Shown here piece after piece: positions 1-64,000 of a DNA stretch of 64,000 nt; position 1 is the first letter of the stretch; every line of letters begins with the position of its first letter. The notes beneath the pieces were generated by a model. It worked only from the letters and a program-made list of their open reading frames with translations. It did no database searches and was not told where the DNA came from. Both the position numbers and the translations under genes were made by a program. Source of the DNA: an uncultured Flavobacteriales bacterium. GTDB taxonomy: Bacteria; Bacteroidota; Bacteroidia; Flavobacteriales_D; Crocinitomicaceae. Location: the NCBI GenBank assembly GCA_913054135.1, contig CAJXJK010000010.1, positions 62,001 through 126,000 of the forward strand. The letters are read 5' to 3'.

Positions 1-3000
1 CAAATCCGTTTATCGGATCATCTCCGTTTCCTAAATCAAGAACAAAGAAATATGTTCCGTCTACCACATTGTCTCCGGTAATTTTCATTTTAGCGCCAGC
101 AGAGTTTCCGTCCCATTCACTTTGGTAGGGTTCGGCTGCATAAACTTGATCACCCCATCTATTGAAAATCACAATTGCATTATCAGGGTATTGCTCAATG
201 TTTACAATAACAAAGAAGTCATTAAATCCATCTCCATTTGGTGTGAAACCGTTCGGAATGATTACATCTAATGCGCCTTCAACAGTGAAGTAAATTGTTG
301 CTCTCTCACACTGTGTTACACAAACAGGATCACAGATTTCGTAAACTAAACTGTCAAGACCTAAGAATCCGAGATTTGGTGTGTACTCAAATTCTCCTCC
401 TCCTAAATAGTCTGCTGTTCCGTTTTGAGGATCATCAATAATGCTAATTGTTGAGACATCACCAGTATCATTCAAATAGGCGTTTGTTACAACTGCCACA
501 TTTGGGAAAGTAGAAACCGAATCATTGTTTGCAGCTACACTCGATAAATCTGAGAAGTCAACATTTACTAAGATTGAATTAATACATCCGTTTCCGTCAG
601 TTACCGTTAAAGTGTAGTCACCAGGTAACAAATCACCAACTGATGCCGTGTTACCCACATTATTTAATCCATCATTCCATAAGTAAGAATAATTAGGAAC
701 TCCGATTACAGTAATACCTGAAATAGTCCCACCACCATTTACACAGTTACCATCTGTAATGGCAATGCTAGATGTATCAATTTGTGGAGTAGGATTCACA
801 TTAATTTGTAACGAATCAATTGCAGAACAGTTGTTAGCATTGGTTCCCGTAATATAGAAAGTAGTCGTTAATGTTGGGCTAACCGATTGGTTTTGTCCTG
901 TATAAGTGTTTGATTGATCGTCTGACCAATCATAATTTGTAACTCCGGTTCCGTTTGCTGTAATATCAGCCGATTCACCTTCACAAATAGTTTGATCTGC
1001 ACTTGCTAAAATTGTAGGATTTGGATTTACTGTTACAACTATGTCATCAGTATCTGTACAAAGATTTGCATCTGATACAGTAACGATATAAGTTGTAGTT
1101 GAGGCAGGAGTGACATTTTGATTTTGTCCATTTCCTAATCCATTATCCCAATCGTAAGATGTTCCACCACTTGCAGCTAAGTTTGCAGTTTCTCCTTCAC
1201 AAATAGTAATATCAGTTCCGGCATCAGCTGTTGGGTTTGCGTTCACAGTAATTGTTACGGAGGCAGAACCTGAGCAACCTGCACCATCATCAACGTTCAC
1301 TGTGTAAGTCGTAGTTGAAGCTGGCGTAATTGATTGAGAAGATCCAGCACCTAAGCCTTGATCCCAAGCATAATTAACACCACCTGATGCATTTAAGGTA
1401 TGTGATTCACCTGCACAAAGATCAGTGTCTGCACCCGCGTCAGGAGTTAAAGCAGATCCTACATCAATGAAGATGTCATCAGTTGCCTGACACATATTAA
1501 GATCAGTTACCGTTACCGTATAGGTAACAGGAACAGTAATGTTTGTAATAGTATGAGAAGCTCCAGCACCTAAACCACCATCCCATAAATAAGTTGACCC
1601 ACCTGAACCAGTGATCGAAGCAGTTCCTCCATTACATACGGTAATGTCATTACCCGCAAAAGCATTCGGTAATGCATTTACTGTGACAAGAACATCATCA
1701 GTATCGGTACATGAAAATCCATTTGTTACTGTAAGAGTATAAGTTGTATTTGCAGTTGGACTCACACTTTCAATTGCAGCCGATCCTCCTGAACTCCATG
1801 AGTAGCTTCCTCCACCAGAACCAGATAAGTTAGCTGATTGTCCGTTACAGATTTCTTGGTCTAAACCTGCACTAGCGGTAGGTGATGGGTCTACATTAAT
1901 AAGAACACCGTCAGTATCTTGACATCCGTTTGCGTCAGTCACAGTTACATTATAAGTCGTATTTGAATTGGGTGAAACAGTTTGTGAAGCTCCTGCTGCC
2001 GGAATGTCCCAGCTATATGAGTAACCTCCGCCTCCGCCATTGGCAGTTGCATTAATATTAGCAGACTCATTGTCACAAATTGTTTGATTCGCTCCAGCAT
2101 TTGCTGTTGGGTTATCATTAACTGTCACATACACTGATGCCGAAGTAGTTGTTCCACAATATCCTTGAACCTCAACAATGTATTCTGTGTTTTGAGTTGG
2201 ATTAACTGTGTTGGTTGCCGAAGTTGAAGTAAAGCCAACAGGGTCAGAAGTCCAACTATAAGTATAAGAACCAGTTCCTGTAATCATTGCTTCAATGTCA
2301 GTTGAACTTCCATCACAAATAAATTCATCTAAAGCAACCGCTTCAACAACTTGAACTCCTGATGTTGCAGTAATTGTATACGAACAAATGTCACCTGCAA
2401 AGCCGTCAACTACTATATAGTAAGTGTTTCCGATCGTAAGACCAGTTGCCAAAACAGTTTGTGAAGTACTTGTTTCTAAGAAGTTGGATACAGGAACAAA
2501 GTTCGTACAGTTAGTACCCTCGAATATCTGCATTTGCATTCCGTTTCCATTTTGACAAGAAGAAATCTCAACAAATAATTCAGCAGTAGTTGCGCCAGCA
2601 GTGAACTGAAGCCATGAATTGTTGTCTAATTGTACGGGCGAAAAACCAGTATATCCAGTTCCGAAAACACATCCAGGAGTAGGAAGTAAAGGATCTCCAA
2701 TTCCACACATGTTATCTGGCGAATCAACAGTGTAAGCACTTGAAGTCACACCACCATATCCATTTAAATCACAAATCTGTTGAGCATTAACGCAGTCGTC
2801 ATTGTCAGGAGATGTTACACAAAGGCTAAATTCTCCATTATTATTGTTTCCATATTCCCAAACTCTTATCCACATTGTTGCTCCTGGTACTAATCCAGTT
2901 TCATAAATATGTGGCATCAAAATTCCGTCACCTGGCTCACCATCATCATCACAAGCAACAAGAACTGGTGAAGCACAACTTCCTGAATATAAAGCCATGG

Positions 3001-3706
3001 CTCCATCTCCAAAATCAAGCTCTGCAGTATGAATATCAAGCTCACCACTTGCAGGAACTACAACTGAAAACCAAACGTCTCCTCCGGCATACCCTCCTTG
3101 AAACGGAGAAGAACCTCCACAACCAGAAGGTGAAGGAACAGTTGATCCGGCAGATCCTGCATTCGTGAACGTTAAATAATTACAAGATGGCGTCACCTCA
3201 GGTAATGCATATGCAGCACAAGGCGTATTGTTTGTTGAAGGAGCTAAACCTGTCACACATGTTTGAAAGGTTGAAGTTCCTGAACCAACACCATAATGAT
3301 ATACTCTATAGTAATAAGTATTGCTTATTGTTAATCCAGTTGCCTGTAGTACTTCAAGTCCGTTAAGACCATTAACGTCTTGACACTGAATGCTAGTTAG
3401 CGTACCACATGCCCCACTGAATAATTGAATTACCGCATCATATCCTACAGTAGGTGAAACAGTAATATCCATTTCAGTACTATTGGCTACGAAAGAATAC
3501 CATACATCATCATCTGCATTTCCTCCTCCTGAACAAGTCGGCATACTTTGCGTCCCGTTACCTGAAGATCCAGCTTGAAGAGTACACTGCGTTAAAGTTG
3601 GTGTGATAACAAGCGCGTCAGCACATTCGTCTCCTTGAGCAGAAGACATGATTGAAGAACCTAAAAACAAAGTTAATAAGCTCAAATTTTTTATTGACTT
3701 ATTCAT
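1..3706 (-). CDS. Large T9SS type B secreted protein with PKD/Ig-like repeats (3' end outside window)
   Basis: Partial gene of about 1235 residues in view, reading off the left edge. It starts with a signal peptide (residues 1-24, ending SSAQ). Two or three beta-sandwich modules of the DDDVWYSFVA type follow, then about seven Ig/PKD-like repeats of roughly 75-85 residues, each with a Cys-containing motif such as ICDNES, ICNGQS or LCAGES. The visible C-terminus is a gliding-motility-associated type B sorting domain: FTPNGDGFNDFF (near base 235), NRWGD and WDGNSAGAK, with only a few residues missing. The protein should be exported by Sec, moved across the outer membrane by T9SS and displayed or released; an adhesin or surface filament role is inferred. 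The start codon at 3706 lies inside the end of the upstream small gene (8-bp overlap), so the two are probably translationally coupled. Confidence 0.9.
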   Translation of the reverse strand, partial: MNKSIKNLSLLTLFLGSSIMSSAQGDECADALVITPTLTQCTLQAGSSGNGTQSMPTCSGGGNADDDVWYSFVANSTEMDITVSPTVGYDAVIQLFSGACGTLTSIQCQDVNGLNGLEVLQATGLTISNTYYYRVYHYGVGSGTSTFQTCVTGLAPSTNNTPCAAYALPEVTPSCNYLTFTNAGSAGSTVPSPSGCGGSSPFQGGYAGGDVWFSVVVPASGELDIHTAELDFGDGAMALYSGSCASPVLVACDDDGEPGDGILMPHIYETGLVPGATMWIRVWEYGNNNNGEFSLCVTSPDNDDCVNAQQICDLNGYGGVTSSAYTVDSPDNMCGIGDPLLPTPGCVFGTGYTGFSPVQLDNNSWLQFTAGATTAELFVEISSCQNGNGMQMQIFEGTNCTNFVPVSNFLETSTSQTVLATGLTIGNTYYIVVDGFAGDICSYTITATSGVQVVEAVALDEFICDGSSTDIEAMITGTGSYTYSWTSDPVGFTSTSATNTVNPTQNTEYIVEVQGYCGTTTSASVYVTVNDNPTANAGANQTICDNESANINATANGGGGGYSYSWDIPAAGASQTVSPNSNTTYNVTVTDANGCQDTDGVLINVDPSPTASAGLDQEICNGQSANLSGSGGGSYSWSSGGSAAIESVSPTANTTYTLTVTNGFSCTDTDDVLVTVNALPNAFAGNDITVCNGGTASITGSGGSTYLWDGGLGAGASHTITNITVPVTYTVTVTDLNMCQATDDIFIDVGSALTPDAGADTDLCAGESHTLNASGGVNYAWDQGLGAGSSQSITPASTTTYTVNVDDGAGCSGSASVTITVNANPTADAGTDITICEGETANLAASGGTSYDWDNGLGNGQNQNVTPASTTTYIVTVSDANLCTDTDDIVVTVNPNPTILASADQTICEGESADITANGTGVTNYDWSDDQSNTYTGQNQSVSPTLTTTFYITGTNANNCSAIDSLQINVNPTPQIDTSSIAITDGNCVNGGGTISGITVIGVPNYSYLWNDGLNNVGNTASVGDLLPGDYTLTVTDGNGCINSILVNVDFSDLSSVAANNDSVSTFPNVAVVTNAYLNDTGDVSTISIIDDPQNGTADYLGGGEFEYTPNLGFLGLDSLVYEICDPVCVTQCERATIYFTVEGALDVIIPNGFTPNGDGFNDFFVIVNIEQYPDNAIVIFNRWGDQVYAAEPYQSEWDGNSAGAKMKITGDNVVDGTYFFVLDLGNGDDPINGF

Positions 3707-4034
3707 TGATTTCAGTTCTTTTGATTTTTACTATTTCAGACCCATTTTGAAGGATAACCGTTTTCACTTTATCCATAACTTGATTTGCAGTCATGTCATG
3801 ATTCGAACATTCAAAATGTAAATTGTATTCTATTAATATGAGCTCGCAGTCCTTTACGCCCGGCAATAATGAAACAGCATCTTTAATCTGTTCAGCCTGA
3901 GCTTCTGTTTTAAGTTTATTGAGACTAATGTTGTATTCAAATTGCTTAAGGGGAGCTTTTTCTTGACCAAAGGAAATTGTGGTCGCAAAGAGAAATACCA
4001 GCAATAAAATTGCTCTGAATTTAGGTTTTAACAT
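3699..4034 (-). CDS. Small secreted HMA-like (ferredoxin-fold) protein
   Basis: A 111-residue protein with a clear signal peptide (residues 1-23, ending ISFGQ). The mature part reads as a beta-alpha-beta-beta-alpha-beta unit with the spacing of heavy-metal-associated domains (KTEAQAEQIKDAVSLLPGVKDCELI ... TANQVMDKVKTVI, split here around the turn). The metal-binding CxxC loop of true HMA proteins is missing, so copper binding is not supported. It is the first gene of a two-gene unit and overlaps the adhesin start by 8 bp. Similar CxxC-less secreted HMA-like proteins occur in Bacteroidota without a firm function. The fold assignment is an inference from the pattern. Confidence 0.75.
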   Translation of the reverse strand: MLKPKFRAILLLVFLFATTISFGQEKAPLKQFEYNISLNKLKTEAQAEQIKDAVSLLPGVKDCELILIEYNLHFECSNHDMTANQVMDKVKTVILQNGSEIVKIKRTEINE

Positions 4035-4070
4035 AGTAGTTTTATTAGGTACGCATAATAAATGCGAGAG

Positions 4071-4102
4071 CTAAATTAGTAATTATGACCGTGATAATCA
4101 AA
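4071..4102 (-). promoter_or_regulatory. Bacteroidota vegetative-type promoter candidate
   Basis: On the minus strand TTTG (4102-4099) is followed after 20 nt by TAATTTAG (4078-4071), one base off the TAnnTTTG -7 consensus. It lies about 40 nt upstream of the start at 4034 and would drive the HMA-like gene and the adhesin. Confidence 0.5.
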
Positions 4103-4153
4103 TTATTCTACCTGAAAGCTAGATTATACAAGGCTTAAACGATTTAAATATAC

Positions 4154-5428
4154 TCAAATATTTAGCATAACCATTCGAGCCGTTTGTCTGCTCTTTTGTT
4201 CAAGAATTATTTGTTTACCGACAGTCACTCTTTCAAGGGTTGGTGTATCATAATGTCGGATGGTCACCAGCTCTAAAGGCTCATTGTATTTAACAATGTA
4301 TTCTTGGTCAAAGTGACTAATGAATTTTTGAATATCGATACGTTTTAAATCTGTGCAAAAAGAGAAGCTTACTGCTGAATTCTGCATGATGTTCATCCTG
4401 ATTCCTTCTTGATTCAAATAAGCGAATATCTCTTCAAGGTTTTCTTCAATAATAAATGAGAAATCCTTTGGCGAAAGTGACACCAATATTTGGTCCATCT
4501 TAAATATGAAAGAAGGGATATTGCTATCATTTTCTTCAGATTGTTGAATAACCGTGCCTGTTGAACTTGGGTTTAAGAATGATTTAATGTTTAAGGGAAT
4601 GTTCTTTCTTTTCAGAGGTTGGATGGTTCTTGGGTGAATAACCGAAGCACCAAAATAAGCAAGTTCAATGGCTTCTCTAAATGATATTTTCTCAATTAAT
4701 ACTGTATTGTCAAACCACTTGGGGTCGGCATTTAGCATTCCCGGTACATCTTTCCAAATAGTCACATCTTCGGCATCAAGTGCATAGGCGAATATTGAGG
4801 CTGAAAAGTCAGAGCCTTCTCTTCCCAAGGTAGTCGTAAACCCTTTAGTGGTATGCCCAATAAACCCTTGTGAAATTAAGATTCTTTGGTTGTCTGCGAA
4901 ACTGTCTTTTGCCTTTTTTTGAATTTTTGAACAGCTGTTATCCCAATCAATTTTGGCCTCTCGCCATTTGTCGTTTGTTACTACGAGTTCTCTAGCGTCC
5001 ATCCATTCATTTCTAACTTTTTTTGAAGTCAAAAATGAAGAAACAATGGTTGTTGAAATTACTTCTCCCAATGAAACGATCTGATCATATTCAAAGTGGT
5101 AATTCTCTGAAGCTTTTTTAGAACATTTGTCAGATAGCTTCTTGAAAATCAAATCTAGCTCCTGATTTATTTTTTCGTTTTGATCGCCAAAGAGCTCGTC
5201 AATGATGTCATTATGGAATTGTCTCAACTCTAAAATAAGCTCATCACAATTTCCTTCTTGTTTCCAATACGAATCAAGAATAACCTCAAGTGCGTTGGTA
5301 GTTTTTCCCATTGCTGAAATGATAATTACCAATTTGTCTTTAGGATACAAATCAATAATACTTGCAACATTTCTAACCGCATCAGCATCTTTTACAGAGG
5401 CTCCACCAAATTTGAAAACTTTAATCAT
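4154..5428 (-). CDS. Aspartate kinase (monofunctional)
   Basis: A 424-residue aspartokinase that phosphorylates aspartate as the first step towards lysine, threonine, methionine and diaminopimelate. The N-terminal kinase motif FKFGGASV is at residues 5-12. The amino-acid-kinase core runs to about residue 285 and includes TTLGREGSDFSAS and the DVTIWKDVPG segment. The C-terminal 130 residues match the ACT regulatory region (SLSPKDFSFI and after). There is no homoserine dehydrogenase domain. An in-frame GTG directly before the ATG would add one residue; I chose the ATG at 5428. The gene stands alone between the HMA-like unit and the divergent SprB-repeat genes. A possible -7 box (TATTTTCG) lies at 5450-5443. 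Confidence 0.93.
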   Translation of the reverse strand: MIKVFKFGGASVKDADAVRNVASIIDLYPKDKLVIIISAMGKTTNALEVILDSYWKQEGNCDELILELRQFHNDIIDELFGDQNEKINQELDLIFKKLSDKCSKKASENYHFEYDQIVSLGEVISTTIVSSFLTSKKVRNEWMDARELVVTNDKWREAKIDWDNSCSKIQKKAKDSFADNQRILISQGFIGHTTKGFTTTLGREGSDFSASIFAYALDAEDVTIWKDVPGMLNADPKWFDNTVLIEKISFREAIELAYFGASVIHPRTIQPLKRKNIPLNIKSFLNPSSTGTVIQQSEENDSNIPSFIFKMDQILVSLSPKDFSFIIEENLEEIFAYLNQEGIRMNIMQNSAVSFSFCTDLKRIDIQKFISHFDQEYIVKYNEPLELVTIRHYDTPTLERVTVGKQIILEQKSRQTARMVMLNI

Positions 5429-5647
5429 CACTTAATTTTCAACGAAAATAGCAGCTTTGTTTGATGTAAATGGATTTCATAAAATGATTTTATTTTTTAT
5501 CACGTTTTGATGATTATCTGTGAAAAATGAATAATTCGAAAAATCTGCCCTCAAATTCTTTATATTTATTGTCTTGATTGAGAACTACTATGCTGCAACT
5601 TTTTTGAGTTTAGAGACGTTTTCAATTTGAATTGTAGAAAACTTATT

Positions 5648-8600
5648 ATGAAGAATCCACTCCAAAATTTACTTAACAAGAAGTTTTACGCCTTATTGTT
5701 TGCATTCTCATTTGCTGCCATTTCGGGAGCGCAAGAGATTTGTGATAATGGTATTGATGACGATAATGATGGTTTGATTGACTGTCTTGATCCTGATTGC
5801 CTTTCTAGTCCTGATTGTCCTGCTTTTGGTGTGCCAGGGGCATGTTTGCCAATTGGTTATTATCCAGATATTACAGGTACAGAAAGTGGTTTTAAAGCTG
5901 CCAATCAAACGGCAGATGTAACAATTCCAATTCCGGCAAACTCAGAACGTCTTTCATTAATTATTCAAGGAGTTTATCAGCAAGGAGTAACTGAGAATCT
6001 CACAGGTACGAATGATGTGAATTTTGGAGAAGAAAGAATTGTTTGGGGTAGAGTTGAGGTTGACTTGGTAGGCAATACTTCTTCAGGTTGGGTTGAATAT
6101 TTCGTAAACAATCACGAAAACAAGAGATTTTCATGGGTAGACGAAGACTTGGGTCCTAACATGACAGACACCTATACAACAGTGGGTCATGATTTTGCCG
6201 AACTAACTGACTTTGAAATGTCTTTTGATCATGTAGGTTCTAATTTTATAGTTGGATGTAGCCGACCAGATGTTGACATCTCTTATTTCACAATCAACTA
6301 CGGAAACTTTAACACTGAATCTTTAACCAGAATTGATGGAGCAGATCCAACACAATATCCAGCATACTTTGACGCCGGTACTTATTCTCAAACCATTGAC
6401 ATGCAGCCAGCACCTGATAATGCTGATTACATAATCTTAAGAGGTATTGGAATTAACCAAAACAGGTATGGAACGAATGGGGTTTTGGTTGGAACTACGA
6501 GAGAAGAGACTTTGTCAATTAAATATATTGTTTGTGACCTTACTAATATGACGGCTTCAGGAGCATTGGCTATTAATGCTGGTAATCAACCGAACTTTGG
6601 TTCAACATTTACTTTTGAAGACTACGACCTTACTTCTGGCCAGTCTATTGTGACGAATGCAACCTTGTCTGGAGATTTTGTGGGTAACATAACTCCACCT
6701 GGCCAAATAGCAATTGGTGACATGACAATAGAAGTTGTTGGAAATCAATTGGTTCTGACGCGTTCAAATGTATTCGGAGATGATTATAACGAAATGTATT
6801 ATGTTGAGTTTTTGAAATATTCAAATCAACCTTATACCTCTTCTTTCTTCATTACTGAAAACGCTTATAGCTCTCCTCAAGATATCGGTTTCGATCCAGG
6901 AGGAATTAACAATGGAGTTGGTGTTTCAGGATTTGTAGATTTCACAATCCCAGCTGGTGCAAAAAGAGCTTACTTAGAGTGTAGAGCAAATGGTCTTTAC
7001 TCTTCTTTAAACTTAGTTGGACCAACCACGGTAGCTTCAAGCAGAACAAATGATAATCAAATGTATTCTTTCACAGAGGTGAATTTTGATTTAGAACAAA
7101 CTACAGGTTATTATGTGACCTTAACAACTTCAACCAATCAACAGATTTATGCTTGGCAAAACATTGACATTGATCCTTTAGTTGATATTACAACTCAAGG
7201 GATTTATGGACAGCCTTCTAATACTGATGAGCGAATAAATTTTGAAATCGTTCCTCCAGACATTTTCAGAGTACACCTTCAAAATGATAAACTGGCATTT
7301 GAGAGAATCATGCAAATTACATTCTTAGGTTCTAAGATTAACTTGGTGTACAGTAGTTTTGATCAAAACGCCACATTTACAGGATGTGATAGTGTTTATT
7401 TTGATATGGAAATTTGTAATTCAGGTGGAGCAGATTTGAATCAACAAGTGCCAATCTCGTTTTATGATGGAGACCCAACTGTTGATCCTACTGCAATTTA
7501 CTTACAAACTGAAATGTACAATTTGAATATTGTTCAAGGTCAATGTGAAACATTCACATTCGGAGTAAATATTGATTCTTTAGGAGGAGCAACTTCAGGA
7601 GATATTACAATTGTATTGAATGATAACGGAATGTACTCTGGAGTGCCTGGCTCTCAAATTCCTGATACTTGGGATATAGATTCCTTATTTGATCAAGGTA
7701 ATCCAGTTCTTGAATGTGAGTTCACCCAAAATATTATTTCAGCTCCGTGGGCTTTAGTTGAGCCGCCTGAGCCAACCGTAAACTTTAACCAAAATACATT
7801 TACAATTTGTCCGGGTGAGGACGCTACTATTGTGGCTACCCCCGCTGGAACAACTGGTGAGTTTTCAATGCAATGGACACCTGGAGGTGTTGCAGATACT
7901 TTGAATACAATTACTGTTAATCCACCAGTTGAAACTTGGTATTATTATGAGTTGTCAGACGTCTGTCATGATATAATTGACTCGGTAAAAGTAGAAATTG
8001 GTAACGTAGACTTAACTGCGATTAATATTGTAGATGCCACTGACTGTCCTGGTCAGGTAGGGTTCACGCCTGGTTCAATTGACGTATTACCAGATGACCC
8101 AACATGGACATATACCTTAGTCGGAGGAGGAAATACATTCGGACCACAAAACAATGGTAGTTTCGGAGGCTTGGATGGTCAAACCTACTTACTTACTATA
8201 GTTGATGCTGCTGGATGTGCAACTGATACAGCAGTTACAGTTGGTTTGGGTGCAAATGCGGTTACTGCAGTATTTGTGCTTGACTCGGTCAGAGATGTTA
8301 CCTGCTTTGGAACGAATGATGGTGGTGCTTATATCAATACATTGGCAGGTGGATTATTACCCCCATTTGATGTAACATGGGATCACACAACTGGTAACCA
8401 TTTAACAATACCTAATGTAGCAGTTGGCGGAGAATCAGATGTTGATGATTTGTTTGGTGGCCAATGGGTAGTTACTGTAACAGATCAAGAAGGATGTACT
8501 TGGTCAACACCATTCCAAATATTTGAGCCAGACGAATTAACACTAGACTTCAATTATAACGATCCAACTTGTTTTGGATTTAATGACGGTTCAGTTACCA

Positions 8601-9898
8601 TTAATTCAGTTGGAGGTAACGGAGGAAATAATTTCCTAATTACAGATGCCGTTCCAACTCAGTTGAATTCAGGAAACTCTAATACAGCAAATCAATTAGT
8701 TGAAGGATGGTATTATGCCGAAATAACTGATCAAAATGGATGTTTTGTTGAAGACTCTATTTTACTTGAAGACCCAGGTCAAATCAATGTAGATTTAGAT
8801 TTAACAATGCCATTATGTTACGGTTACGCAACAGGAGTTGCTATCGCAGATACAGTTTATAATTATACAGGATCGTATGATCAAGTGGCTTATTTCTGGA
8901 ATCCTGCAATGGGCAATGATAATGGAATTGGAGCTGATACAGCTGTTGGATTAACTGCACAAGATTACATCCTAACCATCAATGATCAAAATGGTTGTTC
9001 AGAGGTATTTAATTTCACCATTACTCAACCAGCTCAAATGGAGTTCTCTCAGTTAGGAACTGAGCCTGCTTATTGTAGAGTGTTTGATTACCAAAACGGA
9101 AATGGTGTTGTGTATGCTGCGGCAACAGGCGGAACAGGAAACTTCACATATGAGTGGTTTAACATATTAGGTGAGACGTACTCAAACAATTCAACTTGGG
9201 GTGGACTCAATCCAGGAGAATATCAAATACAAGTGTTTGATGATAACGGATGTTTATTAGTAGACACGGTTAGTCTTGACTCATTAAACCCTGAAGCGAT
9301 TTATGATCCAGCTTCTCCTCAGTTCTTAACTTCTGGAGTATGTGAAGGAACGGCAGTGGTTGATGTGACGTTTACAAATCAATCATTGAATTATGCAAAC
9401 CCTAATAATCCAAATGCTGATACAACATTCTTCTGGAATCTAAATTATGACGCTACTAACCCAAGTTTAGGTTGGCAAATTTCACATGATGTAGCTGAAG
9501 TTTTTGATACTTCATATGCTGATGGCGGACTGTACAATGTTTGTTTAGTCGCTCTCAACAAAAACGGATGTTCGGATACGACATGTAAAGAGATATTGGT
9601 ATTTGATCCTCTTGGCTTTATGCCGGTTAATACATTTACACCAAATGGTGATGGTGATAACGACTTCTTTACTTTTGATTATAGAGCTCAAGCAGTTGTT
9701 AACTTCTCATGTGTTATCGTTAACAGATGGGGAGTAGTCGTTCATGAAATGTCTGCGATTACCGATCAGTGGGATGGTTCAGATAAGAACGGTTCTACTT
9801 GTAATGATGGTACTTACTTCTATACTTATGAAGGTGAGGCCGAAAACGGAGAAACATTTGAAGGTCAAGGAACTGTAAATATATTTAACGGAAATTGA
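5648..9898 (+). CDS. Giant T9SS type B protein with SprB-like repeats, copy 1
   Basis: 1416 residues. I chose the ATG at 5648, which opens a good signal peptide ending ISGAQ; an in-frame TTG 21 nt upstream is less likely. After the signal comes an Asp-rich calcium-binding-like loop (CDNGIDDDNDGLIDCLDPDC). A long beta-rich region to about residue 750 follows, then SprB-type repeats with the usual Cys-x-G/DG...W...VTVTDQEGC pattern. The type B gliding-motility sorting domain (TPNGDGDNDFF, NRWGVV, WDGSDKNG) ends the protein. Export by T9SS and attachment to the surface are inferred from that domain. It has a closely related tandem paralog 124 bp downstream. Substrate or adhesion target is unknown. 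Confidence 0.92.
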   Translation: MKNPLQNLLNKKFYALLFAFSFAAISGAQEICDNGIDDDNDGLIDCLDPDCLSSPDCPAFGVPGACLPIGYYPDITGTESGFKAANQTADVTIPIPANSERLSLIIQGVYQQGVTENLTGTNDVNFGEERIVWGRVEVDLVGNTSSGWVEYFVNNHENKRFSWVDEDLGPNMTDTYTTVGHDFAELTDFEMSFDHVGSNFIVGCSRPDVDISYFTINYGNFNTESLTRIDGADPTQYPAYFDAGTYSQTIDMQPAPDNADYIILRGIGINQNRYGTNGVLVGTTREETLSIKYIVCDLTNMTASGALAINAGNQPNFGSTFTFEDYDLTSGQSIVTNATLSGDFVGNITPPGQIAIGDMTIEVVGNQLVLTRSNVFGDDYNEMYYVEFLKYSNQPYTSSFFITENAYSSPQDIGFDPGGINNGVGVSGFVDFTIPAGAKRAYLECRANGLYSSLNLVGPTTVASSRTNDNQMYSFTEVNFDLEQTTGYYVTLTTSTNQQIYAWQNIDIDPLVDITTQGIYGQPSNTDERINFEIVPPDIFRVHLQNDKLAFERIMQITFLGSKINLVYSSFDQNATFTGCDSVYFDMEICNSGGADLNQQVPISFYDGDPTVDPTAIYLQTEMYNLNIVQGQCETFTFGVNIDSLGGATSGDITIVLNDNGMYSGVPGSQIPDTWDIDSLFDQGNPVLECEFTQNIISAPWALVEPPEPTVNFNQNTFTICPGEDATIVATPAGTTGEFSMQWTPGGVADTLNTITVNPPVETWYYYELSDVCHDIIDSVKVEIGNVDLTAINIVDATDCPGQVGFTPGSIDVLPDDPTWTYTLVGGGNTFGPQNNGSFGGLDGQTYLLTIVDAAGCATDTAVTVGLGANAVTAVFVLDSVRDVTCFGTNDGGAYINTLAGGLLPPFDVTWDHTTGNHLTIPNVAVGGESDVDDLFGGQWVVTVTDQEGCTWSTPFQIFEPDELTLDFNYNDPTCFGFNDGSVTINSVGGNGGNNFLITDAVPTQLNSGNSNTANQLVEGWYYAEITDQNGCFVEDSILLEDPGQINVDLDLTMPLCYGYATGVAIADTVYNYTGSYDQVAYFWNPAMGNDNGIGADTAVGLTAQDYILTINDQNGCSEVFNFTITQPAQMEFSQLGTEPAYCRVFDYQNGNGVVYAAATGGTGNFTYEWFNILGETYSNNSTWGGLNPGEYQIQVFDDNGCLLVDTVSLDSLNPEAIYDPASPQFLTSGVCEGTAVVDVTFTNQSLNYANPNNPNADTTFFWNLNYDATNPSLGWQISHDVAEVFDTSYADGGLYNVCLVALNKNGCSDTTCKEILVFDPLGFMPVNTFTPNGDGDNDFFTFDYRAQAVVNFSCVIVNRWGVVVHEMSAITDQWDGSDKNGSTCNDGTYFYTYEGEAENGETFEGQGTVNIFNGN
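8281..8765 (+). repeat. Near-identical block shared with 12633-13111
   Basis: Within the paralog pair this segment is far more alike than the flanks: the encoded protein is identical for about 160 residues. One run of about 77 identical bases around 8669-8745 matches 13020-13096, while neighbouring parts show frequent synonymous and replacement changes. Confidence 0.75.
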
Positions 9899-9916
9899 TA
9901 AAATAGATTTAAAATG

Positions 9917-9952
9917 AAAGGCGTCTCGATTCAAACGAGACGCCTTTTTTGT
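9917..9952 (+). terminator. Rho-independent terminator
   Basis: Stem AAAGGCGTCTCG / CGAGACGCCTTT with a 7-nt loop followed by a T run. It separates the two giant paralogs, so each probably has its own transcript. Confidence 0.88.
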
Positions 9953-10022
9953 TTTTAGCTATATTAGGTGTCGTGCAACTATTCTTTTTAAGCTTGCGTT
10001 TCAATTACACAACCTAATTACC

Positions 10023-13000
10023 ATGAATAAATTTTCTCTCTTTTTTATCCTTCTATTTACCTCTGCTTTTGCGTGGTCTCAAGAAGATTGTAATAACGGT
10101 ATTGATGATGACGGAGACGGTCTAATTGACTGTCTTGACCCTGACTGTTTATCGAGTCCTGATTGCCCAGCCTTTGCTGTGCCAGGGGCATGTTTACCTA
10201 TAGGATATTATCCAGATATTACTGGAACCGAAAGCGGATTCAAAGCGGCTAATCAAACAGCTGATGTGAATATTCCAATTCCTGCAAATACTGAAAAATT
10301 ATCCTTAATTATTCAAGGGGTTTATCAGCAAGGAGCAGTAGATAATAATACAGGGTACAATGATCTGAACTGGGGTGAAGAAAGAGTTGTGTGGGGTAGA
10401 GTAGAAATTGATCTTGATCTAGGAATATCTTCAGGATGGGTTGAATACTTCATGAATAATAATGAGAATAAAAGATTCTCTTGGGTTGATCAACCTTTGT
10501 CTGCCGCAACAACTGACACTTATACAACAGTTGGTTGGGACTTTGGTGAAATAACAGATTTTGAAATGTCTTTCAATGAAGTTGGAACAAACTTAGTTGT
10601 TGGTTGTACAAGACCAGATGTTGACATAGCATACTATACAGTGAATTATGGAAATTTTGCTACTCAATCTTTGCAAAGAATTGATGGCGCTAATCCAACT
10701 CAATATCCAGCCTATCTGGCAGCAGGAACAAATTCAACAACAATTGATATGATTCCAGCACCTAATGACCCAGATGTAATTTTAATTAGATCATTCGGTA
10801 TTAACCAAGATAGATACGGTACAAATGGTGTATTAGTGAGTGATTTAAGAGAAGAGACTTTAGATTTAAAATATATCGTTTGTGACCTAAATACAATGAC
10901 TGCTTCAGGAGTTTTAACTGTCAATGGCGGTAACTTACCTGAAGCCAATTCCACTTTCACATTTGATGATTATGATATGACATCAGGTCAACTTATAACT
11001 GCGAATGCGACTCTTTCGGGAGACTTTGCAGGTAATGCGACTCCTCCACAACAAATTACTGTGGCCGATATGATCATTGAAGTTATTGGTGATCAAATAA
11101 CTTTGACACGAGAGGGAGAATTTGGCAATGATTACAATGAAATGTACTACATAGAGTTTTTAAAGTACGCTAATCAACCATATACATCTTCTTTCTTCAT
11201 TACAGATAATGCTTACAGCTCACCTTTTGACATTGGTTGGGATCCAACTGGTTTAAATAACGGAACATCTGTTGACGGATTTGTTGATTTTACAATTCCT
11301 GCGGGATCGAAAAGAGCATTCTTAGAAATGAGAGCAAATGGTCTTTGGCATCAAACTAACCTTCTTGCGCCTGCAGTTGGTCTGTCTTCAATTAATAATG
11401 ATAATCAAATGTATGCCTTCTCTGAAGTGAATTTTGATCTTCTAGAAACCACTGGTTATTTCGCGACTCTTACCACCACTACTCAGCAACAAATTTATGC
11501 TTGGCAAAATGTACCAATTGATCCCTTAGTTGATATTACTACAACAGGAATTTATGGTCAATTACCTAATACAGATGAGCGAATCAACTTTGAAATAGTT
11601 CCGCCAGACATTCTTAGAGTGCACTTAAGTAATGATGAGGTGGCTTATGAGCGAATCATGAATATCACCTTTTTAGGTTCTAAAATTAATTTGGTTTACA
11701 GTTCCTTCACTCAGAATACAACAACATATACGGGTTGTGATAGTGTGTATTTCGATATGGAAATTTGTAATTCAGGTGGTGCTGATTTATCGCAAATTGT
11801 TCCAATCTCATTTTATGATGGTGACCCAACGGTTGATCCAACTGCTGTCTATTTACAAACCGAATTGTATAATCTGAATATTGTCCAAGGTCAGTGTGAG
11901 ACTTACGTATTTGGGGTAGATATTTCAGATTTAGGAGGTGCAACTTCAGGGGACATTACAATTGTCTTGAATGATAACGGAATGTATTCAGGAACTCCAG
12001 GCTCGCAAATTCCAGACACTTGGGATATTGATTCTTTAGAGGCTCAAGGAAACACGGTTTTAGAATGTGAGTTTAATCAAAACATCATTTCTTCGGCATG
12101 GGCGCAAGTACCACCTCCAGAGCCGACCGTGAATTTCAACCAAAATACATTTACAATTTGTCCTGGTGAAGATGCGACCATTGTTGCGACTCCGGTTGGC
12201 ACAACTGGCGAATTCACTATGCAATGGACGCCAGGTGGCGTAGCTGATACCTTACCAACTTACACTGTAAATCCAGCAGTTGAAACCTGGTATTACTATG
12301 AATTGTCTGATGTCTGTCATGATATAATTGACTCGGTCAAGGTAGAAATAGGAAATGTGAACATTACAAATATTAATATTGTAGACGCAACTGATTGTCC
12401 AGGCCAAGTTGGATTTACACCTGGTTCAATTGATGTGTTGCCAGATGACCCAACATGGACATATACTTTAGTTGGAGGTGGAAATACAATAGGACCTCAA
12501 AATAATGGAAGTTTCGGAGGCCTTGATGGTCAAACTTACCTGCTAACGGTTGTTGATGACGCAGGTTGTCTCACCGACACAGCTATTACAGTTGGTTTGG
12601 GTGCGAATGCTGTTACGGCAGTATTTGTATTAGATTCTCTAAGAGATGTTACCTGCTTCGGTACCAATGATGGTGGAGCTTATATCAATACATTGGCAGG
12701 TGGATTATTACCTCCATTTGATGTAACATGGGATCACACAACTGGTAATCACTTAACGATTCCAAATGTTGCGGTAGGCGGAGAATCAGATGTTGATGAC
12801 TTATTTGGTGGACAATGGGTAGTTACTGTAACAGATCAAGAAGGATGTACTTGGTCAACTCCATTTCAAATATTTGAGCCAGACGAACTCACGCTTGATT
12901 TCAATTATAACGATCCAACTTGTTTCGGGTTCAATGACGGTTCGGTAACCATTAACTCAGTTGGAGGTAATGGAGGAAACAACTTCTTAATTACTGATGC

Positions 13001-14249
13001 TGTTCCAACTCAATTAAATTCAGGAAACTCTAATACAGCAAATCAATTAGTTGAAGGATGGTATTATGCCGAAATAACTGATCAAAATGGATGCTTTGTT
13101 GAAGACTCAGTTCTTCTGGTAGATCCGGGTCAAATGAATGTTGATTTAGACTTGACGAATCCACTATGTTATGGATTTGCGACTGGTGTCGCAATTGCTG
13201 ACACAGTTTACAATTACACGGGTGACTACGATCAAATCTCTTATTTTTGGAATCCAGATTTAGGAAATCCTACTGGTCTTGGAGCAGATACGGCAATTGG
13301 CTTAACAGCACAAGACTATATCTTAACAATTAATGATGAAAATGGATGTTCGGAAGTGTTCAATTTTACAATAACACAGCCAACTGCAATGGAATTTACA
13401 GAGCTTGGCTACGATCCTGCTTTCTGTAGAGTATTCAATTACCAAAACGGAAACGGAGTGGTTTATGTTGCTGCCAATGGAGGAACACCAGACTACACGT
13501 ATCTATGGGATGATTGGGCTAATGAAACATCTTCAAACAATTCAACTTGGGGTGGTTTGAACCCTGGCAGTTATGCCATTTTAGTTTTAGATGATAATGG
13601 ATGTGAACTCCGAGACACAATTGTTTTAGATTCACTAAGTCCTGAAGCAATCTTTGACCCAACTTCAGCTCAATTCTTGACTGCAGGAGTTTGTGAGGGT
13701 ACAGCAGTAGTAGATGTTGTATTTGACAATCAATCACTTTATTACTTCAATCCGAACAACCCAAATGCAGATACGACCTTCTTTTGGAATTTAAATTATG
13801 ACGCTTCAAATCCTGGTTTTGGATGGCAAATTTCTCATGATGTTAATGATCCAATTGATACTTCTTATGCAGACGGAGGATTGTATAATGTCTGTCTTGT
13901 AGCCTTAAATAAGAATGGATGTTCAGATACGACTTGTAAAGAAATTCTGGTCTTTGATCCGCTACAGTTTGTGCCGCCAAATGTGTTCACTCCTAACGGA
14001 GGAGGAGAAAATGATGTTTTTACTTTTTATGATAAATCACAGGCCGTAGCCGAATTTCATTGTGTTATTGTGAATAGATGGGGAGTAGTGATGGATGAAC
14101 TTGATAATATTACTGACTCTTGGGATGGAACCGATAAGAATGGTTCTGATTGTCAAGACGGAGTATATTTTTATACCTACGAAGGAGTCGCCGAAAACGG
14201 AGATGAATTTGAAGGGCAAGGAAATGTCACACTCATAAGGGGCAATTAA
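10023..14249 (+). CDS. Giant T9SS type B protein with SprB-like repeats, copy 2
   Basis: 1408 residues with the same plan as copy 1: signal peptide (ending FAWSQ), calcium-binding-like CNNGIDDDGDGLIDC loop, long beta-rich region, SprB-type repeats, and a type B sorting domain (FTPNGGGENDVF, NRWGVV, WDGTDKNG). The two proteins align end to end. They differ throughout the first 750 residues, but a block of about 160 residues in the repeat region (DVTCFGTNDGG to DQNGCFVEDS) is identical. The last repeats and the sorting domain diverge again. This looks like a tandem duplication with later local homogenisation. Role as adhesin or motility-related surface protein is inferred only. Confidence 0.92.
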   Translation: MNKFSLFFILLFTSAFAWSQEDCNNGIDDDGDGLIDCLDPDCLSSPDCPAFAVPGACLPIGYYPDITGTESGFKAANQTADVNIPIPANTEKLSLIIQGVYQQGAVDNNTGYNDLNWGEERVVWGRVEIDLDLGISSGWVEYFMNNNENKRFSWVDQPLSAATTDTYTTVGWDFGEITDFEMSFNEVGTNLVVGCTRPDVDIAYYTVNYGNFATQSLQRIDGANPTQYPAYLAAGTNSTTIDMIPAPNDPDVILIRSFGINQDRYGTNGVLVSDLREETLDLKYIVCDLNTMTASGVLTVNGGNLPEANSTFTFDDYDMTSGQLITANATLSGDFAGNATPPQQITVADMIIEVIGDQITLTREGEFGNDYNEMYYIEFLKYANQPYTSSFFITDNAYSSPFDIGWDPTGLNNGTSVDGFVDFTIPAGSKRAFLEMRANGLWHQTNLLAPAVGLSSINNDNQMYAFSEVNFDLLETTGYFATLTTTTQQQIYAWQNVPIDPLVDITTTGIYGQLPNTDERINFEIVPPDILRVHLSNDEVAYERIMNITFLGSKINLVYSSFTQNTTTYTGCDSVYFDMEICNSGGADLSQIVPISFYDGDPTVDPTAVYLQTELYNLNIVQGQCETYVFGVDISDLGGATSGDITIVLNDNGMYSGTPGSQIPDTWDIDSLEAQGNTVLECEFNQNIISSAWAQVPPPEPTVNFNQNTFTICPGEDATIVATPVGTTGEFTMQWTPGGVADTLPTYTVNPAVETWYYYELSDVCHDIIDSVKVEIGNVNITNINIVDATDCPGQVGFTPGSIDVLPDDPTWTYTLVGGGNTIGPQNNGSFGGLDGQTYLLTVVDDAGCLTDTAITVGLGANAVTAVFVLDSLRDVTCFGTNDGGAYINTLAGGLLPPFDVTWDHTTGNHLTIPNVAVGGESDVDDLFGGQWVVTVTDQEGCTWSTPFQIFEPDELTLDFNYNDPTCFGFNDGSVTINSVGGNGGNNFLITDAVPTQLNSGNSNTANQLVEGWYYAEITDQNGCFVEDSVLLVDPGQMNVDLDLTNPLCYGFATGVAIADTVYNYTGDYDQISYFWNPDLGNPTGLGADTAIGLTAQDYILTINDENGCSEVFNFTITQPTAMEFTELGYDPAFCRVFNYQNGNGVVYVAANGGTPDYTYLWDDWANETSSNNSTWGGLNPGSYAILVLDDNGCELRDTIVLDSLSPEAIFDPTSAQFLTAGVCEGTAVVDVVFDNQSLYYFNPNNPNADTTFFWNLNYDASNPGFGWQISHDVNDPIDTSYADGGLYNVCLVALNKNGCSDTTCKEILVFDPLQFVPPNVFTPNGGGENDVFTFYDKSQAVAEFHCVIVNRWGVVMDELDNITDSWDGTDKNGSDCQDGVYFYTYEGVAENGDEFEGQGNVTLIRGN
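12633..13111 (+). repeat. Near-identical block shared with 8281-8765
   Basis: Second copy of the conserved block inside the downstream giant gene. It covers the SprB-type repeats from DVTCFGTNDGG to DQNGCFVEDS. Confidence 0.75.
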
Positions 14250-14250
14250 G

Positions 14251-14598
14251 TTGTTGCCTCAATTCTCTTTTGACAAGCTTCGGAATTTATTTTCTGAAGA
14301 GCAGTTTGTGTTGTTGACCATTCAACAAATACACAAAGACTTGGCGGGTTTAGTAACACTAAAATCTGAAGTCCTCCTTGATTTCGAACTTGATATTTAC
14401 CCTCAGCTCGAAGATCATTTAAAGGAATTATTGAAAGAATTAAATGATTCTGAGTTGCAGCAATTTGTTTATAAAGTTGACCTCAAAGAGCACGATTTTT
14501 TGAATGCTTTATCTGCTCAAGATGATTTTGAAAAATTGTCCTTTTTGATAATTCAAAGAGAAGCTCAGAAAGTTTATTTGAAAAGCCAATATTCATAA
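14251..14598 (+). CDS. Small hypothetical protein
   Basis: 115 residues, not recognised. It begins one base after the stop of the upstream giant gene. There is no ATG in frame; the likely start is the TTG at 14251. An AAGGGG element 8 nt before it (inside the end of the upstream gene) could act as a ribosome binding site, though this phylum uses such sites weakly. The protein is predicted mostly helical, rich in Leu, Glu and Lys, with no signal peptide or membrane segment, so it is probably cytoplasmic. It ends 82 bp before sucA and is probably read through from the giant gene. Confidence 0.6.
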   Translation: MLPQFSFDKLRNLFSEEQFVLLTIQQIHKDLAGLVTLKSEVLLDFELDIYPQLEDHLKELLKELNDSELQQFVYKVDLKEHDFLNALSAQDDFEKLSFLIIQREAQKVYLKSQYS

Positions 14599-14644
14599 GC
14601 TGATTTATTCCCCATATTTAGGTCATTCGTGTTCATATAATTTT

Positions 14645-14652
14645 TAGATTTG
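14645..14652 (+). promoter_or_regulatory. -7 box before sucA
   Basis: TAGATTTG matches the TAnnTTTG consensus exactly and lies 28 nt before the sucA ATG. The upstream -33 element is poor (TTCG at 14626, short spacing). Confidence 0.45.
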
Positions 14653-14680
14653 TATAGACTGGTAGAAACCTAAAAAGACC

Positions 14681-17395
14681 ATGGATAAATTCACATATAT
14701 CGGAAATAGTGATGTAAACGCTATTGAAGATCTGTATCAAAAATACGTAGCGAACCCAGAATCAGTTGATATTCAATGGGCCCGATTTTTTGAAGGAGTT
14801 GACTTTGCGAAAACTGACTTTGAAAATGGTGGAATTCCTGAGAATTTTCAGAAAGAGTTTAAAGTTTTAAACTTGATTGACGGTTATCGTTCAAGAGGTC
14901 ATTTGTTCACAAGAACAAACCCTGTAAGAGAAAGAAGACAATACGCTCCAACACTTGCTATCGAAAATTTCGGATTAGAGCAAGCTGACTTGAACGCCAC
15001 TTTTGCGGCAGGAGAAGAAATCGGAATAGGCCCTGCAACTTTAAAACAAATCATTGATCACCTTGAACTAACTTATTGTCAGTCAATAGGTATTGAGTAC
15101 ACGTATATGCGTGAACCAGAAAGAGTTCAATGGTTTAAAGATCGTATTGAGTTAAAGAACAGACCAACCTTTTCAAATGATGAAAAGAAACACATCTTTT
15201 CAAAGATTTCTTCAGCAACAATCTTCGAGCAATTCTTAGCTAAGAAATATGTTGGGCAAAAGAGATTCTCAATTGAAGGTGGTGAAGCTTTGATTCCTGC
15301 ATTAGATGTAGTAATTCAAAAGGCAGCTGAGTTAGGTGTTAAGGAAGTTGTGATGGGAATGGCACATAGAGGTCGTTTAAGCACATTGGTAAATATCTTT
15401 GAGAAAGATCACCAATCTATCTTCTGTGAATTTGACGGAAAACAATTTGATAGTGATGAATCATTTGATGGTGATGTGAAATATCACTTAGGATTCTCAA
15501 CTGATGTAGATACATTAAGCGGAAACAAAGTTCATTTAACTTTGGCTCCAAATCCATCTCACCTTGAAGCGGTTGACCCGGTTGTTCAAGGTATCGCAAG
15601 AGCGAAAATTGATAATTATTTAGAAGACGAAAGCGCAATTATTCCTGTTGCTATTCACGGAGATGCTGCTGTTGCAGGTCAAGGTGTGGTTTATGAAGTT
15701 GTTCAAATGGCACAACTTGATGGGTATAGAACAGGAGGAACAATTCATATTGTAGTAAACAACCAAGTTGGATTTACCACAAACTATAAAGATGCAAGAT
15801 CATCTACTTACTGCACTGATGTTGGTAAAACAACCTTGTGTCCAGTATTCCACGTAAATGGAGATGATGTTGAGGCGGTTGTTCAAACTATGAGCATTGC
15901 TGTTCAATACAGACAAAAGTTCAACAGAGATGTTTTCATTGATCTTTTAGGATATAGAAAGTATGGGCATAACGAAGGTGATGAGCCTAAGTTTACGCAG
16001 CCTAAATTATACAAGGCAATTGCTAAGCACGCGAATCCAAGACAAATTTACTTGAGTCAATTAATGACTGAAGGTGTGTTAACTGCAGAAGAAGGGAAAA
16101 AGGTTGAAGATGACCACATGGCACTTTTAGACAAGGCTTATGAGTCATCCAAAAAACAAGAGAAAGCAGTAGTGCTTAATTTCTTAGATGAAACTTGGCA
16201 AGGTTTCAGACATGGTAAAAAAGAAGATTTTGATAAGTCTCCAATTACTTCTGTTTCTGTGGGTAAAGCTAAAGACCTAGGAGCTAAATTAGCTACACTT
16301 CCAGCAGATCTGAAGTACTTTAGAAAGATTAAAAAATTATTGAATGATCGTCTTGAAATGCTTGAGTCTAATAGATTAGACTGGGGTATGGCTGAGATGA
16401 TGGCATACGCTTCATTATTGGATGAAGGATTCCCAGTTAGAATTTCAGGACAAGATGTTGAAAGAGGAACATTCTCTCACCGTCATGCTGTTGTTAAAAC
16501 TGAAGATGATGAACAAGAGATTGTGACATTGAATCTATTAGATGATGACCAAGCTAAATTCCACATCTACAATTCATTATTGTCTGAGTATGGGGTGTTA
16601 GGATTTGAATACGGTTACTCATTAGCAACTCCAAAAACTTTAACAATTTGGGAAGCGCAATTTGGAGATTTCTATAACGGAGCTCAAATTATGGTTGACC
16701 AATTCATCTCTTCAGGAGAAGATAAATGGTTTGTTCAATCAGGGTTGGTAATGCTACTTCCTCATGGATATGAAGGAATGGGTGGAGAACACTCATCTGC
16801 AAGAATTGAAAGATTTTTACAAATGTGTGCCGACTTGAACTGGCAAATTTGTAATCCAACGACACCGGCAAATCACTTCCACTTATTAAGAAGGCAACTT
16901 CATAGAGAGTTTAGAAAACCATTGGTTGTATTCTCTCCTAAGAACTTATTGAGACATCCAAAAGCAACATCTACAGTTGAAGATTTAGCGGCAAACGGAT
17001 TCCAAGAAGTATTGGATGATGATGTTAAAAAGACTGGAATTGATACAGTTGTATTATGTTCAGGTAAGTTCTATTATGATGCTAAAGCTGAGGCTGAAGC
17101 TAGAGGAGTTAAGAATGCTGCATTCGTAAGAATTGAACAAATGTATCCGTTCCCTCAAAAACAAGTGGACGAAGTACTTGCTTCTTATAAAGGAGCAAAG
17201 AACATTTTCTGGGCACAAGAAGAGCCTGAGAACATGGGGCCTTGGAGATACATGGCAATGACCATGAGAGGTAAGAATTTAGATATTGTTGCACGTCCTT
17301 CATCTTCTGCTCCGGCAGCTGGATCAAGCGCGACACATAAAAGAAGACTAGGTGAATTATTTGACAATCTGTTTGCAAAGATTGCATCTAAATAA
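14681..17395 (+). CDS. sucA: 2-oxoglutarate dehydrogenase E1 component
   Basis: 904 residues, near the usual E1o length. It decarboxylates 2-oxoglutarate with thiamine diphosphate and passes the succinyl group to the lipoyl arm of E2, in the TCA cycle. Visible features: the short N-terminal E1o motif (FTYIGNSDVNAIEDLYQKY); the ThDP core with VMGMAHRGRLSTLVN (about 225-240), HGDAAVAGQG and GDDVEAV; the transketolase-type pyrimidine-binding region (FPVRISGQDVERGTFSHRHA); and the C-terminal domain (FWAQEEPENMGPW). It is followed 21 bp later by sucB, forming a standard E1-E2 operon. No E3 gene is present here. Confidence 0.97.
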   Translation: MDKFTYIGNSDVNAIEDLYQKYVANPESVDIQWARFFEGVDFAKTDFENGGIPENFQKEFKVLNLIDGYRSRGHLFTRTNPVRERRQYAPTLAIENFGLEQADLNATFAAGEEIGIGPATLKQIIDHLELTYCQSIGIEYTYMREPERVQWFKDRIELKNRPTFSNDEKKHIFSKISSATIFEQFLAKKYVGQKRFSIEGGEALIPALDVVIQKAAELGVKEVVMGMAHRGRLSTLVNIFEKDHQSIFCEFDGKQFDSDESFDGDVKYHLGFSTDVDTLSGNKVHLTLAPNPSHLEAVDPVVQGIARAKIDNYLEDESAIIPVAIHGDAAVAGQGVVYEVVQMAQLDGYRTGGTIHIVVNNQVGFTTNYKDARSSTYCTDVGKTTLCPVFHVNGDDVEAVVQTMSIAVQYRQKFNRDVFIDLLGYRKYGHNEGDEPKFTQPKLYKAIAKHANPRQIYLSQLMTEGVLTAEEGKKVEDDHMALLDKAYESSKKQEKAVVLNFLDETWQGFRHGKKEDFDKSPITSVSVGKAKDLGAKLATLPADLKYFRKIKKLLNDRLEMLESNRLDWGMAEMMAYASLLDEGFPVRISGQDVERGTFSHRHAVVKTEDDEQEIVTLNLLDDDQAKFHIYNSLLSEYGVLGFEYGYSLATPKTLTIWEAQFGDFYNGAQIMVDQFISSGEDKWFVQSGLVMLLPHGYEGMGGEHSSARIERFLQMCADLNWQICNPTTPANHFHLLRRQLHREFRKPLVVFSPKNLLRHPKATSTVEDLAANGFQEVLDDDVKKTGIDTVVLCSGKFYYDAKAEAEARGVKNAAFVRIEQMYPFPQKQVDEVLASYKGAKNIFWAQEEPENMGPWRYMAMTMRGKNLDIVARPSSSAPAAGSSATHKRRLGELFDNLFAKIASK

Positions 17396-17416
17396 GAATT
17401 AAAAAAAGAAGATAAA

Positions 17417-18682
17417 ATGTCTGTATTAGAGATGAAAGTCCCGTCACCGGGAGAGTCAATTTCAGAAGTAGAAATCGCAATGTGGCTTGTAGCTGACGGC
17501 GATTACGTTGAAAAAGATCAAGCAATAGCAGAAGTCGATTCTGATAAAGCAACTTTAGAGTTACCAGCTGAAGCTTCAGGTACAATTACCTTGAAAGCTG
17601 AAGAGGGAGATGCAGTTGCTGTTGGAGCAGTAGTTTGTCATATTGATACATCTGCTGAAAAACCAGCTGATTTTGTATCTACTGATGCTGCGCCAGTTGT
17701 GGCAGCAGTTGAAGCTGCACCAGCTAAAGAAGAAGCTAAACCAAATCCGAACCCTGTAAAAGAAGCGCCGGCTAAAAAGAGTCATGCGACAGGTCACCCT
17801 TCACCAGCTGCTGCCAAATTAATGGCAGAAAATGGAGTTGGAGCAGGTCAAGTTAACGGAACCGGTAAAGACGGAAGAATTACAAAACAAGATGTTGTTG
17901 CAGCTATGGCTGGCGGATTCTCAACTGCAAGTGCTGCAGGATGGGGAGGAACTAGAGATACTGCACCAAAGAAAATGTCAATGCTTAGACGTAAAGTTGC
18001 TGAGCGTTTAGTTGCTGTGAAAAATGAAACAGCTATGTTAACTACATTCAATGAAGTTGACATGAAGCCAATCATGGACATCAGAAAGAAGTACAAAAAG
18101 ACTTTCGGAGAGCATCATGATATAGGTTTAGGATTTATGTCTTTCTTTACAAAAGCTGTGACTGAGGCATTGAATCAATTCCCTGCAGTTAATGCAATGA
18201 TTGATGGTAAAGAAATGATCATGCACGATTATGCTGATATCGCTATTGCGGTTTCTTCTCCAAAAGGACTTATGGTGCCGGTTGTAAGAAACGCAGAGCA
18301 AATGAGCTTGGCAGAAATTGAAAGAGAAATTAAAAGATTGGCTATCAGAGCTAGAGATGGTGAATTAACACCTGATGAGATGACTGGTGGAACTTTCACA
18401 ATTACTAATGGTGGTGTATTCGGATCTATGTTGTCTACGCCTATTATCAATCCTCCACAATCTGCAATTTTAGGAATGCACAATATTGTTGAGCGTCCGG
18501 TAGTTGTAGATGGAGATATCGTGGTAAGACCAATTATGTATGTTGCGCTTTCATATGATCACAGAATCATTGATGGTAAAGAATCAGTTAGCTTTTTATA
18601 CAAAGTGAAACAAATGTTGGAGAATCCTGAGCAAATGATTTTTGGTGGGAAAGACCCAATTGAAGTATTATTAGGACTTTAA
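17417..18682 (+). CDS. sucB: Dihydrolipoyllysine succinyltransferase (2-oxoglutarate dehydrogenase E2)
   Basis: 421 residues. The N-terminal lipoyl domain (1-77) has the lipoylation lysine in VDSDKATLEL. An Ala/Pro/Lys-rich linker follows, then the peripheral subunit-binding domain (about 125-165, SPAAAKLMAENGV...GRITKQDV) and the catalytic acyltransferase domain (190-421) with the active-site SYDHRIIDGKE near the C-terminus. It accepts succinyl from SucA and transfers it to CoA. It has a single lipoyl domain, as is usual for E2o. Confidence 0.97.
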   Translation: MSVLEMKVPSPGESISEVEIAMWLVADGDYVEKDQAIAEVDSDKATLELPAEASGTITLKAEEGDAVAVGAVVCHIDTSAEKPADFVSTDAAPVVAAVEAAPAKEEAKPNPNPVKEAPAKKSHATGHPSPAAAKLMAENGVGAGQVNGTGKDGRITKQDVVAAMAGGFSTASAAGWGGTRDTAPKKMSMLRRKVAERLVAVKNETAMLTTFNEVDMKPIMDIRKKYKKTFGEHHDIGLGFMSFFTKAVTEALNQFPAVNAMIDGKEMIMHDYADIAIAVSSPKGLMVPVVRNAEQMSLAEIEREIKRLAIRARDGELTPDEMTGGTFTITNGGVFGSMLSTPIINPPQSAILGMHNIVERPVVVDGDIVVRPIMYVALSYDHRIIDGKESVSFLYKVKQMLENPEQMIFGGKDPIEVLLGL

Positions 18683-18694
18683 ATTGAAATAGAT

Positions 18695-19168
18695 ATGAAG
18701 ATTAAATTAACATTGTTTAGTGCTATAGCACTGCTTTTAAGTTCATTCTCTTTTGGACAAGAACTTCAAGGTTCAAGTGCTGAGGGCTTGATCGAACAAG
18801 AGACTGGAATTTTTATTGAAGACGAAGCTTCGAATGAAATCATTGACGAAGCTGAAGTAGCAGACGTTAAGAAAGAGAAAGTCAATTTCAGAGATGCTCT
18901 TAAAGAGATGAAAAAAGATTTAAAGCAATCTCTTAAGGCTCAAAAGAAAATCTCAAAAGAGAGAAAGTCAAAAGGTCTTTCAGGTTCAGGAATGTCTGAG
19001 GTTGCAATGATTTTGTTAGTGATTTTGGCGATTATTCTTCCATGGTTGGCAGTTGGTCTCTACACAGGTTGGGATACTATGCTAACATTAGTGTCCGTGC
19101 TGTTATGGCTTTTATTTTGGATTCCAGGAATTGTGTTTGCCTTCTTAGTCATCTTTGATGTCATATGA
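18695..19168 (+). CDS. YqaE/Pmp3-type membrane protein with N-terminal signal and charged linker
   Basis: 157 residues. A signal peptide or first membrane segment (ending SFSFGQ) is followed by an acidic then strongly basic linker (residues 25-95). The C-terminal 55 residues form two hydrophobic helices with the Pmp3/YqaE (UPF0057) pattern: ILAIILPWLAVGL, then WIPGIVFAF. Stand-alone Pmp3 proteins are about 50 residues and are linked to membrane potential and stress; the extra N-terminal half is seen in Bacteroidota versions. It is 12 bp after sucB and ends before a strong terminator, so it is likely the last gene of the sucAB transcript. The function in this context is unknown. Confidence 0.8.
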   Translation: MKIKLTLFSAIALLLSSFSFGQELQGSSAEGLIEQETGIFIEDEASNEIIDEAEVADVKKEKVNFRDALKEMKKDLKQSLKAQKKISKERKSKGLSGSGMSEVAMILLVILAIILPWLAVGLYTGWDTMLTLVSVLLWLLFWIPGIVFAFLVIFDVI

Positions 19169-19187
19169 CGTAATAACAATAAATTCG

Positions 19188-19222
19188 AACCCTGTTTTAT
19201 TCATTTAAAACAGGGTTTTTTT
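19188..19222. terminator. Bidirectional terminator between sucAB unit and dprA
   Basis: Stem AACCCTGTTTTA / TAAAACAGGGTT followed by a T run on the plus strand and preceded by A residues. The dprA stop codon on the minus strand sits at its edge (19221-19223). Confidence 0.85.
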
Positions 19223-20321
19223 ATGCCAAAGAATATCTTTTACCGGCATGAGTTTGTAGCAGTCCTTTCATCTCAAGATTAAAAATATGCAAGCTCAGTT
19301 CTGCTGAACTCAGCTTAAGCTCAAAAGCTAAACTGTCAAAATCAATTGTCTCATTGGCCTTGATCAATTGTATGATTTTTTGCTCTTCAGAATTAAGGTC
19401 AGCAATCAAAGCGTCCATTTCATGTTGCTTGCTTTGATCATCTTTTTCCTCCCAATCTAATACTTTAACAAGATCATCTGCCGAGCTAATGAGATGGGCC
19501 CTATTTCTTTTAATAAGGTTGTTACATCCTTTAGATGTTTCGCGATCAACCGGCCCGGGAACTGCAAAAACCTCTCGATTATAATCGTTTGCTAAATTGG
19601 CAGTAATCAATGAGCCTCCCGATTCAGAACTTTCAATGACAACAGTTGCCTCACTCAAGCCAGCTACAATTCTGTTTCGTTTGGGAAAGTTTGCAGGTTC
19701 TCCAACAACTCCTGACATGAATTCAGTAGCAATACCTCCATTCTCTAACATCCGTTTTGCAAGTGGTCTGTGAGCAGCTGGGTACATGGTGTCAAGTCCA
19801 TGACCTAATACTCCTATCGTAGCTAGTCCATTATGAATTGCAGCTTCATGAGCTACTTTGTCAATTCCATGAGCCAATCCACTAATAATTTGAGCCTCAT
19901 GTGCAGCCAAATCTGCGACGAGTTGATCACATACTTTTTTACCATATGAAGTAGATTTACGCATACCTACAATTGAGATATTGGTTTGATTAAAATCAAC
20001 TTTACCCAAAGCATATAAAACAATTGGGCAATCATTTATCTCTCGTAGTTTTTGTGGAAAGTTCTGATCTTGAAAATAGTAGAGCTGCACATTATTTTCT
20101 TCAATGAATTCAATCTCTTGTTTAGCTCGTGCAATTGCCTTCTCCCGATCAAGGGCATTGATGACTGATGATCCAAAACCTTCAAGTTTTCTCAAGCTAG
20201 CTTCCTTTTCAGTGAAAACACCTTCCAAAGACCCAACCGCCTCTAATAGGAGTCTCGCTTTTACTGGCCCCAAACCATTTAACGCACTTAATGCTATCTG
20301 ATAAATTCTCTCTTCCACCAA
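19221..20321 (-). CDS. dprA: DNA-processing protein DprA
   Basis: 366 residues. It loads RecA on incoming single-stranded DNA during natural transformation. The order is a short HhH/SAM-like N-terminal domain (LNGLGPVKARLLLEAVGS), the Rossmann-like DprA core with SIVGMRKST, SGLAHGIDKVAHEAA, ESGGSLITANLA and VPGPVDRETSKGCNNLI, and a C-terminal winged-helix DML1-like domain. The first codons read TTG-GTG-GAA, with no ATG near, so the start is TTG (20321) or GTG (20318). It is transcribed divergently from rpoN across a 150-bp spacer. Confidence 0.95.
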   Translation of the reverse strand: MVEERIYQIALSALNGLGPVKARLLLEAVGSLEGVFTEKEASLRKLEGFGSSVINALDREKAIARAKQEIEFIEENNVQLYYFQDQNFPQKLREINDCPIVLYALGKVDFNQTNISIVGMRKSTSYGKKVCDQLVADLAAHEAQIISGLAHGIDKVAHEAAIHNGLATIGVLGHGLDTMYPAAHRPLAKRMLENGGIATEFMSGVVGEPANFPKRNRIVAGLSEATVVIESSESGGSLITANLANDYNREVFAVPGPVDRETSKGCNNLIKRNRAHLISSADDLVKVLDWEEKDDQSKQHEMDALIADLNSEEQKIIQLIKANETIDFDSLAFELKLSSAELSLHIFNLEMKGLLQTHAGKRYSLA

Positions 20322-20420
20322 TACAAACCTACTAAAAAGATTAAATTATCGTCAATAAAATGATGAAAATATGAACAAAAAAAGCAAGTTTTTGCACTTT
20401 GAACAAATTTTATGCCACTC

Positions 20421-20451
20421 TTTAATTGCATCTATTAATTTTGTATATTTG
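20421..20451 (+). promoter_or_regulatory. Vegetative-type promoter for rpoN
   Basis: TATATTTG (20444-20451) matches TAnnTTTG, with TTTA 19 nt upstream at 20421-20424. It lies 21 nt before the rpoN start, so the leader is very short. Confidence 0.55.
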
Positions 20452-20471
20452 AGTAACACACGAAATACAAG

Positions 20472-21917
20472 ATGTTAAAACAAACCTTAAGTCATAAATT
20501 ATTACAGAAACTCTCTCCACAGCAAATTCAGTTAATGAAGTTGTTACAAGTTCCGACTATGGAGCTTGAGGCAAGAATTAAAGAAGAGATTGAAGAGAAC
20601 CCTGCTTTAGAAGAAGGGAAAGAGGAGAAAGATGAGTTTGATGATGATTATGATGAAGGGGAAGTAACAGAGGCAGTTGAGGATTTTGACATCAATGATT
20701 ATTTAGATGATGATCTTCCTCAATACAAAACTTCAGTTTCAAATCACTCGGCTGATGATGACGAGAAATCAGTTCCCTTATCAGGTGGTACATCTTTTCA
20801 TGACATTCTTAAAAGCCAATTAGGCTTGAGAAAAATGACCGATAAAGAAAGAGCAATTGCTGACAACATTATTGGTAACATTGATGAAGATGGATATTTA
20901 AGAAGAGACATTGAAGCCATTGTAGACGACCTTGCATTTACAGCAAACGTAATGGCAACTGAAGAAGAAGTTGAAGATGTTCTTTATTTGGTACAAGATT
21001 TTGAACCAGCTGGTGTAGGTGCGAGAGATCTAAGAGAATGTTTATTGCTTCAATTAGAAAGAAGACATCACGGAGATATCGCAATTTATACTGCAAAAAA
21101 GATATTAGAAAAAAGCTTTGAAGAGTTTGCTAAAAAGCACTTTGACAAGATTAAATCTAAGTTTGAAATTTCAGATGAAGATTTGAAAGAAGCCATTGGC
21201 GAGATTACAAAGTTGAATCCAAAGCCTGGAAACTCTCTTAAAGAATCAACGAACTCAAAAAATATTCAACAAATAATCCCTGACTTCATTTTGACTGAAG
21301 AGGAGGGAGAGTTAAACTTGGCATTGAATAGCCGAAACGCACCTCAACTAAAGGTGAGCAAAACTTACGAAACAATGTTGCGTAATTATGCTGAAGGAGC
21401 TAAAAGTTCAAAGTCAGATAAAGAGGCGCTTACCTTTGTCAAGCAAAAACTAGATTCAGCTAAGTGGTTTATTGACGCTATTTTTCAAAGACAGCAAACT
21501 TTGCTGTTTACCATGAAGGCTATTCTCGAATATCAAAAAGAGTACTTCTTAAGTGGTGATGAGACGAACCTCAGACCAATGATTTTGAAAGACATTGCTG
21601 ACATTGTTGAGATGGATATTTCAACCATTTCACGTGTTGCAAATTCTAAATACATTCAAACCCCTTACGGGATAATGTCATTGAAATATTTCTTTTCAGA
21701 GTCTCTTTCAACTTCTTCAGGTGAAGAGGTATCTACAAGAGAGGTGAAGAAAATTTTAGAAGATGCTATTGATGCTGAAGAGAAGCGTAAGCCTCTAACT
21801 GATCAAAAGTTAACCGACTTGTTGAAAGAGAAAGGTTATAACATTGCACGTAGAACTGTGGCTAAATACCGTGAACAGTTGAACATTCCTGTTGCCAGAT
21901 TAAGAAAGGAACTCTAG
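20472..21917 (+). CDS. rpoN: RNA polymerase sigma-54 factor RpoN
   Basis: 481 residues, standard length. Region I is Gln/Leu-rich (KLLQKLSPQQIQLMKLLQVP), followed by an acidic region II (residues 50-95). The core-binding region and the -12 recognition helix-turn-helix follow (MDISTISRVANSKYIQTPYG). The C-terminal RpoN box RRTVAKYR reads the -24 element. It directs RNA polymerase to -24/-12 promoters that need an AAA+ activator; one such activator is encoded at 32157-33497. It is 4 bp from the following PAP2-like gene. Confidence 0.97.
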   Translation: MLKQTLSHKLLQKLSPQQIQLMKLLQVPTMELEARIKEEIEENPALEEGKEEKDEFDDDYDEGEVTEAVEDFDINDYLDDDLPQYKTSVSNHSADDDEKSVPLSGGTSFHDILKSQLGLRKMTDKERAIADNIIGNIDEDGYLRRDIEAIVDDLAFTANVMATEEEVEDVLYLVQDFEPAGVGARDLRECLLLQLERRHHGDIAIYTAKKILEKSFEEFAKKHFDKIKSKFEISDEDLKEAIGEITKLNPKPGNSLKESTNSKNIQQIIPDFILTEEEGELNLALNSRNAPQLKVSKTYETMLRNYAEGAKSSKSDKEALTFVKQKLDSAKWFIDAIFQRQQTLLFTMKAILEYQKEYFLSGDETNLRPMILKDIADIVEMDISTISRVANSKYIQTPYGIMSLKYFFSESLSTSSGEEVSTREVKKILEDAIDAEEKRKPLTDQKLTDLLKEKGYNIARRTVAKYREQLNIPVARLRKEL

Positions 21918-21921
21918 TTCA

Positions 21922-22575
21922 ATGAAAGCAGCAGCTAAGGTCGTTTCCTACTTATTTCACCCTATTTTTTTACCAATTATCGTGTTGGTAATCTTTTTTG
22001 AGGCCCAAACAATTCCTAACAGTCTTAAAAAATATGATGCCCTTTGTAATTTTGAATGGGAGTATCAAAGAATGTATTATTTCATTTTAGGATTATTATT
22101 GTTTGCTGCTCCGCTTTTGAGCCTCGGTATTATGGTTTGGACGAGAGTTGTAAAGAACGTTGAGATGGTGCAAAGAGAAGAAAGAAGGTTACCATATTTG
22201 ATTATCTCCTTTTATTTTGGATTTGCTTATTACTCCTTGAGAACAAAGTTTGACCCCAGTCTTCAGCATGATGCTATTATGTCATTCGTATTTGGGATCT
22301 TGGTCGTTTTTTTAGTTTCTTTTATTATCAATAATTATGTGAAAATAAGTTTACATGCTGCAGCCTGGTTTGGCAGTGCAGCAACAATTCTGGCTTATTT
22401 TCAGAGTCAAATTGAGAGCCCAATTTGGATTGTCTTTGTGCTCATATTAATCGGAGGAGTAGTAGGTGCAGCAAGAGTGTATTTAAAGGTGCATACCCGT
22501 AACGAAGTTTTACTTGGCATGTTTGTGGGCAGTTTAATTATGTACACCTGCGTTTATAACAACCTCTGGATCTAA
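21922..22575 (+). CDS. PAP2-like integral membrane protein
   Basis: 217 residues with about six hydrophobic helices. The segment KISLHAAAW followed by ARVYLKVHTRNEVLLG resembles the second and third motifs of the PAP2 lipid phosphatase superfamily (SxxH and SRxxxxxHxxxD). The N-terminal KxxxxxxRP motif is not clear, and Glu stands in place of Asp in the third motif, so catalytic activity is uncertain. It lies directly after rpoN, an arrangement suggesting co-transcription. Substrate unknown; a lipid or undecaprenyl phosphate is a possibility by family only. Confidence 0.7.
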   Translation: MKAAAKVVSYLFHPIFLPIIVLVIFFEAQTIPNSLKKYDALCNFEWEYQRMYYFILGLLLFAAPLLSLGIMVWTRVVKNVEMVQREERRLPYLIISFYFGFAYYSLRTKFDPSLQHDAIMSFVFGILVVFLVSFIINNYVKISLHAAAWFGSAATILAYFQSQIESPIWIVFVLILIGGVVGAARVYLKVHTRNEVLLGMFVGSLIMYTCVYNNLWI

Positions 22576-22668
22576 CCACTAATCGACTTTTTTTTGAGAT
22601 TCAACGACAAATTGTTTTGCAATCAATTTGCTCTACGTATTATTGTGTCAAATAAAAAAGAACTCAAG

Positions 22669-23475
22669 ATGTTTAAAAAAGTTATTATTCCGTCATTCTT
22701 ATCAGTAGCCTTATTGGCTTCTTGTGGATTAGGAAAAGGAGGAAATGATGAACCAGATGCTGGATTCACGGTTTTCCCAGTTGAAAAAGATATAGAATTG
22801 GGTGCTCAAGTTGCACACCAAATTGAAAGTAACCCTGCCGAATATCCAATATTAGATTCAGCTTCAAATGTTGAGGCTTACAGATATATTTACGCCATCA
22901 GAGATAAGGTTTTAGCCACTGGTAAAGTTGAACACAAAGATGACTTTGCATGGCAAGTTAGAATCATCAAAGATGATGAAACGCTAAACGCATTTTGTAC
23001 ACCCGGAGGTTATATTTATTTCTATACAGGAATCATTAAGTACTTAGATGATGAATCTCAATTAGCAGGAGTTATGGGTCACGAAATGGCACATGCTGAT
23101 CTAAGACATTCAATTAGACAAATGCAAAAAACCATGGGTGTTCAAGTACTATTAAGTGCTGTACTTGGTGATGAATCAGCATTAGGTCAAATTACTACAG
23201 GTTTAATTGGATTGAAGTTCTCAAGATCTCACGAAACTGAAGCTGATAGAAAATCAGTTGCATATTTATGTGAAACGGATTGGCCAGCTGATGGTGGTGC
23301 AGGATTCTTTGAGAAGATAGCGGCTTCAGGGTCTCAAACTCCACCAGAGTTTATGAGCACACATCCAAGTCCTGATAACAGAATTGAAAATTATCATAGC
23401 TGGGCTACTGATTTAGGATGTCCAGGAAAGGCTTTATACAAGGAGAAATATGATGCTTTTAAAGCATTGTTCTAA
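22669..23475 (+). CDS. M48 family lipoprotein metalloprotease
   Basis: 268 residues. I chose the ATG at 22669 because it opens a lipoprotein signal with lipobox LLASC; the frame is open upstream to 22594, but that extension has no signal peptide. The protease core has the zinc motif HEMAH in GVMGHEMAHADLRHS and the third ligand in HETEADRKSV, as in M48 (Ste24/HtpX/BepA-like, Loi-type) peptidases. It should be anchored in the periplasm or outer membrane and act in envelope quality control; this is inferred from the family. It ends before a palindromic terminator. Confidence 0.92.
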   Translation: MFKKVIIPSFLSVALLASCGLGKGGNDEPDAGFTVFPVEKDIELGAQVAHQIESNPAEYPILDSASNVEAYRYIYAIRDKVLATGKVEHKDDFAWQVRIIKDDETLNAFCTPGGYIYFYTGIIKYLDDESQLAGVMGHEMAHADLRHSIRQMQKTMGVQVLLSAVLGDESALGQITTGLIGLKFSRSHETEADRKSVAYLCETDWPADGGAGFFEKIAASGSQTPPEFMSTHPSPDNRIENYHSWATDLGCPGKALYKEKYDAFKALF

Positions 23476-23504
23476 GTATATTTTTTCAGTTGATTTGATT
23501 AGTT

Positions 23505-23535
23505 AAAAGTAGCACTCTAGAGTGCTACTTTTTTT
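23505..23535. terminator. Perfect palindrome, bidirectional terminator
   Basis: AAAAGTAGCACTCT / AGAGTGCTACTTTT is a 28-bp perfect palindrome ending in a T run, between convergent genes. The stop codon of the minus-strand gene lies in its centre (23517-23519). Confidence 0.85.
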
Positions 23536-24341
23536 GTTATGATCAGTTTGTTGTCTTGAATTATGCTTACGAAGTAAATACCATCTTTATAAGGTGTTTC
23601 AAATCGCTTACTCCCCAATCCAACATCTTCCTTGATAATTCTACCTTTGGTATCGTATAAAACGAACTTATACTCTTCTTGATTCTTAGTTTCAATGTTA
23701 ATTCGTTTGTCAAAACTAAACACATGAAATATTTGTCGCATTTGATTAGCAGCTGGCCCCTTTGTTGCCAATCCAAACTCAGCTGGCGGATTGTATTTAC
23801 CTAACGTATAATCTCCATAAACCTTGGCTGAATTTAAGCTAAAACGCCCTTCATTATAAAACGAAACATTAGTGACTAGTTTCAAATAAAGAAGATTCAT
23901 TTTCTCTGAGTAGTTGGTAACCGCTCCATGCTTTGCATTCTCGTTTATTGCGTTCCAATGCTTTCCGTCTTCTGACAAATAAACTGTTGCATGATTTAAA
24001 TCGCAATTGGTCATTTCGTTAAAGCCAAAAGAGATATTCAAGTCTGTGAATCCTATGAGTTGATCAATACGCTTCGTGAAACTGATGTCAAAGTTGTTAG
24101 CTTGATGCGAGAAAAATTCAATGCGCTTATTCTCAAAATATACATTAACAGCATCTGAAATTCCATTAATCATCCAGCCATTAAAACCAGATTCTGATCC
24201 TTCTCCACAGCTAAAGAGCTGCTCCATCTTATTGTCTGAATTGTCTCCGGTATATGAATCAATAGCTGAGTTGCAATCTGCATCCATTCCAAAACTTGAG
24301 AAACCTATTAAGGTTAACAAAATCGCTCCAATCTTCTTCAT
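23517..24341 (-). CDS. Secreted protein with T9SS type A sorting domain
   Basis: 274 residues from the preferred ATG at 24341, which begins MKKIGAILLTLIGFSSFG as a signal peptide; an upstream ATG at 24359 would add six residues. The middle is a beta-sandwich-like region resembling a discoidin or carbohydrate-binding fold (NATVYLSEDGKHWNAINEN). The last 70 residues are a type A Por secretion tail (FVLYDTKGRIIKED...DGIYFVSIIQDNKLIITKKV). The functional target is unknown. It is probably transcribed alone, after the VWA gene on the same strand. Confidence 0.82.
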   Translation of the reverse strand: MKKIGAILLTLIGFSSFGMDADCNSAIDSYTGDNSDNKMEQLFSCGEGSESGFNGWMINGISDAVNVYFENKRIEFFSHQANNFDISFTKRIDQLIGFTDLNISFGFNEMTNCDLNHATVYLSEDGKHWNAINENAKHGAVTNYSEKMNLLYLKLVTNVSFYNEGRFSLNSAKVYGDYTLGKYNPPAEFGLATKGPAANQMRQIFHVFSFDKRINIETKNQEEYKFVLYDTKGRIIKEDVGLGSKRFETPYKDGIYFVSIIQDNKLIITKKVAL

Positions 24342-24423
24342 CTTAAATCCCTTTTGCACAGAAGTCGTTTTCTGTAGAGATATAATCTAAAAGGTTTAGA
24401 TTGGTTACAGTTCGATAATAGAA

Positions 24424-25983
24424 TTACTCAGTTTCTTTCGTTTCTGAGAACTTGAAAGAGTTCTTTTTGATTTCTTCAATCAACTTGTTCTGAGCATCTT
24501 CAACATCTAATATTCTGATGAAATCACCACCACCTTGCTCAACAATATCCTTCATGTGTTTCGTGATATAATCCGAAGTTTTGATTCCAACAACCGAGAA
24601 CTTTACACCTTTTGATTTATAGTAGTTTCTAATTGTCTTCAAGTAATCTTTGTCTCCTTTATTAAATACTCCATCAGTGATCATAATCACTTGATTATTA
24701 CCGTCAGGGATGTATGATTTCTTATTCAACTTATAGGCAGATTTAATGGCGTTACCACCGGCTGTCATTCCAAAGGTTCTTAAATCTTGAACCACCTCAA
24801 TAATTTCATCTTTTTGATCTCCATGGGTATTCGTTAAAATCGTCTCAACTTCTGAAGAGTATTTGATCATAGATACCATATCATTTGGTCTCAATATGTT
24901 CGTCAATTCAATCATTGACATTTTCATCAAATCCATTTTCCCCATTCCGTTCATTGATGATGAAACATCTAAAATGAAAGTAATATTGTTGTACTTAAAG
25001 TAGCTCTCAGTAAAAACAGTATCTGGTAATTCAGCCAAAGGCACAGGGTCAACTGAAGGGATGTCTACAGGAGGGTCATCTTTCGGTACTTCTGGTGGAT
25101 CAACAACTACAACTTCTGCATCCTCATCTTCATCCGGCACGTTAGGGTCAATCACAATTACATCTTCGTCCTCATCCTCGTCTTCGTCAGGAACATTCGG
25201 ATCAATTACAATAACGTCTTCATCTTCGTCCTCTATATTATTTGGCGGATTCGGAATTTGAGGCGGATTATCTTGCACAATCTCATCAACCACTTCAGGT
25301 GGTGTTTCTACATAAGGCTTTTGAAGTTCAATCTCAACATAGTTTCTTTTAAAGTTCAAATATCCTTCGTGATAATTTGATTTATAAGGTTCTCTTTGAG
25401 CTGTAATGTAATAGTATCCCAATGGAATTTTTGTTTTTACAATTCCGCTTGAATTTGTCATTGCCGTACCTACTAATTCTCCGTTTTCAACTAAGTAAAT
25501 TTTAGAATTCTTAAGCGGCTCTCTTGTCAATGAATCAAGAACTTTAATGGTCACCAAAAATGAAGTTGATATGTACGAAGAAGGTGTATTATTAAAATCA
25601 GGGCAAGCAGTTAAAGAAGATGACATCTCGGCTTGCTTTACATTTCCGTTCAATTGAATAGGAATTGCCGCTCTCGGATTTGAGAAATAAACATCTACAT
25701 TATAAGTAAATCTTCCTTTAATATTATTGTTCACTTTAAACCTGATGGTCATGGTGCTATCAGGCATTACTTTTTTTGAAGAATAGATGTAATAAACATC
25801 TCTTGGTTTTTCAACCGTCAATAAATACTGTGGTTTCTCAGAGGTATTTGTGAAGTTGATGTCAATATAAGCAGTTGACTCCTTATACAAATCACCGAAG
25901 TTATGTCTTTGTTTATCAGGCTTAATTTGCCCAATAGACAAGAACGAAATCATGATGAATAATATGCCGAGTAGTTGTTTCAA
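24424..25983 (-). CDS. Secreted VWA-domain protein with acidic repeats
   Basis: 519 residues. A signal peptide (ending SIGQ) is followed by a DUF1573-like Ig domain (about 20-115, KQRHNFGDLYKESTAYIDINF) and a carboxypeptidase-regulatory-like beta-sandwich (about 145-215). An Asp/Glu-rich linker with repeated DEDEDVIVIDPNVP units covers about 245-300. The von Willebrand A domain (about 330-510) has an intact MIDAS: DVSSSMNG, a conserved Thr in FGMTAGGN and ITDGVFNKGD. No T9SS sorting domain is seen, so it may stay periplasmic. Metal-dependent protein binding is expected from the VWA family; the partner is unknown. Confidence 0.87.
   Translation of the reverse strand: MKQLLGILFIMISFLSIGQIKPDKQRHNFGDLYKESTAYIDINFTNTSEKPQYLLTVEKPRDVYYIYSSKKVMPDSTMTIRFKVNNNIKGRFTYNVDVYFSNPRAAIPIQLNGNVKQAEMSSSLTACPDFNNTPSSYISTSFLVTIKVLDSLTREPLKNSKIYLVENGELVGTAMTNSSGIVKTKIPLGYYYITAQREPYKSNYHEGYLNFKRNYVEIELQKPYVETPPEVVDEIVQDNPPQIPNPPNNIEDEDEDVIVIDPNVPDEDEDEDEDVIVIDPNVPDEDEDAEVVVVDPPEVPKDDPPVDIPSVDPVPLAELPDTVFTESYFKYNNITFILDVSSSMNGMGKMDLMKMSMIELTNILRPNDMVSMIKYSSEVETILTNTHGDQKDEIIEVVQDLRTFGMTAGGNAIKSAYKLNKKSYIPDGNNQVIMITDGVFNKGDKDYLKTIRNYYKSKGVKFSVVGIKTSDYITKHMKDIVEQGGGDFIRILDVEDAQNKLIEEIKKNSFKFSETKETE
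25119..25236 (-). repeat. Tandem acidic repeat inside the VWA gene
   Basis: About two and a half copies of a 54-60 nt unit encode VIVIDPNVPDEDEDED. The copies differ slightly in the number of Asp-Glu codons, as expected for slippage-prone repeats. Confidence 0.75.
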
Positions 25984-26097
25984 TTTGGTTTAGTATTCTT
26001 TATATACCTTACTTATAACAAATTTGAGTCCAAAGGTTTCAAAAAATCAAAGTTACTATTTTATATCTTCGGCCCTGTAATTGTAGGTAAAGCTTAG

Positions 26098-27030
26098 ATG
26101 AAAAAGATTTTATTTCTTTTGATGGTGCTTCTCACTGTGAATTCAGCACGAGCGATAGACTCCTTTTTTGGTGTTTCGTTTGGCTTGAGCTTTTCGTTCG
26201 GCACTCACGCTAACAGAGTGGGATTACATGCTGCAGGCTACTATAATTATGCTTTCGCACAAGCAAATCTTTCAATGAATGGCTATTACAATTTGCAGTC
26301 ATACAGTCTTAAAAAGAAAGGATTTGAATTTCAGTTAGGCGCAGGGGGGCAACTAGGATTCGGAAGAAAAGATTCTGCTCGTAGCCCGTTTATATCGGTG
26401 ACTGAAAATAATTTATTACAAGATTATTCGGTTGGATATTCTTATTTGCTTTTTGTAGATCAGCAAAAAACAACTCAGGCGGGAGGAATACTTTCTGTGA
26501 ATGTGTTAGATTTTAAGTTCGCCACCGAGAATGATCTATTCGGTTGGGGAGATGGCTGGCGAGATAGATATAGAACAGGAGCCTTTTTGTTAGAGTATCG
26601 TTATCAGAATTGGAAGTTTGCTTTGAACTCAACTTTATGGACAGATGATTATTCAGTATCCAAAAAGATATTGAACACAGATTTCCCAGCTCGCTTTGGT
26701 TATAAGGATGATAGAAATGTAAATTTTGGTAATCATTCTTTAGGAATGTTATCTGCGCAAGTTGAATATGCGGTACCCACCAACATAGTTCCCTTCGGTC
26801 AAACTTTGAAAGCTAATATTGGCTTTGATGCCGAAAGAGTAAGAAATGTGATTCAAAACAGAATGGTTCATGATCACTATTTCATTCCAAAAAACTGGAT
26901 ATCAAGAAATCCGTGTCACATACCTATGCAAGCTGATGATGGTTCTCAGTATTTGTATCATGAGGGACAGAAAATAAGGAAAACTAAGTTCTATTTTAAT
27001 CTCGGAGCGAACGAAGGAATTTTTTATTGA
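26098..27030 (+). CDS. Secreted barrel-like protein (family often labelled 'toxin 23')
   Basis: 310 residues with a signal peptide (ending ARA). The body has alternating aromatic and glycine-rich strands (GVSFGLSFSFGTHANRVGLH, YSYLLFV, FLLEYRYQNWKFALN), consistent with an outer-membrane or secreted beta barrel. The segment ENDLFGWGDGWRDRYRTG resembles a motif in proteins labelled polymorphic toxin type 23 in Bacteroidota; I see no toxin delivery domain or immunity gene, so a toxin role is not supported. A possible -7 box TATCTTCG lies at 26064-26071. It stands alone ahead of the OmpA/PD40 gene. Confidence 0.65.
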   Translation: MKKILFLLMVLLTVNSARAIDSFFGVSFGLSFSFGTHANRVGLHAAGYYNYAFAQANLSMNGYYNLQSYSLKKKGFEFQLGAGGQLGFGRKDSARSPFISVTENNLLQDYSVGYSYLLFVDQQKTTQAGGILSVNVLDFKFATENDLFGWGDGWRDRYRTGAFLLEYRYQNWKFALNSTLWTDDYSVSKKILNTDFPARFGYKDDRNVNFGNHSLGMLSAQVEYAVPTNIVPFGQTLKANIGFDAERVRNVIQNRMVHDHYFIPKNWISRNPCHIPMQADDGSQYLYHEGQKIRKTKFYFNLGANEGIFY

Positions 27031-27079
27031 AATTGACATTTACGGTATTTACCCTAGAAAAATGAGATGCCTTCTAAAA

Positions 27080-27087
27080 TAGATTTG
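27080..27087 (+). promoter_or_regulatory. -7 box before the OmpA/PD40 gene
   Basis: TAGATTTG is an exact TAnnTTTG match 19 nt before the ATG at 27107. No good -33 element is seen. Confidence 0.4.
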
Positions 27088-27106
27088 TCCAAAAAACAGA
27101 TTTATT

Positions 27107-29692
27107 ATGAAAACGGTTAAAAAAATTTCAAGTCTTAAGGGAGGGCTTATACTATCCTTTCTTTTATTGTCAATGATTTCTTTTGGACAGATGTCTTATG
27201 AAGAATTCCACGCAAAGTATAAACCTCACTATAAAACTTTAGCTCCTGATGCCGAGGTCGTGAAAATTGCCAACGAGTCAAATCAGGAAACAGGCGCTTT
27301 GATTATTCAACTTTTATTGCAGCAACATGCTGAAGGAAACGAAGAGGCTGAGTTAAAATTGGTGGCAATATTAACTTCTGCAAAAAGAGCCATTGTTGCT
27401 GGCATGTTAAAAGAATTGCCAGTTGATGATGCCATTAAATTCCTGAATACTTCAAAATATGAATGGCAATATGAAGTGCTTTATCATGTAGATAAAACTA
27501 CTTATCATAACCTATCACCAAACATGCTTTCAATGTTATTATATGACGGTCCTAAAGGTCCATTTGGTCCTGAAAGAAAGAACTGGTCGCCAGCTTATGC
27601 TGGTTTAGGATTCGATTATTCTTGGTCGGGAATGAAAGGTTTCAACAATGTAATTGAAGCATACGGAGATGGATCTTCAGAAAACACCTTGATTGGGCCT
27701 TCTGCCTTTATTGGTTTCAAAACTAAAGAGATGAATTTTGTTGAGATCATGTATCAAAATAGAGCTCTAAAAACAGATTATCAAAACACAGCATTTTCTG
27801 ATATTAAATTTGGACAACACACAGTTGGTGTGAATTTTCTAAAAGGAAATGGAACTCCAGGATCAATGTTTTTATTCAATCACGGATGGGGAGCACACGC
27901 AAATTTTGCTTCTTGGTCAGTGAAGGATGTAAATGGTAAAACAAAAGTTGGGTCAGGAATAAATGGTGGATTGAGCTATAATGCACAAATCTTCATTAAC
28001 CCTATCAAAAAGATTCCGTTGATGTTCGGTATCAGAGCTTACGCTCAAATTAACTTTCCGAGACATGATTTTAATGGTCTTAGCGACAACTTAAATGGAT
28101 GGGCTGACGGAACATCAACTAATGAAGACAATGCTTCGGTTATATCAACTTTCGGAGCTCAAGTTCAAGCGATTTATAAATTTGGTAAAACATCTGACGA
28201 TACTAAATACACTGATTTCGAAACAGAAATGGTTGCAAATGTTGATCCACATATTAACACTGCTTACACTGAAATTTTACCAATTATTTCACCTGATGGT
28301 AAAACACTTTATTTCATCCGTTCTGATCATCCTCAAAACAACAATGGTTCAATGAACTCTCAAGATGTTTGGGTGGCTGACGTTTCAAACGGAATGGAGA
28401 ATGCACAAGCGAAAAGAATGCCAGAGAAATTCAACAGACTTTCAAATAATATGATTGCTGGGGTAAGTCCTGACGGTAACTCAATGATGGTAAAAGGAAT
28501 CTTTAATGATAAGGGTGAATATCTGAAAAAAGGATACTCAATCATTAATAAAACAGCAACAGGATGGTCTGAGCCAAAAGCATGTAATGTAGATAACTAC
28601 GAAAACATGTCAAAAGGGGCTTATGTTGGAGCGTACTGGACACAAGATGGTAAACACATGTTGTTATCTATGTCTGAAAGTTCGTCTGACAACTCACAAG
28701 ATTTATATGTGACACACCAAATTGAAGGATCTGATTGGAGTCGTCCAATTAAATTGGGAAGCACTATTAATGGAGATGGAGATGAGCATTCACCTTTCTT
28801 AGCGTCTGATGGTAAAACACTTTATTTCTCTTCAAATAGAGATGGTGGTTTAGGAGACAATGATATTTGGATGTCAAAAAGAGAAGATGATACTTGGACA
28901 AAATGGTCTGAGCCTGTAAATCTTGGATCTGATATTAATACTGAAAACTGGGATGCATATTATTCAATTGATGCCTCAGGTAAATATGCATACATGGCTT
29001 CTGCTACCAATACTAAGGGAAAAGAAGATATCGTGAGAATTAAGCTGAAAGAAGAAGTTCAGCCTGATCCTGTAGTTTTAATTTCAGGTAAGGTTTTAAA
29101 CAAGAAGACGAACGAACCAGTTGATGCATCAATCGTTTATAACGGTCTTGTTGACGGTAAAAACTATGGTGTTGCTAGAACAAATCCTGCAACAGGAGAA
29201 TACACAATTGTATTGCCTTATGGTAGAAACTATGATTTCACTGCAGGTGCTGGTAATTACATTGGTGTATCTGACAATCTTGATTTAACTGATGTTGGAG
29301 AGTATAAAGAAATCAAAAGAGATTTATTCTTGATTCCTATTGAAGTTGGCGCAACTGTACGATTGAACAACATCTTCTTTGAAACAGGAAAAGACGAATT
29401 GAAAAACGAATCTCAATCTGAGTTAAATCGTGTGATTGATTTCTTAAAAGAGAATCCTACAGTAAAAATTGAACTTTCAGGACATACTGATAACGTAGGA
29501 GACAAAGGATTTAACAAATCATTATCTCAAAAAAGAGCAAATGCAGTTCTTGAATTCTTGAAGAAAGAAGGTATTGATACTGCACGTCTCGTAGCCAAAG
29601 GTTACGGAATGGAAAAACCTGTGGCCGACAATACCACAGAAACCGGGAGATCAATGAATAGAAGAGTAGAATTTACGATTCTAGAAAAGTAA
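27107..29692 (+). CDS. OmpA-family protein with PD40 beta-propeller repeats
   Basis: 861 residues. A signal peptide (ending SFGQ) precedes a region with barrel-like features (about 150-350). A WD40-like PD40 propeller follows (about 375-655), with repeated TLYFxSxR/D motifs such as ISPDGKTLYFIRSDH and LASDGKTLYFSSNRDG. Next is a carboxypeptidase-regulatory-like domain (about 665-745) and a C-terminal OmpA peptidoglycan-binding domain (about 755-861: GHTDNVGDKGFNKSLSQKRA, NRRVEFTI). The OmpA domain should tether it to the cell wall. Related proteins occur with T9SS/gliding machinery; a structural envelope role is inferred. Confidence 0.9.
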   Translation: MKTVKKISSLKGGLILSFLLLSMISFGQMSYEEFHAKYKPHYKTLAPDAEVVKIANESNQETGALIIQLLLQQHAEGNEEAELKLVAILTSAKRAIVAGMLKELPVDDAIKFLNTSKYEWQYEVLYHVDKTTYHNLSPNMLSMLLYDGPKGPFGPERKNWSPAYAGLGFDYSWSGMKGFNNVIEAYGDGSSENTLIGPSAFIGFKTKEMNFVEIMYQNRALKTDYQNTAFSDIKFGQHTVGVNFLKGNGTPGSMFLFNHGWGAHANFASWSVKDVNGKTKVGSGINGGLSYNAQIFINPIKKIPLMFGIRAYAQINFPRHDFNGLSDNLNGWADGTSTNEDNASVISTFGAQVQAIYKFGKTSDDTKYTDFETEMVANVDPHINTAYTEILPIISPDGKTLYFIRSDHPQNNNGSMNSQDVWVADVSNGMENAQAKRMPEKFNRLSNNMIAGVSPDGNSMMVKGIFNDKGEYLKKGYSIINKTATGWSEPKACNVDNYENMSKGAYVGAYWTQDGKHMLLSMSESSSDNSQDLYVTHQIEGSDWSRPIKLGSTINGDGDEHSPFLASDGKTLYFSSNRDGGLGDNDIWMSKREDDTWTKWSEPVNLGSDINTENWDAYYSIDASGKYAYMASATNTKGKEDIVRIKLKEEVQPDPVVLISGKVLNKKTNEPVDASIVYNGLVDGKNYGVARTNPATGEYTIVLPYGRNYDFTAGAGNYIGVSDNLDLTDVGEYKEIKRDLFLIPIEVGATVRLNNIFFETGKDELKNESQSELNRVIDFLKENPTVKIELSGHTDNVGDKGFNKSLSQKRANAVLEFLKKEGIDTARLVAKGYGMEKPVADNTTETGRSMNRRVEFTILEK

Positions 29693-29712
29693 TTGTAAAC
29701 CCAACAATCTGT

Positions 29713-29752
29713 TACCCTGACCTTGGCCTAGCTGAGGTCAGGGTTTTTTGTT
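29713..29752 (+). terminator. Rho-independent terminator
   Basis: Stem ACCCTGACCT / AGGTCAGGGT with a T run, directly after the OmpA/PD40 gene. Confidence 0.85.
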
Positions 29753-29833
29753 TTCTCCTATTTGGGTAAGCCACATACATTTAGCGGTTTTACAAAATTG
29801 TTGTTACCTTTAAAGCTCTTAAAATCCAATTGA

Positions 29834-31375
29834 ATGAGCGAGAAATTAGACCTCTTAAACAGTAAAAAAGAAGAAGCCTTAAAAGGTGGTGGTGAGAAAC
29901 GAATTGAGTCTCAACACTCAAAAGGTAAATTAACTGCCCGTGAAAGAGTTGATCTTTTGTTAGATGAAGATTCTTTTGAAGAGATAGGGATGCTAACCAC
30001 TCACCGTTCAAGCAACTTTGGATTAGAAAAACAACAGTTTTTAGGAGATGGTGTAATTACTGGTTACGGTAAAGTTCACGGTCGTCCTATTTATGTTTTC
30101 TCTCAAGACTTTACAGTTTTTGGAGGGTCTCTTGCTGAGGTTCATGCGAAGAAAATTTGTAGAATAATGGATCTTTCTCTTCAAAACGGAATTCCGTTAA
30201 TTGGATTAAATGATTCAGGTGGAGCACGTATTCAAGAAGGTGTTGTTTCATTGGGAGGATATGCAGATATCTTTTATAAGAACACTTTAGCTTCTGGAGT
30301 TGTACCTCAAATTTCTGCTATCATGGGGCCTTGCGCCGGTGGTGCAGTTTACTCACCAGCATTAACTGATTTCATTTACATGGTTGAAGATTCGTCTTTC
30401 ATGTTTGTTACCGGGCCAAATGTTGTAAAAACGGTAACTCATGAAGAAGTAACTTCAGAAGAATTAGGAGGTGCTTCAACGCATTCACAAAAATCTGGTG
30501 TTGCTCATTTCTCAGTTGAAAATGATTTAAGATGTATCAATGATTTGAAAAAGTTGTTGTCATATCTACCGCAAAACTGTGAAGAAGAATCACCAAAGTA
30601 TCCATATACTGCGGCAGATGAAAGAAGAGAAGAGTTGAATTCAATTATCCCTGATAATCCTAATCAACCTTATGATATTAAAGATGTAATCAACTCATTA
30701 GTTGATAAAGATTCTTTTTATGAAGTGCATGAGAACTTTGCTGAGAACATAGTTGTTGGTTTTGCCTTTTTAGAAGGTAAATCAATTGGAGTTGTCGCAA
30801 ATCAACCAGCCTTTTTAGCGGGTGTTTTAGACATTCAATCATCAAACAAAGCCGGACGTTTCGTTCGTTTTTGTGATGCTTTTAATATTCCATTATTAGT
30901 ACTTGAAGATGTTCCAGGATTCTTACCTGGTACTGATCAAGAATGGAACGGTATCATTAGCAATGGAGCAAAACTATTATATGCTTTCTGTGAAGCAACA
31001 GTGCCAAGAGTGACAGTAATTACTCGTAAAGCATACGGTGGAGCTTATGACGTAATGAACTCTAAACACATTGGAGCAGACATGAATTACGCTTGGCCAA
31101 CTGCAGAGATTGCAGTAATGGGAGCAAAAGGAGCTGCCGAAATTATCTTTAGAAAAGACATTAAAGAAGCAGCAAATTCTGAAGAGAAATGGAAAGAGAA
31201 AGAGGCTGAGTATGCTGAGCTTTTTGCGAATCCATACAATGCAGCCAAACACGGATTCGTTGATGAGGTGATTGAACCAGCTGAGACAAGAAAGAAATTG
31301 ATCAGAGCATTTGATATGTTGAAAAACAAGGTTGCTCATATTCCTAAAAAGAAGCACGGTAACATTCCTTTATAG
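29834..31375 (+). CDS. Acyl-CoA carboxylase, carboxyltransferase (beta) subunit
   Basis: 513 residues, typical for the propionyl-CoA/methylmalonyl-CoA carboxyltransferase (PccB) family. It moves the carboxyl group from carboxybiotin to an acyl-CoA. Visible motifs: KGKLTARERVDLLLDEDSF near the N-terminus, GGARIQEGV and MGPCAGGAVYSPALTDF in the first crotonase domain, and VPGFLPGTDQE and RKAYGGAYDVMNSK in the second. Propionyl-CoA is the usual substrate for this form, but the sequence alone does not fix it. The biotin carboxylase and carrier subunits are not in the window. It precedes the EI24-like gene by 4 bp. Confidence 0.93.
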   Translation: MSEKLDLLNSKKEEALKGGGEKRIESQHSKGKLTARERVDLLLDEDSFEEIGMLTTHRSSNFGLEKQQFLGDGVITGYGKVHGRPIYVFSQDFTVFGGSLAEVHAKKICRIMDLSLQNGIPLIGLNDSGGARIQEGVVSLGGYADIFYKNTLASGVVPQISAIMGPCAGGAVYSPALTDFIYMVEDSSFMFVTGPNVVKTVTHEEVTSEELGGASTHSQKSGVAHFSVENDLRCINDLKKLLSYLPQNCEEESPKYPYTAADERREELNSIIPDNPNQPYDIKDVINSLVDKDSFYEVHENFAENIVVGFAFLEGKSIGVVANQPAFLAGVLDIQSSNKAGRFVRFCDAFNIPLLVLEDVPGFLPGTDQEWNGIISNGAKLLYAFCEATVPRVTVITRKAYGGAYDVMNSKHIGADMNYAWPTAEIAVMGAKGAAEIIFRKDIKEAANSEEKWKEKEAEYAELFANPYNAAKHGFVDEVIEPAETRKKLIRAFDMLKNKVAHIPKKKHGNIPL

Positions 31376-31379
31376 GTAG

Positions 31380-32108
31380 ATGTTTTTTGCAGATTTCAAA
31401 TCGGCTATTTCAGATTATGGTGAAGGCTTTAAGCTTTTGTCTCAATTAAGACTTTGGAAATTTATTTTAGTTCCGGCACTCATTGCTTTGCTCGTCGCGG
31501 CTGGGATTGTATGGGGTTCAATTGAATTAGCACCTTTCATTGGTGGATATATTGCCGACATATGGCCTTTTTCGTTTTGGGAAAACACCATTCGTTCAAT
31601 AGCAGATTTTATGGGCGGAGCCCTACTAGTGATTTTCGGAATCATTGTTTTTAGGCACGTGGTTATGGCTTTTTCAGGTCCGTTCATGACACCCATTTCT
31701 CAAAAGATTGAAGACCATTTAAGAGGCCAAAAAACAGAATCAGAGATTGGATTTATGACCAGTTTGGTGAGGAGTATTAGAATCAATGTGAGAAATCTCT
31801 TAGTAGAGATATTGGCTACTGTTCCTTTCATGTTGCTTGGCTTGGTTCCGGTTTTCAATATCCTTTGTACTATTCTAATCTTTTTCTTCGGAGCTTATTT
31901 CGCCGGATTCGGGAATTTAGATTACACCTTAGAAAGACATTATAAATATCGCGACTCTGTAAAATGGGTTCAAAATCACAGAGGATTAGCAACTGGAAAC
32001 GGAACCGTTTTCATGCTTATTTTATTAATCCCGGTAATTGGGATTTTGCTAGTGTTGCCTTTGAGTTGTGCTGCAGCAACTGTTTCTGTAGTAAATAATA
32101 AAAACTGA
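31380..32108 (+). CDS. EI24/CysZ-family membrane protein
   Basis: 242 residues with about four to five long hydrophobic helices and the EI24/CysZ pattern (N-terminal FADFKSAISDYGEGFKLL, the FSGPFMTPISQKIED loop after the second helix, DYTLERHYKYRDSVKWVQNHR before the last helix). E. coli CysZ imports sulfate; many EI24 members have no assigned substrate, so transport here is only possible. It starts 4 bp after the carboxylase gene, likely co-transcribed. Confidence 0.8.
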   Translation: MFFADFKSAISDYGEGFKLLSQLRLWKFILVPALIALLVAAGIVWGSIELAPFIGGYIADIWPFSFWENTIRSIADFMGGALLVIFGIIVFRHVVMAFSGPFMTPISQKIEDHLRGQKTESEIGFMTSLVRSIRINVRNLLVEILATVPFMLLGLVPVFNILCTILIFFFGAYFAGFGNLDYTLERHYKYRDSVKWVQNHRGLATGNGTVFMLILLIPVIGILLVLPLSCAAATVSVVNNKN

Positions 32109-32136
32109 ACAATGTTACGACTAGATTGCTTATCTT

Positions 32137-32153
32137 ATTCCCAAAACGGGAAT
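32137..32153. promoter_or_regulatory. 17-bp inverted repeat upstream of the H-NOX operon
   Basis: ATTCCC-AAAAC-GGGAAT, 6-bp arms and 5-bp centre, ends 3 nt before the ATG of the sigma-54 regulator. It is not followed by a T run, so not a terminator. The exact reverse complement of this 17-mer occurs at 36455-36471. Likely an operator; its position over the start would suit repression by the regulator of its own gene (inference). Confidence 0.65.
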
Positions 32154-32156
32154 TAA

Positions 32157-33497
32157 ATGCTGGTATATATAGTAGAAGATGATAAATGGTATGCTGAATT
32201 TTTGAGGCATCATGTTGAAATGAATCCAGAAAATCAAGTTGAAATTTTCGATAATGGAAAAAGCTATGAAAAGGCCTTAGTACATAAACCAGATGTTGTT
32301 TGTCTAGATTTCAATTTGCCTGATGATACAGGGGAAAGATTATTGAAATTAACAAAGGCATCCAATCCCAATTCGGAGGTAGTAATAATATCAGGACAAG
32401 AAGATATTAAGGTTGCAATTGAATTAATGAATTTAGGGGCATATGACTACATCTTAAAAGATGATGAGACCTCCACAAGAATTTGGTCAACTCTTGTGAA
32501 AATTAAAGAAAAGTCTGAACTGCTTTCAGAAGTAAAAGAACTCAGAAAGGAAATCAAATTTGATCTTAAAAAGAAAATCGATTTTATAGGGGATTCACCT
32601 GGAATAAAAAAAATTGCTGAGCTTGTTAAAAAGGCTGTTAAAACTGATATCACGGTTAGTATCACAGGAGAAACTGGGACAGGAAAAGAAGTGGTTGCAA
32701 AGTCAATACATTATGAGTCTCATTACAAAGGGAAGTTTGTAGCGGTAAATGTGGCCGCGATACCAAGTGAATTAATAGAAAGTGAGCTCTTTGGTCATGA
32801 AAAAGGTGCTTTTACCGGTGCAAATGTGACAAGAATTGGAAAGTTTGAAGAGGCAAAAAATGGGACACTCTTCTTAGATGAAATAGGAGAGATGGACGCC
32901 AGTATGCAAGCCAAACTATTACGGGTGTTGCAAGAAAGAGAGGTTACGAGGGTTGGCTCTAATAAGCCAATTAAGGTAAACTTGAGAGTGGTCACTGCTA
33001 CTCATAAAAACTTAGCTGATGAGGTACATGAGGGTCGTTTTAGACAAGATTTGTACTTCCGCCTTATTGGGATGCCGATTGATATCCCGCCATTAAGAGA
33101 TAGAGGTAATGATGTTATTTTGTTATCACGAAAATTTATTTCTAACTTTTGTCAAGAGAATCAGGTAGAGAAAAAAATGCTATCTAAAGAGGCAGAACGC
33201 AAATTATTAGCGCATCAATACCCGGGCAATGTTAGAGAGCTAAAGGCTTTGTTGGAATTAGCCGTTGTTATGTCCGATACTAATATTATTAATGATAGTG
33301 ATATAAATCTTTATGCTTCGAGTCAATCTTTAGATGTTTTGCTCACAGAAAATTTAAGTCTAAAAGAGTTCAATGCTAAAATCGTCCAATATTACCTTGA
33401 CAAATATGACAAAAATGTGATAAAAGCTGCTAACGCATTAAGTGTAGGAAAATCAACAGTTTACAGAATGATAAAAAATGGAGAAGTAACCTTATGA
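32157..33497 (+). CDS. Sigma-54-dependent response regulator (NtrC family)
   Basis: 446 residues. The receiver domain (1-115) has acidic residues ED at 7-8, the phospho-acceptor Asp at 51 (CLDFNLPDDTG), and Lys in YILKDD. The AAA+ domain (about 142-370) has Walker A GETGTGKE (171-178), the sigma-54-contact loop GAFTGA (217-222) and Walker B TLFLDEIGEM. A Fis-type helix-turn-helix ends the protein (405-446, AANALSVGKSTVYRMI). It should activate -24/-12 promoters with the RpoN encoded at 20472. It is the first gene of an operon and overlaps the H-NOX gene by 4 bp (ATGA). The hybrid kinase two genes on is the likely phosphodonor. Confidence 0.94.
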   Translation: MLVYIVEDDKWYAEFLRHHVEMNPENQVEIFDNGKSYEKALVHKPDVVCLDFNLPDDTGERLLKLTKASNPNSEVVIISGQEDIKVAIELMNLGAYDYILKDDETSTRIWSTLVKIKEKSELLSEVKELRKEIKFDLKKKIDFIGDSPGIKKIAELVKKAVKTDITVSITGETGTGKEVVAKSIHYESHYKGKFVAVNVAAIPSELIESELFGHEKGAFTGANVTRIGKFEEAKNGTLFLDEIGEMDASMQAKLLRVLQEREVTRVGSNKPIKVNLRVVTATHKNLADEVHEGRFRQDLYFRLIGMPIDIPPLRDRGNDVILLSRKFISNFCQENQVEKKMLSKEAERKLLAHQYPGNVRELKALLELAVVMSDTNIINDSDINLYASSQSLDVLLTENLSLKEFNAKIVQYYLDKYDKNVIKAANALSVGKSTVYRMIKNGEVTL

Positions 33498-34036
33498 AAG
33501 GAATAGTATTTACAGAGTTTTTGGAATTAGTTGAGGATAAATTCGGTTTGGAAACGGTTGAAGAAGTAATATCTACATGTGACCTTGAAACAGCTGGTTC
33601 TTATACTGCAATTGGGACTTATGATCACAAAGAAATGTTTCAAATGGTCAGTGTACTGTCAAAAACCCAGAATATTAGTGTTCCAGAATTATTGACGATT
33701 TATGGAGAACATTTTTTTGGCATCTTAGCAAAAGGATATCCCCAATTTTTAAATGACAAAGGGTTGTTTGCTTTTTTAGAGTCTATTGATAATTACATAC
33801 ATCCCCAAGTTCTTAAATTATACCCAGATGCTGAACTTCCAAGCTTTAGGGCTTCAATGAATGAAGGTAAAAATGAACTCTTGTTGGTTTATCAATCTAT
33901 TAGAGCAATGTCTGATTTTGCCGTGGGTCTTATCCAGGGTGCGTCTAAATACTATGGTAGAAAGATTAAAGTTGAAATTGTTGAAAAGGAAGAGAATGGG
34001 CAACATGTAACATTGAAAGTAACACTTATTGGATAA
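33494..34036 (+). CDS. H-NOX heme nitric-oxide/oxygen-binding sensor
   Basis: 180 residues, the usual length of stand-alone bacterial H-NOX. The proximal heme ligand is His103 in SIDNYIHPQVLKLYPDAELP. The heme-propionate YxSxR motif is Tyr133-Ser135-Arg137 (LVYQSIRAM). The N-terminal MKGIVFTEFLELVEDKFG, GSYTAIGTYDHKEMF and C-terminal FAVGLIQGASKYYG also fit the family. Stand-alone H-NOX proteins with these motifs usually bind NO and control a partner histidine kinase or diguanylate cyclase. Here it overlaps the hybrid kinase by 8 bp, so it should regulate that kinase. Ligand choice (NO or also O2) is not determined from sequence. Confidence 0.93.
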   Translation: MKGIVFTEFLELVEDKFGLETVEEVISTCDLETAGSYTAIGTYDHKEMFQMVSVLSKTQNISVPELLTIYGEHFFGILAKGYPQFLNDKGLFAFLESIDNYIHPQVLKLYPDAELPSFRASMNEGKNELLLVYQSIRAMSDFAVGLIQGASKYYGRKIKVEIVEKEENGQHVTLKVTLIG

Positions 34037-36443
34037 ATCAGTTAACATAGAAATTTATAAAAAGGCGCTTGAAAGAGAAAAGAATGCCCGTAAACAAGCA
34101 GAGCAAATTCTTGAAGAAAAAGCTATAGAGTTATACGAAGCAAATCTTTCTTTGAAAAATTTGAATGAGGTCTTGGAGAAAAAATTAGAAGAGCGAATTG
34201 CTCAAATTAAAGAATCTGAATCACAATTTGAAAAAGTGGTGGCTGAAGCCAATGACGTTATTTATAAAGTCAATTTGGCCGGTGAATTTACCTATGTCAA
34301 CAAGGCTGCAACAGAGTTGACAAATTTCTCTGAAGATGAGCTCATTGGTAAGAGTTTTAAAGAATTGGTTATCACGCCTTCTGAATCTGTCATTACTAGT
34401 TTTTATGAGAGTCAACTTCTAAATGTTAAGGAATCCACTTATTTTGAGTTCGAAATTAGAACGAAGAGTGGAGCTAGATTTTGGTTGGGACAAAATATTC
34501 AATTGATAAAGCGTCATGGGATAACTATAGGCTTATTAGGAATTGCAAGAAATATCACAGATAGGGTTAAGTCTGATCAGCTGTTAAGAAAAAGCGAAGA
34601 GAAATACAGACAAATCCTGGATAATATGGAGCTTGGAATGATAGAGGTTGATTTAGATGAAAAGATTACTAATGTTTATGAAAGTTTTTGTCAATTAACC
34701 GGTTATGAACATGAAGAACTCATTGGGAAATCACCAAAAAGTCTACTGTTAACAAAAAGCTCTCAAGAGGTAATGCAAAGGCAAAATGAATTAAGAGAGC
34801 GCGGAGAGGCCTCGGTATATGAAGTTCAATTGAAGAAAAAAAATGGTGAGGTAATATGGGTCTTAATTTCAGGAGCACCTTTTTTTAATGAATTTGGCTC
34901 AAGAATGGGAAGTATTGGCGTTCACCTAGATATAACGAATAGAAAATTAGCCGAGACTGAACTGAAGAAATCCAAAGAGCTAGCCGAGGCTTCCTCAAAA
35001 TCAAAGGAACTGTTTTTGGCAAATATGAGTCATGAGATAAGAACACCTCTAAATGCGGTGATAGGTCTTTCTCAGCTTCTAGATAAAACGAGTTTAGATG
35101 ATCAACAGTCTGAATTTCTTCAAACGATTAAATCTTCCGCCGGAAATTTACTTTCTTTGGTGAATGATATTTTAGATTTCTCTAAAATTGAGGCGGGTGA
35201 GATGTCTCTAGAAAGTGAGAATGTATCATTGTTCGAACTTGGTAAATCTGTAATTCAAACTTTATCTTATCATGCCACAGAAAAGAGCATTGAGTTAATA
35301 TTCAGCTCTAATATTAATTCGAAATCTAACTACATTGTTGATAGATTGCGATTGAGTCAAGTACTCCTAAACCTGGTCAATAATGCTCTAAAGTTTACTG
35401 AAGTTGGCACAGTTGAGTTAATAATTAACGAAACTGATAAACAAGAGATTTATTTTGAAGTAAAAGATACTGGTATTGGTATATCTAAAGAGAAAATTAA
35501 ATCAATATTTCAGAAGTTCAGACAAGAAGAACAGAGTACGGGAAGGGTATATGGAGGAACTGGTTTGGGATTGAGTATTGCTCAAAACATTGTAGAATTG
35601 TACGGAGGTAAGCTGAAAGCTCGAAGCGTGAAACATAAAGGCTCCTCCTTTTATTTCTCTTTAAGCCTAGAAAGCGCTCAATCGAGTGTTGATGATAAAG
35701 ATCTCGGGAAATTAATTGGTTTTGATTGGAGCAAAGTTCACATCTTATTAGTTGAAGATAATAAAGTCAATCAATTTGTTGCCTCAAGTTTCATGGAAGA
35801 GTGGGGAGCTAAATTGACTATTTGTAACAATGGTCTTGAAGCCTATCAAAAGATAGAGGCTAATTCTTTTGATCTCGTTTTAATGGATATTCAAATGCCC
35901 GTTATGAATGGGATTGATGCAACTATTGAAATTAGAAGCCAACTCAATAAACAAATCCCTATCATTGCCTTAACTGCAAATGCGGTGAAAGGAGATAGAG
36001 AAAAATACCTTAAGGCAGGAATGAATGACCATGTGTCAAAGCCATTTGATGAACTAGAACTGAAGAAAGCAATTGTGAAAAATATAACTGAGTTGAACAA
36101 AACAGATTTTAGAAAGCTTGAAAAAAATATAGTTTTGTTGGATCTTAGCAAATTAGAAAAAATGAGCCGAGGAAATGCTTCTTTTGTCAGAAAGATGCTC
36201 TCAATATTTTTGGAGGAATCTGGAGAACAAATTCAACTTTTTGAAAACATCACTGATCACAAGAAAATTGTGGCCCTGGCACACAAAATCAAACCCTCCA
36301 TAGACTATATAGGTTCAGAGCAGCTCGGTATTGATGTCAGAAGAATCGAGAATAAAGAGTTTGATGAAGACTGGAGTTTACTCTCAAAGTTTATTCTGGA
36401 TTGTAAGAAATTGAGAGAGGAAGTTCGAGATTATCTGTCCTAG
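34029..36443 (+). CDS. H-NOX-associated hybrid histidine kinase (PAS-PAS-HisKA-HATPase-REC-Hpt)
   Basis: 804 residues, no membrane segment or signal, so cytosolic. A charged coiled-coil region (about 10-65, KNARKQAEQILEEKAIELYEAN is its core in two parts) leads into two PAS domains (about 65-180 and 190-310). The HisKA phospho-acceptor is His335 (ANMSHEIRTPLN). ATPase motifs are NLVNNALKF, DTGIGIS and GGTGLGLS. The receiver has Asp620 (LMDIQMPVMNG), and an Hpt domain has His752 (LAHKIKPSIDYIG). The start is a TTG inside the H-NOX gene (8-bp overlap); no ATG is near. It matches the HahK/HnoK-type partner of H-NOX and should relay phosphate to the sigma-54 regulator through Hpt. Confidence 0.93.
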   Translation: MDKSVNIEIYKKALEREKNARKQAEQILEEKAIELYEANLSLKNLNEVLEKKLEERIAQIKESESQFEKVVAEANDVIYKVNLAGEFTYVNKAATELTNFSEDELIGKSFKELVITPSESVITSFYESQLLNVKESTYFEFEIRTKSGARFWLGQNIQLIKRHGITIGLLGIARNITDRVKSDQLLRKSEEKYRQILDNMELGMIEVDLDEKITNVYESFCQLTGYEHEELIGKSPKSLLLTKSSQEVMQRQNELRERGEASVYEVQLKKKNGEVIWVLISGAPFFNEFGSRMGSIGVHLDITNRKLAETELKKSKELAEASSKSKELFLANMSHEIRTPLNAVIGLSQLLDKTSLDDQQSEFLQTIKSSAGNLLSLVNDILDFSKIEAGEMSLESENVSLFELGKSVIQTLSYHATEKSIELIFSSNINSKSNYIVDRLRLSQVLLNLVNNALKFTEVGTVELIINETDKQEIYFEVKDTGIGISKEKIKSIFQKFRQEEQSTGRVYGGTGLGLSIAQNIVELYGGKLKARSVKHKGSSFYFSLSLESAQSSVDDKDLGKLIGFDWSKVHILLVEDNKVNQFVASSFMEEWGAKLTICNNGLEAYQKIEANSFDLVLMDIQMPVMNGIDATIEIRSQLNKQIPIIALTANAVKGDREKYLKAGMNDHVSKPFDELELKKAIVKNITELNKTDFRKLEKNIVLLDLSKLEKMSRGNASFVRKMLSIFLEESGEQIQLFENITDHKKIVALAHKIKPSIDYIGSEQLGIDVRRIENKEFDEDWSLLSKFILDCKKLREEVRDYLS

Positions 36444-36453
36444 ATTGAATTAT

Positions 36454-36472
36454 AATTCCCGTTTTGGGAATT
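36454..36472. promoter_or_regulatory. Second copy of the inverted repeat, after the H-NOX operon
   Basis: AATTCCCGTTTTGGGAATT with 7-bp arms; its 17-bp core is the exact reverse complement of 32137-32153. It begins 11 nt after the kinase stop and lies about 90 nt upstream of the expected start of a transcript from the -24/-12-like element at 36524. It could also work as a weak hairpin terminator (followed by GTTTTAG), but the sequence match to the first copy favours a protein-binding site. Confidence 0.6.
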
Positions 36473-36523
36473 GTTTTAGATTCACAATTGACGATAACCG
36501 TCTGAATAATAGGTGCTTGAGTC

Positions 36524-36540
36524 TTTTGGCATAATTTGGG
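36524..36540 (+). promoter_or_regulatory. Possible sigma-54 (-24/-12) promoter
   Basis: TTTTGGCATAATTTGGG: the -24 half (TTGGCA) is good, while the -12 half (TTTGGGT against TTGC) is poor though at the right distance. It lies 24 nt before the ATG at 36564 and downstream of the palindrome, the normal layout for an activator-dependent promoter. Similar word at 40289. Confidence 0.35.
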
Positions 36541-36563
36541 TGTTAAAAAAGGAAACTCAAAGC

Positions 36564-36878
36564 ATGAAAAATTCAACCTACAGCAAATTAAACAGCTTTG
36601 ACTCTTTGTTTTGGAAATCAAAATCAAGTTTCAAAATAGATTCTAATTTGCCAAGCAACTCGAAAGAGTCTTTGATTGAAGAAACTACTTCATCTGATTT
36701 TGTAAGATTAGGTTTCTGTTTATCGGGTAATGCTTTCAAAGAAGAACAGGCTCTTATTCTCCATTCCATTGGAAGTTTCGGAGATATCAATAGTGAAAGC
36801 TACATGTTCATTTTAAATCCTTCGTTCGTTGAGAAGAAAATTTTAAGTTTTGGGGAAGACAGCTTACGGGCATACTGA
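36564..36878 (+). CDS. Small hypothetical protein downstream of the H-NOX operon
   Basis: 104 residues from the ATG at 36564. The frame is open back to a GTG at 36513, but that would run through the promoter-like element. Not recognised: no signal peptide, no membrane helix, no known motif; Ser and Lys rich in the first half. It lies between the H-NOX kinase and two receiver-only regulators and may be the first target of the sigma-54 regulator. Whether it is a true gene is uncertain; the support is its position and an ATG placed correctly after the promoter-like element. Confidence 0.5.
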   Translation: MKNSTYSKLNSFDSLFWKSKSSFKIDSNLPSNSKESLIEETTSSDFVRLGFCLSGNAFKEEQALILHSIGSFGDINSESYMFILNPSFVEKKILSFGEDSLRAY

Positions 36879-36945
36879 CATAATTATCGATAGAAACTAC
36901 GTCTCGTCAACAATCCAATTCTAACTTTCAAAAAGCATCATAATT

Positions 36946-37341
36946 ATGAAAAATCTTAAAATTTTTATACTCGAAGACAATCTGTTCTATGCAAACTTGT
37001 TTATGGCAAGGGTAGAAGAGATGGGATACGAAAACGTTCAATTGTTTTCTGCGTCAGAAGAACTTTTAAAAGAAATCCACCAACAACCTTCAATAGTCTT
37101 TTTAGATCATAATTTGCCTGATGGAAAAGGTTTAGATGTACTTAAAGAGATTAAAAGCACCTATCCAGATGTGAACTGTATTATGCTTTCAGGCCAAGCA
37201 ATTATTGGTATTGTGGTGGATTCCTATAAATACGGTGCGTTCGATTACTTGCTTAAGGGAGTGGACGATAGCCCTAATGAACTTGAAAGAGTAATTAACG
37301 ATTGCATAAATTATACAAGAGCTGAGCATGGTAATTTGTAA
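36946..37341 (+). CDS. Receiver-only response regulator
   Basis: 131 residues, a single receiver domain. Acidic pocket Glu10-Asp11, phospho-acceptor Asp54 (VFLDHNLPDGKG), and the conserved Lys in FDYLLKG. The LDHNLPDGKG and GAFDYLLK segments resemble the receiver of the sigma-54 regulator at 32157 (LDFNLPDDTG, GAYDYILK), suggesting descent from the same receiver type. No output domain, so it may act as a phosphate sink, relay or protein-interaction switch for the nearby hybrid kinase (inference). Confidence 0.88.
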   Translation: MKNLKIFILEDNLFYANLFMARVEEMGYENVQLFSASEELLKEIHQQPSIVFLDHNLPDGKGLDVLKEIKSTYPDVNCIMLSGQAIIGIVVDSYKYGAFDYLLKGVDDSPNELERVINDCINYTRAEHGNL

Positions 37342-37552
37342 TCAAAATCTCAGTGAGATAATAGAAGTTCCAGAAAGCGCTTATTTAAAAGTAAAGTGGA
37401 TCATAGCTCTGTGAGGGGTGATGAAGAATGAAATAAGTCCTCAAAAGAAAGTAAAACAGAAAAAACTCAAGTGAAAAATAATCTTGCTCAAGGTTTAGAA
37501 AAAGGTCGCTAATTACGATCAAAAATCATTTTGCAAATAAATCTATGATAAG
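37342..37552. other. Intergenic region between two receivers
   Basis: 211 bp of AT-rich sequence. I see no RNA gene, terminator or supported ORF; a short open frame ending near 37432 has no start or homology I recognise. Confidence 0.5.
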
Positions 37553-37993
37553 ATGAAAAAGTTTCGAGTACTAGTAATAGATGATAGTAAGGTTGTTTGT
37601 AATCTCATTCAATCAATGATAGAGACACGATTGAAAGCGGAATGTATTTTTGAAACTGATCCGACAAAATTGAGTCAAGATCTCTTGCTAGACGTTGATC
37701 TAGTCATCTTAGATTACTATTTCGGAAGTATTGCTGAATCCTCCAAAAAAAATGGATTGATGTATTTAAAGGAACTCAATAGATTAAATTCTTCGATTGC
37801 AGTGATTGCTTTTTCGGGTCAAAAGAAAATTGCAAAGGCAGCTGAAATGGTTTCCAGAGGTGCATTTGAATACATTGATAAAAATGAAGATAATTTTATA
37901 GAAGTTCTGCTTCAAAGCGTCAAGAAAATAAAAGATTTCAAGACTTCTGGTTTTAACATTCAGTCATCACAAATTAATGTAAATCGTATTTGA
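37553..37993 (+). CDS. Receiver-only response regulator
   Basis: 146 residues, one receiver domain: IDDSK (Asp10-Asp11), Asp54 in VILDYYFGS and Lys in EYIDKNED, plus a 25-residue C-terminal tail with no known motif. The insertion SIAESSKKNG after Asp54 is unusual. A 211-bp gap separates it from the previous receiver, so the two may be separate transcripts. It is a candidate partner of either the H-NOX kinase or the TPR kinase at 38243. Confidence 0.85.
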   Translation: MKKFRVLVIDDSKVVCNLIQSMIETRLKAECIFETDPTKLSQDLLLDVDLVILDYYFGSIAESSKKNGLMYLKELNRLNSSIAVIAFSGQKKIAKAAEMVSRGAFEYIDKNEDNFIEVLLQSVKKIKDFKTSGFNIQSSQINVNRI

Positions 37994-38094
37994 GGCCAGA
38001 TTGTTATTCTCTGTTCGCTAGTTTATCAATAATTCAAGTTTCAAACTAACCAGAACTAAATTTCAAATCGGCATCTTTTGGCTTACTCTGTAGG

Positions 38095-38202
38095 CAGACG
38101 GTAAAAGATATATATACATATACCATCAGTTATAATGATGAAAAAAGAGAAAAAGTAGGATGGGATCACACTTTAGAAGGAAGGGTTAGAGTAATTCTGT
38201 AA
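38095..38202 (+). pseudogene. Possible remnant of a T9SS type B C-terminal domain
   Basis: An open frame with no start ends at a TAA at 38202 and reads DIYTYTISYNDEKREKVG then LEGRVRVIL. This is like the end of gliding-motility C-terminal domains (DGxYxYxIxY...GxVxLIx). The preceding ADG motif (from GCAGACGGT) is in a different frame, so a frameshift or decay is needed. No upstream part of the gene is present. Low confidence: it is a short match by eye. Confidence 0.3.
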
Positions 38203-38242
38203 TTCAACCAAATAATTATCTTAGTTTCTCTAAAGCAATGCT

Positions 38243-40192
38243 ATGAAACTGAGATTCTTAATCGCTTTCTTTCTACCGCTCTTATCATTCGGGCAAATGA
38301 ACCCTGTGATTGATAGTTTAGAGAATTTAGTGGCATCAAACCCTCACGACACAGTTAAGGTGCTGACACAATCTGAACTTTGCTGGGAATACAGGATTAT
38401 TGATCAAAAAAAATCATTAAAAAATGGACATGCGGCAGTGAATTTGGCTCGTAAAATTGATTACAAATTTGGCTTAGGAAAATCCCTCAATGATCTTTCA
38501 ATTATTTATTTAGATAAAGGAAGTCTAGATACAGCAAGTACATTGCTTGAAGAAGCCAAAGAAATTCGTGAAGAGTTAAATGATCCAGCAGGTGTTGCTG
38601 CAATTCACAACAAACTCGGAATCATCTATGAGCACTTGGTTCAACTAGAAGATGCCATGATTAACCACATGGCAGCCCTAGAGTACTATGAATCAATTGA
38701 CAATAAAGCCAATGCTGGTTTTTGCCTGAATAATATCGGAAACGTGCACTTCAAAATGAAGAATTATCCCAAGGCTGAAGAGGTGCATAACAGAGCACTT
38801 CAAATTAGAATCGATATTGACGATAAATACGGGATTGCTGGTTCGCACTCTAATTTGGCGAATCTGAAGATGTTTATGGGAGACACTTTGCAGGCTATTT
38901 ATCATTATGATCAGGCAATTAAGGTTTACCGAGCTAATGATTTTGAAAACGACTTGGCGGTGACTTTAAATAACCTAGGTACTCTCTATGTAACACGTGA
39001 TTTAAACAAAGCTGAGAATTATGTTTCAGAAGCACTCGAAATTAGAACTCGTCTTAATGACGCCCGCGGAATCTGTTCTTCTACAATTATAATGGGGGAG
39101 ATTTATACTGAAAAAGGGAGTTACTCAAGAGCGTTTAAGTTCTTGCATAGAGGCTTAAGGCTGAGTCTTGAAAGTGGCTTTGAAAACAAGGAGAAAGGAG
39201 CCTATGAAAAGTTGGCAAAGTATCATGCTAATAGAGGAAATGCTGATAGTGTTCACTATTACTACTCACAGTTTTATGCTCTTGAAAAATCACAGTACGA
39301 ATCTAATTTGAACGATCAGGTAAATGAATTACAAACTATTTATGAGACTGAAAAAAAGGATAGAGAAAATGAGCGATTGGCAAGAGAAAAAGCTGAAGAA
39401 ACGGCTAAAAGAAAGACGGCCGATTTAAAAGTGTCTAGCCGAAATAACATCATCATTATTGTTGCTGCCTTGGCGTTTTTGATTCTATTAGGAGGCCTAT
39501 TATTAATTCAACGAAATAAGCGTATTGCTGCTCAAGAAAAGAATGCTGCTTTAAAGCTTGAAAAAGAAAAAGGATTGAAAGCTGTTTTCAAAGCGCAAGA
39601 AGATGAGCGCGGAAGAATATCAAAAGATTTGCATGACGGAATTGGCCAACAGCTGAGCGGAATCAAATTAGCTTGGAGCACACTAACCAATGAAATCAGC
39701 AATCCTGAATCAAAACAAAAGCTGAGTGACTTAACCAATATCTTAGATAAAAGCACAGCAGAAGTGAGAGATATTTCTCATCAAATGATGCCAAAATCAA
39801 TATCTGAATTCGGAATCTCAAAGGCGATTGAAGGTATGTTGAATGATAGCTTCAGTTTGTCACAAATCAGCTACGAGTTTGATGACCTGAATGTAGGAGA
39901 AAAAAGATTTGATAGTGAAATTGAATTAACAGTTTTCAGAATTTCTCAAGAAGCCATCAATAATTGTATTAAGCACGCCGAAGCTAAGAATGTCAGTTAT
40001 CAAATTTATACTCAAGGCACCAATCTTCACGTCCTAATTGAAGATGACGGTAAAGGCATGTCTCTAGATTCGCAACATATGGGTCATGGTTTGATTAATA
40101 TGAAAAGTAGAATATCTACCATTTCAGGAAAACTGAATTTTGAGTCTTCAGAGAACGGAACTACCGTTTCAATGCTCGTTCCGATCAGCTAA
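38243..40192 (+). CDS. TPR sensor histidine kinase (HisKA_3/NarX-DesK type)
   Basis: 649 residues. A signal peptide (ending SFGQ) is followed by a periplasmic array of about seven TPR repeats (30-330), a coiled coil (about 350-395) and one membrane helix (about 399-420, IIIIVAALAFLILLGGLLLI). The cytosolic kinase has the phospho-acceptor His464 in ISKDLHDGIGQQLSGIK and an ATPase with EAINNCIKHAEA and DDGKGM. This is a common Bacteroidota kinase type, usually paired with a NarL/LuxR-type regulator; none is adjacent here, so the partner is unknown. Confidence 0.92.
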   Translation: MKLRFLIAFFLPLLSFGQMNPVIDSLENLVASNPHDTVKVLTQSELCWEYRIIDQKKSLKNGHAAVNLARKIDYKFGLGKSLNDLSIIYLDKGSLDTASTLLEEAKEIREELNDPAGVAAIHNKLGIIYEHLVQLEDAMINHMAALEYYESIDNKANAGFCLNNIGNVHFKMKNYPKAEEVHNRALQIRIDIDDKYGIAGSHSNLANLKMFMGDTLQAIYHYDQAIKVYRANDFENDLAVTLNNLGTLYVTRDLNKAENYVSEALEIRTRLNDARGICSSTIIMGEIYTEKGSYSRAFKFLHRGLRLSLESGFENKEKGAYEKLAKYHANRGNADSVHYYYSQFYALEKSQYESNLNDQVNELQTIYETEKKDRENERLAREKAEETAKRKTADLKVSSRNNIIIIVAALAFLILLGGLLLIQRNKRIAAQEKNAALKLEKEKGLKAVFKAQEDERGRISKDLHDGIGQQLSGIKLAWSTLTNEISNPESKQKLSDLTNILDKSTAEVRDISHQMMPKSISEFGISKAIEGMLNDSFSLSQISYEFDDLNVGEKRFDSEIELTVFRISQEAINNCIKHAEAKNVSYQIYTQGTNLHVLIEDDGKGMSLDSQHMGHGLINMKSRISTISGKLNFESSENGTTVSMLVPIS

Positions 40193-40288
40193 ATGATACC
40201 CTAAAAAAGGTATTCTAAAAAGTTAAAACACTGATAAACAGTAGGGAATAATTTAATTTTTTGTTAAATTTATTTAACGGCCACACTA

Positions 40289-40306
40289 TTTTGGCATAGT
40301 TTTCGT
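40289..40306 (+). promoter_or_regulatory. Promoter-like element before LVIVD cassette A
   Basis: TTTTGGCATAGTTTTCGT shares the first ten bases with the element at 36524 and resembles a -24/-12 promoter with a weak -12 half. An alternative reading is a vegetative -7 box (TATTTTG at 40287) with a TTG element upstream. The TAGGGG-N16-CGAC motif of cassette B is absent. Confidence 0.3.
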
Positions 40307-40365
40307 TAGCTTTAATGAACCGGTTAAAATAATGTTTAATTAATATTCACCCAATCACGATAATT

Positions 40366-40881
40366 ATGAAAAAAGCAGGAATTGCATTTTTGGTACTTTG
40401 TACAGCAGGTGTGATGGTATCTTGTGATAAAGACAAGGAGCAAGTTGACGGATGGAAGCCCATCTATTCAACTGAAGCCAACACTGAAACTGTTGAAATG
40501 AAGTCATCAGAGCCACTAGTTAATCCAGGAAGGATTTATGTATATGAAAATTACCTTATGGTAAATGATGAAGGAAAAGGTATTCACATTTACGATAATT
40601 CAAATCAATCTAATCCAACTGAGGTTTCTTTTATTGAAATTCCTGGTAACATGGATTTTTCGGTTAGAAACAACATGATTTATGCTGATAATATTACCGA
40701 CATGGTAATTGTTGACATAACAGATGCTTCTCAGCCGGTATTTAAAAATAGAATAAAGGATATCTTCCCAGTTCAACAATTTCCTGATGATTTCGGACCA
40801 TTTGAGTGTGTAGACGCTTCAAGAGGAACCGTAATAGGATGGGAAAAGACGAAATTAGAAGAACCTAAATGTTTCAGATAA
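40366..40881 (+). CDS. LVIVD-repeat lipoprotein, cassette A gene 1
   Basis: 171 residues. Lipoprotein signal with Cys at residue 20 (GVMVSC). The body has LVIVD-type beta-propeller strands (GIHIYDNSNQSNPTEVSFIEIPG, MVIVDITDASQPVF); a C-terminal Cys lies in EEPKCFR and another in GPFECVDAS. Too short for a whole propeller, so it may pair with the next gene product. It is a close paralog of the gene at 47491, with the same order of neighbours. Anchoring in the outer membrane is expected; the function is unknown. Confidence 0.85.
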   Translation: MKKAGIAFLVLCTAGVMVSCDKDKEQVDGWKPIYSTEANTETVEMKSSEPLVNPGRIYVYENYLMVNDEGKGIHIYDNSNQSNPTEVSFIEIPGNMDFSVRNNMIYADNITDMVIVDITDASQPVFKNRIKDIFPVQQFPDDFGPFECVDASRGTVIGWEKTKLEEPKCFR

Positions 40882-40893
40882 AAAATTAAGACA

Positions 40894-41694
40894 ATGAAAA
40901 AGTTAAGATTAATATTCGCTGGAGCATTCGTATTAGGAGCTTTAGCAAGTTGTGAAAAAGAAGAAGTAACAACAAACGAAGAAGAGGTGCAAGTAATGCC
41001 TACAACTAAAGATCAGGCTAGTTCTGGTTATGGAGGTTCACTTTCACAATTCACTATAGTTGACAATTACTTGTATACTATTGATTACAGAACACTGAAT
41101 ATCTTTTTACTTGATGATGCAGAAAATCCTGCAATGACTGAGTCAATTGATATGGGAGTTGGAATGGAAACTGTATTTGCCGAGAACGGAAGATTGTTCA
41201 TTGGTGCAAATGACGGAGTTCACATTTTTGACATTTCAGATCCAAGATCACCACAAGAAGTTTGTGAATTTGAGCACGTAACATCATGTGACCCTGTTGT
41301 AGCAAATGACAATTATGCATTTGCAACACTGAGAGGTGGAACTGAATGTGGAGGATCTTTAAGTCAATTAGATATCATTGATATTTCTGACTTAGACAAT
41401 CCACAATTAGCTGGAGAACAGTTTTTGATGAATCCTTACGGATTAGGTTTATCAAATGTTGACCCGAACATTCTTTATGTATGTGATGGTTATACAGGTT
41501 TAAAAGCTTTCGATATTTCAACAACAAATTCTTGGAATGTTGACATGGTAATGGAAAAAGGAGATATTGACGCTTTAGATGTAATCTCTGATGCCGACAA
41601 TAACTTAATTGTTTTAACTAGAGGAGGTATCTATCAATATGATGCTACCAACCCAGTTGAATTAGTTGAAAAATCTGTGATTCCAGTTCAATAG
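40894..41694 (+). CDS. LVIVD-repeat lipoprotein, cassette A gene 2
   Basis: 266 residues. Lipobox LASC near residue 20. About four LVIVD repeats follow (TLNIFLLDDAENPAMTES, VHIFDISDPRSPQEVC, LDIIDISDLDNPQLAG, LKAFDIS), forming part of a beta propeller. A conserved pair TSCDPVVAN and RGGTECGGSL could make a disulfide. It is 12 bp after gene 1 and 2 bp before gene 3, a tight operon. Paralog at 48022. Confidence 0.87.
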   Translation: MKKLRLIFAGAFVLGALASCEKEEVTTNEEEVQVMPTTKDQASSGYGGSLSQFTIVDNYLYTIDYRTLNIFLLDDAENPAMTESIDMGVGMETVFAENGRLFIGANDGVHIFDISDPRSPQEVCEFEHVTSCDPVVANDNYAFATLRGGTECGGSLSQLDIIDISDLDNPQLAGEQFLMNPYGLGLSNVDPNILYVCDGYTGLKAFDISTTNSWNVDMVMEKGDIDALDVISDADNNLIVLTRGGIYQYDATNPVELVEKSVIPVQ

Positions 41695-41696
41695 AA

Positions 41697-42431
41697 TTGA
41701 AGAATTTATTGATCATATTTTTAATGTCCTCTTGTGCATCTTTTGCGCAAGAGGATTTTTCTTCTCCTGAAGATTCTCTTGAGTACAATGTATTTAAAGA
41801 GACAGTGCCCTTATGGCGAATGGAGAAGAATTTGAAATTCTCCCCTTTTGATGTGTTTTCTGCAGTTTCGGCTTTAGGAGCAGACTATGAAACAAAAATG
41901 AAACCTGGCCTGCACTTTCAATATGGTGCTGCTTTTATTCCATCATTCATGCAGTTTTTAGTGGGTGGTGATGAAGAGCAGTTTAATTGGATGAATGGAT
42001 ACAAGATTAGATTTGAAAGTCGCTATTTTGTGTTTAATCGAGAAGAACTATACATGTCAGGTGAAGTCGCTTTTAGACATCTCATTATTTCAGATGATAT
42101 TAGAGTTGGAATGGAAGGAGACCCGGATGGAAACAATTTTGCATTCTTTATGAATGAAGAAGCACTCATTCATAGGTTTAATACACATTTCAACATTAAA
42201 ATGGGCTTTCAAAAAGTGCTCGGAGAGTCTATGATTATGGATGTTTTTGCAGGATTAAGTTTTAGAAGAACCAATGTTCTCACTAACACTGAATTCCCTG
42301 AAGGCGGTATTCCACAGGTAACCTGGAACCGATTTAATTGGGACTTATCTGACGGATATAAATTTGGATATGCAACACCAATTGTAGGAATCAGGTTAGG
42401 TTATCATTGGCCGGCTAAAGGGGATATTTAA
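41697..42431 (+). CDS. Outer-membrane barrel-like protein, cassette A gene 3
   Basis: 244 residues. The start is a TTG two bases after the previous stop; the paralog at 48954 supports a start here because the signal peptides align (ending SFAQ). Repeated amphipathic strands (FQYGAAFIPSFM, YKIRFESRYFVF, FRHLIISDDIRVGMEG) suggest a small outer-membrane barrel, like DUF3575-type proteins. Its stop overlaps the stop of the convergent DUF4249 gene (shared TTAA). Confidence 0.8.
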   Translation: MKNLLIIFLMSSCASFAQEDFSSPEDSLEYNVFKETVPLWRMEKNLKFSPFDVFSAVSALGADYETKMKPGLHFQYGAAFIPSFMQFLVGGDEEQFNWMNGYKIRFESRYFVFNREELYMSGEVAFRHLIISDDIRVGMEGDPDGNNFAFFMNEEALIHRFNTHFNIKMGFQKVLGESMIMDVFAGLSFRRTNVLTNTEFPEGGIPQVTWNRFNWDLSDGYKFGYATPIVGIRLGYHWPAKGDI

Positions 42432-43243
42432 TACTGCAAATAAACCGAGTCTACCACTGTACCATAATACAAACCTAAGGTGCCATCATCAAAATAATTT
42501 GGGGGATTTTGGTATTGACTTCCAGTAAACTCACCATTCATAAACACATCTAAACTGCTCAAATATTCTCCGGTTTCTGAAGATAGAGAGTAGCAAAAAA
42601 TCTTGAAAGTACTGCTGCTTAGGCCAATTCCAAAATCCGGAATTACCTCTTCAATTATATAGTGTTCTGAACTAGAATTTCGTACTTCAAATACATCATA
42701 AACGGGATGAGGTAGATGAGACCACATTGAATCGCCGGCTAATACTGAATCTAATTGATAGACCTCTAAACGACACCATTGATCAACATTTGAACTCAGA
42801 GTTAAATCAATATCCAATGAAAGAATGTTATTACTCACAGGGATTTGAGCGTAATAAGCAGATTCAGCAGTAATGGCTGCCGGTATTAAAAAGTCTTTTG
42901 ATCCGCATATTCCTTTGTAGCAGTAATCAATAGTGTAAACTAAACCTGGTATTGCTTGAAACGGAATGAGTGATTGCATGTAATTAGAGTCAACTAGTTC
43001 GAAATCATAGCTGAGCGAATTACCACTTATGGTTGCGCTAATATCCGTCATTGGGTAAATAGAGCTATCACCAATATTATTGGCTAGGCTAACTTTAAAT
43101 GATTGTGTCTCTAAATCACTAGTCAAGAACCCATCAATGATTAGGCGTTCATTGTCATAATCGTTCACGACGAGTATCTCTTCTTTGCTACAAGAGGCAA
43201 GCATCATTAAAGAGAAGACGATATATAAAATAGAGCTTTTCAA
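42428..43243 (-). CDS. DUF4249-type lipoprotein
   Basis: 271 residues. Lipobox LASC at residue 18. The body fits DUF4249 (NERLIIDGFLTSD near the N-terminus, the FKVSLANNIGDSS segment). These lipoproteins regularly accompany TonB-dependent receptors with an N-terminal STN domain in Bacteroidota, in the place that SusD takes in sugar systems. It overlaps the receptor gene by 4 bp (ATGA). It likely caps or assists the receptor; the ligand is not known. Confidence 0.87.
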   Translation of the reverse strand: MKSSILYIVFSLMMLASCSKEEILVVNDYDNERLIIDGFLTSDLETQSFKVSLANNIGDSSIYPMTDISATISGNSLSYDFELVDSNYMQSLIPFQAIPGLVYTIDYCYKGICGSKDFLIPAAITAESAYYAQIPVSNNILSLDIDLTLSSNVDQWCRLEVYQLDSVLAGDSMWSHLPHPVYDVFEVRNSSSEHYIIEEVIPDFGIGLSSSTFKIFCYSLSSETGEYLSSLDVFMNGEFTGSQYQNPPNYFDDGTLGLYYGTVVDSVYLQY

Positions 43244-45834
43244 AATTTAAAGTTGAAGTTCATTATAACTGTTGTAGGAGAGTAATCTTTGCTTATTAAG
43301 CTTAGTTGCGGCCCTCCAACTGAATTTTCATCCAAGTAAACAATTGATGGATTATATCTTCCTAATAAGTTGGTGATGTTCAAGACAATTTCCCAACGGT
43401 TTTTACCTTTTTTAATACCCAGTTTTCTGGTTGCTGAAAAGTCTAAACGTGAAAAATATTCTAATCTATCTGCATTTCGTTCTTCAGGTAATAAAGGAAA
43501 AGCTGTATTACCAATTACATACTGTCCTGTTGGCAAGGTAATGGCTCGGCCCGATTGAAAGTTGTAGTTCGTAGCCAGCTTCCATTTTTGAGATAAGTTG
43601 AAATATTGACTGAAGCTCCAAGCATGAGGCCTATCATTATCTGCAACATATGGGTTGTCATTATTGATTCCTATTACCTTTTGACTGGTAACCGTATACG
43701 TATACGCAATGGTTGCAGAGTACTTTTCAGATGGATTAAACTTTAGCTGACTTTCAAAACCGTAAACAAACAATCTTCCGGACAAAAGATTCCCTTCAAT
43801 TTCTTGAGAAAAAGTACTAACAGGCACGGCAAAATCTACCACATTATTGATATATCTGGCAAATGCAGAAATGGATGTTTCAACTATTTTTTCTCTATGA
43901 AGCCAGCCAATAGAGGTAGAATAATTTCTCTCGGGTTTGAGGAAAGCATTGGAGGTTGTCCAAATTTGAACGGGCAAAAAATTGTTGAGATAACTTACCA
44001 AATGAGTGTGTTGACTGGTGATGCCGATATTCGCAGTAAAATCATTTTTTTTGTTCGGATGATAGGATAAATGAGCTCGTGGGTCAAGACTAAAAAACAA
44101 ATCATAGATCTTATTTTTTTGATAAATGACATTGGTAGATGACAGATCTGAATTTAAGTAGGTGGCGGTATCTTGTTTACCAAAATGAAAAGATAACGGC
44201 GTTCTCAATCCCCCCTTAATACTGAGTTTTTTATTAATCTTTTTATCTACAGAAATGTACACTCCTGCCTCAATGGCGCTTCGTTCTAAAAACAGATCAG
44301 GACTAATGAAATCTTTAGAAGGTTTGATGGTTTGAATCCAATTAATGTCTCCGCCATATTCAATTTTAAGAGAAGGGTCATAGTAATGTGTAAGCTGGTA
44401 TTGAATTTTGTCTTGAGCAACCGACTGTCCAAAATTTGCAATGGTATCGTTTATTGATTCCGCTTGATTGGATATGAAATATTGTGCCGGGTCAACTCTG
44501 TTTACATAATCAAACTGGCTGTGAGTAAAACTCAAATTGGTAAAAGTCTTTGCATTGATAATGTGATTCCACCTAAATGATCCAGCAGCATTTCCCCACT
44601 TAAACAGATTCACATTATTTCTGATTCTATCACGACCATAATAACCCGTAAAATAGATTCTATTATTTGAGTTGAGGTGTATGTTTATTTTACCATTGAA
44701 GTCATGGTAATTTGGGATAACGAAATCAGACTGACTAAATAATTCAAATGCAGTTCTTGGAAAAAATGATTTTCTGATAGATAAATAATAAGATGCTTTG
44801 TTCTTTACGAATGGCCCTTCCAAATTAATTCGCCCACTAGCCGGACTGAATCCTCCACTCAAATGGGCCTTCTCAAGGTTACCCTCATTCGTATTAATTT
44901 GAAGCACAGAAGATGTCCTTCCTCCAAATTTGAGTGGAATAAAATCTTTGTAAAGGTTTGCTGTTTTCACTGCTTCTACATTTACGATTGAGAATACACC
45001 GAGCATATGCGTTGGGTGATAAATAGGCATTTCATCAATAAGAATTAGGTTGTTTCCAGACCCTGAACCGCGAACTTGATAAGATGCGCTTCCGTTTTGA
45101 GTAGGAGTTACCCCTGGTATTTGTTGCACATATTTGAGTATGTCAATCTCACCGGCCGTGGCAGGAATCCTCATCACAGCTTCTTTGGTTAAAATGGTTT
45201 GGTCAGTAGTTGAAATATCAATAGGAGCGGCAGCAAATTTACTGGTATCGGCAAGTACCTCTACGGCATCAAGCATTAAGTTATTCTTGTCAAGATTGAA
45301 GTTTAAAACGAGATCGGCATTTATGTCTATTTCTTCTTGAATCGTAGTCATACCAATTGATGAAATTTTAATGTTCGTTGGCCCTTTGGGTAATTCAATA
45401 GCGAAATAACCATAAGTATTTGTCACACATCCTATTGATAAATTGGGAAAGTAAAGTCTGGCCCCAATGAGCTCTTCTTTAGATTCAGCATCACGTATAT
45501 ATCCGCTTAAAACAAATTCCTTTTTCTCAACAAAGGAGTTATAAAGTGATATTTGACCTCCGATTAATTTGTACTTGATGGTAGTCGCTCCGAACAGATA
45601 ATCAAGAATACTAGAAATGCTTTTTGTCTCAAACTTTTGATTTACTTGACGATCAATAGCATGAAGTTCTTTTGAGTTGTATGAGAAGGTTAAATCGGCC
45701 TCTTTTTCAATTTTGTGAAGGCATTTTTCTAAAGGGATATTCTCGAAATTGACGCTAATCTTTTTCTCAAGGCTTGATTGGCCATAAATTGAGAAGACCG
45801 CAAGTTGGACAAAAAAGAAGAGTACTAATCTCAT
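43240..45834 (-). CDS. TonB-dependent receptor with STN signalling domain
   Basis: 864 residues. Signal peptide (ending SIYGQ), STN domain (about 25-100, VNFENIPLEKCLHKIEKEADLTF in two parts) that contacts FecR, a carboxypeptidase-regulatory-like domain (about 108-190), a plug (about 215-325, IPGVTPTQNGSASYQVRGSG, IDEMPIYHPTH) and a barrel to the C-terminal aromatic residue (NFNFKF). It imports an unknown ligand with TonB energy and should signal its presence to FecR across the periplasm. It follows fecR by 2 bp. Confidence 0.93.
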   Translation of the reverse strand: MRLVLFFFVQLAVFSIYGQSSLEKKISVNFENIPLEKCLHKIEKEADLTFSYNSKELHAIDRQVNQKFETKSISSILDYLFGATTIKYKLIGGQISLYNSFVEKKEFVLSGYIRDAESKEELIGARLYFPNLSIGCVTNTYGYFAIELPKGPTNIKISSIGMTTIQEEIDINADLVLNFNLDKNNLMLDAVEVLADTSKFAAAPIDISTTDQTILTKEAVMRIPATAGEIDILKYVQQIPGVTPTQNGSASYQVRGSGSGNNLILIDEMPIYHPTHMLGVFSIVNVEAVKTANLYKDFIPLKFGGRTSSVLQINTNEGNLEKAHLSGGFSPASGRINLEGPFVKNKASYYLSIRKSFFPRTAFELFSQSDFVIPNYHDFNGKINIHLNSNNRIYFTGYYGRDRIRNNVNLFKWGNAAGSFRWNHIINAKTFTNLSFTHSQFDYVNRVDPAQYFISNQAESINDTIANFGQSVAQDKIQYQLTHYYDPSLKIEYGGDINWIQTIKPSKDFISPDLFLERSAIEAGVYISVDKKINKKLSIKGGLRTPLSFHFGKQDTATYLNSDLSSTNVIYQKNKIYDLFFSLDPRAHLSYHPNKKNDFTANIGITSQHTHLVSYLNNFLPVQIWTTSNAFLKPERNYSTSIGWLHREKIVETSISAFARYINNVVDFAVPVSTFSQEIEGNLLSGRLFVYGFESQLKFNPSEKYSATIAYTYTVTSQKVIGINNDNPYVADNDRPHAWSFSQYFNLSQKWKLATNYNFQSGRAITLPTGQYVIGNTAFPLLPEERNADRLEYFSRLDFSATRKLGIKKGKNRWEIVLNITNLLGRYNPSIVYLDENSVGGPQLSLISKDYSPTTVIMNFNFKF

Positions 45835-45836
45835 AG

Positions 45837-46772
45837 CTAGTTAATAACTACCATTCCATCCTTTTCTTCGGCAGTCACAGAGCAAGTTAAAACAATTATC
45901 TCAATAATTTCTTCATGACTCAACTCTTCAAAATGTGCCGTAAGCAGCTTATTCTTTGCCTCTTCACTATTCGCACCAAACATAATTTGCTTTTCATGAA
46001 AAGTGTTTAGTTCTTGAATGACTTGTTCTAACCTTATTCCTTCAAAGTCAAAAACGCCTGTTTTCCATGAGAAATAGTTTGCTTCAACCTCTGTTACTTT
46101 TGAAATTTCATTTGCACTAGCTGTTGCAGCCTCACCTTGTCTTAATTTAATCTCGACAATTTTATTTCTTAGAGCAACAAGACCATGCTCAACCAAAACC
46201 GTGGTGCTATCTTTTGAAGCTTGAATTGTAAATGCAGTTCCTAGAACTTCAATCTCACCTGCCTTGGTAGTAATCACAAATGGATGTGCTTCGTCTCTGT
46301 GAACTTCAAAAAATGCCTCACCACTCAATTCAACATCTCTATTTTCATTAAAATCTTCAGGGTATGTGATCTCAGCATTTGATGCCAAATATATTTCAGT
46401 ACCATCAGGTAAATCAACCTGCATTGTTTCTGCAGTTTCGTTTGCAACAGTGATCATACCATCACCACCAAAAAAATTAAAAGCAGTTATTGCTATTAAG
46501 GCAGTCACGCAAGCAGCAATTGCAGTTTTCCAAAAGCCGTTTAGTTTGAATACTTTGCCCTCAGTTTCTTCTTCAATTTGGTCATCTATTTTGCTCCAAG
46601 CCGTTTTAGCATCATAGTTTTTGGTGCTGGGTTCTAAACTAACATCCCATGCAGATGCAATGAGCTTGTATTCATCCTCATTTTCAGCTTTCCAGTCAAG
46701 AACTTGTCGCTCTTCTTCTGGACTTGCTTCGCCTGCAAAATGCTTTGCTAATATGTCGTCAAACTCTGTCAT
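45837..46772 (-). CDS. FecR-type anti-sigma factor
   Basis: 311 residues. Cytosolic anti-sigma N-terminus (HFAGEASPEEERQVLDW), one membrane helix (about 83-104, AIAACVTALIAITAFNFF), the periplasmic FecR domain (TMQVDLPDGTEIYLASNAEI, GEAFFEVHRDEAHPFVI) and a C-terminal STN-like DUF4974 (FDFEGIRLEQVIQELNTFH). It should hold the sigma factor encoded just upstream until the receptor signals. The gene has its own ECF-type promoter motif in the 33-bp gap. Confidence 0.94.
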   Translation of the reverse strand: MTEFDDILAKHFAGEASPEEERQVLDWKAENEDEYKLIASAWDVSLEPSTKNYDAKTAWSKIDDQIEEETEGKVFKLNGFWKTAIAACVTALIAITAFNFFGGDGMITVANETAETMQVDLPDGTEIYLASNAEITYPEDFNENRDVELSGEAFFEVHRDEAHPFVITTKAGEIEVLGTAFTIQASKDSTTVLVEHGLVALRNKIVEIKLRQGEAATASANEISKVTEVEANYFSWKTGVFDFEGIRLEQVIQELNTFHEKQIMFGANSEEAKNKLLTAHFEELSHEEIIEIIVLTCSVTAEEKDGMVVIN

Positions 46773-46781
46773 TTATTATAA

Positions 46782-46811
46782 TGTCGTCTTCTAAATCAAA
46801 TACCCCTATCC
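46782..46811 (-). promoter_or_regulatory. ECF-type promoter motif 1, before fecR
   Basis: On the minus strand ATAGGGGTATTT, with GGGG at 46806-46803, then 16 nt, then CGAC at 46786-46783. The TAG of TAGGGG is the sigma gene stop codon. The same two blocks at the same spacing occur at 47434 and 48895. Confidence 0.65.
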
Positions 46812-47333
46812 AAAAAAGATAAAAATTAATAATGCCATTAAAGCCGGGTTCTTTTTCAGCTTTTCTCTCAAATGCTTAAATGCCCTTCCCATTTGGTTTT
46901 CTACCGTTTTTGGAGATATCTCTAAGCTCTCTGCAATTTCTTTATAACTCAATCCGTCTAGCTTAGACATCATGAATACTTCTTTGGTTTTTTCAGGAAG
47001 TTCAGAAATAGCCTTATGTAATAACTGTTTCATTTCATCCTGATTATCTTCTACCTCTTCAGTATGAGACTGCTCATGAATTGCTTCGGCTTCATACTTT
47101 CTCTTCACTACTAATTTTCTTTGAAAATCAATGCACTTGAATTTTACCGCTCTGATGAGGTAATTTTCAAAATTGGCCGTGATACTTTCTTTATCCTCTT
47201 TTTTCCAAAAATCAACAAATACAGTTTGAACAACATCTTCTGCTTCATCATGATCTTGAACAATGGCAAAAGCATATCTACACATTTTTGAATAATGCGT
47301 CTCAAATAATATTTGGTATTCCTTTTTTGTCAT
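46806..47333 (-). CDS. ECF sigma factor (FecI-like)
   Basis: 175 residues. Region 2 (ETHYSKMCRYAFAIVQDHDEAEDVVQTVFVDFW, split across residues 11-43) and region 4 (LPEKTKEVFMMSKLDGLSYKEIAESLEISPKTVENQMGRAFKHL, residues about 113-156) are both present. A hydrophobic C-terminal tail (MALLIFIFFG) is usual for Bacteroidota FecI-like factors. It is divergent from cassette B across 157 bp. Targets are predicted from the motif shared by three sites nearby. Confidence 0.94.
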   Translation of the reverse strand: MTKKEYQILFETHYSKMCRYAFAIVQDHDEAEDVVQTVFVDFWKKEDKESITANFENYLIRAVKFKCIDFQRKLVVKRKYEAEAIHEQSHTEEVEDNQDEMKQLLHKAISELPEKTKEVFMMSKLDGLSYKEIAESLEISPKTVENQMGRAFKHLREKLKKNPALMALLIFIFFG

Positions 47334-47433
47334 TTCTGGATTCTCTCAAATCTAAAAAGATATTCTTACATGAGTTCACGTAACAAATTACTTTAAGGTT
47401 GATTAACAAAACTCAATTCTTTTTCGTGCGGAG

Positions 47434-47462
47434 TAGGGGTATTCAATTTAGCCTTCGACTTA
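47434..47462 (+). promoter_or_regulatory. ECF-type promoter motif 2, before LVIVD cassette B
   Basis: TAGGGGTATTC with GGGG at 47436-47439, 16 nt, CGACTTAAG with CGAC at 47456-47459. It lies about 30 nt before the ATG at 47491 and shares TAGGGGTATT and ATTTAG with the fecR site. Confidence 0.65.
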
Positions 47463-47490
47463 AGGGTGAATATTAACAAAAAAAGATAGT

Positions 47491-48009
47491 ATGAAAAAAA
47501 CAACAATGATATTGCTCGCGCTTGCTAGTGTGACAATTCTAGCTTCTTGTGACAAGCATGAAGACAAGGAAGTGGATGGATGGAAACCAATCTATTCTAC
47601 TGAAACGAATACTCAAGATGTGACATTTAAGCAATCTGAGCCTTTAGAGAATCCGGGTAGAATTTACACTTACGATAATCTCTTATTGGTAAATGATGAG
47701 GCAAAAGGGATTCATATTTATGATAATTCAAATGTGACGAATCCAACTGAGCTTTCATTTATTGAGATTCCAGGCAATATGGATTTCTCTGTTAGTAACG
47801 GAAGACTATATGCCGATAATATCACTGACATGGTTGTGATAAATATTTCAAATCCTTCGGCTCCTGAATATGTGAACAGAATTGAATCTATTTTTCCTGT
47901 TCAGCAATTCCCAGATGAGTTTGGTCCATTTGAATGTGTTGATGCTTCAAAAGGAAGTGTTGTAGGTTGGGAAAGAACCAAATTAATTGAACCTAAATGT
48001 TTCAGATAA
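47491..48009 (+). CDS. LVIVD-repeat lipoprotein, cassette B gene 1
   Basis: 172 residues. Lipobox LASC near residue 20. It shares long segments with the cassette A copy, including VDGWKPIYST, LVNDEAKGIHIYDNSN (near-identical), IEIPGNMDFSV, YADNITDMV and GPFECVDAS; the C-terminal PKCFR is also kept. Preceded by the ECF-type motif, so it is probably expressed with the receptor operon. Outer-surface or periplasmic placement by lipid anchor is expected; its ligand or partner is not known. Confidence 0.86.
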   Translation: MKKTTMILLALASVTILASCDKHEDKEVDGWKPIYSTETNTQDVTFKQSEPLENPGRIYTYDNLLLVNDEAKGIHIYDNSNVTNPTELSFIEIPGNMDFSVSNGRLYADNITDMVVINISNPSAPEYVNRIESIFPVQQFPDEFGPFECVDASKGSVVGWERTKLIEPKCFR

Positions 48010-48021
48010 AAAATAGAAATT

Positions 48022-48822
48022 ATGAAGAAGTATTATAAAACATTAGCTGCAGCATTTTTGTGTGTCACAATCATTGCTTGCGAGAAAGAAGAAATTGAAA
48101 TGAACCCTGATCAATCTGACCAATCAGAAACGATCATTCAAAATAAATCAGCAGAAGTTGGTGGTGTAGGAGGTTCATTAGCACAATTCACAATTGTAGA
48201 TGGTTACCTATATACAATTGATTACAAAACATTAAACATCTTTGATTTATCAAACCCTGATGCTCCTGCTCAAACTGAGTCTATGGCCATGAGTGTTGGT
48301 ATGGAGACTGTTTTTCACCAAGACGGAATGTTATATATCGGTTCTAATACTGGAGTAAGAATTCTTGATATTTCAGATCCTATTAGACCTGTTGAGGTTT
48401 CAGAATTTGATCACGTAACGACATGTGACCCTGTAGTTGCAAACGGAGAAATTGCCATAGCAACATTAAGAGGTGGAACTGAATGTGGTGGAAACCTAAG
48501 TCAGCTAGACGTGATTGATTTAAGTAATATTCATAACCCTGAGTTAATTGGAGAATTTGAATTAGTTAATCCTTACGGTTTAGGATTTTCTGCAACTCAA
48601 AGCAATTACATTTATGTATGTGATGGTTATTCAGGATTAAAAGTGTTTGATATTTCAAATCCTTCAAATCCTGTTCTGAGCAAATCTTATGAGAATATTG
48701 AAGCGCTTGATGTTATTTCATCTCAAGATGGATTGATTGTATTAGGACGTGACGGAATCCACCAATTTGATGGAACCGACCCTTTAAACATTATTGAAAA
48801 GTCTGTGATCACAGTACAATAG
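48022..48822 (+). CDS. LVIVD-repeat lipoprotein, cassette B gene 2
   Basis: 266 residues, same length as its cassette A paralog. The lipoprotein signal ends in IIAC. Four LVIVD repeats are clear (LNIFDLSNPDAPAQTES, VRILDISDPIRPVEVS, LDVIDLSNIHNPELIG, LKVFDISNPSNPVLS), and the TTCDPVVAN / RGGTECGGNL cysteines are conserved. It is 12 bp after gene 1, exactly as in cassette A. A terminator follows. Confidence 0.88.
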   Translation: MKKYYKTLAAAFLCVTIIACEKEEIEMNPDQSDQSETIIQNKSAEVGGVGGSLAQFTIVDGYLYTIDYKTLNIFDLSNPDAPAQTESMAMSVGMETVFHQDGMLYIGSNTGVRILDISDPIRPVEVSEFDHVTTCDPVVANGEIAIATLRGGTECGGNLSQLDVIDLSNIHNPELIGEFELVNPYGLGFSATQSNYIYVCDGYSGLKVFDISNPSNPVLSKSYENIEALDVISSQDGLIVLGRDGIHQFDGTDPLNIIEKSVITVQ

Positions 48823-48841
48823 TTAGTTTTTCAGCTACTGT

Positions 48842-48880
48842 AAACCGTCTCAGCTCTCCTGAGACGGTTTTTTTTTGATT
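48842..48880 (+). terminator. Rho-independent terminator inside cassette B
   Basis: Stem AAACCGTCTCAG / CTGAGACGGTTT with a 5-nt loop and a long T run. It separates genes 2 and 3 of cassette B; no such hairpin exists in cassette A, where the genes are 2 bp apart. Confidence 0.88.
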
Positions 48881-48894
48881 TTTTTTTCGATTGG

Positions 48895-48924
48895 ATAGGG
48901 GGGGTCGATTTTAAGATCGACTTA
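48895..48924 (+). promoter_or_regulatory. ECF-type promoter motif 3, before cassette B gene 3
   Basis: GGATAGGGG with GGGG at 48898-48901, 16 nt, CGACTTAAG with CGAC at 48918-48921. Same blocks and spacing as the sites at 46782 and 47434; it lies about 30 nt before the ATG at 48954. Confidence 0.62.
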
Positions 48925-48953
48925 AGAGTGAAAGAAACTTAAAAAACAATATC

Positions 48954-49703
48954 ATGTATAAAACAACAATTTTAATTTTAGGTCTTATTGCTTCAATAGC
49001 ATTCGGACAAGAGGTAAACGAAGAAGTGGCCGAAGAGGCTGTAATTGGAACTGAGCTAGATTCAGTTACATATAATGTATTCAAAGAAGATGTGCCTTTG
49101 TGGCAAATGGAAAAGCATTTCAAATTTTCTCCTTTTGATGTGTTATCGGCGATTCCAACTTTTGGTGTGGATATAGAAACTACAATGAAACAAGGAATGA
49201 GCTTTCAATATGGCGCAGCCTTTATCCCATCAGTTTTTCAACCAACTGTAAGAGAGGGCCAAAATGGTTTCAATTGGATGAATGGGTACAAACTTAGATT
49301 TGAAAGCAGATTTTACACCTTTAAAAAACCAAATAGATATATCGGAACTGAGTTTTCGTTTAGACATTTAATCATTTCGGATGACGCCTCTATAGGTATG
49401 GAAGGTGATGGATTTGGGAACTTTGCTTACTTCACAACACAAAAGAAAATATATAACAGATTTTCAATTCAGGCTAACACAAAATTTGGAATTCAAAAAT
49501 CATGGAACCGTTTCGTATGTGACTTTTATGGTGGTCTCAGTTTGAGATATAATAAGACAGCTACAAGCAAAGTTGAGACAGGAGAGCTACAAGATTTTAG
49601 TCCGCTTGGATGGGATCTGTCGGGCGGAAGAGGATTCTTTTACGCAACACCAATTATCGGATTAAAATTAGGGTTTAGAGTTCCGCCGAAAAAGAATTTA
49701 TAA
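48954..49703 (+). CDS. Outer-membrane barrel-like protein, cassette B gene 3
   Basis: 249 residues. Signal peptide (ending AFGQ). It aligns with the cassette A copy over its length: YNVFKEDVPLWQMEKHFKFS, FQYGAAFIPS, FNWMNGYKLRFESRFY and FRHLIISDD. Amphipathic strands suggest a small barrel in the outer membrane. It has its own ECF-type promoter and terminator, so it can be expressed apart from the two lipoproteins. Confidence 0.82.
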   Translation: MYKTTILILGLIASIAFGQEVNEEVAEEAVIGTELDSVTYNVFKEDVPLWQMEKHFKFSPFDVLSAIPTFGVDIETTMKQGMSFQYGAAFIPSVFQPTVREGQNGFNWMNGYKLRFESRFYTFKKPNRYIGTEFSFRHLIISDDASIGMEGDGFGNFAYFTTQKKIYNRFSIQANTKFGIQKSWNRFVCDFYGGLSLRYNKTATSKVETGELQDFSPLGWDLSGGRGFFYATPIIGLKLGFRVPPKKNL

Positions 49704-49726
49704 GAAAGAATGAAATAAAATTGTTG

Positions 49727-49757
49727 TGGCAGGACTCGTGAGGGTCCTGCTTTTTTT
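49727..49757 (+). terminator. Rho-independent terminator
   Basis: Stem GCAGGAC / GTCCTGC with an 8-nt loop and seven T residues, closing cassette B. Confidence 0.82.
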
Positions 49758-49792
49758 ATGCGTATCTTCATCAAGCAAAAACAAATTAAAGA

Positions 49793-50626
49793 ATGATTCC
49801 AATTCATGACCTTAAAGATTCAAGTCCCTTTGATATAAAGGTGAATGAACTGGGTGCACGAACGAATTACAATACTTCTGAACACCACAGGCACAATTAT
49901 TTTGAGCTCTTCTTTTTTGAGAATGGAGGAGGTCAACATGAAATTGACTTTGTTGACTTTGAAAATCATTCTTTTTCAATTCAAATTGTGGCACCCGGCC
50001 AAGTGCATCAAATGAAAAGAAAACCTGGCTCTAACGGCTTTGTTGTGATATTCGAAACCTCTGTATTTGATAAAGAAGCCCTTATTTCTAATTTTTTGTT
50101 TGATCACATTTGCTATGAAGTCACTGAATTTAGCCCGGTCTATACTTTTGATAAAAAGGTGCAAACCCAATTGCTTGGATTATTTCAATCAATTTGGCAA
50201 GATTTTCAATCTGACTCTGTTTTAAAAAATGAGTTTATTAAAGCCAATCTATCTTTAGTTTGTATCCAATGCATCCGAACGCTTAGCCAGACTGTTGACA
50301 AATCTAAAAATCAAAAGACTTATGATTCATTTAGAAGATATCTCAATTCTAACTTTAGAGAGATCAAGAAGGTGAAAGAGTATGCGGCTGTTCTGAATAT
50401 TTCAGAGAAACAACTGAACGAAATTGTGTCTGCAAAAACTGGTTATTCGGCCAGTATTATCATCTACAAACAAATTATTCTAGAGTCTAAAAGGCTACTC
50501 AATATGGGCTTGTCTGCCAAAGAAGTTGCCTACGACCTCAATTTTGATGACCCTTCTCACTTCTCAAAATTCTTCAAGAAACAAAGCGGAATCTCGCCTT
50601 CTGAGTTCCAGAAAATACATCTTTAA
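49793..50626 (+). CDS. AraC-family transcriptional regulator
   Basis: 277 residues. The N-terminal cupin-like sensor has EHHRHNYFELFFFENGGG and IVAPGQVHQMKR. The C-terminal double helix-turn-helix (about 180-277) has VKEYAAVLNISEKQLNEIV and AKEVAYDLNFDDPSHFSKFFKKQSGISPSEF. It likely senses a small molecule and controls envelope or metabolic genes; its target is not evident. It stands alone after a terminator. Confidence 0.92.
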   Translation: MIPIHDLKDSSPFDIKVNELGARTNYNTSEHHRHNYFELFFFENGGGQHEIDFVDFENHSFSIQIVAPGQVHQMKRKPGSNGFVVIFETSVFDKEALISNFLFDHICYEVTEFSPVYTFDKKVQTQLLGLFQSIWQDFQSDSVLKNEFIKANLSLVCIQCIRTLSQTVDKSKNQKTYDSFRRYLNSNFREIKKVKEYAAVLNISEKQLNEIVSAKTGYSASIIIYKQIILESKRLLNMGLSAKEVAYDLNFDDPSHFSKFFKKQSGISPSEFQKIHL

Positions 50627-50640
50627 AGAAGAATTGTACA

Positions 50641-50671
50641 TTTGAAAGTCTAGCCTACTGATCTAACTTTG
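50641..50671 (+). promoter_or_regulatory. Consensus Bacteroidota promoter
   Basis: TTTG (50641-50644), 19 nt, TAACTTTG (50664-50671): exact match to the TTTG-N19-TAnnTTTG pattern. It lies 18 nt before the ATG at 50690. Confidence 0.7.
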
Positions 50672-50689
50672 TGTTTAAAATTATTTATC

Positions 50690-51949
50690 ATGTATAAAAC
50701 ACTGTTATTTATCGCCCTTACTTTTGCCTTTGTGTATGCGAACGCTCAAACAACTTGGTATGAAATTCCAACTTCAGTTGATAATAAGTTGAACACTATA
50801 GATTTTCCTTCTACTAATGTGGGATACATTGGTGGGAACGATTCTCTTCTTTTGAAAACGACTGATGGTGGTCAAAGTTGGGTTGAAATCGACTTTAATG
50901 GAGTTACCATTTTTGGAGGAGGAGAACATATTCTTGATTTAAACTTTATTGATGAGAATGTAGGATACATGACTGTTGGCCCTTACGGAGGCAATTATAA
51001 AACAACTGATGGTGGTCTCAATTGGACTGCACTTTCAGTCTCAGGAAACTTTTGTTACGTAGGTTGCAATTTCTTTTTTGCCGAAGATGATGGGTTTTTA
51101 GGTGGTGCAGGGTGCTTTGAAGGTGAGTTAGTTGAAATCGTTTCAGGTGGTGGAGCAACAACTCAAGCAACTATGAATGACAATTCATTGGGAGGAGGAG
51201 AATACATAAGTCAAATCGATTTTTTGAACGCAAATTACGGTCTGGCTTCAAGTTCAGACGGAAGAATATTTAGAACTACTGATGGTGGCGTAAATTGGGA
51301 TTCAATTCCATCTTCTTTAACTGATACGATAGCTATTACTTCTGTCAAAATTATTGACGACACCTTAGCTTTTGCAGGATATGAAGGACTTGGGAATAGT
51401 GGATTTGGGATGTTAACCTCGACTGATGCCGGCTTGACTTGGGCAACAGATATAAATACTGCTACTTTTTACTATCCTGATTATTACGAAATGGTGGTTT
51501 CAAATCACGATCACTGGTATATGGCGGCAGTTCCGGCTGGGAACTTTGTTTTAGGAGTCATTTTTGAAAATGATGGAAATTCGTGGAATTATTGGAATGT
51601 AGATCATGCTGTATATGCAATGGATACCTATTCTGATTCTATTGTTTGGGCAGTAGGAGATAGCGGATATGTTGTGGTCAATGTAGAACCGACTACTTTG
51701 AGTATAAACGAAGTTGACAATCAAGCAAGTATTAATGCCTATCCTAACCCTTTTCAAAATGTTTTGATACTAGACTTGACCTCATTTAATAATCCGACAA
51801 TTAGCATTTTAGATGCTTCAGGAAAATTGGTTGAGCGAATTGAGGAATCTGAATCTGAGTTGAATTTAGAATACCTTCAAAACGGAATCTATTTCATTAC
51901 TGTTCAAGATGGATTGAGAAAAGAAGTGACAAGAGTAATTAAGAATTAA
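50690..51949 (+). CDS. BNR/Ycf48-like propeller protein with T9SS type A sorting domain
   Basis: 419 residues from the ATG at 50690, which starts a signal peptide (ending ANAQ); the open frame reaches back to 50669, but this would cover the promoter -7 box. It contains repeated TTDGGxxW motifs (KTTDGGQSWVEI, KTTDGGLNWTAL, RTTDGGVNWDSI, TSTDAGLTWATD) of BNR/photosystem-stability-like propellers. A type A sorting tail ends it (NAYPNPFQNVLILDL, ISILDASGKLVERI, NGIYFITVQDG). Secreted by T9SS; the ligand is unknown. The stop overlaps the convergent porin gene (TTAA). Confidence 0.9.
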   Translation: MYKTLLFIALTFAFVYANAQTTWYEIPTSVDNKLNTIDFPSTNVGYIGGNDSLLLKTTDGGQSWVEIDFNGVTIFGGGEHILDLNFIDENVGYMTVGPYGGNYKTTDGGLNWTALSVSGNFCYVGCNFFFAEDDGFLGGAGCFEGELVEIVSGGGATTQATMNDNSLGGGEYISQIDFLNANYGLASSSDGRIFRTTDGGVNWDSIPSSLTDTIAITSVKIIDDTLAFAGYEGLGNSGFGMLTSTDAGLTWATDINTATFYYPDYYEMVVSNHDHWYMAAVPAGNFVLGVIFENDGNSWNYWNVDHAVYAMDTYSDSIVWAVGDSGYVVVNVEPTTLSINEVDNQASINAYPNPFQNVLILDLTSFNNPTISILDASGKLVERIEESESELNLEYLQNGIYFITVQDGLRKEVTRVIKN

Positions 51950-52722
51950 TCCACTCTTGGCTGATTGTCTTTGCCTTTTCCTAATCCGAAAAGATAGTTC
52001 ACGCTAAACTGAAAGAATTGGTGTCGTTGAATTGGTGAGCTAATGTCAGAAGTTCTATAATCCATCATACCATACTGGTAGGCAGCATGAAAACCAACCT
52101 GATCGTACTGATAACCTATGCTGGTCTTGAATCCTGCGTCAAATCGTCTCAGTATTGATGGGTTGCTCACTCCCGTAATAAGTTCTTGATATGGGTCAGG
52201 TAAAATGGCTCCCAATTGCCCCGAAGGATCAAGCGTACTTAAATCAATGAATTGCATAAATGGCGACTGACTTATAGCTATTTCGCTTAATCGTGACTTA
52301 AATAAATACGAGCAGTATCCGCCAATTCCTACATTGATGCCTTCCCATTTGAAATTTGCCATCAAGGGTATTTCAACAAAGTGTTCGTTATATCTGCTTT
52401 CAGTTTTACTATAAGTATTGAAGTCGATATCACCTAGACCAATAGTTTGAGGATCAAATCCAAAAATCACCAATGGCACTGTGTCATAAGCTTCAGAGGA
52501 TTGTTTTTTTTGTGAATAGAAGACCCCACTTTTAATAGACATCCAATCAAAAAAGTCATATTCAAATGTTGCTCCAGCATACCATCCTGGTTGATATTCT
52601 CTTCCGAAATTTGTGGTTTCAACTTTGAGTAAATTCATCCCAACTTCGGGACCTATATGAATTTTTTGTGCAAATGAATATGTGCCAACAATAAGAGTAA
52701 AAAGGAGTAATAATTTTTTCAT
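51946..52722 (-). CDS. Porin-family outer-membrane beta-barrel protein
   Basis: 258 residues. Signal peptide (ending YSFAQ). The body has the OMP-beta-barrel/PorT-like pattern of Bacteroidota (HIGPEVGMNLLKVETTN, WYAGATFEYDFFDWMSIKSGVFYSQKK, VEIPLMANFKWE). Placed 18 bp after the 1343-residue T9SS protein on the same strand, so likely co-transcribed. A PorT role in T9SS assembly is possible but cannot be told from generic barrel proteins by eye. Confidence 0.8.
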   Translation of the reverse strand: MKKLLLLFTLIVGTYSFAQKIHIGPEVGMNLLKVETTNFGREYQPGWYAGATFEYDFFDWMSIKSGVFYSQKKQSSEAYDTVPLVIFGFDPQTIGLGDIDFNTYSKTESRYNEHFVEIPLMANFKWEGINVGIGGYCSYLFKSRLSEIAISQSPFMQFIDLSTLDPSGQLGAILPDPYQELITGVSNPSILRRFDAGFKTSIGYQYDQVGFHAAYQYGMMDYRTSDISSPIQRHQFFQFSVNYLFGLGKGKDNQPRVD

Positions 52723-52740
52723 TGGGTTGAATTAATTATG

Positions 52741-55700
52741 CTAAAAATTAGTGGTGTCAACGGTTCGCATAGCACCATACCATTTGAGGATCCGTTCTCC
52801 AACGCCCGGCACATCAATATGGATGATATAAATACCACTTGCTATTGGTATGCCCCTATCATTTTTAAGCGTCCAATCTTGGAAGGTAGTTGCGTTATCT
52901 TTTGAAAGTACTTTTACCAAACTACCTGACATAGTGAAGATTTTGATAGTACATCTCTCAGGCAAATTAGTAAACTTGACGCGGTTGTCAATTTGATTGT
53001 TTTCGTAAGCTGAGTAGGCGTAATAAGGGTTCGGAACCACATTTATCAGGTCTAATTTATCGGTTTGTTCATCCAGCACATTGATCGTTGTGAATAAAGA
53101 ATCAGTCGTGAATCTGTATGAAGGTAAACCTTGATTTTGGCCAGTGAATATTTCTTCTTGGTATGGATGCGAAATTCGTAATTGCATTCTCGTCTCTGTT
53201 TCTAAAACAGTTTTGTTATTCTCTAAAATAGGGGCAACAACCCACATGCAATTCTTCCAAACTTTATAATAATTACTGTTTTTATCTGGGTCAGAATCAT
53301 CTAACATATCAATCAAATAATCGGCATGATCATAATAAGGCATTGTGTTATCATCTTCAAGAGAATTACCAAAAATGTAAATGAAATGGCTTCCTCCAAA
53401 AATTGGATTACCAATATTGTCAATCAATTCTGAGGTCGGGTTCCACAGCATGTCTTGACCATTCGACCCGCCCAACCAAGAGTTCTCTGCGAACGCAATA
53501 TTCAGTCTTTCACCGGTCTCAATGTCAATGGCATAACCCGGGAACCAACTTCTACCAACTTCAGTTGAAGACTCTGTTCCATTAATATCCTTTGAAGGAG
53601 ATTTTCTTAATTTCATGATGGATGAACCGCCAATAGTTTGTGAACTATTCCAGTTGTTTTCTATCACAGCACATTCGGTCCATTTTGATTGATCTTCAGT
53701 AAATACCAAATCAACTCCGTGAATGTATGGGAAAGCACTTTTCACTCTTGACAGATTAAATTGTGTAAACCAACTTGAGTTTGTGGTTTGATCATTTAAA
53801 TCTTCATCCGGAAATCCAATTGGCATTCCTAAAAAGTCGCGTCCAACTAAATTGTATGGAGCAGCCATTCCGTCTAAAATCTCTTCGTAAAGTTCATTCT
53901 CATCATTGTGATCGCGATACATACAAGGGTCAAAGATTGTTCCTGTAGGTGTACAAGGCACATTGTTTATTTCGTCATCAGGGTTATTAATCCCTGACCT
54001 AATCCAGTTGGTAGGATAATCGGCATCACTATCATAAATTCCCGATAACCATGCTTTTGAAGAGTCGGCAAAAGTTAATTTCCCTCCAATTGGATCGGTA
54101 AAATATTGCGTCTCAGGTCCGTTTGTATTTTGATAAAGTGACTGTTCTATCCATACGGAAATTCCCCATTCAGGAATCAATTGTTCGTTAGGAGCCCTAA
54201 TGCCATTTCTCGAGAAAACAGTATCGAGAGTAGAGAGATTAACCATAAACCAATCGGCATCTTCTAACTCGCCATTGTCATCATGTACCATTGAAATTTC
54301 AAATTCTCCTGGCGGAATGTTTAAAGGATCAATGACCTTGATTTGAATTGGAGATGCTTCAGCTGTATAAGTGATTTCATTTACAAAATCATTAGCTAAA
54401 ATGGCTGCCTCTGTCTCTGCTGATAGGTCTGTCCAACGTCCACCATTGCCCCAGCCATCAATTTTAGTTAAAGCAATTTCATCCCCATACTTAGCGCCAA
54501 ATGTTGTACCGCCTTCTTCAACAGATGGGTTGTGAGGTATACCTTCGTAAGCAATGATTTCTCCAATAGCTGCTTTTCGAGAAGCGAGATACGGTTTCTT
54601 TTGGCCATCTAAGGCGTCTGGGTCATTAGGGTCGTAAGTTTTGTACTCATTATGGGCATATGAAACAGCCATAAAATAATACCTTTTGAAGTTGATTAAA
54701 GTTCTGTCACCAGTGGCAAACTGATCTTCGGTCACTGAGAAAGAATGTCTTATACCTTCATTGCCACCATCTACTTTAATCGTAGGAATTTGAACTCCTA
54801 AATCACCATTGAACTCGTAGTTGACAAGTTTAGAAGTGCTGTCTTTCACATCACACTGAAATACTAATCTTGCCAATTCAACATTATCTAAATCTGCCGG
54901 ACTTACAGTTTTATCAGCTAATTGATAAACCTGATATCCTTGAAACCTGTAGTTGGCATCAAAGTTTGAATCTAAGTCAACATTCGCCAAAAAAGGGTCA
55001 AACTCAATGTAATCTTCATCTTTATTGTTCGAAGCTTGATCATTGTAAATTGAAATGATCAATTCATTTTCCATCTCTTGAATAGACATATCAGGAGCGT
55101 GCGGTCCTTCTAAAACTTTGAAACAATTATCAAAAAGTGCTTGTGCTTTGTCATCTGCTACTCTCAATGCTTTCACTGATTCAAAAGGGTCTCCTGAAAT
55201 TGCTCTTGCCCAAGCTACTCCGTATGTAATATTGTTTACAGCTCCTGGTTGTAAGGTGAACGGCCCAGACGATTGAGCGAATCTTCTATCAAAAGGAACG
55301 TTACCCGAAGTTTGTTCGGTCCAATTTGGTTGAGTCACACCAGATGTTCCCCATCCTAAAGGGTCTGATTCACCCGGAAACATGTAATTTGAAGTCACTG
55401 TAGGAACAGCACCAACAGATGCTGGATGACCTGTTCCACCATAAACGAAAGGTGTACCGTCTTTCCAATACCCACTTAAATAATTGTAATAATCTTGCCC
55501 TGTTTGTGGATCAGTTTGTGCTGCAATTCCACCACCACCTAGGTTGTTGTAGTACAGGAATTTACGCATTCCCATACGTTCATTATCAATCACTCCGTCA
55601 CCATATCCAATTCCCAATCCATCATAAGGCACTCCTTTTTCTGAAATTGCTTCGGCATAATTGGTAGTTAGCGGATTATCTTTTCCGTCCACATCTTGGT

Positions 55701-56772
55701 ATGGTCCTTCAAAAAAGTCTATTCCACATGCCGGAGGATTTGCTCCATAACCCAAATATCCGCCGTCAGTATTGTCTACCGCATTTCCGTTATAGGTGTA
55801 TCCAAGCCCACGGCTAACATCACATCCTACATAATCATCATTGGGTCCGCCCAAGGCACCATCAATGAAAATTCCGAAATAAGTATCATACAAGGTTTGA
55901 GTAGATTGGTTAACCAACTCATAGTTGTAGAAGGTCATATTGTTGATTTCATCATTAGTTGCGAAAGCAAATGCCTGGCATCTAATTTCCATTCCCAAAG
56001 GATCTCCTGCCGTTTCAGTATGGATGTTTCCTTTGTCATTCATCACCCACCAAACTGTTTCATCACCATAAAGAGTAACGGTTCTGTCGGTAGTGCAGTC
56101 TAGTTCTCTTTCAATGTCATACCAAGGATAATCACCATTTTCAGGAACGTAGTTACCATCCTCATCTCTATCATAAAAAGGAGCCAAATAATAGTTTTGT
56201 CCAAGTGAAGGATCGCCATGAGCTGGCCATTCCATTATGGATACAGGAATTTCATAATCAGGGTAATTCTCGGCTTGTAAGCTGGTTCCGTTCAATTGAT
56301 CTTCTTCGCCCATTTTGAACCAAGCATCAAATTCTCTCACTTCATCTTGAGTCACTACAAAGTGGCGGTCATACTTTTCACATTCGCTCGGAATAATTTC
56401 GGCTTCACCTGTTTCAGTGAGCGGTCCTGCCCAATAGTCATTACCATTTCGGTAACGCACGGCGGCAATTTTTAACTGACCATTAATGTCAACTCCACCT
56501 AACCAAAGTGCTGAGGTGAATAGCGCCATTATACCTGAACCTTTAGGCACCTCATATTGAGAAAAGTTTTGACCAGAAATTTGCCATAAGTTTCCACCAG
56601 TATGAATCAGTGCTTTCACATTGTTGAACTCTAAAAATGTAGATGCATTGGCTGGTGTGCAACCAGCAGCTCTGCTGTCGGGCACATTTTCAGGGCCATG
56701 TTCTCCTCTAAAAGGCTGGGCAAACCCAATTGAGCAGATAAAAATGAATGATAGAATTGACAATAGCTTCAC
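52741..56772 (-). CDS. Very large T9SS secreted protein
   Basis: 1343 residues. Signal peptide (ending GFAQ). I recognise no enzyme domain. The sequence is rich in Asp, Asn, Gly and aromatic residues over its length (ALWLGGVDINGQLKIAAV, DEDGNYVPENGDYPWYD), as in long Bacteroidota surface proteins. The end has a FlgD-Ig-like/type A sorting module (NVVPNPYYAYSAYE, CTIKIFTMSGSLVKVL, GIPIASGIYIIHID). A possible -7 box TATCTTCG lies at 56783-56776. Function unknown; export by T9SS is inferred. Confidence 0.87.
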   Translation of the reverse strand: MKLLSILSFIFICSIGFAQPFRGEHGPENVPDSRAAGCTPANASTFLEFNNVKALIHTGGNLWQISGQNFSQYEVPKGSGIMALFTSALWLGGVDINGQLKIAAVRYRNGNDYWAGPLTETGEAEIIPSECEKYDRHFVVTQDEVREFDAWFKMGEEDQLNGTSLQAENYPDYEIPVSIMEWPAHGDPSLGQNYYLAPFYDRDEDGNYVPENGDYPWYDIERELDCTTDRTVTLYGDETVWWVMNDKGNIHTETAGDPLGMEIRCQAFAFATNDEINNMTFYNYELVNQSTQTLYDTYFGIFIDGALGGPNDDYVGCDVSRGLGYTYNGNAVDNTDGGYLGYGANPPACGIDFFEGPYQDVDGKDNPLTTNYAEAISEKGVPYDGLGIGYGDGVIDNERMGMRKFLYYNNLGGGGIAAQTDPQTGQDYYNYLSGYWKDGTPFVYGGTGHPASVGAVPTVTSNYMFPGESDPLGWGTSGVTQPNWTEQTSGNVPFDRRFAQSSGPFTLQPGAVNNITYGVAWARAISGDPFESVKALRVADDKAQALFDNCFKVLEGPHAPDMSIQEMENELIISIYNDQASNNKDEDYIEFDPFLANVDLDSNFDANYRFQGYQVYQLADKTVSPADLDNVELARLVFQCDVKDSTSKLVNYEFNGDLGVQIPTIKVDGGNEGIRHSFSVTEDQFATGDRTLINFKRYYFMAVSYAHNEYKTYDPNDPDALDGQKKPYLASRKAAIGEIIAYEGIPHNPSVEEGGTTFGAKYGDEIALTKIDGWGNGGRWTDLSAETEAAILANDFVNEITYTAEASPIQIKVIDPLNIPPGEFEISMVHDDNGELEDADWFMVNLSTLDTVFSRNGIRAPNEQLIPEWGISVWIEQSLYQNTNGPETQYFTDPIGGKLTFADSSKAWLSGIYDSDADYPTNWIRSGINNPDDEINNVPCTPTGTIFDPCMYRDHNDENELYEEILDGMAAPYNLVGRDFLGMPIGFPDEDLNDQTTNSSWFTQFNLSRVKSAFPYIHGVDLVFTEDQSKWTECAVIENNWNSSQTIGGSSIMKLRKSPSKDINGTESSTEVGRSWFPGYAIDIETGERLNIAFAENSWLGGSNGQDMLWNPTSELIDNIGNPIFGGSHFIYIFGNSLEDDNTMPYYDHADYLIDMLDDSDPDKNSNYYKVWKNCMWVVAPILENNKTVLETETRMQLRISHPYQEEIFTGQNQGLPSYRFTTDSLFTTINVLDEQTDKLDLINVVPNPYYAYSAYENNQIDNRVKFTNLPERCTIKIFTMSGSLVKVLSKDNATTFQDWTLKNDRGIPIASGIYIIHIDVPGVGERILKWYGAMRTVDTTNF

Positions 56773-57094
56773 GATTCGAAGATATTAAATTTTTGTACAC
56801 GAAAGCTTCAGATTATAAGCAATTGCTATGAATTTTATGTTGGTCAATAATTGTGCGAAACGGATTCAATAGCAGCTTAACAATGAGTGCTCATTGCCGC
56901 ACAAAATTGATGCTAAGAACTAAATGAAGTTGATAAATCTTAAAAGGCTGAAAAATTCGACTGTAATAACGGCCTTCCTCATTTGGTCTATCTTTCAATT
57001 GACAAGCTGTGATCTAAATTATTTTTTCATTTAAATAAGTTATTAGGCTCTCATTTGATAAATTAAAGGTACTTTTTTGACCGAATTAGAAATT
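56773..57094. other. Divergent intergenic region with a short palindrome
   Basis: 322 bp without a supported gene. It contains the inverted repeat CAATGAG-TG-CTCATTG (56881-56896) that could be an operator for either divergent gene, and AT-rich promoter-like DNA. No RNA gene recognised. Confidence 0.5.
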
Positions 57095-57451
57095 ATGAAT
57101 GTTTTAATAGTAGAAGATAATATGATGACTTCTGTTCATCTAGAGCATATTATCTCACAAATTGGAGAACATAATGTAATAGGCTTGGCAGATTGCGTTC
57201 CAGCGGCTAGAGAAATTTTGCAGTCGAATAAAATATCCCTAGTTTTTTTAGATATTAACCTTGAAGGTGAAATTGATGGTATAGAGTATAGTAAAGAATT
57301 GACAAATCAAGGAATTCCTTTTGTCTACATATCAGCTTATTCAGACCAAGATATCTTGGATAAAGCCATCAAAACAAATCCTTTAGGTTTTGTAAAGAAA
57401 CCCTACAGAACATTAGAGGTTCTTTCAGCCATTAAACTGGCACAAAAATGA
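57095..57451 (+). CDS. Receiver-only response regulator
   Basis: 118 residues from the ATG at 57095; an in-frame TTG at 57077 is less likely. Acidic pair Glu7-Asp8, phospho-acceptor Asp53 (VFLDINLEGEIDG), and Lys in GFVKKPY. It resembles the receivers of LytTR-type and stand-alone regulators in Bacteroidota. It has no output domain and no adjacent kinase. Confidence 0.87.
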   Translation: MNVLIVEDNMMTSVHLEHIISQIGEHNVIGLADCVPAAREILQSNKISLVFLDINLEGEIDGIEYSKELTNQGIPFVYISAYSDQDILDKAIKTNPLGFVKKPYRTLEVLSAIKLAQK

Positions 57452-57543
57452 ATTTTCTTATCGCTTTTTGAGGTTTCAATTACGATTACAATCCAATCAA
57501 AAAGAATTTAGAGACGGCAAGCTAAACTGAGTTGTCTTCTAAC

Positions 57544-58368
57544 TTAGAATTCCCTTACAGGAAATAGTGAGTACCCAGGCATGATTTTGAGCATATTATC
57601 AACTGTTGCGCCGCTATTGAAATCGATTCCCATGGCATTTGAAAGTGATGCTTCATTTGATGAAAAGTATTGTCCTGAAAAGTTATAATGACCTCCAAGA
57701 TCAATATTCACATAGACACTTCTTAATTCGGCCAATGAAGGAAGGAACCAATCAGAATAACCTCCTGCTGTGCAGGTGTCACAATAACGGGCCGCACATT
57801 CTTGTTGAAAACACTGACCTACAATTTGGGCTGTATTGTTTGCTCCAGCTCCAAAGGTGGTGTCTAAACCTGTTATGATGGAATCTTGACATCCCCAATC
57901 AGTAGTCCAGTTTACAGGTAGCGCCTCCATTCCTCCGCCTTGACCATCTAGGTAAAATATTAGCCCTCCGCCAGGACCTGTGCTTCCAATTTGAGGAGGT
58001 GGGGGAGTAGTCGTAAAAGTTTGTTCTTCCCCTGGAAAAACAGAGCCATTATATACATATGGATAGATGGAATATTCCGTCTCTGCTTCCAATCCTGTGA
58101 TGGTAGCATCTACTGTTCCATTGCTTCTACCTTCAACAGTTTCTGTGACATAAAAATTATATTGACCGCCTTTATATTTAAAACCTCTTTGAAAACTATT
58201 TTCTGATCCCGAAACAAAAAATGTTGCTGTGACATCTACCGAAGTATCTGTGACATTTCGAATGGTCATTACGCTTGAAAATTCGAATTGCTCTTTTTCA
58301 CAAGAAACCATTAAAATGATTAAAGTTCCTAGAGTTAAGATAAATGATTTCTTTCTTATATTTTTCAT
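57544..58368 (-). CDS. Lipoprotein with FnIII-like and DUF1566 (Lcl-like) domains, copy 1
   Basis: 274 residues. Lipobox VSC near residue 23. A fibronectin-III-like domain (about 30-120, ITGLEAETEYSIYPYVYNG) precedes a DUF1566/Lcl-type C-terminal domain (GPGGGLIFYLDGQGGG, YSDWFLPSLAELRSVY, QYFSSNEAS, FPVREF). DUF1566 domains occur in surface adhesin-like proteins. The last gene of a four-gene minus-strand set, and a paralog of the next gene. Function unknown. Confidence 0.83.
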   Translation of the reverse strand: MKNIRKKSFILTLGTLIILMVSCEKEQFEFSSVMTIRNVTDTSVDVTATFFVSGSENSFQRGFKYKGGQYNFYVTETVEGRSNGTVDATITGLEAETEYSIYPYVYNGSVFPGEEQTFTTTPPPPQIGSTGPGGGLIFYLDGQGGGMEALPVNWTTDWGCQDSIITGLDTTFGAGANNTAQIVGQCFQQECAARYCDTCTAGGYSDWFLPSLAELRSVYVNIDLGGHYNFSGQYFSSNEASLSNAMGIDFNSGATVDNMLKIMPGYSLFPVREF

Positions 58369-58393
58369 TCTTCTGTTGCTAAATTATTTGCCA

Positions 58394-59239
58394 TTAAAAG
58401 TCTCGAACCATTATGATGCTGGGCCCTGGCGCCATTGCCTTATCAAAGCCTAATGCTGTCCCATCAGCGAAATCTATAGCCCAAGCTTGTTGGATATTGA
58501 TTTGAGAAGAGGTGTGATACATTTGAGCTGGGACGTTCAGGTATCCCGGGAGGTATGCGTTTGTATATATTGAATCCAACTCATCTTTAGAAGGTAAATA
58601 CCAATCTGTATATGTGTTGTACGTAGTATTAGCAACTACATTTGAAGCAGCATTTATGCTACCGCAGTATGAGTCAATTATTGTGCCGTTTGCGGCTCCC
58701 GAGCCAAAATCTGTGAGGGTTCCCGGAATGTCCACCCAGTCACAGCCCCAAGCACCAGTCCATGATGAAAGGTAGATTACTTCTTTTCCGCCTCCTAGAC
58801 CGTCTGCGTAAAAAATCATCCCATTTGCTGGCCCAGTGTCACCAATTTGGAGAGCTCCATTGTAAATGAGGTTGGGGGTAAAACTTATTTCTTCTCCCCT
58901 GTATAAGTGTCCTGAGCGATATGCATAAGGATGACAATAATAAGTGGTGTTGGGAGTCAGGTTGGCAAAAGTGTCAACAATCGAACCATTACCTTGTCCG
59001 CCATTAATGGTGGTTTCATTATAGTCAAAGTAATGCGATTCGCTCTTTGGAGATTGTGAGAATTTTAAACCACGTTCAAATAATCCTTCAGTACCTGTTA
59101 AGAAGCATGTGGCAGAAATTTCTACCGAAGTATATGACAGGCTGCGTAAACTTATTTTACTGCCAAACTCTTCTTGTTCTTTCTTGCATGAAGTTAGCAG
59201 GGAAACAGTTGTCAATAATAGTATGGTCAATAGTTTCAT
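58394..59239 (-). CDS. Lipoprotein with FnIII-like and DUF1566 (Lcl-like) domains, copy 2
   Basis: 281 residues. Lipobox LTSC near residue 18. Same plan as copy 1: an FnIII-like domain (LTPNTTYYCHPYAYRSG) then a DUF1566-like domain (GPANGMIFYADGLGGG, YTDWYLPSKDELDSIY, MYHTSSQ, VRDF). It overlaps the upstream CsgG/TolB-like gene by 4 bp (ATGA), so they are co-translated. Confidence 0.83.
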   Translation of the reverse strand: MKLLTILLLTTVSLLTSCKKEQEEFGSKISLRSLSYTSVEISATCFLTGTEGLFERGLKFSQSPKSESHYFDYNETTINGGQGNGSIVDTFANLTPNTTYYCHPYAYRSGHLYRGEEISFTPNLIYNGALQIGDTGPANGMIFYADGLGGGKEVIYLSSWTGAWGCDWVDIPGTLTDFGSGAANGTIIDSYCGSINAASNVVANTTYNTYTDWYLPSKDELDSIYTNAYLPGYLNVPAQMYHTSSQINIQQAWAIDFADGTALGFDKAMAPGPSIIMVRDF

Positions 59240-60345
59240 ATTTTCTTCTTAGATCGGGTAATATTGAATCCAACACTAACACCTATCATTCCGCCACCCT
59301 TTTGAGATGAGTGAAAGATGTTTACCGGAATATTAAGTGCTCCCGAGTTAAAAGTTCGTCCAAAACCAACGATCCATCTCGTGCTAAATTTCGTATCTCC
59401 TCTTTTGTCTATGTGCTCTTCGAGACGATAGCCATCTTCTAAATATGTTGTTGAAGGGAAGTCGGCATCATTTTCACTGAAATAAGCATCTTTAGATCCA
59501 TAAATCCCTTCTGAATCAAAGAAGCCCGTTGATGTTTTCGTCAATCCAAAACTTGGCCCAAATGCAAATTCCCATCCTGCTTTTCCGAACCTGAACCCGT
59601 TCAAAATACTTAAACTAGGAATCATTTGACCTTGTTCAAGACCAATAAATTGCGGTATGAATTCAAAAAGCGCGGAGAAGTTTTCTGTTCCCACATATTG
59701 AGCTTCAAATTGATAGCCAATCGCAGAGACAATGGGTACAATATCTGCGCCGCCTTGATTTTCAGCTCGTGTCATATATTCTCCCAAGGTACCATAGGCA
59801 TAGGCCATTCCAATTCTAGGGCCAGAATTATTAACTCTCGAGTATTTTGAAGAGGTGATTACCTCATTGTTAAAGGATAGCCTTTTAACAAGGTCTTGAT
59901 CTGATGGAAGCCCGTGTAATTTTTTTACAACTATGCCAACCATTCGTTGAAGTTCTTCTTCTTGATTTGCAAATTCATGTGTGGCTGTTTTAATTGCCTC
60001 TTTCGCATTCACATCAATAAGTTTGAGGTTCACCACAATCTTATCAGATATCTTATCGATACTTCCCGAGATGACAAAATCGACATTTAACTCTTCGCCA
60101 AATTCCAGTAAACAACCTTTTGCATAACAGTCATCATATTTATCAGGATTTGCAATTTCGGCCATATCAAATTGGTCAAGAATAGAGTATTTTCTAATCT
60201 TAAATAGTTCTAACCTAACTAGAGTGGCTGCTGATGCTGGGTCAGCATATACTTTATAAGTATTAATATTTGCGACAGCAATTGACTGACCGAATGAGAG
60301 GCCTGTTGTTAAGACCAAAAGTGAAAGAATAAGTAATTTTTTCAT
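59236..60345 (-). CDS. CsgG/TolB-like protein with C-terminal barrel, copy 1
   Basis: 369 residues. Signal peptide (ending SFGQ). The first 150 residues fit the CsgG/FlgO/TolB-N type fold: a varying strand-helix pattern with YSILDQFDMAEI, two cysteines in DCYAKGCLLEFGEEL, then VDFVISGSIDKI and VNLKLIDVNAKEA. The rest is beta-rich with barrel-like strands (WEFAFGPSFGL, WIVGFGRTF, GVSVGFNI). Paralog of the next gene upstream. Role unknown. Confidence 0.78.
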   Translation of the reverse strand: MKKLLILSLLVLTTGLSFGQSIAVANINTYKVYADPASAATLVRLELFKIRKYSILDQFDMAEIANPDKYDDCYAKGCLLEFGEELNVDFVISGSIDKISDKIVVNLKLIDVNAKEAIKTATHEFANQEEELQRMVGIVVKKLHGLPSDQDLVKRLSFNNEVITSSKYSRVNNSGPRIGMAYAYGTLGEYMTRAENQGGADIVPIVSAIGYQFEAQYVGTENFSALFEFIPQFIGLEQGQMIPSLSILNGFRFGKAGWEFAFGPSFGLTKTSTGFFDSEGIYGSKDAYFSENDADFPSTTYLEDGYRLEEHIDKRGDTKFSTRWIVGFGRTFNSGALNIPVNIFHSSQKGGGMIGVSVGFNITRSKKKI

Positions 60346-60369
60346 ATCTAATTTTTTGAAATTCTTTTT

Positions 60370-61572
60370 CTATTGGTTGATTTTTGTTTTTGAGCGAACA
60401 ACATTGAATCCAACTGAAGCTCCAATCATTCCGCCATATTTATTTCCTGAGTAATAAATATTAAAAGGTACATTTAGAGCTCCTTTTCTAAAGGTTCTTC
60501 CAATTCCCATTACCCAGCTAGCATTGAATTCTGTTATACCATTCTTATGCAGATGGTTAGAGAATTCATCCTCTGATGGCGCTTCAAATGTTCTTCCAGG
60601 CAACCATTGTCCAGTTGTCTGATCTACATTTTCAGGATTGGCAGACCAAGTTTCATACTCTTTGTTAAACCATTCTTGTTCATCATAGAACTCTCCATCA
60701 TGTTCACTATTAGGATATAGGTAGACGCCGGATTTAACTTTTCTAAGACCAAAGGCCGGTCCAAATGCGAGCTCCCAACCTTGTTGCCCAACTCTAAACC
60801 CGTTTAAAAAACTTATTGATGGTATGAATTGTCCTTGTTCCATTCCACCAATGTTTGGAATGACTTCAAAGAGAGCAGAGAAATTTTCGGTACCGATATA
60901 TTGAACTTCGAATTGATATCCGATATTCGACACAATTGGATAAATGTCAAGACCGCCATTGTATGTTTTTCGTTGAAAGAATTTATTCATTTCTCCCAGA
61001 GCAGCTGCAGAAACACCAAACCTTGGTCCAGAGTTGTTTATTCTTCCTATGTTGGCTGCTGTGATTATTTCTTCTTCAAATCCGAGTCGCTTTTTCGTTT
61101 CTATATTCACGGGCATTGAGTGCATTTCACGTAATGTGATTTCTACCATTCTAGACAATTCAGATGACTGATCTGCGAATTCAATTGAATTCGTCATTTT
61201 CAAAGTCCCAGATTGTACGTCAATGAGTTTTAAAGTAACCACAATCTTTTTCCCAACTACTTCAAAGCTACCCGACAATATTTTGTCAACTTCCAGTTTG
61301 TTGCCGAGTCTCACAAGACATTCTTTACCGTAACAATCAACGAATGAAGAGTCACCATTCATTGCTGACCTCATGTCAAACTCATCTAAAACGACATACT
61401 TCTCTAGCTTTACTAATTCTATTCGAGTTAGCTTGGCGGCAATGCTAGGTGTCATTTCTACGCCTTTAGTGTAAATGTCGCCAACAGCAATCGACTGAGA
61501 ATATGCTGCCGTAAAGTGGAATATGAAAAATAGGCCAAAGAAAAATTTGATAAGAGCTTTAGAATGCTTCAT
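60370..61572 (-). CDS. CsgG/TolB-like protein with C-terminal barrel, copy 2
   Basis: 400 residues. Signal peptide (ending AYSQ). Same plan as copy 1: YVVLDEFDMRSAM, DCYGKECLVRLGNKL, VDKILSGSFEV, VTLKLIDVQSG, then barrel-like strands (WELAFGPAFGL, WVMGIGRTF, GASVGFNV). It has an extra loop of about 30 residues in the barrel part. First gene of the four-gene set, with a good promoter upstream. Confidence 0.78.
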   Translation of the reverse strand: MKHSKALIKFFFGLFFIFHFTAAYSQSIAVGDIYTKGVEMTPSIAAKLTRIELVKLEKYVVLDEFDMRSAMNGDSSFVDCYGKECLVRLGNKLEVDKILSGSFEVVGKKIVVTLKLIDVQSGTLKMTNSIEFADQSSELSRMVEITLREMHSMPVNIETKKRLGFEEEIITAANIGRINNSGPRFGVSAAALGEMNKFFQRKTYNGGLDIYPIVSNIGYQFEVQYIGTENFSALFEVIPNIGGMEQGQFIPSISFLNGFRVGQQGWELAFGPAFGLRKVKSGVYLYPNSEHDGEFYDEQEWFNKEYETWSANPENVDQTTGQWLPGRTFEAPSEDEFSNHLHKNGITEFNASWVMGIGRTFRKGALNVPFNIYYSGNKYGGMIGASVGFNVVRSKTKINQ

Positions 61573-61591
61573 TTTAATGGGTTTTATCCGA

Positions 61592-61622
61592 CAAAGTTAG
61601 ACTCAAAGCAATGAAGATTAAA
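61592..61622 (-). promoter_or_regulatory. Vegetative-type promoter for the four-gene set
   Basis: Minus-strand TTTA (61622-61619), 19 nt, TAACTTTG (61599-61592), 20 nt before the start at 61572. Confidence 0.6.
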
Positions 61623-61809
61623 TGACTATAGTCAGTTCTAACAATGATTTACACAAATATGAATAGCGTTCAATGAAGCAGTATTGCTGCTATGCCTGCA
61701 AAGAAGTGTGATTGTTCTGAATTTTGACAAGCTATACATCTCAGTTAAATCCTCAGAAAACTAAATCTATGAAACCACATTGATCATGGTTTAATGGCGC
61801 TTCAAAGCT

Positions 61810-61837
61810 TTTGTACGGGAAATAATCACTAATTTTG
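61810..61837 (+). promoter_or_regulatory. Promoter candidate for ileS
   Basis: TAATTTTG (61830-61837) matches TAnnTTTG; TTTG at 61810-61813 lies 16 nt upstream, slightly short. The ileS ATG is 24 nt downstream. Confidence 0.5.
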
Positions 61838-61861
61838 CCCCTTCAATTTAGTGAGATTACA

Positions 61862-64000
61862 ATGAGCAATAAATATCCTGAATATCAAGGACTGAACTTA
61901 CCAAACGTAGCCGAAAAAGTGCTAAAAGATTGGGAAGACAAAAACATCTTTCAAAAAAGTATGGATACCCGTGAAGGAAATCCTGCCTTTGTATTTACCG
62001 AAGGACCACCTTCGGCAAACGGATTACCTGGTATTCACCACGTAATGGCTCGTGCGATTAAAGATATTTTTTGCCGTTATAAAACATTGAAAGGATACCA
62101 AGTTAAGCGTAAGGCTGGTTGGGATACTCACGGTTTACCTGTTGAGTTGAAAGTAGAGAAAGAACTCGGAATCACTAAAGAAGATATCGGAACTAAAATT
62201 TCTGTTGATGATTACAACAAAGCCTGTCGTGAAGCAGTAATGCGCTACACAGATGTGTGGAATGACTTAACAGTGAAGATGGGTTATTGGGTAGATATGG
62301 AAGATCCATACATTACTTATGATCCAAAATATATGGAGTCGGTTTGGTGGTTATTGGGCCAAATTTATGAGAAGGATTTGATGTATAAGGGATACACTAT
62401 CCAACCATATTCTCCAAAAGCTGGAACTGGTTTGAGCTCTCATGAGATCAACCAACCTGGTTGCTATCAAGATGTGACAGATACCACTTGTGTGGCTCAA
62501 TTCAAAGTAAGAGCAGGAGAATCAACTCCTTTTTCAAATGCGATTGATGAACAATTACACATTTTAGCTTGGACGACCACTCCATGGACGCTTCCTTCAA
62601 ATACAGCATTAACTGTAGGACCAAAAATTGAATATGTTTTAGTTCAAACTTGGAATCAATATACACATGAACCAATTCAAGTTGTCCTCGCCAAAAACTT
62701 GGTGAGCAAACAATTCGGAAAGAAGTTTGAGCAAGCAGAAGATGCTGCTTCAATGACTTATGCAAAAGGTGACAAGAAAGTTCCTTACGCTATTATCGGA
62801 GAGTGTTTAGGTACTGATTTAGTAGGAATCAAATACGAGCAATTATTAGATTATTGCCAGCCATATGAAGATGCTGATAAAGCATTTGTTGTGATACCTG
62901 GTGACTTCGTAACAACCGAAGATGGTACAGGAATAGTGCATACAGCACCAACTTTTGGTGCAGATGATGCATTTGTGGCTAAGGCTGCAGGAGTTCCACC
63001 TTTAATGATCAAAGATGAAAATGACACTGCTGTTCCTTTAGTGGATTTACAAGGTCGTTTCAGAAAAGAACTAGCTGATCCAACTTTCGGATTAGGGAGA
63101 GAATATGTGAAGGCTGAATATTTAGAAGATGGAGAAGAAGAAGCAGAATTAGCTAAGCAAAGAGAAAATTTAAAAGATATCATTGCTGATTTGAAAGGCT
63201 ACTTAAGTGTAGATGAAAGAATCACTCTGAAATTGAAGATAGAAAACAAGGCCTTTCATATTGAAAAGTATGTCCATTCATACCCACATTGCTGGAGAAC
63301 GGATAAGCCGATTTTATATTACCCGCTTGATTCTTGGTTTATCAAAGTAACTGATAAGCGTGAGCGAATGGTGGCGTTGAATAACACGATTAACTGGAAA
63401 CCAAAATCCACTGGTGAAGGACGTTTCGGAAACTGGCTAGAGACGGCCAATGATTGGAATCTTTCGCGTTCAAGATATTGGGGAATTCCGATTCCGGTTT
63501 GGACATCAGAAGATAAAACAGAGCAAATCTGTATCTCATCTGTAGAACAATTAAAAACTGAAGCTCAAAAAGCAGTTGACGCAGGTTTGATGGATTCAAA
63601 TCCATTGGCTGATTTTGTTCCGGGTGACATGTCAAAAGAAAACTATGCTAAGATTGATTTGCATAAAAACTATGTAGATGATATCACTTTAGTATCGGCA
63701 AGTGGTCAACCCTTAAAAAGAGAAGCAGACTTAATTGATGTTTGGTTTGATTCAGGATCAGCTCCATTTGCACAACAACATTATCCTTTTGAAAATAAAG
63801 AGTTAATTGATAACGGAGTTGAGGCATTTAAGAACGGTACGGAACCAAAAGGACCGTCTGCTTTCCCGACTGATTATATTGCTGAAGGAGTAGACCAAAC
63901 TAGAGGTTGGTTTTATACACAACACGCTATCGCAACACTGGTATTTGATACAGTTTCATATAAGAATGTAATTTCTAACGGATTAGTTCTTGATAAGAAC
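61862..64000 (+). CDS. ileS: Isoleucine-tRNA ligase (3' end outside window)
   Basis: The first 713 residues of the class I synthetase that charges tRNA-Ile. Features: TEGPPSANGLPGIHHVMAR carrying the HIGH-equivalent motif (GIHH), KAGWDTHGLPVELKVEKELG, the editing domain start (LAWTTTPWTLPSNTAL), and VDVWFDSGS-type sequence (DLIDVWFDSGSAPFA) near residue 630. The KMSKS loop and anticodon domain lie beyond the window. The start at 61862 fits the family N-terminus (PEYQGLNLPNVAEKVLKDW). Confidence 0.96.
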   Translation, partial: MSNKYPEYQGLNLPNVAEKVLKDWEDKNIFQKSMDTREGNPAFVFTEGPPSANGLPGIHHVMARAIKDIFCRYKTLKGYQVKRKAGWDTHGLPVELKVEKELGITKEDIGTKISVDDYNKACREAVMRYTDVWNDLTVKMGYWVDMEDPYITYDPKYMESVWWLLGQIYEKDLMYKGYTIQPYSPKAGTGLSSHEINQPGCYQDVTDTTCVAQFKVRAGESTPFSNAIDEQLHILAWTTTPWTLPSNTALTVGPKIEYVLVQTWNQYTHEPIQVVLAKNLVSKQFGKKFEQAEDAASMTYAKGDKKVPYAIIGECLGTDLVGIKYEQLLDYCQPYEDADKAFVVIPGDFVTTEDGTGIVHTAPTFGADDAFVAKAAGVPPLMIKDENDTAVPLVDLQGRFRKELADPTFGLGREYVKAEYLEDGEEEAELAKQRENLKDIIADLKGYLSVDERITLKLKIENKAFHIEKYVHSYPHCWRTDKPILYYPLDSWFIKVTDKRERMVALNNTINWKPKSTGEGRFGNWLETANDWNLSRSRYWGIPIPVWTSEDKTEQICISSVEQLKTEAQKAVDAGLMDSNPLADFVPGDMSKENYAKIDLHKNYVDDITLVSASGQPLKREADLIDVWFDSGSAPFAQQHYPFENKELIDNGVEAFKNGTEPKGPSAFPTDYIAEGVDQTRGWFYTQHAIATLVFDTVSYKNVISNGLVLDKN

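Follow-up and report, generated by a model that had tools for sequence, protein, structure and literature searches.

For many ECF sigma factors of the Bacteroidota neither promoter nor regulon is known, and in Bacteroides thetaiotaomicron 39 of 50 such factors have recently been repressed one by one to seek their targets, as reported in part of PMC12596196. Here we consider a stretch of 64 kb, called the window below. The host of the sigma system that it contains is a marine bacterium. A gene for a FecI-like ECF sigma factor is followed in the window by a fecR-receptor-DUF4249 operon and faces a divergent cassette (cassette B) of two lipoprotein genes and a small barrel gene (Table 1). Which promoters does this sigma factor read, and which genes would it control?

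The initial annotation had noticed three copies of the motif TAGGGG-N16-CGAC around the sigma gene and had ascribed them to one regulator, the adjacent FecI-like factor. From comparison of the sequences we consider it very probable that the three sites are promoters of this factor, which would be held by FecR and would drive both the fecR-receptor-DUF4249 operon and cassette B. The proposal is supported by co-occurrence of the motif and the sigma gene, by a contrast within genera, by the position of the sites, by an initiator signature and by retention of the sites in relatives. The comparison proposes a sigma factor, its promoter, transcript starts and a gene set in ten genomes, and is directly testable.

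Table 1. Features of the window discussed in the text; promoters and transcript starts are predicted.
Feature	Position	Strand	Remarks
CACACT-N16-CGTTAG, element upstream of cassette A	40282-40309
Cassette A, LVIVD cassette	40366-42431		paralogue of cassette B
DUF4249-like protein	42428..43243	-	PF14054 19.7 bits, below cut-off 28.5; order kept in relatives
TonB-dependent receptor: N-terminal STN-like region, CarboxypepD_reg, plug	43240..45834	-	PF13715, PF07715 above cut-off
fecR, anti-sigma / sigma regulator	45837..46772	-	PF04773 68.2 bits, cut-off 24
Promoter 1 (predicted), TAGGGG-N16-CGAC before fecR	46783..46808	-	predicted transcript start 46774
FecI-like ECF sigma factor gene, 175 aa	46806..47333	-	TIGR02985 Sig70_bacteroi1; Sigma70_r2 + r4_2
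TAGATTTG, housekeeping-type -7 box (TAnnTTTG)	47347..47354	-	13 nt before sigma start
Promoter 2 (predicted) of cassette B	47434..47459	+	predicted transcript start 47468
B1, lipoprotein resembling N-terminal part of LVIVD propeller, 172 aa	47491..48009	+	PF08309 marginal
B2, lipoprotein resembling C-terminal part of LVIVD propeller, 266 aa	48022..48822	+	PF08309 63.2 bits
Intrinsic-terminator-like hairpin between B2 and B3	48842..48870	+	12-pair stem + T run
Promoter 3 (predicted) before B3	48896..48921	+	predicted transcript start 48930
B3, exported small beta-barrel, 249 aa	48954..49703	+	AlphaFold2: 8 strands, mean pLDDT 73.2

The motif in the window and in the genome

The motif is found exactly three times in the window, in agreement with the initial annotation, and in none of 100 dinucleotide shuffles of it; the coordinates first given were two bases off, and the correct ones are those of promoters 1 to 3 in Table 1. 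The ATG lies 10, 31 and 32 nt from CGAC, within the range of about 10-35 nt described earlier, and two of the three sites do continue with CGACTTAAG after the motif. The identical spacing claimed for the sites was also borne out, as spacers of 13-19 between the two blocks gave no extra match in the window and, when spacers of 14-18 were permitted over the whole genome, all CGAC matches (4/4) had N16. A genome-wide search, which had been suggested as a check, returned four exact copies in 4.05 Mb, three of them within one 2.1 kb stretch of the window and the fourth at C16:23507. Relaxed forms of the motif were tried and set aside: with two mismatches the window contains 13 matches, no excess over the shuffle mean of 12.98, and with one mismatch the genome contains 24 sites compared with 72 for the reversed control, so near-matches were left unused. 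Since the count with two mismatches is no higher than that of the shuffles, only the exact motif is special.

The copies could in principle be remnants of copied upstream DNA, left by chance and local gene duplication, and the window does carry the duplicated cassettes A and B. We give this explanation almost no credence: the 16 bases between the blocks vary among the sites, cassette A is without a copy, shuffled sequence yields none, unrelated genes of other genomes carry the site, and the motif counts across genomes reported below also speak against it.

Co-occurrence of the sigma factor and the motif across the family

The sigma gene product scores 151.2 bits against TIGR02985 (cut-off 126.4), as expected of the Bacteroidota group of ECF sigma factors, while its score with the E. 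coli FecI model is below the cut-off of that model (58 of 185). We searched 200 genomes of the family for orthologues, with a threshold of E up to 1e-40, and the same 200 for the exact motif. An orthologue is present in ten genomes, the genome of the window included; all ten are drafts, and they come from four genera, with six from one genus. These sigma-bearing genomes have 77 sites, with a mean of 7.7 and a range of 3-12 (4, 9, 9, 3, 12, 12, 8, 4, 5 and 11 per genome), whereas the 190 genomes without the sigma factor have 92 sites (mean 0.48, maximum 3) and only 64 of the 190 have any. A rank test between the two groups gave p 3.5e-10, a value that ignores relatedness and is inflated by it, so the contrast within genera matters more. 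In the window's genus, g1, two genomes with the sigma factor have 4 and 9 sites and two genomes without it have 0 and 0; in genus g11 there are 4-12 sites in the six genomes with it, and 2, 2 and 0 in the three without it.

Furthermore, the local arrangement is retained. In all ten sigma-bearing genomes a FecR homologue adjoins the sigma gene, a counterpart of promoter 1 lies at the same place before fecR and the receptor gene, and a counterpart of promoter 2 precedes the B1 gene. The only departures from consensus at these sites are a variant at the cassette of G025, the other nine cassette sites being exact, and a fecR-site -10 block that reads CGAT in G127. In G135 the B1 gene is cut by the end of the contig. 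In G059 one contig carries both the cassette and the sigma gene, at a distance of 28 kb, and each has the motif; G070 has a second, tandem cassette with no motif site of its own. The region 4.2 helix of the sigma factor, ISPKTVENQMGRAF, is identical in all ten genomes. Together these comparisons suggest that the recognition signal and the sigma factor are kept or lost together. Among 395 genomes of the class, some of them of the same family, one further match better than 1e-40 was found (G564, 43% identity), and no TAGGGG-N16-CGAC promoter is present after its stop codon.

A different possibility is that the motif defines a class of ECF promoters whose reader is some other FecI-like factor of the genome, or more than one, the neighbouring sigma factor being only one of them. 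This genome has 22 sigma-like matches, that is, the neighbouring sigma gene and 21 others. G003 has a FecI paralogue (L057) whose recognition helix is almost identical; in the same place, TAGGGG stands at the stop codon of this paralogue and N16-TGTC follows. The -35 block is thus shared beyond the neighbouring sigma factor. The ten sigma-bearing genomes contain 20 copies of TAGGGG-N16-CGTC, which occurs at least once in 69 of the 200; its excess is weaker than that of CGAC, and CGTC sites were not counted as regulon members. However, G001 and G002 have no CGAC site despite 23 and 18 sigma-like matches, neither having an orthologue, and the CGAC sites number 0-2 in the three g11 genomes that are without one. 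We therefore regard a reading by other FecI-like factors as unlikely, and continue with the neighbouring sigma factor as the probable reader of the motif.

Site position, predicted transcript starts and a putative circuit around fecR

For the position of the sites we used all 77 from the ten sigma-bearing genomes; the controls were 22 of the 92 sites from genomes without the sigma factor, one per genome, namely those whose locus the motif search had returned. By a crude rule, any site within a run of at least 150 codons free of stops counted as lying in a long ORF. Sites outside long ORFs amount to 71/77 compared with 5/22 controls, and those that in addition have the ATG of an ORF of at least 70 codons within 250 nt to 66/77 compared with 3/22. 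The remaining six of the 77 sites lie inside long ORFs, close to the 4.8 that ten genomes would have if their rate were that of the genomes without sigma.

Moreover, the intergenic sites share a signature downstream of the motif. At motif position 34, nine bases after CGAC, a purine is present in 60 of the 62 intergenic non-fecR sites and a pyrimidine-purine pair in 48, levels reached by none of 2000 shuffles; the corresponding numbers are 7/22 and 2/22 in the controls, and two and one in the six sites inside ORFs. The pair is present at each of the four sites of this genome. This suggests that the purine nine bases after CGAC is the transcript start. With this purine as the predicted +1, CGAC occupies -12 to -9 and TAGGGG -34 to -29, that is, two blocks near -35 and -10 with fixed spacing as in ECF-type promoters, and we take TAGGGG-N16-CGAC to mark a promoter class.

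A conserved 26-base element of two blocks could be the operator of a DNA-binding repressor or activator. We judge this very improbable, because a pyrimidine-purine signal is fixed nine bases downstream, because the blocks have the geometry of -35 and -10 boxes, and because the fecR site fills the 33 nt that separate the sigma stop codon from the fecR start. A promoter class of related kind, SM6, with a CG-type -10 box, has been ascribed to ECF factors in Flavobacterium psychrophilum in part of PMC9723704. There the box is CGT and precedes T9SS genes among others, whereas here it is CGAC with TAGGGG 16 bp upstream; and unlike for SM6, as it is described in that part, one sigma factor is singled out here by co-occurrence.

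The sigma stop codon is the TAG of TAGGGG in nine of the ten sigma-bearing genomes, this genome among them; the exception is G127, whose sigma ORF carries a frameshift in the assembly. The fecR ATG lies 9-11 nt past the -10 block, and given the predicted transcript start only about one to three bases would precede it in the message. Leaderless mRNAs make up 5.5% in F. psychrophilum according to part of PMC9723704, so a near-leaderless fecR message would be out of the ordinary, though not without precedent. The sigma gene itself seems to be differently controlled. TAnnTTTG is found 9-18 nt before its start in all ten sigma-bearing genomes, and TAGGGG-N16-CGAC is absent from the gene's own strand within 150 nt of the start in each of them. 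The same part of PMC9723704 gives TAnnTTTG at -12 to -5 as the box of the primary sigma factor in F. psychrophilum, and an ordinary sigma-A-type promoter probably drives the sigma gene.

These elements can be assembled into a putative circuit. By homology, the sigma protein would be held at the membrane by FecR; on binding of a ligand, the TonB receptor would signal through FecR, and the sigma factor would become active. It would then transcribe fecR-receptor-DUF4249 from the promoter whose -35 block starts in its own stop codon, yielding more receptor and more of the system's own regulator, and would also transcribe the divergent genes B1-B2-B3, which encode two lipoproteins and a small barrel. 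The receptor plug domain scores 31.5 bits with PF07715 (cut-off 23.9); the matches to STN (PF07660, 20.7 bits, cut-off 28.4) and to FecR_C (PF16344, 20.4, cut-off 24.4) are below their cut-offs. A fuller account of this circuit, which we hold with somewhat more belief than doubt, would be as follows. The -35 block of the promoter for the factor's own regulator would have its first half in the sigma stop codon, the anti-sigma/receptor operon would be near-leaderless, starting about two bases before fecR, and a feedback loop would be contained within 36 nt from stop to start. The sigma gene would depend on a housekeeping promoter, the circuit would control a propeller split into two lipoproteins together with a small barrel, and after duplication one copy of the cassette would have left the circuit via CACACT-N16-CGTTAG.

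The system resembles E. coli FecI/FecR/FecA, as presented in part of PMC9249621, in that a FecI-like ECF sigma factor, a FecR regulator and a TonB receptor are encoded in one locus, in that the sigma gene would be transcribed by the primary sigma factor and not activate itself, and in that the sigma factor would act at the receptor's promoter. It differs in two respects from what is stated there: in E. coli fecI and fecR are on one transcript from the fecI promoter, whereas here a predicted promoter of the sigma type lies between the sigma gene and fecR, beginning in the stop codon; and E. coli FecI controls a single promoter, before fecA, whereas here many distant genes in relatives carry the motif.

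Cassettes A and B and the proposed wider regulon

The two lipoproteins of cassette B resemble single-chain LVIVD lipoproteins (PF08309, and distantly choice-of-anchor B, TIGR04312, whose match here is far below the cut-off). B1 scores 20.3 against the PF08309 cut-off of 20.2, a marginal match. In all ten loci checked, alignment places B1 on the first part and B2 on the second part of single-chain LVIVD proteins, for which open frames of 414-476 aa were used. Unlike in those proteins, the propeller here would come from two lipoprotein genes, which a barrel gene follows. When B1 was modelled as continuing into B2 in one chain, pTM was 0.74 and mean pLDDT 76.1, and confidence was low in a stretch where the two meet. 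The model matches beta-propellers, BamB among them (best E 3e-9, TM about 0.5, with high rmsd). The two lipoproteins thus modelled probably complete one LVIVD beta-propeller. B3 has no Pfam match, and the 594 matches of its model in the PDB at E up to 10 include none at E <=0.001, indicating a generic barrel only. The module encoded by cassette B may have a role in surface binding or assembly.

B3 lies behind a terminator-like hairpin in this genome (one such hairpin found, 0.4 expected) and has its own copy of the motif; in those loci of relatives that were examined, the motif is absent between B2 and B3. Most simply, B3 would have acquired a promoter of its own and so remained within the regulon.

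The initial annotation had placed the LVIVD lipoproteins and the barrel protein in the same regulon as the TonB receptor. This can be maintained for cassette B, with the motif before B1 and B3, and does not extend to cassette A, where the motif is absent also with spacers of 13-19. Cassette A thus appears to lie outside the sigma regulon. The motif is likewise absent from the cassettes of G001 and G002, both without the sigma factor, and from the A copy of G003. Upstream of cassette A is instead CACACT-N16-CGTTAG, which also precedes the G001 and G002 cassettes and has the variant blocks CACACG and CGTTAA at the G003 A copy; CACACT-N16-CGTTA has a single occurrence in this genome. This element may be the promoter of another alternative sigma factor, a suggestion drawn from four sequences only. 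In a tree of the cassettes, the B copies of the window and of G003 group together (98), but the branching of the A copies does not resolve (38, 45); which way the promoter changed is for this reason an inference. The two cassettes are a possible case of a duplicated operon with a changed promoter, and the analysis proposes how a set of LVIVD lipoproteins may be regulated.

More distant homologues of the cassette were found at four loci. In a member of the Bacteroidales, UBA6267 (L190), an ECF gene at 30% identity adjoins the cassette; at those of Chryseolinea serpens (L191), L192 and L193 there is no sigma match within the stretch fetched. The motif is absent at all four, so the link to the sigma factor looks confined to part of one family.

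The regulon defined by the exact motif is small in this genome, consisting of the fecR-receptor operon, B1-B2, B3 and one ORF of 77 codons. In relatives the reach of the same sigma factor would extend to as many as about ten additional sites, most of them upstream of genes for exported proteins. Indeed, by a simple rule of hydrophobicity and lipobox, 52 of the 57 non-fecR products of the sites look exported, compared with 59 of 103 nearby ORFs. A lipoprotein of 228 aa has a motif site in six genomes and none here or in G002, which makes the regulon different from species to species. A Pfam search covered 49 of the 57 products, leaving out seven B1 homologues and one short ORF; among the first 25 of the 42 families listed are T9SS sorting tails (6), DUF1800 (3), PAD_porph (3), TonB receptor barrels (2) and SprB repeats (2).

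In B. thetaiotaomicron, a motif was tried for SigW-1 and reported as not significant in the available portions of PMC12596196 and PMC13088901, and the strings TAGGG and GGGG are absent from the available portion of the former. The same portions tie Bacteroidota ECF sigma factors, for example SigW-1 and Das1/Das2 with Dma1/Dma2, to functions of the surface or envelope, a likeness to the system proposed here; as a difference, the Dma anti-sigma factors are described there as spanning both membranes.

Exact sites and FecI-like genes beyond the window

The fourth exact TAGGGG-N16-CGAC site of the own genome carries the start signal (a pyrimidine-purine pair, its purine nine bases after CGAC), with a 77-codon ORF downstream and another ECF gene about 4 kb away. 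In the relative G003, TAGGGG lies at the stop codon of a paralogous FecI-like gene (C24, L057) and is followed by N16-TGTC; the own-genome copy of this gene (C5, L056) retains TTAATTGTCATAA and lacks TAGGGG. In G127, the assembled sigma ORF (C105, L161) is frameshifted close to its end, reflecting either a sequencing error or a recent loss, and the sites are still there.

Cassette architecture and a second upstream element

Each gene of both LVIVD pairs has its own lipobox, and each pair looks like a single beta-propeller lipoprotein divided between two genes. CACACT-N16-CGTTAG, found once in the own genome, is common to cassettes within the genus, with a variant in G003; it is possibly the promoter of another alternative sigma factor.

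Coordinates of the features
Feature	Position	Description	Loci
CACACT-N16-CGTTAG	window 40282-40309	upstream of cassette A	also L043, L046, L041
A1-A2	window 40366-41694	LVIVD lipoprotein gene pair	
B1-B2	window 47491-48822	LVIVD lipoprotein gene pair	
Fourth TAGGGG-N16-CGAC	G000:C16:23507-23532	intergenic	L010, L049

A distant ECF-cassette pairing

In Bacteroidales UBA6267 (L190, 9348-11349) a distant ECF sigma gene, divergently oriented, adjoins a distant cassette copy, so ECF factors and this cassette may have become associated on more than one occasion.
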